Positions 1-32,047 of a DNA stretch of 32,047 nucleotides are shown piece after piece. Position 1 is the stretch's first letter. The number at the start of each line of letters is the position of its first letter. The notes under the pieces are model-generated. The model had not been told where the DNA came from. It ran no database searches and worked only from the letters and a program-made list of their open reading frames with translations. This DNA comes from Candidatus Eiseniibacteriota bacterium (lineage in GTDB: Bacteria; Joyebacterota; Joyebacteria; Joyebacterales; Joyebacteraceae): assembly GCA_030613615.1 (NCBI GenBank), contig JAUWLR010000018.1:1-32047 (forward strand), written 5' to 3'. Made by a program: the position numbers and the translations under genes.

Positions 1-324
1 CACAGATACACGCGAACGCAGAAGCTCCTTGAGGAGTTCGGACGGAGCTTCTACGACGCGACGGTCCTCCTTGTAGCCGGCATCTACGCCGCGAGCGAAG
101 AGCCGATTCCCGGAGTGAGTGGCGCCAACATCGTCGAGGCGGCCCGCAGGTACGGCCACCACGACGCGGACTACGTGAAGGAGCTGGACGCGCTCTACGA
201 GCGGGCGATGACCATCATCCGACCGGGCGACGTGGTAGTCACGCTCGGCGCGGGAGACATCTACACGGTTGGCGAGCGGATCCTCGCCAGCCTCCGCGAG
301 GGGAGATCCCCGGAGGGCGTTTGA
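1..324 (+). CDS. murC: UDP-N-acetylmuramate--L-alanine ligase, C-terminal part
   Basis: This is the last 107 codons of MurC, the cytoplasmic ATP-dependent ligase that adds L-alanine to UDP-MurNAc, the first peptide step of peptidoglycan synthesis. The reading frame is open from base 1. It begins with HRYTRT, the Mur ligase C-terminal motif (typically PHRYTRT), followed by a Rossmann-like C-terminal domain with the segment IYAASEEPIPGVSG and the near-terminal VTLGAGDIYTVGE. The N-terminal UDP-binding and central ATPase domains lie outside the window. It is followed by murB, the usual murC-murB order of dcw clusters. The identification rests on these motifs and on the neighbour and is firm; the start is unseen. 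Confidence 0.95.
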   Translation, partial: HRYTRTQKLLEEFGRSFYDATVLLVAGIYAASEEPIPGVSGANIVEAARRYGHHDADYVKELDALYERAMTIIRPGDVVVTLGAGDIYTVGERILASLREGRSPEGV

Positions 325-346
325 GGGTGCTGGGAGTCACGGTACT

Positions 347-372
347 GGGTTCCCGCCTGGGGCGGGGGACCC
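347..372 (+). promoter_or_regulatory. Hairpin between murC and murB, just before the murB ribosome binding site
   Basis: The arms GGGTTCCCGCC and GGCGGGGGACCC can pair around a three-base loop, with one bulge and a wobble. The structure ends five bases before the GGAG ribosome binding site at 377-380. It could insulate murB translation from murC or modulate access to the site. No U-run follows, so it is not a typical terminator. The function is inferred only from position. Confidence 0.35.
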
Positions 373-386
373 GAACGGAGACAGCG

Positions 387-1298
387 GTGGAGACAGACCC
401 GAAGGTACTCGGTGATCTCGAGAGGATGGCGCCCGGGCAGGTGCTCGTCGCTGAGCCCATGGCCAGGCACACGTCCTTCGGGCTGGGTGGTCCGGCGGAC
501 CTCTTCGTCGAGCCCACGGACCCATCGACGTTCCGTGAATGCAGCGACTACCTGACGGAGGCGGGTGTCCCGGTCACTCTGCTGGGACGGGGAACGAACG
601 TTCTCGTCAGAAGCGGGGGGATCGAGGGGGCGGTGATGACCGGGATGAAGGCCTTCACCACGCTTGCGCGCACCGACGTTGGAGTGCGGGCGGGTAGTGG
701 CGTGGGCCTGCCCAGGCTGCTCTCGTTCTGCGCGGAGAACGGCCTCTCGGGTCTGGAGGGGCTCTCCGGTATCCCGGGCAGCGCGGGAGGTGCGGTGGTC
801 ACGAACGCGGGGAGCTTCGGCGTGTCGGTCGGTGACCGCCTTACGGGTGTCACCGTGTCAAAGCCGGGCGGGTCGTCCTCGTTCATTCCTTGCGACGAGC
901 TCTCGATCGTCTACCGCGGGACCGGGCTCTCTCCCGAGATTCTCATTGAGGGTATCGAGCTGGCTCTTGACCCGGGGGAGCCTGCGGACATCAGGGCGGC
1001 ACAGCAGGAGACGTTGGAGAGGAAGTGGAAGACGCAGCCGAGCGGGATGAGGTGCGCGGGGTGCGTGTTCAGGAATCCCGCGGGTGGCGCCGCGGGGAAG
1101 CTCATCGACGAGGTCGGACTCAAGGGCCTGCGTGTGGGCGGCGCGGTGGTCTCCGACCTGCACGCCAACTTCATCCTGAACGACAGAGGCGCCACCTCGG
1201 AAGACGTCGAGGAACTGATCGAGATCGTGCGTGAGCGCGTCGCTGACGCGGCGGGCGTCACACTCGAGCTCGAGATCGAGATAACAGGCAGACGGTAG
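387..1298 (+). CDS. murB: UDP-N-acetylenolpyruvoylglucosamine reductase
   Basis: MurB is the FAD enzyme that reduces UDP-GlcNAc-enolpyruvate to UDP-MurNAc with NADPH in the cytoplasm. Motifs seen: HTSFGLGGPADLF near the N-terminus, LGRGTNVLV and SGIPGSAGGAVVTNAG (FAD-binding domain), AGCVFRNP around residue 226, LIDEVGLKG, HANFILN, and a C-terminal Glu-rich strand (LELEIEITG). The proton-donor position, usually Ser, is Cys226 here, a substitution I believe occurs in other MurB proteins. I chose GTG 387 because GGAG lies six bases upstream and the 303-residue product matches the usual length and N-terminus of the family. The alternative TTG at 321 overlaps the murC stop and adds 22 unconserved residues. 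Confidence 0.95.
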   Translation: METDPKVLGDLERMAPGQVLVAEPMARHTSFGLGGPADLFVEPTDPSTFRECSDYLTEAGVPVTLLGRGTNVLVRSGGIEGAVMTGMKAFTTLARTDVGVRAGSGVGLPRLLSFCAENGLSGLEGLSGIPGSAGGAVVTNAGSFGVSVGDRLTGVTVSKPGGSSSFIPCDELSIVYRGTGLSPEILIEGIELALDPGEPADIRAAQQETLERKWKTQPSGMRCAGCVFRNPAGGAAGKLIDEVGLKGLRVGGAVVSDLHANFILNDRGATSEDVEELIEIVRERVADAAGVTLELEIEITGRR

Positions 1299-1309
1299 TA
1301 ACGACAGAG

Positions 1310-1328
1310 GTCGGCGGGAACGGCCGAC
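1310..1328 (+). promoter_or_regulatory. Small hairpin between murB and ftsQ
   Basis: GTCGGC at 1310-1315 can pair with GCCGAC at 1323-1328 around a seven-base loop in the short murB-ftsQ gap. It has no U-tract. It may be an mRNA stability or attenuation element, or chance in GC-rich DNA. Confidence 0.25.
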
Positions 1329-1354
1329 CGTGCAGACGGACACGAGGATCTGCT

Positions 1355-2257
1355 GTGTCAGGACTTCGCCTCAAGAACACGAGCCGCAGAGGGAAGGGCG
1401 CCCGGACCCGTGCGCCGCGCAAAGGCGCCCGGACCCGCACGGCCCCGCGCAAGGGCGCGCCGGGCCGCCGCGGGAAGACCAGGCGCGTCGCCTTCCACCT
1501 TCCTCGTGTCGAGTGGAGCATCAGGCGCTTCGCCATCGTCGCGTCGGCGCTGATCCTCGTCGCCGGCATGACGCTGGTCATCTCCAGGGCCCCCGGGTGG
1601 GGGCGAGGCGAGGAGCGCTTTCTTCTGTTGCGGTTCGAGGTCCGTGGCAACAGGGTCCTGACCGAAGACGAGATCCTCGAACTCTCAGGTGCCGTGATGG
1701 GCTCCAATCTCCTCGATGTCAGGATCTCACTCCTCGAGGAGGCCGTGGCGGCGTCCCCTCGCGTCGACAGAGCACAGGTGAGGAGAGTCCTCCCGGACCG
1801 TGTGGTCGTGACACTCGATGAGAAGCGCCCGGCCGCCCTCGTGTCGGTGGGCGCCAACGATGTTCTGGAGGTGACGGATGACGGGGCGGTTCTGCCGGCG
1901 GCGGCACAGACCCCGTCGGTCGATCTGCCCGTTATCACCGGGGCGGTGGGGAACGTGGAGCCGGGAATTCAGGAGCTTTCTCCGGAGCTCGAAGGCGCGC
2001 TCGCGCTTCTGCGTCGCGCGCGGGAGGTTTCGGAGGGACTCTGGATGGATATATCGGAAATCAGGATTGCGCCGGGGTCGGGTCTGGTCATCTATACGGT
2101 AGCCGACGGGGCAGAGATCAGAGTTGGCTCCGGCGCTCTGGGTTCGCGTGACCTCGAACGCCTGTGGCGGGTGCTCACCGATATCCGTGACGGGGGGAGA
2201 GAGGCCGAGACAGTAGATCTCAGGTTCAGGGATCAGGTTGTGGTGACGTTTTCGTAG
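1355..2257 (+). CDS. ftsQ: Cell division protein FtsQ/DivIB
   Basis: A bitopic inner-membrane divisome protein of 300 residues that links early and late division proteins (FtsB/FtsL partners). The start is GTG with GAGGA six bases upstream. Architecture: a very basic cytoplasmic tail (about 1-55), one transmembrane helix (about 58-77, rich in Val, Leu and Ala), then a POTRA domain beginning near LLRFEVRGNRVLTEDEI, with the typical pattern of a conserved Asn-Leu pair (SNLLDV) and a basic-hydrophobic segment (VRRVLPDRVVVTL), followed by the FtsQ beta domain. The tail contains three near-copies of KGART(R)APR, see the repeat entry. No ddl lies between murB and ftsQ, unlike many dcw clusters. The assignment rests on topology, POTRA pattern and position between murB and ftsA. 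Confidence 0.92.
   Translation: MSGLRLKNTSRRGKGARTRAPRKGARTRTAPRKGAPGRRGKTRRVAFHLPRVEWSIRRFAIVASALILVAGMTLVISRAPGWGRGEERFLLLRFEVRGNRVLTEDEILELSGAVMGSNLLDVRISLLEEAVAASPRVDRAQVRRVLPDRVVVTLDEKRPAALVSVGANDVLEVTDDGAVLPAAAQTPSVDLPVITGAVGNVEPGIQELSPELEGALALLRRAREVSEGLWMDISEIRIAPGSGLVIYTVADGAEIRVGSGALGSRDLERLWRVLTDIRDGGREAETVDLRFRDQVVVTFS
1394..1466 (+). repeat. Imperfect in-frame tandem repeats encoding the basic FtsQ tail
   Basis: Three neighbouring copies of a roughly 27-30 base unit encode KGARTRAPR, KGARTRTAPR and KGAPGRR (residues about 14-40 of FtsQ). At DNA level the shared core is AAGGCGCCCGGACCC or close variants. Such units can expand or contract by slippage, so the tail length may vary between strains. 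Confidence 0.6.
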
Positions 2258-2295
2258 GCGCGCTCCGTGGGCGCGCCCGGGAGGGAGGCTCTCTT

Positions 2296-3516
2296 GTGAG
2301 AAGAGGTGAGATCCTCGTCGGACTGGATCTCGGATCGAGCAGGATCAAGGTCGTTGTCGCCGATACCACCGATCGCGAGCTGCCGGAGGTCCTCGGAATC
2401 GGGGAGGCGGACTCCCTGGGGATCGAAGCGGGAGTCATCGTGAACATGGAGCGGGCCGCACTCTCCATCCGTTCTGCGGTCGAGGACGCGGAGGGGAGCG
2501 CGGACGTTGACATCGGTCGGGTCCTGGTCACGCTTGACGGCGAGCACATCAAGGGCATCGACAGCCGCGGCGTCGTGGCCATCTCGCGCACCGGGGGCGA
2601 GATCGCCAGGGCCGAGGTGAACGCGGTTCTGGATGCGGCGAAAACGCTGGCGCTCCCCGTCGGAAGGACGATCCTCGATGCCAAGGCCCAGGAGTTCTTC
2701 GTCGACGGGCAGCTCGGCATCCGCGATCCGATCGGGATGTCGGGCGTGCGTCTCGGTTCGAAGGTGCACATAGTCACGGCGTCGCAGCAGGCCGTCGACA
2801 ACGTGATCAGGGCGGTGCGACGGGCTGGACTCAAGCTCTCCGGCATGTCTTTCAAACCGCTTGCGGCGGGAACGGCCGTGCTGTCCGAGGACGAGAGGGA
2901 ACTGGGGGTGCTTCTCGTCAACCTCGGCGCCGGGACCACCGGCCTCGCTCTGTATCACGCCGGGACAGTCAGACACACGGCCGCCATCGGATGGGGAGCG
3001 GCCAGCATCACAAGCGACATCGCAGTGGGTCTCAGGATGCCGATCGCCAAGGCCGAGCAGGTCAAGCGCGCGAGCGGATCCGCCAGCGCCTCGATGGCCA
3101 AGGACGAGGTTGTCGAGATCCCGACAGTCGGCGGCCACCCGCCGCGGGAGAGTTCGGGTCAGACACTGGCTACCATCATCGAGCCGAGGATGCGCGAGAT
3201 ATTCGAGATGGTCATGAACGAGGTGCGGAGCACCGACTACTGGGGGAGGATCCCGGCGGGAGTGGTGCTGACCGGAGGCGGTGCGAAGCTCAAGGACGTG
3301 ACGGTCCTTGCGGAAGAAGTGTTCGGCGTGGGGGCCCGCATCGGGCTGCCGGACCGGGTCTCGGGACGCTTCGACGCCATCGTCGATCCGGCCCACTCGG
3401 CCGCTATTGGAATCGTAGTATCGGCTACCGATCCGGCCGCAGCAGGGTCGCGCCCGGACAAGCCGTTTGCTGAGAAGATTCATAGGGTACGTCAGTGGGT
3501 GGACAGCTTGCTTTAG
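2296..3516 (+). CDS. ftsA: Cell division protein FtsA
   Basis: An actin-family protein of 406 residues that tethers FtsZ to the inner membrane. The start is GTG, preceded by GGGAGG. Seen: the phosphate-1 motif [13 protein letters not shown] at residues 9-21, the SHS2/1C region with conserved [11 protein letters not shown] around 159-169, the phosphate-2-like motif NLGAGTT at 209-215, the segment [16 protein letters not shown] typical of FtsA, the adenosine motif VLTGGGAKL near 330, and a C-terminal amphipathic helix ([13 protein letters not shown]) fitting the membrane-targeting sequence. An oddity is Asn209 where actin-fold ATPases usually have Asp. It lies directly between ftsQ and ftsZ, 13 bases before the ftsZ start, as in the canonical cluster. 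Confidence 0.96.
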
Positions 3517-3529
3517 GAGAGGGCGGACG

Positions 3530-4777
3530 ATGACGAAGAAGAAGGGACACAGCACGAAGAAATCCGCGGCGCGGAAGAAGAACCGGAACACGCAGGACGC
3601 GAGCGGGATGAAGCTCCAGTTTGACTTCGAGCCCGATATGAGCGCGAAGATCAAGGTGGTTGGTGTCGGGGGCGCCGGTGGGAACGCCATCAACCGGATG
3701 ATAGAGTCCGGGTTCACGGGCGTGGACTTCATTGCGATCAACACCGACGCGCAGGCGCTCGGGTGCTCGCTCGCGCAGAACCAGATTCAGATCGGCAAGA
3801 AGCTGACGCACGGGCTCGGCTCCGGCGGCAACCCGGAGATCGGCCGCAAGGCGGCCGAGGAGGACGGCGAGCACATCACCGCGGTCCTCAAGGGCGCCGA
3901 CATGGTGTTCGTAACCAGTGGAATGGGCGGTGGGACGGGCACGGGAGCGGGCCCGGTCATCGCGAAGATGGCGAGGCAGATGGGCGCGCTGGTGGTCGGC
4001 GTGGCGACGAAGCCCTTCCTGTTCGAGGGGCAGTATCGCATGCGCCAGGCCGTCGAGGGGCTCCGCCTGCTCAAGCAGGAAGTCGACACGGCCATCGTCA
4101 TCCCCAACCAGCGTCTCCTGGCGGTCGCAAGCAAGAACACGCCGATCCGCGAGGCGTTCCGCATCGCCGACGACGTGCTCCTGAGAGCGACGCGCGGCGT
4201 GTCCGACCTCATTACGGTTCCCGGACTCATCAACCTGGACTTCGCCGACGTGAGGTCCGTGATGACCGAGATGGGTGACGCGGTGATGGGAACCGGCATC
4301 TCCAGCGGGAAGAACAGGGCGGTCGAGGCGGCGCAGCAGGCCATCTCGAGCCCGCTTCTCGAGGACGCCAGCATCGCCGGGGCCGGCGGCGTGCTCGTCA
4401 ACGTGACGGGCGGAGCGGACCTCACGCTCCATGAGATCAACGAGGCGGCCATGATCATCAACGACGCCATCGGGGTCGAGGCGAACATGATCTTTGGCGC
4501 CGTTATCGACGATGAGCTGAAGGGCCAGGCGATGATCACGGTGATCGCGACCGGCATCCGCGGGACAAAGCAGAAGGCGGAGCGCGAGGCGCCGAGGCAG
4601 AGGAAGGCGGCACACGCCAGGCTGACACCGCGTCAGCCCGTCCACAGGGTTGTCGAGCGCCCGAGTCCCGAGCCGTCGCAGCCCTCGCATGGCGGCGGGA
4701 TGTACGCGAAGGAGTCGAGGAGGAACTCGCGGCGCGAGCTGGAGATACCGACATTCCTGCGCAGGCAGATGGACTAA
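3530..4777 (+). CDS. ftsZ: Cell division GTPase FtsZ
   Basis: The tubulin-like GTPase of 415 residues that polymerises into the division ring. Motifs: [13 protein letters not shown] (about 45-57), the tubulin signature GGGTGTGAG (about 133-141), the T7 loop [11 protein letters not shown] that completes the GTPase site, and the C-terminal conserved peptide [11 protein letters not shown] that binds FtsA. I chose ATG 3530 because GGAGAGGG lies directly upstream; an upstream in-frame ATG at 3467 would overlap ftsA by 50 bases. Unusually, about 38 residues precede the first beta-strand and the first 19 are strongly basic ([17 protein letters not shown]). The linker between core and C-terminal peptide is short (about 50 residues) and also rich in Arg. 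Confidence 0.97.
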
Positions 4778-4784
4778 CGCCCGG

Positions 4785-4810
4785 GGGCCGGCACGAACTT
4801 GCGCCGGCCC
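4785..4810 (+). terminator. Perfect 8-bp hairpin after ftsZ
   Basis: GGGCCGGC and GCCGGCCC pair perfectly around a ten-base loop, eight bases after the ftsZ stop and six bases before the AAGGAGG of the next gene. It lacks a U-tract, so complete termination is doubtful. A partial attenuator or an mRNA 3' end-protecting structure that keeps ftsZ expression above that of the TPR gene would fit its place. Confidence 0.45.
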
Positions 4811-4828
4811 GAGCGGAAGGAGGTGCCC

Positions 4829-6490
4829 ATGTCCCTGTTCACCAAGCTCTTCGGACTGGGCGAAAACGACCAGTACAACGAGGGGATAGAGCACTACAAC
4901 CGCGGCGAGTATGACAAGGCCGTCGGTAAGTTCGAGGCTGTCATCTCGACGATCAAGGACAAGTCCGACCCGTACTACCAGCTCGGGCTGTTCTACGCCG
5001 CGGAGACGCACGCCCACCTCGGGTTCGCCTTCTACAAGCAGGGCGATCTCGACAAGGCGGAGGAGCAGTTCGTGAGAGCGGTGGGGGAAAACACCCGCTA
5101 CCCGGACCTGCATTACCACCTCGGTGCTATCTACGAGAAGAAGGGTCTCCACGACAAGGCGATCGAGAGTCTGACCAGGGCCATCGAGATCAACCCGGAG
5201 TACATGGAGGCGTACTGCCAGCTCGCGATAGCGCTGTCGGAAGCGGGGCGTTCCGACGAGGCCGCGAAGGCGTTCGAGAAGGCGACCAGGTTCGGCCTGT
5301 CCCTTCCCATGCCCGACGCGATGCACCTCTCGGAGATCTGCGAGAAGGTCCTCCGTCCTCCGTACGAAGAGCTGATGGGTGCCACGCTCGCCAGGGAGGA
5401 GTTCCGGGTCCTCATCAATGACTCCATCACCGCCCACAACGCCGGGCGGACGGAGGATGCAACCAAGGGGTTCGAGGAGGCAGTGAGGCTCAAGCCCCAG
5501 TACCCTGACGTCCGGTGCAGGCTGGCCATCTCATACGGGGAGGCGGAGCAGTTCGAGAACGCGCTGGAGCAGCTGCAGGAGGCGCTGGATATCAACCCGA
5601 GCTACATAGATGCGCTCTTCTACCACGGCATCTACAGCCTGAAGCTGGGGAAGTACAGAGAGGCGTGTGAGAGCCTCAAGCGTGGCGTCGAGCTCAAGCC
5701 CGACTACTGGGACCTCCGGTGCTACCTCGGTGTCGCGTACTTCAAGCGCGGGATGTTCGACGAGTCGACCGAGCAGCTGTCACAGGTGACGAAATCGTGC
5801 CCGAGCTACGCGCTCGCGCACTACTACCTGGGCATGACGAATCTGTCCCGCGGGCGCACTGAGGAGGCGGTCAAGGCGTTCAAGGTGGCCTTCGAGGATC
5901 CGAAGTTCTGGGCCGATATGCCGGGTGAGTCGGCCGACATCATGCTCGAGAGCGGCGAATACGATATCGCGATCGAGCGCTACAGCGTGGCCATCGAGCA
6001 GAACCCGTCGTACGCCGACCTCCACTGCGGTCTTGGCGCTGCGTACCTCGCCCGGTCGAAGTTCCAGGAGGCCGAGCGGGCACTCGAGGAGGCCGTGCGA
6101 ATCAACCCGGACTACACCGAAGCCCACACGTACCTCGGCAGAGTTAAGGCCTGTCTCGAGAAGGAAGACGAGGCCATCGAGCACCTGGAGAAGGCGCTCA
6201 GTCTCAAGCCCGGCTACGCGGATCTTCACTGCGCTCTGGCCGATCGCTACATAGCCGGCGAGCGCTACAACGAGGCCATCTCAGAGCTGGAGAAGGCCGT
6301 GGAGATAAACGCGAACTACATCGAGGCCCGTCTGACACTCGGGCTCACGTATCGCCGCGTGGACAGAAGCGAGGAAGCGGACGCACAGTTCCGCGGAATC
6401 CTCAACCTCGATCCACGCAACCCGATCGCTAAAGCTCAGCTTTCGGACTGGACTCCCAGCCACCGGGAGCTCAGGAAGATGTACGCGTGA
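4829..6490 (+). CDS. Tetratricopeptide-repeat protein downstream of ftsZ
   Basis: A 553-residue protein made almost entirely of TPR helical hairpins, with no signal peptide or membrane segment. The start ATG has a strong AAGGAGG upstream. At least a dozen 34-residue units can be followed from residue about 15 (EGIEHYNRGEYDKAVGKFEA) to the end, many with the TPR signature W/L-G-Y-A-F-A-P (for example AIEINPEYMEAYCQLAIAL, LGAIYEKKGLHDKAIE). A less regular insert near residues 155-205 separates two TPR blocks. TPR arrays bind protein partners. The position between ftsZ and a radical SAM gene, with the TGA of this gene overlapping the next start, suggests a scaffold tied to division or to that enzyme, but no sequence feature fixes a function. 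Confidence 0.9.
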   Translation: MSLFTKLFGLGENDQYNEGIEHYNRGEYDKAVGKFEAVISTIKDKSDPYYQLGLFYAAETHAHLGFAFYKQGDLDKAEEQFVRAVGENTRYPDLHYHLGAIYEKKGLHDKAIESLTRAIEINPEYMEAYCQLAIALSEAGRSDEAAKAFEKATRFGLSLPMPDAMHLSEICEKVLRPPYEELMGATLAREEFRVLINDSITAHNAGRTEDATKGFEEAVRLKPQYPDVRCRLAISYGEAEQFENALEQLQEALDINPSYIDALFYHGIYSLKLGKYREACESLKRGVELKPDYWDLRCYLGVAYFKRGMFDESTEQLSQVTKSCPSYALAHYYLGMTNLSRGRTEEAVKAFKVAFEDPKFWADMPGESADIMLESGEYDIAIERYSVAIEQNPSYADLHCGLGAAYLARSKFQEAERALEEAVRINPDYTEAHTYLGRVKACLEKEDEAIEHLEKALSLKPGYADLHCALADRYIAGERYNEAISELEKAVEINANYIEARLTLGLTYRRVDRSEEADAQFRGILNLDPRNPIAKAQLSDWTPSHRELRKMYA

Positions 6491-8163
6491 TGCGGCGGCG
6501 CGATCGTGGGACCGCAGATCGCCACTCGATCTCCGACCACAGGGAGACGTGGCTGTCCGGGGAACCCGGTAGATTGCGCCGGCGCCGCGACGCCGTCAGC
6601 GTCGCTCTCTGCTATCCATCCTCCTATTCCCTCGGCATGAGCAACCTCGGCTTTCAGACCGTTCTCGGGCTCCTGCTTGCGGAGCCCGATGTGGTTTGCG
6701 AGAGGGCCTTCCACGAACCTGGCTCTCCCGCGGCCGGCAGGTCCCTGGAGACGGGGACGCCGCTCTCGGAGTTCGACGTAGTTGCCTTCTCGGTCTCGTT
6801 CGAGGACGATTACCGAAATCTCGTCGCCGTGCTCGACGCGGGCGGGATCCCGCTCAGGGCATCGGAGCGCTCCGACGACGACCCGCTCATCGTCATGGGT
6901 GGCGTGTGCGCCTACCTCAACGCCGAGCCCGTCGCGGCCTTCGTGGACGCGGTGCTGGTGGGTGAGGGAGAAGCTCTCGTGGCTCCATTCATCGGGAAGA
7001 TCCGGGATTCCCGGTCGCTTCCCCGGGCGGAGCGCCTGCGCCTGCTCGCCTCTCTCGATGGAGCGTACGTGCCGTCGCTCTACGACGCCGAGAGGAACGA
7101 CGACGGCGACATCGTGGGATTCCGCGCCGACGCGGATGCCCCACTTCCGGTCCACGCAGCAACCGGTCCGTCGCGGATGGCCGCGAGCGTGGTTTTGTCG
7201 GACGGCGCCTTCTTCAGCGACATGCTGTTGCTGGAAACGTCGCGCGGGTGCGCCCGAGGGTGTCGCTTCTGCGCGGCCGGCAGCGTTCTGACACCGCGGG
7301 TGTGGCGCCCGGCCGAGGAAGTGCTCTGTGCGATGGAGGCCGCGGCCTCGCAAACCTCGAGGGTGGGGCTCGTCACCGCGGCGCTTCTCGACCACCCTGA
7401 GGCGACGGAGATCCTGGAAGGAGCGCTGCGTCTGGGCGTGGAACTCAACATCTCCTCGCTCCGGGCCGACGCCATCACCGCTGAGGTTGCGGAGCTCCTG
7501 TGTGCCTGCGGCGTCAGGACCGTCACGGTGGCGCCCGAGACGGGGGCCGAGGATCTGCGACGGGCCATCGGCAAGCCCATGAGCGACGCCGCGCTGCTGT
7601 CGGCCGTGCGCACGATGGCAGATGGAGGTCTACGGACGCTCAAGCTCTACTTCATGGTTGGGCTCCCCGGCGAGCGCGACGAGGACATCGAGGCCATTCC
7701 GGAGCTTGCAAGAACGGTCCGCTCGTGCTTCGTCGAGGGACGCACGGGCGCGAGGGTCAGCGTCAGCGTCTCCGCCTTCGTCCCCAAACCGCGAACGCCG
7801 TTCCAGTGGCTGCCCATGGCCGACGAGGGCTACATCCGGAGGCGCATGTCGTTTCTCCGGAAGGCGTTCGTCGGCAGACCCAGGATGGAGTTCTCGGGCA
7901 CGGGCGCCAGAGAGGCCAGGAGGGAGGGTGTGCTCGCGCGCGGCGGACGTGAGCTGTCGGAGGCCATCAGGCTCGCGGCCGTCGATGGAGTTCCCTGGAA
8001 GGCCGCCCTCCGACGGAGCGGCGTCGATGCGGATGCCATCCTCGGTCGTGAGCGAGCCGACGGCGAGATCTTCCCGTGGGAAGTGGTGGACGTCGGCCCG
8101 CCGAGAGAGAAGCTCCTGGCATCGCTCAAGGCCGGCCTGCGGCTTCTGGATGAGCGTGCGTGA
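6490..8163 (+). CDS. Radical SAM protein with N-terminal B12-binding-like domain (TIGR03960-like)
   Basis: A 557-residue cytoplasmic protein. The N-terminal 200 residues look like the cobalamin-binding-like domain of the TIGR03960/YgiQ-type families: VALCYPSSYSLGMSNLGF, FDVVAFSVSFEDDYRNLV, IVMGGVCAYLNAEPVAAFVD and VLVGEGE. I see no DxHxxG cobalamin motif. The radical SAM core has the cluster motif CARGCRFC (Cys254, 258, 261) preceded by LETSRG, then a SAM-binding beta-strand pattern ending in LKLYFMVGLPGERDEDI. It should use a [4Fe-4S] cluster and SAM for radical chemistry; the substrate is unknown. The start ATG overlaps the TPR stop (TGATG), indicating translational coupling; GTG at 6487 is an alternative. 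Hairpins follow the stop. Confidence 0.87.
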   Translation: MRRRDRGTADRHSISDHRETWLSGEPGRLRRRRDAVSVALCYPSSYSLGMSNLGFQTVLGLLLAEPDVVCERAFHEPGSPAAGRSLETGTPLSEFDVVAFSVSFEDDYRNLVAVLDAGGIPLRASERSDDDPLIVMGGVCAYLNAEPVAAFVDAVLVGEGEALVAPFIGKIRDSRSLPRAERLRLLASLDGAYVPSLYDAERNDDGDIVGFRADADAPLPVHAATGPSRMAASVVLSDGAFFSDMLLLETSRGCARGCRFCAAGSVLTPRVWRPAEEVLCAMEAAASQTSRVGLVTAALLDHPEATEILEGALRLGVELNISSLRADAITAEVAELLCACGVRTVTVAPETGAEDLRRAIGKPMSDAALLSAVRTMADGGLRTLKLYFMVGLPGERDEDIEAIPELARTVRSCFVEGRTGARVSVSVSAFVPKPRTPFQWLPMADEGYIRRRMSFLRKAFVGRPRMEFSGTGAREARREGVLARGGRELSEAIRLAAVDGVPWKAALRRSGVDADAILGRERADGEIFPWEVVDVGPPREKLLASLKAGLRLLDERA

Positions 8164-8164
8164 G

Positions 8165-8220
8165 GTGGGGCAGACGTGGCCCCACGGTACGCCGCCGGCG
8201 CGATAAATGCTGCCGGCGGC
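8165..8220 (+). terminator. Two consecutive GC-rich hairpins ending the dcw transcript
   Basis: GTGGGGC (8165-8171) pairs with GCCCCAC (8179-8185), and GCCGCCGGC (8191-8199) pairs with GCCGGCGGC (8212-8220). Both stems are perfect and start directly after the radical SAM stop codon, ahead of a strong promoter at 8224. No U-run is present, so termination may depend on Rho or on the structures alone. Confidence 0.5.
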
Positions 8221-8223
8221 TCA

Positions 8224-8252
8224 TTGACATATTGGCGAAAATATGATATCAT
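8224..8252 (+). promoter_or_regulatory. Strong sigma-70-type promoter for the C25 protease gene
   Basis: TTGACA (8224-8229), a 17-base spacer and TATCAT (8247-8252) form a near-consensus promoter in an A+T-rich island. The -10 lies inside the perfect 12-bp palindrome TATGATATCATA (8242-8253), a possible operator. The predicted transcript starts near 8259, about 50 bases before the chosen ATG. Confidence 0.75.
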
Positions 8253-8309
8253 ACAAAAACGCGGGTGAGTCACATCTTGGTCGCACACAAGTCAGGGAGG
8301 ACAAGGACC

Positions 8310-11300
8310 ATGAGAGTCGCGCGTTCGCTGGCCGCGGTTGTTGCTGTACTTATGATGTCACAGGCTGCCATTGCGGCGGAGAGCTGGATCTCGTTCGATG
8401 GGTTGTCCCAGGAGGCCGCCTCGGTGTCCGTCGTTGAGTCGGACATGAACCGGCTCGTCCTGAGTATCAACGTGCCAGGCGTCTTCGTCGAAGAGGTCAC
8501 TACGAGCGGCGGCACCTTCGCGCGGCTCACACTCGACGGCTCGGGACCGACGGCGGTCGTGGGGGAGGCGCTCCTGCCCGTCGTCCGTGAGCTGATCGAG
8601 ATCCCGTACGGGACGGATCCGGTTCTCACCGTCACCTACTCCGACTATCGCAGGGCGGCGCTGACCGACCTGGATATCCGGCACGACCTGATCCCGGTGC
8701 AGGCTCCGGTCGTGAAGATGCCGGGTGCGCTGGAGTCGGCTTCCTTTGAGTTCTCGGCCGACTACTACGGGCGTGACGGCTTCGGGCAGGATCCGGCGGC
8801 GAGCCTCAGCGAAGTTCAGACGATGCGCGGTCACCGGTTCGTCCAGCTGGAAGTGAACCCCGTGCGCTACAATCCGGTCCGCGGCGAGCTGGAGTACGCG
8901 ACCACCATCGAGGTCACTGTTGACTTCCCGGGCGCCGAGCTGACCGAGACGCGGCGCGCTCTGGACCGGTACTCCAACGGCCGCTTCGCGCAGGTTGCGG
9001 CGGACATGTTCATCAATCATGCTGCTTTCGTTTCCCGGTACGATATCCCTCTGCCCATGGGCTACCTCATCGTGTGCTACGACAGCTTCACAGACGAGAT
9101 AGCGCCGCTGGCGGCCTGGAAGGAGCAGAAGGGGTACCACACGACCGTCGTCAGCACGTCGGACATCCCCGGCGGCAACACCAAGGAGAACATCAAGGCC
9201 TACATCCAGGACGCCTACGACAACTGGGCCGTTCCTCCGACGTTCGTGCTCCTGGTCGGCGACACACCGCAGATCAGCCACTGGGTGGGCACGCAGACGA
9301 ACAGCCCGTCGACCGACCTCTACTACGTGACGATGGACGGACCGGATGACTGGCTGCCCGACATGTGGATCGGGCGCTTCTCGTGTACGGTGGGCGCTCA
9401 GGTGACCAATCTGGTCGACAAGACCGTCGACTACGAGCGCTGGAATCTCACGAGCGGCACGGCGTGGATCAAGAAGGCCGTGTTCATGGCATCCGCGGAC
9501 AACTACACGGTCAGTGAGGGGACTCACGACTTCGTCATCAGACAGTATTTCGATTCCGCGGGCTACTACTCGGAGAGGCTGTACTGCCACACCTACAATG
9601 CCACCACTGCGCAGGTCACTGCCGCCTTCAACGACGGGCGCTCGATGGGTATCTTCTCCGGCCACGGCGACGTCACCTACTGGGCCGACGGTCCGTACTT
9701 CACCGCGAGCCACGTTAACGCCCTGACCAACACGGACATGCTGCCGCTCGTGCACAGCTACTCGTGCCTCACGGGTCAGTTCAGTTCATCGTGTTTCGGC
9801 GAGACATGGACGAACGCGACGGACAAGGGCGCGGTGGTGTTCTGGGGCTCGTCTGTCTACTCATACTGGGACCAGGACGACATCCTCGAGAAGGGCGCGT
9901 TCAGGGCCTGTTTCCAGGAGGGCTACACGTGGGCGTGCGGCATCAGCCACAGGGCGCTCTACTGGCTCTACGACCACTACAGCGGCGGCGGCTCGACTCG
10001 CCGCTACTACGAGCAGTACAACATCCTGGGCGACCCGTCGCTCGACATCTGGACCGACGTTCCAGGCACGATCAGCGCGAGCTACTCGGGCACGGTCCCG
10101 GTCGGCTCTACCTCGTTCGACATCACCGTGACGAGCGGCGGCAGCCCGATCGAGACGGCGCTCGTCTGTGTCGCGAAGGACGACGACGGCGTCTACGAGG
10201 CCGCCTACACCAACGCCTCCGGCCAGGCCACCATTACCCTGAGTCCCGTCCCAACGACACCTGGCACGATGGAGGTGACGGTCACGAAGCACGACCACTA
10301 CCCGCACGAGGGTTCGACGACCGTGTCGATCACGGACAGCCCGTACATCGTGTACGAGAGCCATATCATCGACGATGACACCTCCGGTGACAGCATCGGC
10401 GACGGCGACGGCGTGGCGGACGCGGGCGAGTACATCGAGCTTGTGATGACGCTCGAGAACATCGGCAACCAGCCCGGGACCGGCATAACCGCTTTGATCT
10501 CGGAGGGTGAGCCGGACGTTCTGGTGTCGGACAGCTACGAGGAGTACGGCGACATCCCGGTGGGCGCCACGGCCCAGTGCTACGAGGACTACGACATCTA
10601 CATCGCTCCCAGCTGCCCCGACGGATACGTCGCGCAGCTCCTGGTGGAGGCAACCGACGGAGACAGCACGTGGGTCAGCGTCTGTTTCATCCCGGTGTCC
10701 GCGCCTGTGCTCAGCATCTACGGCTACGATGTAGACGACTCCCCCGTGGGAGGGAATGGCAACGGGTGCATCGAGGCCGGGGAGACCGTCACCCTGTCGG
10801 TTACCTTCCAGAACACGGGGGGAGACGACGCGAGGGACGCAACGGTTGTGATGACGACCGGTGATCCGTACATCACCATCACACAGAGCATCGCCGGCCT
10901 CACTCTGATACCATCCGGCGGGACGGGGACGCCGCAGCCCGAATTCGAGTTCACGGTCTCGCCGGGCGCCCCCGCTTTCCACGAGTTCATGCTCGACTTT
11001 GCCGTCTCGACGCCATCCGGCTACTCGGCCTACGACGACATCACGCTTCTGGTAGGTGCGACGACACTTGAAGAGGACTTCGAGGGCAGCGGGACCGACT
11101 GGACGCACTACAACGTGACGAACGGGTTCGCGGACCAGTGGCACGTGGAGACCTACCGTTCGCATTCGGCCGACACAAGCTGGAAGTTCGGAGGCTCGGG
11201 TTCCGGGAACTACACCGACAGCGCCGACGGCGCGCTCGAGACGCCGACCATGTGCGTGGGCCCCGAGGGTGAGATGACGTTCTGGAGCTGGCTGGCCGCG

Positions 11301-11915
11301 GAGGAGGAGAGCGCGACGTCCGCGTGGGACTGCGCGCTCGTCGAGATCTCGACGGACGGCGGGGAGACGTGGAGCAACCTGGCTCCGGTCGGCGGATACA
11401 GCCACGTCAAGAACGACAATCCGGCCAACCCCCTTCCCACCGGCACTCCATGCTGGTCGGGGACGCACACGTGGAGGGAAGAGACGTTCGACCTGACGCC
11501 GTACGAGGGGCAGAGCGCGACGTTCAGGTTCAGGTTCGCGTCCGACGCGCTCGAGACGGAGGAGGGGTGGTACATCGACGACGTCTCTATCACGAGCACG
11601 ACCACGGGCGTGAGCGATTCCGGCTCGTCGATCCCGAAGCGGTTCGCGCTCAAGCAGAACGCCCCGAACCCGTTCAACCCGATGACGACCATAGCTTACT
11701 CGCTTCCCGAAGCGGCGCACGTGGTCGTCCGCATCTACAGCGTCGCCGGCAAGCACGTGGCGACGCTCAGGGACGGTGTCGAGGGTGCGGGGCAGAGGTC
11801 CGTCGTCTGGGACGGCACCAATGACCGCGGTCAGAGCGTCGGCAGCGGGATCTACTTCTGCTCGATGACAGCCGGGGAGTTCAGCGACAGGAAGATGATG
11901 GTGCTTCTCAAGTAG
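8310..11915 (+). CDS. Secreted gingipain-like C25 cysteine protease with FlgD/T9SS-like C-terminal domain
   Basis: A 1201-residue exported protease. The start ATG has GGGAGG nine bases upstream; GTG 8265 is open too but lacks a ribosome site. Order of parts: Sec signal peptide (1 to about 23, MRVARSLAAVVAVLMM then SQAAIAA), a propeptide-like region to about 240, the C25 catalytic domain (about 247-590) with His452 in FSGHGD and Cys486 in HSYSCLTG, spaced as in gingipains, an Ig-like domain (about 595-680), two CARDB-like modules that begin with Asp/Gly-rich acidic, perhaps calcium-binding, segments (DTSGDSIGDGDGVADAGE and GGNGNGCIEAGE), a MAM/InhA-like domain ending in GWYIDDVSI, and a C-terminal FlgD-like/type A sorting domain (QNAPNPFNPMTTIAYSLPE to the end). 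It probably reaches the cell surface or medium and cuts proteins. It forms its own transcript between a strong promoter and a terminator. Confidence 0.92.
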   Translation: MRVARSLAAVVAVLMMSQAAIAAESWISFDGLSQEAASVSVVESDMNRLVLSINVPGVFVEEVTTSGGTFARLTLDGSGPTAVVGEALLPVVRELIEIPYGTDPVLTVTYSDYRRAALTDLDIRHDLIPVQAPVVKMPGALESASFEFSADYYGRDGFGQDPAASLSEVQTMRGHRFVQLEVNPVRYNPVRGELEYATTIEVTVDFPGAELTETRRALDRYSNGRFAQVAADMFINHAAFVSRYDIPLPMGYLIVCYDSFTDEIAPLAAWKEQKGYHTTVVSTSDIPGGNTKENIKAYIQDAYDNWAVPPTFVLLVGDTPQISHWVGTQTNSPSTDLYYVTMDGPDDWLPDMWIGRFSCTVGAQVTNLVDKTVDYERWNLTSGTAWIKKAVFMASADNYTVSEGTHDFVIRQYFDSAGYYSERLYCHTYNATTAQVTAAFNDGRSMGIFSGHGDVTYWADGPYFTASHVNALTNTDMLPLVHSYSCLTGQFSSSCFGETWTNATDKGAVVFWGSSVYSYWDQDDILEKGAFRACFQEGYTWACGISHRALYWLYDHYSGGGSTRRYYEQYNILGDPSLDIWTDVPGTISASYSGTVPVGSTSFDITVTSGGSPIETALVCVAKDDDGVYEAAYTNASGQATITLSPVPTTPGTMEVTVTKHDHYPHEGSTTVSITDSPYIVYESHIIDDDTSGDSIGDGDGVADAGEYIELVMTLENIGNQPGTGITALISEGEPDVLVSDSYEEYGDIPVGATAQCYEDYDIYIAPSCPDGYVAQLLVEATDGDSTWVSVCFIPVSAPVLSIYGYDVDDSPVGGNGNGCIEAGETVTLSVTFQNTGGDDARDATVVMTTGDPYITITQSIAGLTLIPSGGTGTPQPEFEFTVSPGAPAFHEFMLDFAVSTPSGYSAYDDITLLVGATTLEEDFEGSGTDWTHYNVTNGFADQWHVETYRSHSADTSWKFGGSGSGNYTDSADGALETPTMCVGPEGEMTFWSWLAAEEESATSAWDCALVEISTDGGETWSNLAPVGGYSHVKNDNPANPLPTGTPCWSGTHTWREETFDLTPYEGQSATFRFRFASDALETEEGWYIDDVSITSTTTGVSDSGSSIPKRFALKQNAPNPFNPMTTIAYSLPEAAHVVVRIYSVAGKHVATLRDGVEGAGQRSVVWDGTNDRGQSVGSGIYFCSMTAGEFSDRKMMVLLK

Positions 11916-11941
11916 GGGCGCCGCGATCGCAACAGGACAGA

Positions 11942-11991
11942 AGCGGACGGTGGCCTGAGCCCTCATGAGCTTGAGCCGTCGTCCGCTTCTT
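11942..11991. terminator. Bidirectional hairpin between convergent genes
   Basis: GAAGCGGACG (11942-11951) pairs with CGTCCGCTTC (11982-11991); GGC/GCC inside the loop can add pairs. It sits between the protease gene and the convergent hybrid kinase gene, so it likely ends transcripts from both sides. The following bases on the plus strand are TTCG, with no real U-run. Confidence 0.6.
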
Positions 11992-12075
11992 CGTCCGTGT
12001 AGCCCCCAAGCACCGCCGCGCGTGGGGCGTGCTGCATCCCGGGTCATGCTCGCGCGTGCGGCGCCCCGAGATCTC

Positions 12076-15000
12076 CTACACGAGTTCGTCTATGGTCCCG
12101 AGCAGGTCAACCAGCGAATAGGGCTTCTGCAGGAAGCGGAATCCCCTCTCCTGGATGACCGGCCACTGGGATTTCTGGTCCGTGTAGCCGCTGGACACGA
12201 GAATCTGGAGGTCTGGTCTTCGGGAGAGCAGGTCGTCGATCAGCCGGATCCCGCTCTTGTCCGGTAGCACGACGTCGCTGAATACAAGATCGAAGTTCCC
12301 GTTCTCACGCTCGAAGAGCTCGAGCGCTTCCGCATAGGCTCCCGCCTCGAAGACGATGTACCCGCTTTCTTTGAGCGCCCTGGAGGCCAGCTCACGGACG
12401 GCCTCCTCGTCCTCGCCCAGGAGGATGCGCTGACCGGTGCCACGCACCGCCTCGGACTTGTCCGTGGTCGTCAGCTCCTTGCTCTCGCTCCGGGGGTTCT
12501 GGACGGAGGGGAGGTAGACCTTGAAGGCGGTGCCCTGGTTCGGCTCGCTGAAGACGTTTATCCACCCGCCGTGCTGTCTGATGATTCCGTAGACAACCGC
12601 CAGCCCCAGCCCCGTGCCCTTCGCGGGGCCCTTGGTGCTGAAGAAGGGCTCGAAGATCTGGTCGATAATTTCCCTCTCGATACCCGATCCCGTGTCCTCT
12701 ATCGAGAGGCACACGAAGCTGCCCGGGCGTGCATCGTGGATCGTCGCGCAGGCCTTGCTGTCCAGCACCACGTTACGTGTTGCGATCGTCAGCTTGCCGC
12801 CCTCCGGCATGGCGTCCCTTGCATTGACAGCGAGGTTGATCATGACCTGCTCGAGCTGTCCCGGGTCCGCCTTTGCCTGGCACGAGGCCTCGTCCAGCGT
12901 GGTGATGAGCTCGATGTCCTCACCGATGAGCCTGCGCAGCATCGCGTCCGTGTTGACGACGATCTTGTTCAGGTCGATGACGACCGGCTGGAGCGGCTGC
13001 CTGCGGCTGAATGCCAGCAGCTGGCCGGTGAGCGTCGCCGCCTGTCCCGCCGCCGCGCGGATCTGGCCGATGTCGCGCTGCGCGCTCTCGCTGAGAGAGG
13101 TGTCGCACGAAAGCAGCTCGGCGTATCCGCTGATGGCGGTGAGGAGGTTGTTGAAGTCGTGCGCGACGCCTCCCGCCAGCCTGCCGACCGCCTCCATCTT
13201 CTGTGCCTGCAGGAGCTGGTCCTGCGTCTCACGCAGCTCCTCGAGGCTCAGCTCGAGTTCCTTCATCAGCGTGGCCTTGCGCCAGGCCGCGGAGAGCTGG
13301 TTGGCGAACGCCGTTACGGCCGGCGTGTCTCTCTCCGTCAGCCTGTCGGACGCTAACGCGAGCACGCCGAACACGCTATCGTCCGCGATCAGGGGAGCGA
13401 GAATGAGAACCCTGGAATCGAGCGCCCTCTGGAGGGGAGCCGCGAACTTCTTCTTGGGAAGCGGGAGTTTCTGGTGGAGGAACTCGACCATGTCATCCAC
13501 GAACACCGTCTGCCGTTCGCGGACGGCAGCTCTGAACGCGTCCACCTGATCTACCTTGCACGCCATGTCGGACAGGTGCCCGCCCAGGAGTTTTTCGGCG
13601 GCCCGAAGCCGCTCCGGATGTCTGGACGTGTACCTGAGAGTTAGTTCGTCCCCGGTTTCGTTCGAGAGAAAGAGCGTCCCTGTCAGATCCACCTCGGCGA
13701 GTTGCGCGGCCGCGGCCGCGAAGATCTCGTCGGGCTTCATCTGCTGCTCCATACGCAGGGCGGCCTCATTGATCGTTCTCAAGTACCCGTCCGCTCGCCT
13801 GCGCTCGGTAATGTCGCGGACGACGCCCAGGACCGCATCGTCGCCGCTCAGGACCATTCTGGCCTCGAAATCCCTGAGGTCTCCGCCAGGGGCCGGAATG
13901 GGCATGGAATACTCCAGGAGCTGCATCTCGCCCGTGCGGAACACGTCCGCGACAGACGATTCCACCTGCCCGGCGACCGCGGTGGGGAAGACCTCGCTGA
14001 CGTGCTTGCCCAGGAAGGCCTCCGGGGGCATCGCGAGAGGAGCGTCGCCCGGGGCGTCGTAGCTCAGAAAGACGCCGTTTCTGTCTATGCGGAACATCAT
14101 GTCGGGAGCGGCGTCCAGGATGGCCCTGTTCTTGGCCTCGCTGGCCTTGAGTTCGTTCTCGGCACGGGTGTGCTCAATCGCGAAGCCGATCTGCTCGGAA
14201 ACGAACTCCAGCATCTCCTTGTCGGCCTCGTCGAACTCGTTCCTGTCGTCGTAGCTCTGAACCACCAGCGCTCCGACGACCTCACCGCTGACGCGGAGCG
14301 GCACACCCAGCCAGATGAGCGACGGCGTGCCCACGATGTCGATTCTACCCTCCTCACTCCACTTGTCGAGCTCTTCCCGGGTCACCAGAAGCGACGTGTC
14401 GTGCTTGATCAGGTAGCCCGTGAGGGTCTTCCCGGCCGGGAATGAATCGAAGTTCTCCTGATCATGCTCGTCCACGAAGTAGGAGAGGGACAGCGTGTCG
14501 TTCTCGCGGTTGTACAGTGAGATGAAGAAGTTCTCGGTGTTCATCACTTCGCCGAGCGCATCGCGGATCCTCCCGAACAGCTCCTCCATGCTCCCGGCCG
14601 TGTGGATCGAGCTCCCGATCCTGTAGGCCAGCCTCTGCACGTCTTCCGCGCGCTTCCGCTCGGTGACGTCGATGCCCGAGCTCATGGTACCGACCACGTG
14701 GCCTTCGGCATCGCGCTCGACGGCGTTGTGCCATTCGATCACTTTCCTCTCGCCACCGAGCGTGAGGATCTCGTGCTCGTAGTCGGGCAGCTCCCCGACG
14801 TCCTCGCCGGAGATCAACGCGTCGAACACCTCCCGGACCTGCTGGCGGTTCTTCTCCGGGATGAACGTATCAAACCAGTTCTGCCCGGTGATGTCGCCCT
14901 CGGAGCCCCCGAGGACCTCGCAGCCCTTCCGGTTGACCAGCGTCACGCACCCGGCGCGGTCCATACCGAGGAACACGACGCCTGCCAGGTCGAGGTACTC

Positions 15001-15522
15001 CTGCGCCTCGTCCCGTTTGGTTCGGATCTCATCCTGGGCCCTGCGATGCTCCGTGATGTCTATGCCCACGCCCAGGAAACACTCGAACTCGCCATCGTCC
15101 CCGATGACCGGCCTGCCGTGCCATTCCACGAGAAGCTCCTCGCCGCTCTTGGTCAGCACCCTGTTCTCGTTGAGCGCGGGCCGCCGCTCCTTGACCAGCT
15201 GGTCGAACACCTCGCCGAGCATGGACCGGTCGGCCACTGGGACGAACGTCGACATGTAGTCGGTACCTGCCACCTCGTCGCTCGTGTAGCCGAGCGCCTC
15301 GAGCATGGCGTCGTTCATCCTGAGAGTGCGTCCGTTCGCGTCGATGGCGACGAAGAAGGCCGGAGACGCCTCCATGAGCATCCTGTGGAACTGTCGCTCC
15401 TGCTCCGAACCCGCGCCATCGGTCTTGCAGTCCGGCGGCTGCGCCTCGAGCTCGGCGACGCGCGCGCGGAGCTTCTCGATCTCCCGGGGGTCAGGCTTCG
15501 TGTTCCTGGCTCTGTTCTTCAT
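12076..15522 (-). CDS. Soluble PAS/GAF hybrid sensor histidine kinase with C-terminal receiver
   Basis: An 1148-residue hybrid two-component kinase. The start ATG (MKNRARNTKPD) has AAGGA about nine bases upstream; a longer frame to 15678 adds residues lacking domain character. Order: a short coiled coil (EIEKLRARVAELEAQ), PAS 1 (NRVLTKSGEELLVEW then GVGIDITEHRRA), PAS 2 (ending GIDVTERKRAED), GAF 1 with a typical end FVSEQIGFAIEHTRAENEL, PAS 3 (ending VVRDITERRRADG), GAF 2, HisKA with phospho-accepting His788 in GGVAHDFNNLL, HATPase with N-box NLAVNARDAMPEGG, DTGSGI and GTGLGLAVVYGI, and a receiver with Asp1083 in FSDVVLPDKSG and Lys in LQKPYS. There is no signal peptide or transmembrane helix, so it senses cytoplasmic cues. 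No output regulator lies next to it. The ligand is unknown. Confidence 0.94.
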   Translation of the reverse strand: MKNRARNTKPDPREIEKLRARVAELEAQPPDCKTDGAGSEQERQFHRMLMEASPAFFVAIDANGRTLRMNDAMLEALGYTSDEVAGTDYMSTFVPVADRSMLGEVFDQLVKERRPALNENRVLTKSGEELLVEWHGRPVIGDDGEFECFLGVGIDITEHRRAQDEIRTKRDEAQEYLDLAGVVFLGMDRAGCVTLVNRKGCEVLGGSEGDITGQNWFDTFIPEKNRQQVREVFDALISGEDVGELPDYEHEILTLGGERKVIEWHNAVERDAEGHVVGTMSSGIDVTERKRAEDVQRLAYRIGSSIHTAGSMEELFGRIRDALGEVMNTENFFISLYNRENDTLSLSYFVDEHDQENFDSFPAGKTLTGYLIKHDTSLLVTREELDKWSEEGRIDIVGTPSLIWLGVPLRVSGEVVGALVVQSYDDRNEFDEADKEMLEFVSEQIGFAIEHTRAENELKASEAKNRAILDAAPDMMFRIDRNGVFLSYDAPGDAPLAMPPEAFLGKHVSEVFPTAVAGQVESSVADVFRTGEMQLLEYSMPIPAPGGDLRDFEARMVLSGDDAVLGVVRDITERRRADGYLRTINEAALRMEQQMKPDEIFAAAAAQLAEVDLTGTLFLSNETGDELTLRYTSRHPERLRAAEKLLGGHLSDMACKVDQVDAFRAAVRERQTVFVDDMVEFLHQKLPLPKKKFAAPLQRALDSRVLILAPLIADDSVFGVLALASDRLTERDTPAVTAFANQLSAAWRKATLMKELELSLEELRETQDQLLQAQKMEAVGRLAGGVAHDFNNLLTAISGYAELLSCDTSLSESAQRDIGQIRAAAGQAATLTGQLLAFSRRQPLQPVVIDLNKIVVNTDAMLRRLIGEDIELITTLDEASCQAKADPGQLEQVMINLAVNARDAMPEGGKLTIATRNVVLDSKACATIHDARPGSFVCLSIEDTGSGIEREIIDQIFEPFFSTKGPAKGTGLGLAVVYGIIRQHGGWINVFSEPNQGTAFKVYLPSVQNPRSESKELTTTDKSEAVRGTGQRILLGEDEEAVRELASRALKESGYIVFEAGAYAEALELFERENGNFDLVFSDVVLPDKSGIRLIDDLLSRRPDLQILVSSGYTDQKSQWPVIQERGFRFLQKPYSLVDLLGTIDELV

Positions 15523-15925
15523 GTCCGGTTCCTTGGCATTCCAGAGGGCCGTGCTCGCGCCTCGACGCCCGAGCCCCGCCCCGTCGGCCGACGCGGCCGT
15601 CCCGCATTTGGCATACAGATTTCCCGTTTCGCGACCCCTCAGGGCCGCGGGGACGGGGATTGAGGCCGGCACGTCCATTGGAGAACCCCGGGCAGACCCC
15701 GCCCGAGGGGCCCCGCGCGGGCGCGTGACGCGCCGCGTGGAGTCCCCACCATGGCCGTCCGCGCGTGAGTCATAGCGGATTTGGCCGCAGATCGGGCTCT
15801 CACCTCGACCGTACCAGTCGGGCCGATAAGAAGCATATTCCGAGCCGAAAGGGGGCGCAGGCGGCCGATTGCGCGCACGCGGGGGCAGGCCACCGACAGC
15901 TCATTGGGCGCGACTCATTTGGTCT
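15523..15925. other. Intergenic region between divergent hybrid kinase and STAS genes
   Basis: About 400 bases with no convincing gene. A minus-strand frame at 15639-15893 lacks a ribosome site and any recognisable domain. The stretch is very GC-rich in the middle and holds a short stem GGCGCG/CGCGCC around TGA (15720-15734). The kinase promoter should lie here on the minus strand, but I could not find a convincing -35/-10 pair. The plus-strand promoter of the STAS gene begins at 15926. Confidence 0.5.
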
Positions 15926-15953
15926 TTGACCGTCACACAGGCTGTGCTATAGT
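15926..15953 (+). promoter_or_regulatory. Extended -10 promoter for the STAS/RsbW-like pair
   Basis: TTGACC (15926-15931), a 16-base spacer and TATAGT (15948-15953), with TGC immediately before the -10 forming an extended -10 element. The predicted start is near 15960, giving a leader of roughly 100 bases before the STAS start. Confidence 0.7.
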
Positions 15954-15972
15954 ACGCGCGTGCCAAATGGGC

Positions 15973-16036
15973 TTCCGGTGTTGAGCCGGATTCCTTTTTT
16001 GCCGGGGTCGGGGAGTCCTCCCAGGAGGAGCCCGAC
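15973..16036 (+). promoter_or_regulatory. Structured 5' leader of the STAS gene
   Basis: The leader has a small stem TCCGG/CCGGA (about 15974-15990) followed by TTCCTTTTTT, resembling a weak intrinsic terminator, and then a stronger two-part stem: GTCGGG (16007-16012) with CCCGAC (16031-16036) enclosing TCCTCC with GGAGGA. The arrangement could act as attenuation or message protection. I recognise no known riboswitch class. Confidence 0.35.
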
Positions 16037-16061
16037 CGCAATCAGACCGTGGAGGTGGACC

Positions 16062-16400
16062 TTGAAGGTTAAGACTCGGATGGAAGGTGACGTTGCGGTC
16101 GTGCACGTCTCGGGGAAGCTCATGGGCGGACCGGAGAGCGAGAACCTGAGAAACGAGGTCAAGTCGCTCATCGAGGACGGCGTGAAGAAGTTCGTGATCA
16201 ACCTCCATGGTGTTCCGTGGATCAACAGCACGGGCCTTGGGGCGCTGATGGCCGTCTACACCAGCGTTCAGAGAAGCGAGGGGACGCTCGCGCTCTGCCA
16301 CGTCTCCGACCGTATCCAGAGCCTGTTCATGATCACCAAGCTCCTCACCATCTTCGATACGCACCCGTCGGAGAAAGAGGCCGTAGAGAGCTTCAAGTAG
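16062..16400 (+). CDS. STAS-domain anti-anti-sigma factor (SpoIIAA/RsbV-like)
   Basis: A 112-residue single-domain STAS protein. In partner switching, the unphosphorylated form binds an anti-sigma kinase and frees a sigma factor or other client; phosphorylation of a conserved Ser breaks that contact. Seen: a beta-strand GDVAVVHVSGKLMGGPES, the core KKFVINLHGVPWINSTGLG with Ser56 at the phosphorylation position (DSS/DST in SpoIIAA and RsbV, here NST), and the C-terminal helix-strand pattern IQSLFMITKLLTIF. The start is TTG at 16062, chosen because GGAGG lies six bases upstream; ATG 16080 would remove the first strand's lead-in. It lies 23 bases before the RsbW-like gene. Confidence 0.9.
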   Translation: MKVKTRMEGDVAVVHVSGKLMGGPESENLRNEVKSLIEDGVKKFVINLHGVPWINSTGLGALMAVYTSVQRSEGTLALCHVSDRIQSLFMITKLLTIFDTHPSEKEAVESFK

Positions 16401-16423
16401 GGTGACTGACTCCGAGGAGTGGA

Positions 16424-16846
16424 ATGCCTGACGCCCCTTCCGGCACGGAAGAGGTCGTTCTTCCGAGCGAACTCGAAGTGCTTGACAGCATCGACGAATC
16501 GACACTCAAGTACAGTCGTCTGGCGGGCATCGACAACGGCACGGCGACCATGGTCGCCATGGCGGCCATCGAGGCCGTGACGAACGCCGTGTTGCACGGG
16601 AACGCGGCGACTGGCGGCAAGAAAGTGATGGTCCGCTACGAGTGGGAGCCTGGCGAGTTCAGGATCACTGTCAGCGATGAGGGGAAGGGGTTCGACCTCT
16701 CCTGTGTGCATGACCCCACCGACCCTGAGAGGTGCATGGCATCCTCAGGGCGGGGCATCTACATCATGCGTGAAGTGATGGACTCGGTCGAGTTCGAGAT
16801 GTCTGAAGAGTCGGGAACGACGGTGACGATGGTCAAGTCCGCTTAG
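16424..16846 (+). CDS. RsbW/SpoIIAB-like ATP-binding anti-sigma regulatory kinase
   Basis: A 140-residue GHKL-fold protein (HATPase_c_2). Such proteins bind and inhibit a sigma factor or another target and phosphorylate the Ser of the partner STAS protein. ATP-site motifs: N-box EAVTNAVLHGN (residues 50-60, Glu50 and Asn54), G1 box DEGKGFD (85-91) and G2 box GRGIYIM (109-115). GAGGAG lies upstream of the ATG. It is co-transcribed with the STAS gene, so the two probably form one switch. Neither a sigma factor nor a PP2C (RsbU-like) phosphatase lies in the window, so the client and input are unknown. Confidence 0.9.
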   Translation: MPDAPSGTEEVVLPSELEVLDSIDESTLKYSRLAGIDNGTATMVAMAAIEAVTNAVLHGNAATGGKKVMVRYEWEPGEFRITVSDEGKGFDLSCVHDPTDPERCMASSGRGIYIMREVMDSVEFEMSEESGTTVTMVKSA

Positions 16847-16913
16847 CGGCGGGTGTCTGTCGCAAGGGGATGGGCGGCCGGCGGGACTGGAGCAGGGGAG
16901 TCGCACAAGAACC

Positions 16914-16939
16914 GAGGGGCCCTCACCCGAGGGCCCCTC
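16914..16939. terminator. Perfect 11-bp hairpin terminator between convergent genes
   Basis: GAGGGGCCCTC (16914-16924) and GAGGGCCCCTC (16929-16939) pair perfectly around the loop ACCC. It lies between the RsbW-like gene and the convergent rpmB and probably serves both. Neither side has a strong U-run. Confidence 0.7.
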
Positions 16940-16966
16940 GCGATCTCATCACTTCTTATGAACCCG

Positions 16967-17170
16967 TCAGGCGGCCTTCTTCTTGTACTGGTCGATCGCT
17001 CCGGAGCGGATGCACCGTGTGCAGACCAGGATCTTCTTCGGAGTGCCGTTCACGACGACCTTGACCCGCTGGAGATTGGGCAGCCACCTGCGCTTTGTCA
17101 CGTTGTGGGCGTGACTGACGTTGTTGCCCACCTGCGGGTGTTTTCCGCAGATTTCACACTTCCTGGACAT
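16967..17170 (-). CDS. rpmB: 50S ribosomal protein L28
   Basis: A 67-residue basic ribosomal protein of the large subunit. It starts [20 protein letters not shown], the L28 signature, and continues with [14 protein letters not shown] and [11 protein letters not shown] before a Lys-rich end (KKKAA). Two Cys pairs (CEIC and CTRC) are kept, so this is the zinc-binding form. ATG 17170 has GGAGG five bases upstream; a longer frame to 17299 is not conserved. It stands alone, with its own probable promoter upstream and an 11-bp hairpin downstream. Confidence 0.96.
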
Positions 17171-17202
17171 GTTTTCCTCCGCGATTTCTAGGACAGAACC
17201 TA

Positions 17203-17231
17203 AATCTAGCACGCGGGGCAACCGGGAGCAA
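17203..17231 (-). promoter_or_regulatory. Probable rpmB promoter
   Basis: Read on the minus strand: TTGCTC (17226-17231), a 17-base spacer and TAGATT (17203-17208), 33 bases before the rpmB start. The -35 is weak, but position and spacing fit. Confidence 0.45.
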
Positions 17232-17291
17232 GCCCTTTCGGAGCCTTCAGATGTCCCCGGAAATCCCCGGGAGGGGCTCCGGGCCATCGGC

Positions 17292-17320
17292 TTGACCACC
17301 TACCCGCGCTGGTCTAGAAT
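17292..17320 (+). promoter_or_regulatory. Promoter of the recG operon
   Basis: TTGACC (17292-17297), a 17-base spacer and TAGAAT (17315-17320). Transcription should begin near 17327, which places the ATA codon at 17377 about 50 bases into the message and excludes starts upstream of 17327. Confidence 0.7.
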
Positions 17321-17376
17321 CCGACAGGGCCCGCAGACGGGTCCCGACCAGCCGCATTTCGAACACGGAGGCCGCG

Positions 17377-19467
17377 ATAGCTGCCGAGACGACTCTCCAC
17401 TCAGAGGTACGCAATCTCAAGGGCGTGGGCCCTAGGTCGGCCGAGCTCTTCGCCAAGGCCGACGTCGAGACCATGGAGGACCTCCTCTACTACGTTCCAA
17501 GGGCTTACACCGACTGGTCCAACATCTCGACCGTCGGGTCGCTCAGGACGGGCGACAGGGTCACGGTTATCGTGCGGGTCGTCTCGTGTGACATCCTGCG
17601 GCGCGGTCGGAAGGAGATCTTCGTCGCGGCTCTGGAGGACGACACCGGCGCGGTCTTCGCGCGGTGGTTCGGCCAGGGCTATCTCAAGAACGTGCTCACG
17701 GCGGGCAGCAGGGCCGTCGTCAGCGGCGAAGTGAGGTTCGACAGGTTCGCCCGGAGGATCGAGTTCCTCAACCCCGCGTTCGAACTGATGAGCGACGACG
17801 CGGCGGCAGAGCTTGTGCACGCCGGGCGTATCGTGCCCGAGTACTCGCAGATAGGAACGCTGTCCGGAAGGCGCATCCGCGGGCTCGTCAAGAGGGCCCT
17901 CGACAGGTTCCTCGACCAGCTCGTCGACCCCCTGCCCGAGAGCGTGCTGAGAAAGCGGCGTCTCCCGGGTCTCGTGAAGTCGGTCGCCGACGTGCACTTC
18001 CCTCCGTCGCTCGAGCGCGCGGCGCGGGCCCGGTCGCGGCTGGCGTACGAGGAGTTCTTTCTGTTCCAGGTTCTGGTCGCCCTCAAGAAACGGCAGCTGG
18101 CGGAGAGCGGTCGCGCGATCCGGATCGCGTGGCGCGACGACGAGCACGCGAGATTCACCGGGTCACTGTCCTTCGAGCTCACCGGCGCGCAGAGACGCGT
18201 CATCGGTGAGATCGGCGGTGACCTCGGGCGCGGCGAACCTATGAACAGGTTGCTTCAGGGCGATGTCGGCTCGGGCAAGACCGCCGTGGCGGCGGCGGCC
18301 ATGCATCAGGCCGTCGCCTCCGGGCACCAGGCGGCGATCATGGCGCCCACGGAGATCCTCGTGGAGCAGCACTTCGAGAATCTGAGGGCGCTCCTCGCGC
18401 CGCTGGGTGACCGCGTCGTGCTCCTGCGTGGCGGGATGAGAGCGGGGGAACGCGGCGAGGCGCTCGGGCTCATCGGAAGCGGGGAGGCACAGATCGTCGT
18501 GGGCACGCACGCCCTCATTCAAGAGACGACGAACTTCTCAGACCTGGCCTTAGCGGTCGTCGACGAGCAGCACAGATTCGGCGTGGTCCAGCGTGCCGCC
18601 CTTCGCGAAAAGGGGAGCGCGCCGCACATCCTCGTCATGACCGCGACGCCGATCCCAAGGACGCTGGCGCTCACCGTCTACGGCGATCTCGACGTGTCGG
18701 TTCTGGACGAGATGCCGCCCGGCAGAGAGAAGGTCGTGACCGCCGTAAGGGATGAGGCCGCGAGAAGTAAGGTCTACGACTTCCTGAGGAGCGAGGTAGT
18801 GTCCGGCAGGCAGGTCTTCATCGTGTACCCGCTCGTCGAGGAGTCGCAGAAGATGGAGCTTGCGGCCGCGACGAAGATGTATGAGGAACTCAAGGAGCAG
18901 ACGTTCGCGGACGCCACGGTCGGGCTCGTCCACGGGCGCATGAAGCCGGAGGAGAAGGACGCCGTAATGGAGGGCTTCAAGGCGGGGAACACGGATATTC
19001 TCGTATCGACGACGGTCGTCGAGGTGGGCGTTGACGTTCCGAACGCCACCGTGATGGTCATCGAACACGCGGAGCGGTTCGGGCTCGCGCAGCTCCACCA
19101 GCTAAGGGGCCGGGTGGGCAGGGGAGCCCATCAATCCTACTGTATCCTGATGGTGGGACGCGGCGCGTCCGACGAGGCGCGCGAGCGCATTCAGGTGCTG
19201 GCGGACACGAACGACGGATTTGTCATTGCCGAGAAGGACCTGAGGATGCGAGGTCCCGGCGAGTTCCTCGGCGTGAGGCAGCATGGTCTGCCGAGGTTCT
19301 CGGTCGCGGACTTAAGGTCTGACTCGCGCCTGCTCGTGCAGGCGAGGGACGACGCCTTCGCGTTCGTGACGGGCGATTCGGACATGAGCACGCGGGCAGG
19401 CAGGCTCTTGCTCGACGCGACGAAGAGACGATTCAGGGGACGCGGGGCGTTTATGGACGTGGCATAG
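17377..19467 (+). CDS. recG: ATP-dependent DNA helicase RecG
   Basis: A monomeric superfamily-2 helicase that remodels stalled replication forks and Holliday junctions. Seen: wedge-domain start NLKGVGPRSAELF, an OB-fold (about 50-130), Walker A GDVGSGKT (about 295-302), DEQHRFG box, motif III MTATPIPRTLAL, then VGLVHGRMKPEEKD, STTVVEVGVDVPNA and QLRGRVGRG of the second helicase lobe. The start is unusual: no ATG, GTG or TTG occurs in frame between the stop at 17293 and GTG 17425, which would cut into the conserved NLKGVGP segment. ATA at 17377 has GGAGG five bases upstream and would give a 696-residue protein. GTG 17425 (680 residues) is the conservative alternative. Confidence 0.96.
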   Translation: MAAETTLHSEVRNLKGVGPRSAELFAKADVETMEDLLYYVPRAYTDWSNISTVGSLRTGDRVTVIVRVVSCDILRRGRKEIFVAALEDDTGAVFARWFGQGYLKNVLTAGSRAVVSGEVRFDRFARRIEFLNPAFELMSDDAAAELVHAGRIVPEYSQIGTLSGRRIRGLVKRALDRFLDQLVDPLPESVLRKRRLPGLVKSVADVHFPPSLERAARARSRLAYEEFFLFQVLVALKKRQLAESGRAIRIAWRDDEHARFTGSLSFELTGAQRRVIGEIGGDLGRGEPMNRLLQGDVGSGKTAVAAAAMHQAVASGHQAAIMAPTEILVEQHFENLRALLAPLGDRVVLLRGGMRAGERGEALGLIGSGEAQIVVGTHALIQETTNFSDLALAVVDEQHRFGVVQRAALREKGSAPHILVMTATPIPRTLALTVYGDLDVSVLDEMPPGREKVVTAVRDEAARSKVYDFLRSEVVSGRQVFIVYPLVEESQKMELAAATKMYEELKEQTFADATVGLVHGRMKPEEKDAVMEGFKAGNTDILVSTTVVEVGVDVPNATVMVIEHAERFGLAQLHQLRGRVGRGAHQSYCILMVGRGASDEARERIQVLADTNDGFVIAEKDLRMRGPGEFLGVRQHGLPRFSVADLRSDSRLLVQARDDAFAFVTGDSDMSTRAGRLLLDATKRRFRGRGAFMDVA

Positions 19468-19475
19468 GAGGTCGG

Positions 19476-20021
19476 ATGACCAGGGAAGAGGCGATCGCTG
19501 TCATCAATGAGAACTGCGGGAACAAGAATCTGGTGAAGCACATGCTTGCCACCGAGGCCGTGATGGTCGGTCTTGCGGGGAAGCTCAGTGAGGACGCAGA
19601 GTCGTGGGCGCTGGCGGGGCTTCTTCACGACCTGGACTACGAAGAGACCGTCGATGATCCCGACCGGCACGGTCTCGTTTCGGCTGAGAAGCTGGGCGAG
19701 CTGGGCATCTCCGAGGAGATAATCCACGCGGTCAAAGCCCACAACGAGCACGTGACGCGCGATAGCACCATGGACAGGGCGCTTTACGCCAGCGACCCGG
19801 TGACGGGACTCATCGTTGCGGCGGCGCTCATGCATCCCGACAAGAAGCTGGCCGGGCTCGATGTCGACTTCGTTATGCGCAGATTCAAGGAGAAACGTTT
19901 CGCCGCAGGCGCGAGCAGGGAGCAGATCGCGGCGTGCTCCGAGTTGGGTCTCTCTCTCGAGGAGTTCATCGGAGTGGCGCTCGCGTCGATGCAGGGTATC
20001 AGCGGGGAGTTGGGACTCTAG
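19476..20021 (+). CDS. HD-superfamily metal-dependent hydrolase
   Basis: A 181-residue soluble protein of the HD/HDIG phosphohydrolase superfamily. Metal-ligand motifs: KHMLATE near residue 23, LLHDLDYE near 50, a further His in EEIIHAVKAHNEH near 88-96, and Asp in YASDPVTGLI near 105. It is co-transcribed with recG, eight bases after its stop, with GGAGG upstream of ATG. Members of this predicted-hydrolase group often act on nucleotides, but the substrate cannot be read here. Its stop codon shares the palindrome CTAG with the stop of the convergent M23 gene. Confidence 0.88.
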   Translation: MTREEAIAVINENCGNKNLVKHMLATEAVMVGLAGKLSEDAESWALAGLLHDLDYEETVDDPDRHGLVSAEKLGELGISEEIIHAVKAHNEHVTRDSTMDRALYASDPVTGLIVAAALMHPDKKLAGLDVDFVMRRFKEKRFAAGASREQIAACSELGLSLEEFIGVALASMQGISGELGL

Positions 20022-21271
20022 TAGAGCACGCTCTCCGGATTGGTTCTCTTCCCGGCTTTCCTCACCTCGAAGTGGACGTGCGGGCCCGTAGACACGCCCG
20101 TCGACCCCACCTTGGCTACGCGCTCGCCCTTCTTCACGATCTGGCCGCGGTTGACGAGGATCGTCGAGCAATGCCCGTAGAGCGTCTCGTAACCGTTCGG
20201 GTGCTCGATGACAACGGTCTTCCCGTAGCCGCCCTTCCAGCCGACGAAAGTCACTCGCCCCTGGAGCGCGGCGCGAATCGAGCTGCCGTACGGCGCGGCA
20301 ATGTCGAGACCCGTGTGCATCATGCGTCGACGGTAGCCCGGGTGCAGGCGCATGCCGTAGCGGCTCGAGATCCTCCCGTGCACCGGCCACCCGAATCGGA
20401 ACAGATGGGAGAAGGCGCCGGAGCCCGGGATGAAGAGCTTGTCACCAATGTGCAGGCCGGTGATGTCGACGCCGGGGTTGGCGTTGACCAGGTCGGTCAG
20501 TTCGACCTCATACTTCTTGCAGATTCCGCTGACGGTGTCGCCCTTCTTGAGGCTCACGTAGGTCCCGTCAGTATCCGGGACCTCGAGGATCTGGCCGGGG
20601 CGCAGGAAACGTGCGCTCGGCAGGTCGTTCATTGCGACGATCGTCTCCATGCGGACATCGTACTTCCTGGCGATGTTCCACAGGCACTCGCCGGGAGCGA
20701 CCGCGTGGCGGGTAATGGTCGGTGCGCCGTTCTTGGTCTTGCCGTTACCGCCCATCGGGGCGCTCTTGGAGAGGGCGTACAGGAATTCCAGCGAGCGGTC
20801 CCAGCTGCGGTCACGGGAATAGAGGAGCGGCAGCCGGACCTCGCACTTGCGCTTGGGCACACGCGCATAGCTCGCGCTGTTCGCGCTGGCCAGCAGGTCC
20901 ATGTCGATGCCGTACTCCATCGCGATCGACTCGAGATCCTGCCCCGGCTCCGCGACGTACTCGTAGCTCGGGGTGCCCTCCGGGACGGGAGTCACGAGAC
21001 CTATGATATCGAAACTGGACTTGAGGTAATCGCTGCTCGTCCCGCCGAGCACGCGCCCCCAGGGCGAGAGCTGCGTGAACATCGGGGCGCGGGAGTTCAA
21101 CTCCACGTTGCTTGACACCGCGACACGGCTGACCGCCAACCCGGAGGCCACGACGAGCGTTACGACGACCGCTGAGAGCCATACATAGAAACGCACGGTT
21201 CGCGGAAGGCGACCGAAATGGCCCGACAGCATATCGGCCAGTGTGGCTTCTGTCTGCGTGTGGTTACTCAT
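20018..21271 (-). CDS. LysM-repeat M23 metalloendopeptidase, membrane-anchored
   Basis: A 417-residue envelope enzyme that likely cuts peptidoglycan cross-links or activates amidases. Order: a cytoplasmic N-terminus, one transmembrane helix (about 27-47, FYVWLSAVVVTLVVASGLAV), three LysM domains (near YEYVAEPGQDLESIAMEYGI, HAVAPGECLWNIARKYDV and VSLKKGDTVSGICKKYEV), and a C-terminal peptidase M23 domain with zinc ligands HTGLDIA (HxxxD) and HVHFE (HxH). All catalytic residues are present, so it is not a degenerate (NlpD/EnvC-like) form. ATG 21271 is chosen because the promoter lies directly upstream. No strong ribosome site is visible, in keeping with a near-leaderless message. Confidence 0.93.
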   Translation of the reverse strand: MSNHTQTEATLADMLSGHFGRLPRTVRFYVWLSAVVVTLVVASGLAVSRVAVSSNVELNSRAPMFTQLSPWGRVLGGTSSDYLKSSFDIIGLVTPVPEGTPSYEYVAEPGQDLESIAMEYGIDMDLLASANSASYARVPKRKCEVRLPLLYSRDRSWDRSLEFLYALSKSAPMGGNGKTKNGAPTITRHAVAPGECLWNIARKYDVRMETIVAMNDLPSARFLRPGQILEVPDTDGTYVSLKKGDTVSGICKKYEVELTDLVNANPGVDITGLHIGDKLFIPGSGAFSHLFRFGWPVHGRISSRYGMRLHPGYRRRMMHTGLDIAAPYGSSIRAALQGRVTFVGWKGGYGKTVVIEHPNGYETLYGHCSTILVNRGQIVKKGERVAKVGSTGVSTGPHVHFEVRKAGKRTNPESVLY

Positions 21272-21284
21272 AAGATGACTCGAG

Positions 21285-21313
21285 AATATACGGCTCCTGA
21301 ACCACTGTGTCAA
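21285..21313 (-). promoter_or_regulatory. Consensus promoter of the M23 gene with a very short leader
   Basis: On the minus strand: TTGACA (21308-21313), a 17-base spacer and TATATT (21285-21290). With a start point about seven bases after the -10, the message would begin near 21278, only six or seven bases before ATG 21271. Confidence 0.75.
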
Positions 21314-21395
21314 GTTCGCAACAACCCACCGGTACGAATAGAGCAGATGCAAGCATCGGGCCGAGCCGGCACTTCTAAAGCGCACGTACGGCTTC

Positions 21396-22325
21396 TTAGA
21401 GCAGTTTGAACGTGAACCCTAACGAGAGCGTTTCTTTGAGCCTCACGTCCGGGTCGATTTCCTTGTCGTACAGCACCTGAACGTAGAGATTGACGACGAT
21501 GTGCTTGGTGATCCCTGCGGAGAACGTGTTCTCCCAGTTGATGTCTATCGACTTCCAGTCGTCAGCGTTCGGCGACCCCTCGAGCGCGTCCGACTCGGAG
21601 CAGTAGAATGCCTGGTAGACCGTCAGGTCGCTCGTCAGCGTTATGGCGCCGTCGGCGAGGGGAGTCCTGAACGTACTGATGAACTCGACGCCCGCGTCGT
21701 TGGTGAAGATGTCCTCCCGCGTCGTTTCGCCCTCGGGCAGCGCGTTCCGATTGAGGTGCTGACGTACGGCCCCGCCCAGCCGCGTCGTCCAGTCGCGCTT
21801 CTCCTCCTTGATGAAGACGCGCGCGATGCCGACGCTCTCCGTGAATGTGGTCGGGTTCAGCGTGTGGGTCTTCTCCGGGTCGCTCGTGTCGAGGAACCTG
21901 GACTCCACGCGCCCCGATGCGAACGGGTCGACGGGCCACCCGTAGGCGAACCGGAAGACGCTCCCGAAGTCGATGAGATCCGTGTTCTTGGAGGGTCTGT
22001 CCCACTTCTTCGAGTCCTCATCCTGTTTGTGCGTCTGGCCGAAGGACAGCTTGAGCGTGTTCCTGTTGTTGACAACGTCCGTCAGCTGGTTCTCGGCGAG
22101 CGTGTTCGAGTTGAACGCCCAGGAGAGAGAGCCCGTCTCGTCGCCGTCCCAGTTGTCGGTGTAGGCGTTCTGCGTGAGTGTCAGGTTGATGTCGGAAGAC
22201 ACCTGCCATCCGTCCGGAACAGCCGCCTCATCCGTCCCGTCCGCCGGAGCGGCCTCGTCGGCGGGGGCGGGGGAGGCCGTCACAAGCGCCGCTGAGGCCA
22301 TTATCAGGACAAGCCAGAGTTTCAT
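21396..22325 (-). CDS. DUF3078-like outer-membrane beta-barrel protein
   Basis: A 309-residue exported protein. ATG 22325 has AAGGAG upstream and opens a signal peptide MKLWLVLIMASAALVTASPA. The mature part begins with an Ala/Asp/Glu-rich linker, then GWQVSSDINLTLTQNAYTDN and NWDGDETGSLSWAFNSN. That pattern (Asn/Gln-rich strand, NW-Gly, alternating aromatic strands) resembles DUF3078 proteins, common in Bacteroidota and relatives. Repeated amphipathic strands continue to the end (LSLGFTFKLL), consistent with a barrel. The function is unknown; a porin-like or structural role is a guess. It follows mscS on the same strand. Confidence 0.75.
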   Translation of the reverse strand: MKLWLVLIMASAALVTASPAPADEAAPADGTDEAAVPDGWQVSSDINLTLTQNAYTDNWDGDETGSLSWAFNSNTLAENQLTDVVNNRNTLKLSFGQTHKQDEDSKKWDRPSKNTDLIDFGSVFRFAYGWPVDPFASGRVESRFLDTSDPEKTHTLNPTTFTESVGIARVFIKEEKRDWTTRLGGAVRQHLNRNALPEGETTREDIFTNDAGVEFISTFRTPLADGAITLTSDLTVYQAFYCSESDALEGSPNADDWKSIDINWENTFSAGITKHIVVNLYVQVLYDKEIDPDVRLKETLSLGFTFKLL

Positions 22326-22368
22326 GTGCGTTCTCCTTGTGTGTTCTGCCAGATCCCAGAAGGACAGA

Positions 22369-22397
22369 CGCACCGCCCGCGTCCCTGCGACGGTGCG
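22369..22397 (-). terminator. Hairpin between mscS and the DUF3078-like gene
   Basis: CGCACCG (22369-22375) and CGGTGCG (22391-22397) form a perfect seven-base stem with a 15-base loop in the 106-base gap. There is no U-run, so it is possibly a partial terminator or processing site between the two minus-strand genes. Confidence 0.35.
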
Positions 22398-22431
22398 GCG
22401 CATCTGCCATCCTGCGGGGCATCAGAGTCTT

Positions 22432-23235
22432 CTACTCTTTGCTGAGATGCACGTCCAGCTGCGGGAACGGGATCTCGATGCCCGCTTCCGGCAACCCCAC
22501 GAGCACGGACTTCGAGATATCGCCCTTGACCGCCCAGTAGTTCTCCGTGTTCGTCCACGGCCTGAGCGCCAGGTTGACCGACGAGTCGGCCAGCTCTGTT
22601 ATGACGACCGCCGGCTCGGGGTCGTCCAGGACGAGCGGGTGCGCCTTCATGATGGCCATCGCCACCTGGACCGCCTTGTCCACGCTGCTTCCGTAGCTGA
22701 TGCCGACGGCGACGTCGGCGCGCCTCGTGGGCATGCGCGTGGCGTTCTCGATCGCGGCGCCCCACACCTGCGAGTTCGGGATGGTTATGAACACGTTGTC
22801 GCCCGTCAGGAGTTCCGTCGCCATGATGCCGATGGCTCTCACTTTGCCGGTCTTCCCGTTGATCGTGACGACCTCGCCGATATCGATCGGCCTGAGGGCG
22901 GCGATCCACGTCCCGGACGCGATGTTGTTGACCGTGTCGGACATACCGAAGCCCATAATGAGGCCTGCCATGGCGGCGAGGCTCACAAGTATGGAGCCAA
23001 CAGTGACACCGAGCGTAGTCAGCACGAGAAGGATGACGAGCACGTAGAGGAGCGCGCTCAGGAACCGGGACAGGAACTCGACCAGGATGTCCGAGAGCTT
23101 CGTCTTGCGCATGGACCGCCTGAAGAACCCCAGGACGATCCGGGCGGCGATGATCCCGACGACCAGTGCGACCACGGCGGTCAGAAGCTGCATCAAGGTG
23201 ATACTCGTGAACGGCAGTGTTGCATCCAGACTCAC
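22432..23235 (-). CDS. Small-conductance mechanosensitive channel MscS
   Basis: A 267-residue inner-membrane channel that opens on membrane tension and releases solutes during hypo-osmotic shock. Three transmembrane helices: about 14-37, 57-80 and the pore-lining third helix (GSILVSLAAMAGLIMGFGMS, then VNNIASGTWIAALRPIDIGE) with the Gly/Ala pattern of MscS. The soluble vestibule follows with ITIPNSQVWGAAIENATRM, ending in IPFPQLDVHL, the usual MscS C-terminal motif. The start is GTG 23235 with AGGAGG six bases upstream; an upstream ATG at 23382 lacks a ribosome site and lies beyond the probable promoter. It is divergent from the sensor kinase gene. Confidence 0.93.
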   Translation of the reverse strand: MSLDATLPFTSITLMQLLTAVVALVVGIIAARIVLGFFRRSMRKTKLSDILVEFLSRFLSALLYVLVILLVLTTLGVTVGSILVSLAAMAGLIMGFGMSDTVNNIASGTWIAALRPIDIGEVVTINGKTGKVRAIGIMATELLTGDNVFITIPNSQVWGAAIENATRMPTRRADVAVGISYGSSVDKAVQVAMAIMKAHPLVLDDPEPAVVITELADSSVNLALRPWTNTENYWAVKGDISKSVLVGLPEAGIEIPFPQLDVHLSKE

Positions 23236-23331
23236 GGCTGCCTCCTGGCCCTGTGGCGGACCGGTTGTGGAGAACGACGCGCTCTCCACGAGCGTGGGCG
23301 CTTCCGTCTCCCTCTGTTTGGAGTGACAGAT

Positions 23332-23361
23332 GGGATAGCACGCCGCGCCGCTGGTTGTCAA
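23332..23361 (-). promoter_or_regulatory. Probable mscS promoter
   Basis: On the minus strand: TTGACA (23356-23361), an 18-base spacer, TGC and TATCCC (23332-23337). A perfect -35 and the extended -10 TGC compensate for the weak hexamer. It is back to back with the kinase promoter, 46 bases apart. Confidence 0.55.
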
Positions 23362-23407
23362 GCTGGTTCCCCGGGGCCGCAACTGCCCTGAACCGCGCCA
23401 ATTGACC

Positions 23408-23436
23408 TTGACACACGCCTACGCTGGCAATAACAT
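23408..23436 (+). promoter_or_regulatory. Probable promoter of the kinase-to-uvrB gene string
   Basis: TTGACA (23408-23413), a 17-base spacer and TAACAT (23431-23436). It makes in-frame starts at 23402 and 23435 unlikely and gives a leader of about 80 bases before ATG 23522. Confidence 0.6.
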
Positions 23437-23521
23437 GACGGCGATTGAGGCCGCTCTGTGGGCTTTCTCCGCCTTGCCCGGCGACCCAGCCTTTCGGGCT
23501 GACAACTCGGGGTGTTCGAGC

Positions 23522-24802
23522 ATGCTTGCCATCGGGGTTACCGCTGCTCGTGGTGTTCCGTGGGTGCTGGCGATGCCCCTCGCCGGGGTCGCGGCGGCGC
23601 TCCTGGTGGGCATCGCGATCGGCTGGCTGTTCGGCAGGGCCCAACGGATACTGGCCGCGCAGAAGCGCCGCGAGATCGCCAAGAGCAAACAGCAGCTTCG
23701 GGCCATATTCGACGGCATCACCGACGGGCTCATAATCGTGGACAGAGACTTCACCGTCATGGCCGTCAACAAGGCCGAAGCCGCCTTCCTGGGCAGTACG
23801 CCTCAGGAGTTGGTGGGGAAGCCGTGCTACGAGATCTACTGCAGGGGTGATAGGGCCTGCGAGAGCTGTCCCGCTCACGAGACCTTCGCGACCGGCAAAC
23901 CTGTTCTCGTTTCCAAGATCGAACACCGGTCCGGGTACCATCGCACGGGTGTCGACGTCTACACGTTTCCGGTCAAGGACGAGGACGGCAGGACCGTCCA
24001 GGCTATCCAGTACATCAAGGATGTCACCGACCGCCTCAAGCTCCAGAGTCAGCTTCGCGAGGTGGAACAGATGACCGGCATCGGTCACATGGCGGCCAAC
24101 GTCGCGCACGAGATCCGGAACCCGCTGATTGCAGTGGGCGGGTTTGCGAGGCAGCTGCACGAGGGCCTGGATGCCGACGATCCCCGCAGGGAGTTCACCA
24201 GCATCATTCTCGAGGAGGTCACGAGACTCGAGCAGATCCTGCGCGAGCAGCTGACGCTCGAGAGGCATCTCCAGCCGGTGCTCGCTCCTGTCGAGGTCAA
24301 CCGGATACTCAAGGATGTCTGGAAGCTGCTCTCACACGGGATGCTCTCGTCGCGGGTGCGGCTTATCGGCGACCTCGCGGACGGGTTGCCGGTGACGATG
24401 GGGGACACCAATCAGCTCAAGCAGGCGTTCCTCAACGTCATCAGCAACGCGATCCAGTCGATGCCGGACGGCGGGAGGATCGAGATATCGACGGAGCAGT
24501 CCGGACAGATGATAGTCGTTACGGTCCGCGACAACGGCCCGGGCATTTCCAAGGAGATCATGGACAAGCTCTTTGTGCCCTTCTTCACGACCAGAAAGGC
24601 GGGGTCGGGGCTCGGGATGCCCGTGACCCTGCGGATCGTAGAGAACCACGGCGGCAACATCAGCGTGGACAGCGCTCCCGGTGAGGGGACGCCCGTGCGC
24701 ATCTCAATCCCTATAGTGAGAAGCGCACCCGAGGTCGAGCATCGGGTGCTCTATGGCGATTCACCGGAGGTTCCGAATGACGAAACTGCTGGTCGTCGAT
24801 GA
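23522..24802 (+). CDS. Membrane PAS-domain sensor histidine kinase
   Basis: A two-component sensor of about 426 residues. One N-terminal hydrophobic helix (about 14-34, LAGVAAALLVGIAIGWLFG) anchors it; a PAS domain follows (QLRAIFDGITDGLIIVD to IKDVTDRLK) with a cluster of four Cys (102, 107, 113, 116; CRGDRACESCP), then HisKA with His196 in NVAHEIRNPL, and HATPase motifs NVISNAIQSMPDGG, DNGPGIS and GSGLGMPV. The Cys cluster recalls redox or metal-binding PAS domains. I chose ATG 23522 because earlier starts fall within the promoter; its ribosome site is weak, so 23435 cannot be excluded. Its 3' end overlaps the receiver gene, its evident partner. Confidence 0.9.
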   Translation: MLAIGVTAARGVPWVLAMPLAGVAAALLVGIAIGWLFGRAQRILAAQKRREIAKSKQQLRAIFDGITDGLIIVDRDFTVMAVNKAEAAFLGSTPQELVGKPCYEIYCRGDRACESCPAHETFATGKPVLVSKIEHRSGYHRTGVDVYTFPVKDEDGRTVQAIQYIKDVTDRLKLQSQLREVEQMTGIGHMAANVAHEIRNPLIAVGGFARQLHEGLDADDPRREFTSIILEEVTRLEQILREQLTLERHLQPVLAPVEVNRILKDVWKLLSHGMLSSRVRLIGDLADGLPVTMGDTNQLKQAFLNVISNAIQSMPDGGRIEISTEQSGQMIVVTVRDNGPGISKEIMDKLFVPFFTTRKAGSGLGMPVTLRIVENHGGNISVDSAPGEGTPVRISIPIVRSAPEVEHRVLYGDSPEVPNDETAGRR

Positions 24803-25142
24803 CGAGAAGAACATCAGGAGGCTCTACGAAACCGAACTCACGCGTGACGGCTACGAGGTAACTACGGCCGAGAGCGCCGAAGAAGCGCTCGAGGTGCTTG
24901 AGCGGTCCGAGCCGGACCTGGTCGTGCTCGATATCAGGCGCGAGGGGATGGACGGCATCGACTGCCTGCGCAGTATCATGGAGACGAGGAGGGATCTTCC
25001 CGTCATCCTCAACTCGGCGTATTCGACATACAAACAGGACTTCGCGTCGTGGATGGCCGACGCGTACGTGGTGAAGTCCGCGGACCTCACGGAGCTCAAG
25101 GATACGATCAAGGACGTGCTCGCGAAGCGCGGCAAGATCTGA
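24777..25142 (+). CDS. Single-domain response regulator (CheY-like receiver)
   Basis: A 121-residue receiver with no output domain. Acidic pocket VVDDEKN, phospho-acceptor Asp52 in VVLDIRREGMDG, Ser in the usual Thr position (LNSAYS) and Lys in YVVKSADL. ATG 24777 has GGAGG six bases upstream and lies 26 bases inside the end of the kinase gene, which indicates coupling. Without a DNA-binding domain it probably acts through protein contacts, perhaps with the neighbouring TPR protein, or passes phosphate onward. Confidence 0.94.
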   Translation: MTKLLVVDDEKNIRRLYETELTRDGYEVTTAESAEEALEVLERSEPDLVVLDIRREGMDGIDCLRSIMETRRDLPVILNSAYSTYKQDFASWMADAYVVKSADLTELKDTIKDVLAKRGKI

Positions 25143-25164
25143 GAAGCCGCGGCGGAGGGTGCAG

Positions 25165-26256
25165 GTGAAGCGGAGCCAGACTTACAGGGAACTGCTGGAT
25201 TTCAGGAAGAGACTGAGGGCGGCGCCGGACGACGTCGACGCGCTGTCCGAGCTCGCGTCCGTCTATATGAAGTCCGGTCGCTCCGCTGATGCCGTCGTGG
25301 TGCTCCAGCAGCTCCTGGCCAAGCGACCGCGCGATGCCAAAGCGATGATCGACTGCGGCACGTGCTACCGCCGGTTGGGGCTTCTGGAATCGGCGGCCAC
25401 CGAGTTCGAGCGCGCCGCGAGAACCGCCCCCGGAAGCGCGACCGCCCGCTACAACCTGGGCCGCACGTACGATCTCATGGGGCGGTTCGAGGATGCGGTC
25501 GGGCAGCACTGCGCGGCCATCGAACTCTCTCCTGACGATCCTGAACCCCACTACCGCCTCGGCGTGACCTTTGCTCGCAAGCAGGAGTTCGAGGAGGCGG
25601 CCAAGAGCTACGAGAGAGCCATCGAGGTCGACTACGGATGCTCGAAGGCTCACACCAACCTGGGCTACACACTCGACCGGCTCGGCAAGACGGATGCAGC
25701 CATCCTGGAGTTCAAGCGGGCCATCGAGATCGACCCGGACAACGCGGAGCGCCACCTGAATCTCGGCGCCATCTACGGCGAGAAGGGGATGCTGCCCGAG
25801 GCCATCGAGGAGTTCAGGTCCGCGAGCGCGATCGATCCGAAGAGCGCGGAGGCCCACTTCAATCTGGGCACCGCCCTTCTCGGATGCGACGAAGGCGACG
25901 AGGCCGCGGTCGAGCTTGAGCTGGCTGTGAAGTACGCCGCGGACAACCCCGCGGCCCACTACAGACTCGGCCTGGTCTACTCGGGGAAGGGCATGTTCGC
26001 CAAGGCCCTGGTGCAGTTCCAGCGGGTTATCGCCCTCGAGGGAGAGACGGGCGACGCCTGCTACCAGATGGGCTTCGTGCTCTCGTCGCTCGACCGTCTG
26101 GACGACGCTGAGCGGTTCCTCCGCAAGGCCACCGCTGCCTCCCCCGATGATCCGAAGATCCACTATCAGCTTGGGATCGTGATGGACCGCCTGGGAAGGA
26201 GCGTCGATGCGGTTGACTCCTACAGGCGGGCCGACAAGCTCCACGCTCGATCCTGA
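25165..26256 (+). CDS. Tetratricopeptide-repeat protein in the sensor-kinase operon
   Basis: A 363-residue protein with about ten consecutive 34-residue TPR units from residue about 20 to the end, with clear signatures such as ARYNLGRTYDLMGRFEDAV, AHTNLGYTLDRLGKTDAAI and IHYQLGIVMDRLGRSVDAV. No signal peptide or membrane segment is visible, so it is likely cytoplasmic. GTG 25165 has GGAGG six bases upstream; GTG 25159 lies in the same frame. It begins 22 bases after the receiver gene and its end precedes the Wzi-like gene by 28 bases. It is probably a scaffold between the two-component pair and envelope functions, an inference from context only. Confidence 0.9.
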   Translation: MKRSQTYRELLDFRKRLRAAPDDVDALSELASVYMKSGRSADAVVVLQQLLAKRPRDAKAMIDCGTCYRRLGLLESAATEFERAARTAPGSATARYNLGRTYDLMGRFEDAVGQHCAAIELSPDDPEPHYRLGVTFARKQEFEEAAKSYERAIEVDYGCSKAHTNLGYTLDRLGKTDAAILEFKRAIEIDPDNAERHLNLGAIYGEKGMLPEAIEEFRSASAIDPKSAEAHFNLGTALLGCDEGDEAAVELELAVKYAADNPAAHYRLGLVYSGKGMFAKALVQFQRVIALEGETGDACYQMGFVLSSLDRLDDAERFLRKATAASPDDPKIHYQLGIVMDRLGRSVDAVDSYRRADKLHARS

Positions 26257-26284
26257 CGCCGGCAGGGAAGGAGCATGCCCTCTC

Positions 26285-28009
26285 ATGTCTTTCGGTCGCT
26301 TCGTCCTTCCGGTTCTTCTCGCGTGCTGTCTCCTTCTTGAGGCTCCAGCAGCGGCCGCGGAGTCGGCAGCCTCCGAGTCACCGGCGAGAGAGCCGGTCGC
26401 CGGGGCGCCGTCAATCGCGGCGCAACGCATAGCGAGACCGCCCGCTGACGTGCCGCTGAACCACTGGTCATACCCGCTGCTGGAGAGACTCCAGGCCAGA
26501 GGCGTCATCGACATCGACCTTTCCACACGACCGGTGTCGCGATCGGACGTGGCGGCCGCGGTGTCCGCCGCCCAGAGCTCTGATGCTCCCCCGCCCGGCT
26601 TCCTCAGCGCGAGAGAGGTGTGGTTCCTCTCCAGGCTCGTAGCCGAATTCGTCCGCGGTGAGGTTGATTCGCCCGCCTTCAGCACGGGCACGGCTTCGGC
26701 CTCGTTGGGTCTGGGCATCAAGGTGTTCACGCAGATGCGCCACGGTGCGGGGGCGGTGGAGCTCAACCTGTGGCCCGGCAGCGCACCGGGCGGGATCACC
26801 CTGCTCAGGGACGTCGGCGTCGGGGCCGGCAGGGACGTCTGGGGCGACGTAGACGACGAGGCGCAGCTCGATGTCGCGTCCGCCATAGGCTACGAGATCT
26901 GGGGTGGAGTGGAAGGCTTCATCGGGTTCTACGCCGACACCCAGCTGCTCCTGGGCGGGCAGGACGGGGCGCGGCAGGTCCAGCTCTCCAGCAGGGTGAG
27001 GACCTGGCGCGGGGTGTCTGCATCGTCCGAGAGGGCCTACGTGAAGCTCGAGCGCCCGAGCTACTCGATCGTGTTGGGGCGGCGCGGCACCGCGTGGGGC
27101 CGCTCCAGGTGGGGGCGCCTTATGCTGTCGGGCACGGCGCTCACGTTCGACCAGCTCACTGCGAGATACGAGGTGGGGGCGCTTTCATTCGAGGCGATGC
27201 ACGCGTTCCTCGAGTACGAGGAGCTGGGTACGGAGACGGACCTCGGTGACGCGGAGAGCCTGTTCCTTGCGGGCCACCGGATGGTCGTGCGGGGCAAGTG
27301 GGGGAGCGTCGGGCTGGGTGAGGCGGTCGTATACAGTTCGGTCCTGCCGGATCCGGTCTACCTCAACCCGCTCATGCCCTACTACCTAGCCCAGCACAAC
27401 GAGCGCTCCAACGACAACGTGCTCTGGCTGCTGGACGGTGTGTATCACGTTCGCCCGGGCCTCACGGCGTACGGGGAGTTCGTCGTCGACGATCTCCAGT
27501 ACGAGAGGTGGACCGACAGCCCGGACAAGTACGGCCTGACGCTCGGCGGAGCGTGGTACGGTGCGGTCCGCGGCTTCGATGCCGAGCTGACCGCGGAGTA
27601 TACGAACGTCCGGAACTGGACGTACACTCATACGCACACCGAGCACCGGTTCGCGCAGGACGGGCTGCCGATAGGGTTCGAGCTCGGGCCGGATGCGGAC
27701 AGGTTCCGGGCCGAGTTCGTGTTCCATCCGGCAGTGAAGTGGTCCGTCGGGACCACCTACGAGCACGCGAGGAAAGGCTGCGGTCGGATCAGCGACCCGT
27801 TCGAGCCCGGCGATGACCCCGAGCCCACGTTCCCGTCGGGCGTGGTCGAGACCACCGACAGGGTGAGTGTCGAACTCGGATACCAGAGTCTGGAGAGGGT
27901 CGCGGCCGGTCTGGGAGTGGCATTCGAGTCGGCCGCAAACGTGGGGAACATCCTTGGCAAGGACGACGACGGGTGGGAGTTCTGGGTGGGTGTTGAGTTC
28001 CGGATCTAG
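26285..28009 (+). CDS. Wzi-like capsule-assembly/outer-membrane beta-barrel protein
   Basis: A 574-residue exported protein. It starts with a signal peptide (MSFGRFVLPVLLACCLLLEA then PAAAAES); LLAC could also be read as a lipobox. A short helical domain follows (VPLNHWSYPLLERLQARGVI), as is common in Wzi-like proteins of uncultured phyla. The rest alternates polar and aromatic residues typical of a large outer-membrane barrel, including YVKLERPSYSIVLGRRGTAWG, which fits the Caps_assemb_Wzi family, and ends in WEFWVGVEFRI. Wzi of E. coli holds capsule at the surface. Whether this one binds polysaccharide is unknown. AAGGAG lies upstream with a long spacer. The end overlaps the UbiA start by about 20 bases. 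Confidence 0.8.
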   Translation: MSFGRFVLPVLLACCLLLEAPAAAAESAASESPAREPVAGAPSIAAQRIARPPADVPLNHWSYPLLERLQARGVIDIDLSTRPVSRSDVAAAVSAAQSSDAPPPGFLSAREVWFLSRLVAEFVRGEVDSPAFSTGTASASLGLGIKVFTQMRHGAGAVELNLWPGSAPGGITLLRDVGVGAGRDVWGDVDDEAQLDVASAIGYEIWGGVEGFIGFYADTQLLLGGQDGARQVQLSSRVRTWRGVSASSERAYVKLERPSYSIVLGRRGTAWGRSRWGRLMLSGTALTFDQLTARYEVGALSFEAMHAFLEYEELGTETDLGDAESLFLAGHRMVVRGKWGSVGLGEAVVYSSVLPDPVYLNPLMPYYLAQHNERSNDNVLWLLDGVYHVRPGLTAYGEFVVDDLQYERWTDSPDKYGLTLGGAWYGAVRGFDAELTAEYTNVRNWTYTHTHTEHRFAQDGLPIGFELGPDADRFRAEFVFHPAVKWSVGTTYEHARKGCGRISDPFEPGDDPEPTFPSGVVETTDRVSVELGYQSLERVAAGLGVAFESAANVGNILGKDDDGWEFWVGVEFRI

Positions 28010-28835
28010 GGCCATTGCGCTCATCGAACTCCTCCGTCCGATCAACGGGCTCTTGGCCGCTGCCGCCGTCCTCGTGGGCGCGTTCGTCTCGCGCTCACCG
28101 ACGTTCTGGTGGCCGGCATTCGTGGGCGCGGTGTCTGCGTTCGCCGCGGCGGGCGCCGCAAACGCTCTGAACGACCGGCTGGACCTGGTGTCCGATCGAA
28201 TCAACCGTCCAGGCAGACCGATCCCGTCCGGACGTCTGTCGCGGGGGGCGGCCACGACCGCTGCGTGCGTGAGTGGTCTCGTCTCGGTGGGGCTGGCCGC
28301 GGTGATAGGTCCGAGCGCCGTCACGCTTGCGCTCACATGGCTGGTTCTGACCGCGGTCTATTCGCGCTTTCTCAAGGGTCTACCGCTCGCGGGCAACGTC
28401 GCCGTGGCGCTGGTGGCGTCCACGCCGTTTCTCATGGGCGGGTTCTCGCAGGGGAAGTATCTGCTGGCTGCCATTCCATGCGCGCTGGCGTTCTTCGTCC
28501 ACCTCGCGCGCGAGATCGTGAAGGATGTGGAGGACATAGCCGGTGACGAGGCGGCGGGAGTGCGCACCTTCGCCGTGCGGCGCGGCGCATCGGCCGCTTT
28601 CGCGGTCACGCGCGGCGTCCTGATCGTCCTGATGGCGCTGGCGGCGCTGCCGTTCGCGTTCCGGGTCTACGGTTGGGGTTACGCCGCCGTTGTCGTCGTC
28701 ATCGACGTCGTGCTGATCCGGCTGCTTGTGTCGATGGGAACGGACTCCGCGAATACGGGCCTGCGGAGGCCGTCCAACACCCTGAAGGCAGTGATGGCGC
28801 TGGGTCTTCTGGCCTTCATAGTGGGGGTGCGCTGA
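27990..28835 (+). CDS. UbiA-family prenyltransferase, similar to geranylgeranylglyceryl-phosphate geranylgeranyltransferase
   Basis: A 281-residue integral membrane prenyltransferase with about eight helices. Prenyl-diphosphate/Mg motifs: NALNDRLDLVSDRINRPGRP (NDxxD form) and a second REIVKDVEDIAGDEAAGVRT. The start LIELLRPINGLLAAAAVLVG and the spacing resemble the archaeal-type digeranylgeranylglyceryl phosphate synthase branch more than UbiA or MenA. That branch occurs in some FCB-group bacteria. GTG 27990 is chosen because it overlaps the previous gene and keeps the conserved ELLRPIN start; upstream residues lie in the Wzi frame region. Next is uppP, whose start is duplicated (see repeat). 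The actual acceptor substrate is not shown. Confidence 0.85.
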   Translation: MLSSGSRAIALIELLRPINGLLAAAAVLVGAFVSRSPTFWWPAFVGAVSAFAAAGAANALNDRLDLVSDRINRPGRPIPSGRLSRGAATTAACVSGLVSVGLAAVIGPSAVTLALTWLVLTAVYSRFLKGLPLAGNVAVALVASTPFLMGGFSQGKYLLAAIPCALAFFVHLAREIVKDVEDIAGDEAAGVRTFAVRRGASAAFAVTRGVLIVLMALAALPFAFRVYGWGYAAVVVVIDVVLIRLLVSMGTDSANTGLRRPSNTLKAVMALGLLAFIVGVR

Positions 28836-28872
28836 AGCATGACAGTGCGGGGGTGCTCTGAAGCATGACAGT
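28823..28872 (+). repeat. Tandem duplication spanning the ubiA stop and uppP start
   Basis: Two 24-base copies (28823-28846 and 28849-28872) with period 26 differ at one position (G at 28831, T at 28857). Each holds GGGGGTGC, CTGA, AGC and ATGACAGT. The first copy ends ubiA; the second starts uppP. The first ATG (28839) opens a 9-codon mini-ORF (MTVRGCSEA) whose TGA overlaps the uppP ATG as ATGA. Confidence 0.9.
28839..28868 (+). CDS. Possible 9-codon minicistron ahead of uppP
   Basis: The open frame MTVRGCSEA starts at the duplicated ATG and stops at TGA 28866-28868, which overlaps the uppP start codon (ATGA). Its first three residues repeat the UppP N-terminus. It has the same GGGGGTG upstream as uppP. 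If translated it could feed ribosomes to uppP. Most likely a by-product of the duplication; no product function is claimed. Confidence 0.35.
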   Translation: MTVRGCSEA

Positions 28873-29665
28873 TCTCGAGGGGATTTCCCTGGGGTTGCTG
28901 CAGGGACTGACCGAGTTTCTGCCGGTGTCGAGTTCGGGCCACCTGGCCCTGGCGGAGCACTTCTTCTCCATAGAGAGTCCCGGAGTTACCTTTGAGGTGT
29001 TCGTTCACTTCGGGACGGCGATGGCCGTCGTCCTCTTCTTCCGGAGACGCATCGCGAGCATTCTCGTGGCTCTGGTGCGCTGCCTGGTGCGGTTGCAGTA
29101 CGACGCGGCCGAGGTGCGACTTGCGCTGCACCTCCTCCTGGCGACCGTTCCGGCCGCGGCGGTCGGCTACTTCCTCGCTCCCCGCATCGAGCAGGCATTC
29201 ACGAGCCCCGCGCTCGTCTCTGTTCTCCTGATGGTCACAGGTTTCATACTGTGGTTCTCGGGCAAGCTCTTTCCGGGCACGAAGGTACGCGGGACCTGGC
29301 TGGATGCTCTGGTCATCGGCGCGGCGCAGGCGCTCGCGATTCTGCCGGGTATCTCGCGCTCCGGGTCGACGATAACCGCCGGGCTCGCCGTGGGGCTGGA
29401 GCGCAGGGCCGCGGCCGAATTCGCCTTCCTGCTCTCGGTCCCCGTCATATTCGGCGCCGCTGCAGCGAGTCTGGGAGACGCTCTTACCGCCGGTGCGTCC
29501 TCGGGCCTGGCGCTGGCGCTGGGGACACTGGCCGCCTTCCTGTCGGCGTTGCCCGCGATCGCCCTGCTCCTGAGGGCCGTGGCGGCAGGGAAACTGTCAA
29601 ACTTCGCGTACTACTGCTGGGTCGTGGGCGCCGTGTCGCTCGCGTTCGTCGTGACGGGACACTGA
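28865..29665 (+). CDS. uppP: Undecaprenyl-diphosphatase (BacA family)
   Basis: An integral membrane phosphatase of 266 residues that dephosphorylates undecaprenyl diphosphate to recycle the lipid carrier for peptidoglycan and surface glycans; overexpression gives bacitracin resistance. Family motifs: GLLQGLTEFLPVSSSGHL at residues about 10-27 and PGISRSGSTI near 162-171, with the catalytic Glu/His/Ser/Arg pattern. About eight hydrophobic helices are visible. The start ATG lies in the second copy of a duplicated junction with GGGGGTG as the ribosome site. The gene sits after ubiA and before the DUF4139 gene on the same strand. Confidence 0.96.
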   Translation: MTVLEGISLGLLQGLTEFLPVSSSGHLALAEHFFSIESPGVTFEVFVHFGTAMAVVLFFRRRIASILVALVRCLVRLQYDAAEVRLALHLLLATVPAAAVGYFLAPRIEQAFTSPALVSVLLMVTGFILWFSGKLFPGTKVRGTWLDALVIGAAQALAILPGISRSGSTITAGLAVGLERRAAAEFAFLLSVPVIFGAAAASLGDALTAGASSGLALALGTLAAFLSALPAIALLLRAVAAGKLSNFAYYCWVVGAVSLAFVVTGH

Positions 29666-29694
29666 ACAGGGATTCGTTGAAAGGAGGCATCGCT

Positions 29695-31068
29695 GTGAAA
29701 CGATGTCAGATCATCTCAGTAGTCGTGCTGTTAGCGGTCACCGCCGCGGTCTCGCAGGCCGCCGGTGAGCCGGGCGTTTCCATCACCGTCTACAACAGGG
29801 ACCTTGCTCTGGTGAAAGACGTACGAGAGATGGACATAAAGTCCGGTGTCAACGAACTCAGGTTCGACGACGTCGCGGCGAGGATCGACCCGACCAGCGT
29901 GCACTTCAAGGTGCTCACCGGGGACCCGGCCGGCGTCTGGGAGCAGAACTACCGGTTCGACCTCGCGAGTTCCTCCAAGATCCTCGAGAAGTACCTCGAG
30001 ACGGAGATCGACGTGATAGGGGAGGACGCCGACCTGTTCACGGGCAGGCTGGTCAGTTTCGACAGCTCGTCCATCGTGCTGGACCAGGGACGGGGAACGG
30101 GGCCCGTCATCACGTTGAACCGTGAGAAGGTGTCCTACATCAGATTCCCCAGGCTGCCGTCGGGACTGATCTCGAAGCCCACGCTTGTCTGGAAACTCGG
30201 TGCGGAGAAAGGCGGCGACAGACTGGTCGAGGTCACGTACATGACCTCCAGCATCAACTGGCACGCCGAGTACGTCGGCGTCATCGACGCCGCGGATACG
30301 AACATAGACCTTGCCGCCTGGGTATCGATAGACAACCGCTCGGGCGCGACGTACGAGGACGCACAGCTGGACCTCGTGGCGGGGGACGTCCACCGGGCTC
30401 AGGAGTGGGGCAGAGGTGACATGTACGCACAAACGGATGAGGTGATGCTTGCGAAGGGCGCCGCGCCGCCGTCCTTCCAGGAGGAATCTCTCTTCGAGTA
30501 CCACCTCTACAAGCTGTCCACGCCGGCCACCGTGGCCGACAAGGAGATCAAGCAGCTGACCTTCTTCCCGAGCACCGACGTCGGCGTCGAGAAGGTGCTG
30601 GAGTTCGACCACCACAAGAGCGGCGACGTCCGCGTGCTGCTCGAGTTCGAGAACTCCGAGGAGGCCGGGCTTGGCATGCCGCTTCCGGCTGGGAAGGTGC
30701 GGATGTACAAGGCCGACTCCGTCGGTGCGCTCCAGTTCATCGGCGAGGACCGGATCGACCACACGGCGAAGAACGAGGAGCTGAGCCTGTACATGGGCAA
30801 CGCCTTCGACGTCGCGGCCGAGCGCAAAACGCTCGATTCGAGGCGCATAACCGACAGGATCCGCGAAGAGGACTACGAGGTCTCTCTCCGGAACCACAAG
30901 GACGAGGACGTGGTCATCAGGCTTGTGGACCACCCCCGTGGGTTCTGGAAGATCACGCACTCCACGCACGATTTCACGAAGAAGGAAGCCTACAAAATCG
31001 AGGCTTCCGTGCCGGTCGAGCGTGACGGGGAGACCGTTGTCAGCTACACTGTGAGGTACGAGTACTAG
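29695..31068 (+). CDS. Exported DUF4139 protein
   Basis: A 457-residue protein with a Sec signal peptide (MKRCQIISVVVLLAVTAAVS then QAA). It opens with SITVYNRDLALVKDVREMDI and LRFDDVAARIDPTSVHF, the typical N-terminus of DUF4139 proteins, and keeps the central SINWHAEYVGVI region and a C-terminal beta-sandwich (ending SYTVRYEY). No catalytic motif is visible. It is likely periplasmic or outer-membrane associated; function unknown. GTG 29695 has AAGGAGG upstream; a longer frame beginning at 29251 overlaps uppP and is not real. The RodZ-like gene follows after 36 bases. Confidence 0.88.
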   Translation: MKRCQIISVVVLLAVTAAVSQAAGEPGVSITVYNRDLALVKDVREMDIKSGVNELRFDDVAARIDPTSVHFKVLTGDPAGVWEQNYRFDLASSSKILEKYLETEIDVIGEDADLFTGRLVSFDSSSIVLDQGRGTGPVITLNREKVSYIRFPRLPSGLISKPTLVWKLGAEKGGDRLVEVTYMTSSINWHAEYVGVIDAADTNIDLAAWVSIDNRSGATYEDAQLDLVAGDVHRAQEWGRGDMYAQTDEVMLAKGAAPPSFQEESLFEYHLYKLSTPATVADKEIKQLTFFPSTDVGVEKVLEFDHHKSGDVRVLLEFENSEEAGLGMPLPAGKVRMYKADSVGALQFIGEDRIDHTAKNEELSLYMGNAFDVAAERKTLDSRRITDRIREEDYEVSLRNHKDEDVVIRLVDHPRGFWKITHSTHDFTKKEAYKIEASVPVERDGETVVSYTVRYEY

Positions 31069-31104
31069 CTGCCTGGTACAACGACTCGCATCCCGGAGGC
31101 ACTG

Positions 31105-31848
31105 ATGGAGTCCGTCGGGGAACTCCTGAAGCACGAACGAGAAGCGCAGGGCAAGGCGATAGACGATGTGGCCAAGGCCACGAAGCTGAGCAGGCTCATT
31201 CTGGAGGCGCTGGAGGCAGACCACTTCAGCGTCCTGCCGGCGCCGGTCTATGTCAAAGGTCACCTGCGGACCTATGCGCGGTTCCTCGGAATGGACGAGG
31301 ACGGGATCGTCGACAAGTATCTCAGGTTCACGCAGCAGCTGGAACACGAGGAACTGGACGAGTGGGACGCCGTCGAGCTCGAACTGCACGAGGAGAAGCA
31401 GCGGATGGGGAGACGGTGGGTGTGGGTCGCCGCGGCGGTGGCCGTTGTCGTCGCGGTGATCTGCTGGTACGCGGCGGCACAGCGCGGCGGCACGTCTGAG
31501 CCCGAGACCGAGAACAGCACCGGCACCGACACCTCCGCGGTCGTCGTCGAGCCCGTTCGGGAGGCAGTTGTAGACGACACCATGATAGAGTGGCACAAGC
31601 TGGAGCTCCTGGTCGTCGCCAAGAACCGCACGTGGTTGAGAGTCTCTGTCGACGGCGAGCCCGAGGCCGACCTGACGCTCGCGAGGGGCGACCAGCGCCA
31701 GTGGGAGGCGGACGAGTTCTTCGAGCTTGACGTCGGGACCGGAGAGAATCTTGAGCTCTACCTGGGCGGGAAACTACTGGGCACCGCCGGGTCCGGTCCG
31801 CGACTGGTCGAGGGACTGGTCGTCGACGAGAACGGGATGTCGGACTAG
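31105..31848 (+). CDS. RodZ-like helix-turn-helix membrane protein
   Basis: A 247-residue bitopic protein. N-terminal HTH_25 domain (about 5-70; VGELLKHEREAQGKAIDDVA and VYVKGHLRTYARFLGMD), an acidic linker, one transmembrane helix (about 105-122), a Thr/Ser/Glu-rich spacer, and a C-terminal DUF4115-type domain (LELLVVAKNRTWLRVSVDGE). That is the RodZ layout, where the HTH binds MreB and supports rod shape. No mreB lies in the window. GGAGG precedes ATG. The name is inferred from architecture. Confidence 0.88.
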   Translation: MESVGELLKHEREAQGKAIDDVAKATKLSRLILEALEADHFSVLPAPVYVKGHLRTYARFLGMDEDGIVDKYLRFTQQLEHEELDEWDAVELELHEEKQRMGRRWVWVAAAVAVVVAVICWYAAAQRGGTSEPETENSTGTDTSAVVVEPVREAVVDDTMIEWHKLELLVVAKNRTWLRVSVDGEPEADLTLARGDQRQWEADEFFELDVGTGENLELYLGGKLLGTAGSGPRLVEGLVVDENGMSD

Positions 31849-31902
31849 CGTTCCCAGGGCGCGTGTCCGGAGGCCGGCCGGTCGCAGGCAGACGAGGTGC
31901 CA

Positions 31903-32047
31903 ATGCAGAGTTCCTTTCGCCTGACCGCGGGCTTCGAGCCGCAGGGCGACCAGGCGAGAGCCATAGACGAACTCACGAGGGGCGTCGAGCAGGGCGACCG
32001 CTTCCAGACCCTTCTGGGCGTGACCGGCTCCGGCAAGACCTTCACGA
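31903..32047 (+). CDS. uvrB: Excinuclease ABC subunit B, N-terminal part
   Basis: The first 48 codons of UvrB, the damage-verifying helicase-like subunit of nucleotide excision repair. The start [20 protein letters not shown] and the Walker A region [12 protein letters not shown] match the family closely. ATG 31903 has GAGG a few bases upstream. The frame runs off the window end, so beta-hairpin and UvrC-binding parts are unseen. It trails the RodZ-like gene by 54 bases and may share its transcript. Confidence 0.96.

Follow-up and report, generated by a model that had tools for sequence, protein, structure and literature searches.

Conserved near-cognate start codons of recG and a small set of other genes in one candidate bacterial phylum

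INTRODUCTION

The recG gene in the window, by which we mean the whole 32,047-nucleotide stretch of DNA analyzed here, raises the question of which codon starts its translation and why. Its reading frame runs from a TGA stop (17293 to 17295) to GTG 17425 without a single ATG, GTG, TTG, or CTG, and that GTG (17425 to 17427, forward strand), the first canonical codon in the frame, encodes the V of the conserved KGVGP motif. A preliminary description of this DNA had proposed an ATA start at 17377, with an ATG misread as ATA as the main alternative. Starts other than AUG, GUG, and UUG have, to our knowledge, been thought of as isolated curiosities (infC, pcnB, sigR, and ccpN). Here, we asked whether the same codon is found in related genomes, whether other genes share the trait, and what it might mean for RecG synthesis.

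RESULTS

The protein encoded at this locus is RecG: it scored 903 bits against the NCBIfam equivalog PRK10917 (cut-off, 718) and 736 bits against TIGR00643 (cut-off, 659), and it carries the Pfam domains RecG_wedge (from residue 11), DEAD, Helicase_C, and RecG_dom3_C. The coding sequence occupies positions 17377 to 19467 of the forward strand (696 amino acids, stop included) and begins at ATA (17377 to 17379), five nucleotides downstream from the Shine-Dalgarno sequence GGAGG (17367 to 17371). A promoter scan recovered the hexamers TTGACC (-35; 17292 to 17297) and TAGAAT (-10; 17315 to 17320), separated by a 17-nucleotide spacer and matching the consensus at 10 of 12 positions, with 0.0 such sites expected in shuffled sequence; this near-consensus promoter, about 50 nucleotides upstream from the ATA, was the sole site in the 300 bases scanned. 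The preliminary description had named the open interval, the promoter, and the ribosome-binding site, and each was confirmed, the coordinates base by base; the N terminus that it gave begins correctly with MAAETTLHSEV but drops an R, the reading from ATA 17377 being (M)AAETTLHSEVRNLKGVGP.

The predicted 5' leader of the mRNA, about 50 nucleotides long (17327 to 17376), contains no ATG, GTG, or TTG in the recG frame; a second near-cognate codon, ATT 17356, lies in frame upstream from the ATA and lacks a Shine-Dalgarno sequence. The fold of the leader was unremarkable (z-score, -0.66), and an Rfam search of it returned no family above threshold and one meaningless sub-threshold match, so a structured leader or known riboregulator was dropped as a candidate. 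The gene is divergent from rpmB (start at 17170, minus strand). Its 3' neighbor, which starts with ATG at 19476, encodes a small HD-domain protein (19476 to 20021), and a gene for such a protein also follows recG in genome G008 (C4 52845 to 53412). Apart from recG, all closed genes that were called in the window start with ATG or GTG. The gene finder had returned ftsQ as startless, a result that was dropped since GTG 1355 is present; this codon, behind a weak Shine-Dalgarno sequence, is probably the ftsQ start.

RecG was found in all members of a phylum sample of 20 genomes (one family, 8 genera), and the codon aligned with ATA 17377 was near-cognate in every one: ATC in nine, ATA in seven, ACG in four, and AUG, GUG, or UUG in none. 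An exact GGAGG precedes this codon in 19 of the 20 loci, the exception being AAGGAGA in L017, and the spacing is 5 to 8 nucleotides throughout. Ten loci have no in-frame ATG, GTG, or TTG between the upstream stop, or a point 30 codons upstream, and codon +11; in one of the 20 (L012) the upstream in-frame stop is just five codons away. Two loci are ambiguous: in L004 (G001) an ATG in the recG frame, four codons before the near-cognate codon, shares bases with the Shine-Dalgarno sequence, and L017 (G009) has an ATG two codons upstream that directly abuts AAGGAG. The in-frame ATG seen in L016 and in L019 falls on bases of the -10 box and is therefore absent from the recG mRNA. Peptide conservation begins right after the near-cognate codon (AAETTL.SEVRYLKGVGP). 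The window's genome is a metagenome-assembled genome (MAG) of 2.87 Mb in 288 contigs, which, together with the rarity of the codon, is all that speaks for the error that the preliminary description had raised. That reading is ruled out because ATG is likewise missing at this codon in the 19 other genomes, which come from several projects; public contigs of relatives labeled Candidatus Eisenbacteria or plain "bacterium" (L032 to L036) agree.

A start farther downstream was also considered, at GTG 17425 or at the V codon of SEVR, which is GTG in L006, L012, L014, and L017. However, initiation at GTG 17425 would remove part of the conserved LKGVGP, these valines are encoded by gta, gtc, or gtt in most relatives and lack a Shine-Dalgarno sequence, and both the GGAGG 5 to 8 nucleotides from AUH or ACG and the intervening residues are conserved. 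We regard a downstream start as highly improbable.

Nineteen phylum loci extend far enough upstream to be searched for the promoter, and it was recovered in 18 of them, as TTGACC (TTGACG in one) and TAGAAT (TAAGAT in one) with a spacer of 17 or 18 nucleotides. Between the last base of the -10 box and the start codon lie 33 to 128 nucleotides, depending on the species. Because the promoter is kept while the leader varies in length, the leader is not coding. This bears on the possibility that ribosomes initiate in another frame or in an upstream open reading frame and enter recG by frameshifting or coupling, as might be imagined from an unrelated 104-codon open reading frame (17121 to 17435, different frame) that overlaps the recG start. 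That frame, however, begins 5' of the promoter and is antisense to rpmB, and the leader, variable as it is, has no ATG, GTG, or TTG in the recG frame; such a route is hardly credible. On this comparative evidence, ATA 17377 is the recG start, as first proposed, and the presence of a near-cognate codon there is not due to chance: the locus has no usable canonical start, and codon and Shine-Dalgarno sequence are conserved in its relatives.

In other phyla, 85 of 86 judgeable RecG loci have a canonical codon upstream from the motif. The lone exception, L047, comes from an Acidobacteria MAG in which the frame is apparently disturbed; L024 and L032 to L036, which were among the loci with no canonical codon or merely a distant one, are members of the phylum studied here. 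In a tree of the 20 RecG proteins, built with the N terminus excluded and with several deep branches weakly supported, parsimony required at least five switches among ATA, ATC, and ACG and none to ATG, GTG, or TTG.

We then asked which other genes start in this way. A codon-usage gene finder was applied to 400 kb each of G008 and G009 and then to 1.5 Mb of G008 (about half of that genome; 1,204 closed genes), with two high-GC genomes from other phyla (212 and 111 genes) as controls. A boundary-based tier yielded 86 "startless" genes that were mostly boundary errors, the prfB frameshift among them, so only genes with no canonical start and a near-cognate codon placed by a Shine-Dalgarno sequence were used, followed by a check of orthologues. 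The prfB main open reading frame without a start lies on the minus strand of G008 C22 near 167158, the expected outcome of the known RF2 programmed frameshift. None of the 212 and 111 control genes passed the screen; in the phylum, hflX, a gene for a GltS-like symporter, a methyltransferase gene, and recG did, and such starts were found in about 4 to 6 of the 1,204 G008 genes. Exact GGAGG preceded four of five near-cognate genes in G008 versus 34% of canonical genes, a difference too weak to lean on (binomial P of about 0.05).

Orthologue comparison separated conserved cases from sporadic ones. All 19 hflX loci (L190 to L208) start with ATC (17) or ATA (2) behind GGAGG at 5 to 6 nucleotides, 11 of them with no alternative start; all 16 loci of the GltS-like symporter (L209 to L224) start with ATC (15) or ATA (1), 9 with no alternative. 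In both G008 and G009 the gltS-like gene and recG share a contig, about 30 kb apart. The long type of rmlA has ATC in 18 of 18 loci (L302 to L319), where it occupies the place of the family's Met, the TIGR01208 profile beginning one residue later. This gene is the least certain of the four because, in most copies, a GTG stands in frame three codons ahead of the ATC; in five loci the GTG is out of frame or absent. Together, recG, hflX, the gltS-like gene, and rmlA account for 73 starts, none of them canonical, and the four have no obvious common function. From these alignments, at least two genes besides recG, and probably three, appear to keep near-cognate starts in nearly every species.

The SAM methyltransferase (L299 to L301) was dropped as a phylum-wide case: it was found in three genomes, with AUC in G008 (C4:12912) and G017 and GTG in G015. 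In addition, tadA in G008 (C1:198068; L267:18068) has an apparent ACG start after a Shine-Dalgarno sequence, and CTG is the only well-placed start of lysA, hpt, and an M16 peptidase gene on G008 C18, of cmk on C1, and of an NTPase gene in G009 (L152).

The initiation machinery of the phylum looks ordinary. A search pattern for initiator tRNA that left the anticodon open matched only the CAT form with GGG/CCC (14 matches in 13 of the 20 genomes), and an altered initiator tRNA or changed code was dropped accordingly; the seven genomes with no match probably have variant letters or gaps. IF3 is present in 18 of the 20 genomes; inspection by eye showed nothing unusual in the IF3 sequence of the genome that contains the window. 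In all 18 infC loci (L112 to L129) the start is GTG or TTG directly after the Shine-Dalgarno sequence, never ATG. An ATA or ATC usually follows two codons later; this codon is ACA in genus g3 and lies about 10 nucleotides from the Shine-Dalgarno sequence, and a near-cognate infC start, with the classic IF3 loop, was dropped.

DISCUSSION

Our results make it probable that recG has an AUA start by design, as a throttle on initiation, and that a small, gene-specific set of other genes shares this arrangement. AUA 17377 would serve for ordinary fMet initiation of RecG, directed by the GGAGG Shine-Dalgarno sequence, so that a start codon one base off AUG stands behind a promoter and a ribosome-binding site of good quality; the codon-anticodon check, policed by IF3, would then set and cap RecG output. 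IF3 destabilizes 30S complexes on near-cognate codons. The preliminary description's suggestion that the start lowers RecG synthesis through discrimination by an initiation factor is reasonable, and we infer the same from the conserved signals. Its suggestion that the start may be autoregulatory does not fit recG, because RecG is no initiation factor, and the infC genes of this phylum use GTG or TTG.

A single transition suffices to turn AUA into AUG, and likewise ACG, and selection against AUG at the recG start is likely from the pattern of switches; it is not proven, because the switches are few (five). In closely related genome triplets, 4.0% of ancestral GUG starts and 1.7% of UUG starts reverted to AUG, and a change from AUG to AUU occurred once in 61,358 cases (PMC5622118). 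These rates also bear on a different explanation, that start selection in initiation is relaxed in general throughout the phylum and AUH and ACG starts drift neutrally with no regulatory meaning. The methyltransferase that differs among lineages, the few CTG starts, and the possible ACG start of tadA in G008 would all be consistent with relaxed start selection. Against it, only about 4 to 6 of 1,204 G008 genes are affected, and the same genes keep the trait in nearly every species; neutral drift would scatter such starts, and AUG was never regained in the same four genes, whereas GUG and UUG do revert in the triplets. We consider relaxed start selection unlikely and favor the throttle, with near-cognate starts probably kept to hold protein output down or to make it adjustable.

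Since recG, hflX, the gltS-like gene, and probably rmlA are of the same design, their products should shift together when initiation fidelity changes, that is, with the level or activity of IF3 or with free 30S subunits. Near-cognate codons have switched among themselves and AUG has never come back, which makes start-codon stringency a candidate means of coordinated control. We speculate, with considerable doubt, that an initiation-fidelity regulon of recG, hflX, the GltS-like transporter gene, rmlA, and perhaps a dozen genes per genome is raised together by changed IF3 activity or a changed pool of free subunits. HflX is a ribosome-splitting factor, and in such a regulon it could close a loop between the state of the ribosome and start-codon stringency.

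Across one candidate phylum, several housekeeping genes thus keep AUC, AUA, or ACG and have not gone back to AUG. Such genes are ready-made reporters for testing start-codon stringency, and their proteins will be truncated or missed by gene callers limited to ATG, GTG, and TTG. Other phyla can be screened cheaply by the same comparison: one orthologue, a Shine-Dalgarno sequence with a near-cognate codon, and no alternative start. Our search of the open-access literature turned up no previous description of near-cognate starts for either recG or hflX.

The closest known systems share parts of this arrangement. In Escherichia coli, infC (AUU) is throttled by its near-cognate start. Like recG, infC (AUU, AUC, or AUA, autoregulated by IF3) combines a near-cognate AUH start with a Shine-Dalgarno sequence and is conserved across species; unlike infC, recG encodes neither IF3 nor any other initiation factor, so there is no autoregulatory loop. 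Streptomyces sigR starts with GTC and is repressed by IF3 (PMC5472188); it resembles recG as a gene that encodes no initiation factor and whose rare start codon is said to limit the product, and it differs in the codon and the gene, and in that IF3 control was shown for sigR whereas we infer it for recG. The AUA start of ccpN and the AUU start of cvfC1 in Staphylococcus aureus give roughly 10% of the output of AUG, that of ccpN depending on the growth medium; the ccpN AUA is kept between S. aureus and Bacillus subtilis, and citZ also has AUA (PMC13009471). These genes share with the set described here the same codons and a strong Shine-Dalgarno sequence, but they are other genes in another phylum, whereas here four genes carry the trait phylum-wide and ACG is used as well. 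Finally, the AUU start of E. coli pcnB limits its translation, according to the accounts of Binns and Masters (2002) given in PMC1780047 and PMC13009471; pcnB is a single gene limited at translation by a near-cognate start, as recG would be, whereas the phylum studied here retains such starts in a set of orthologues.
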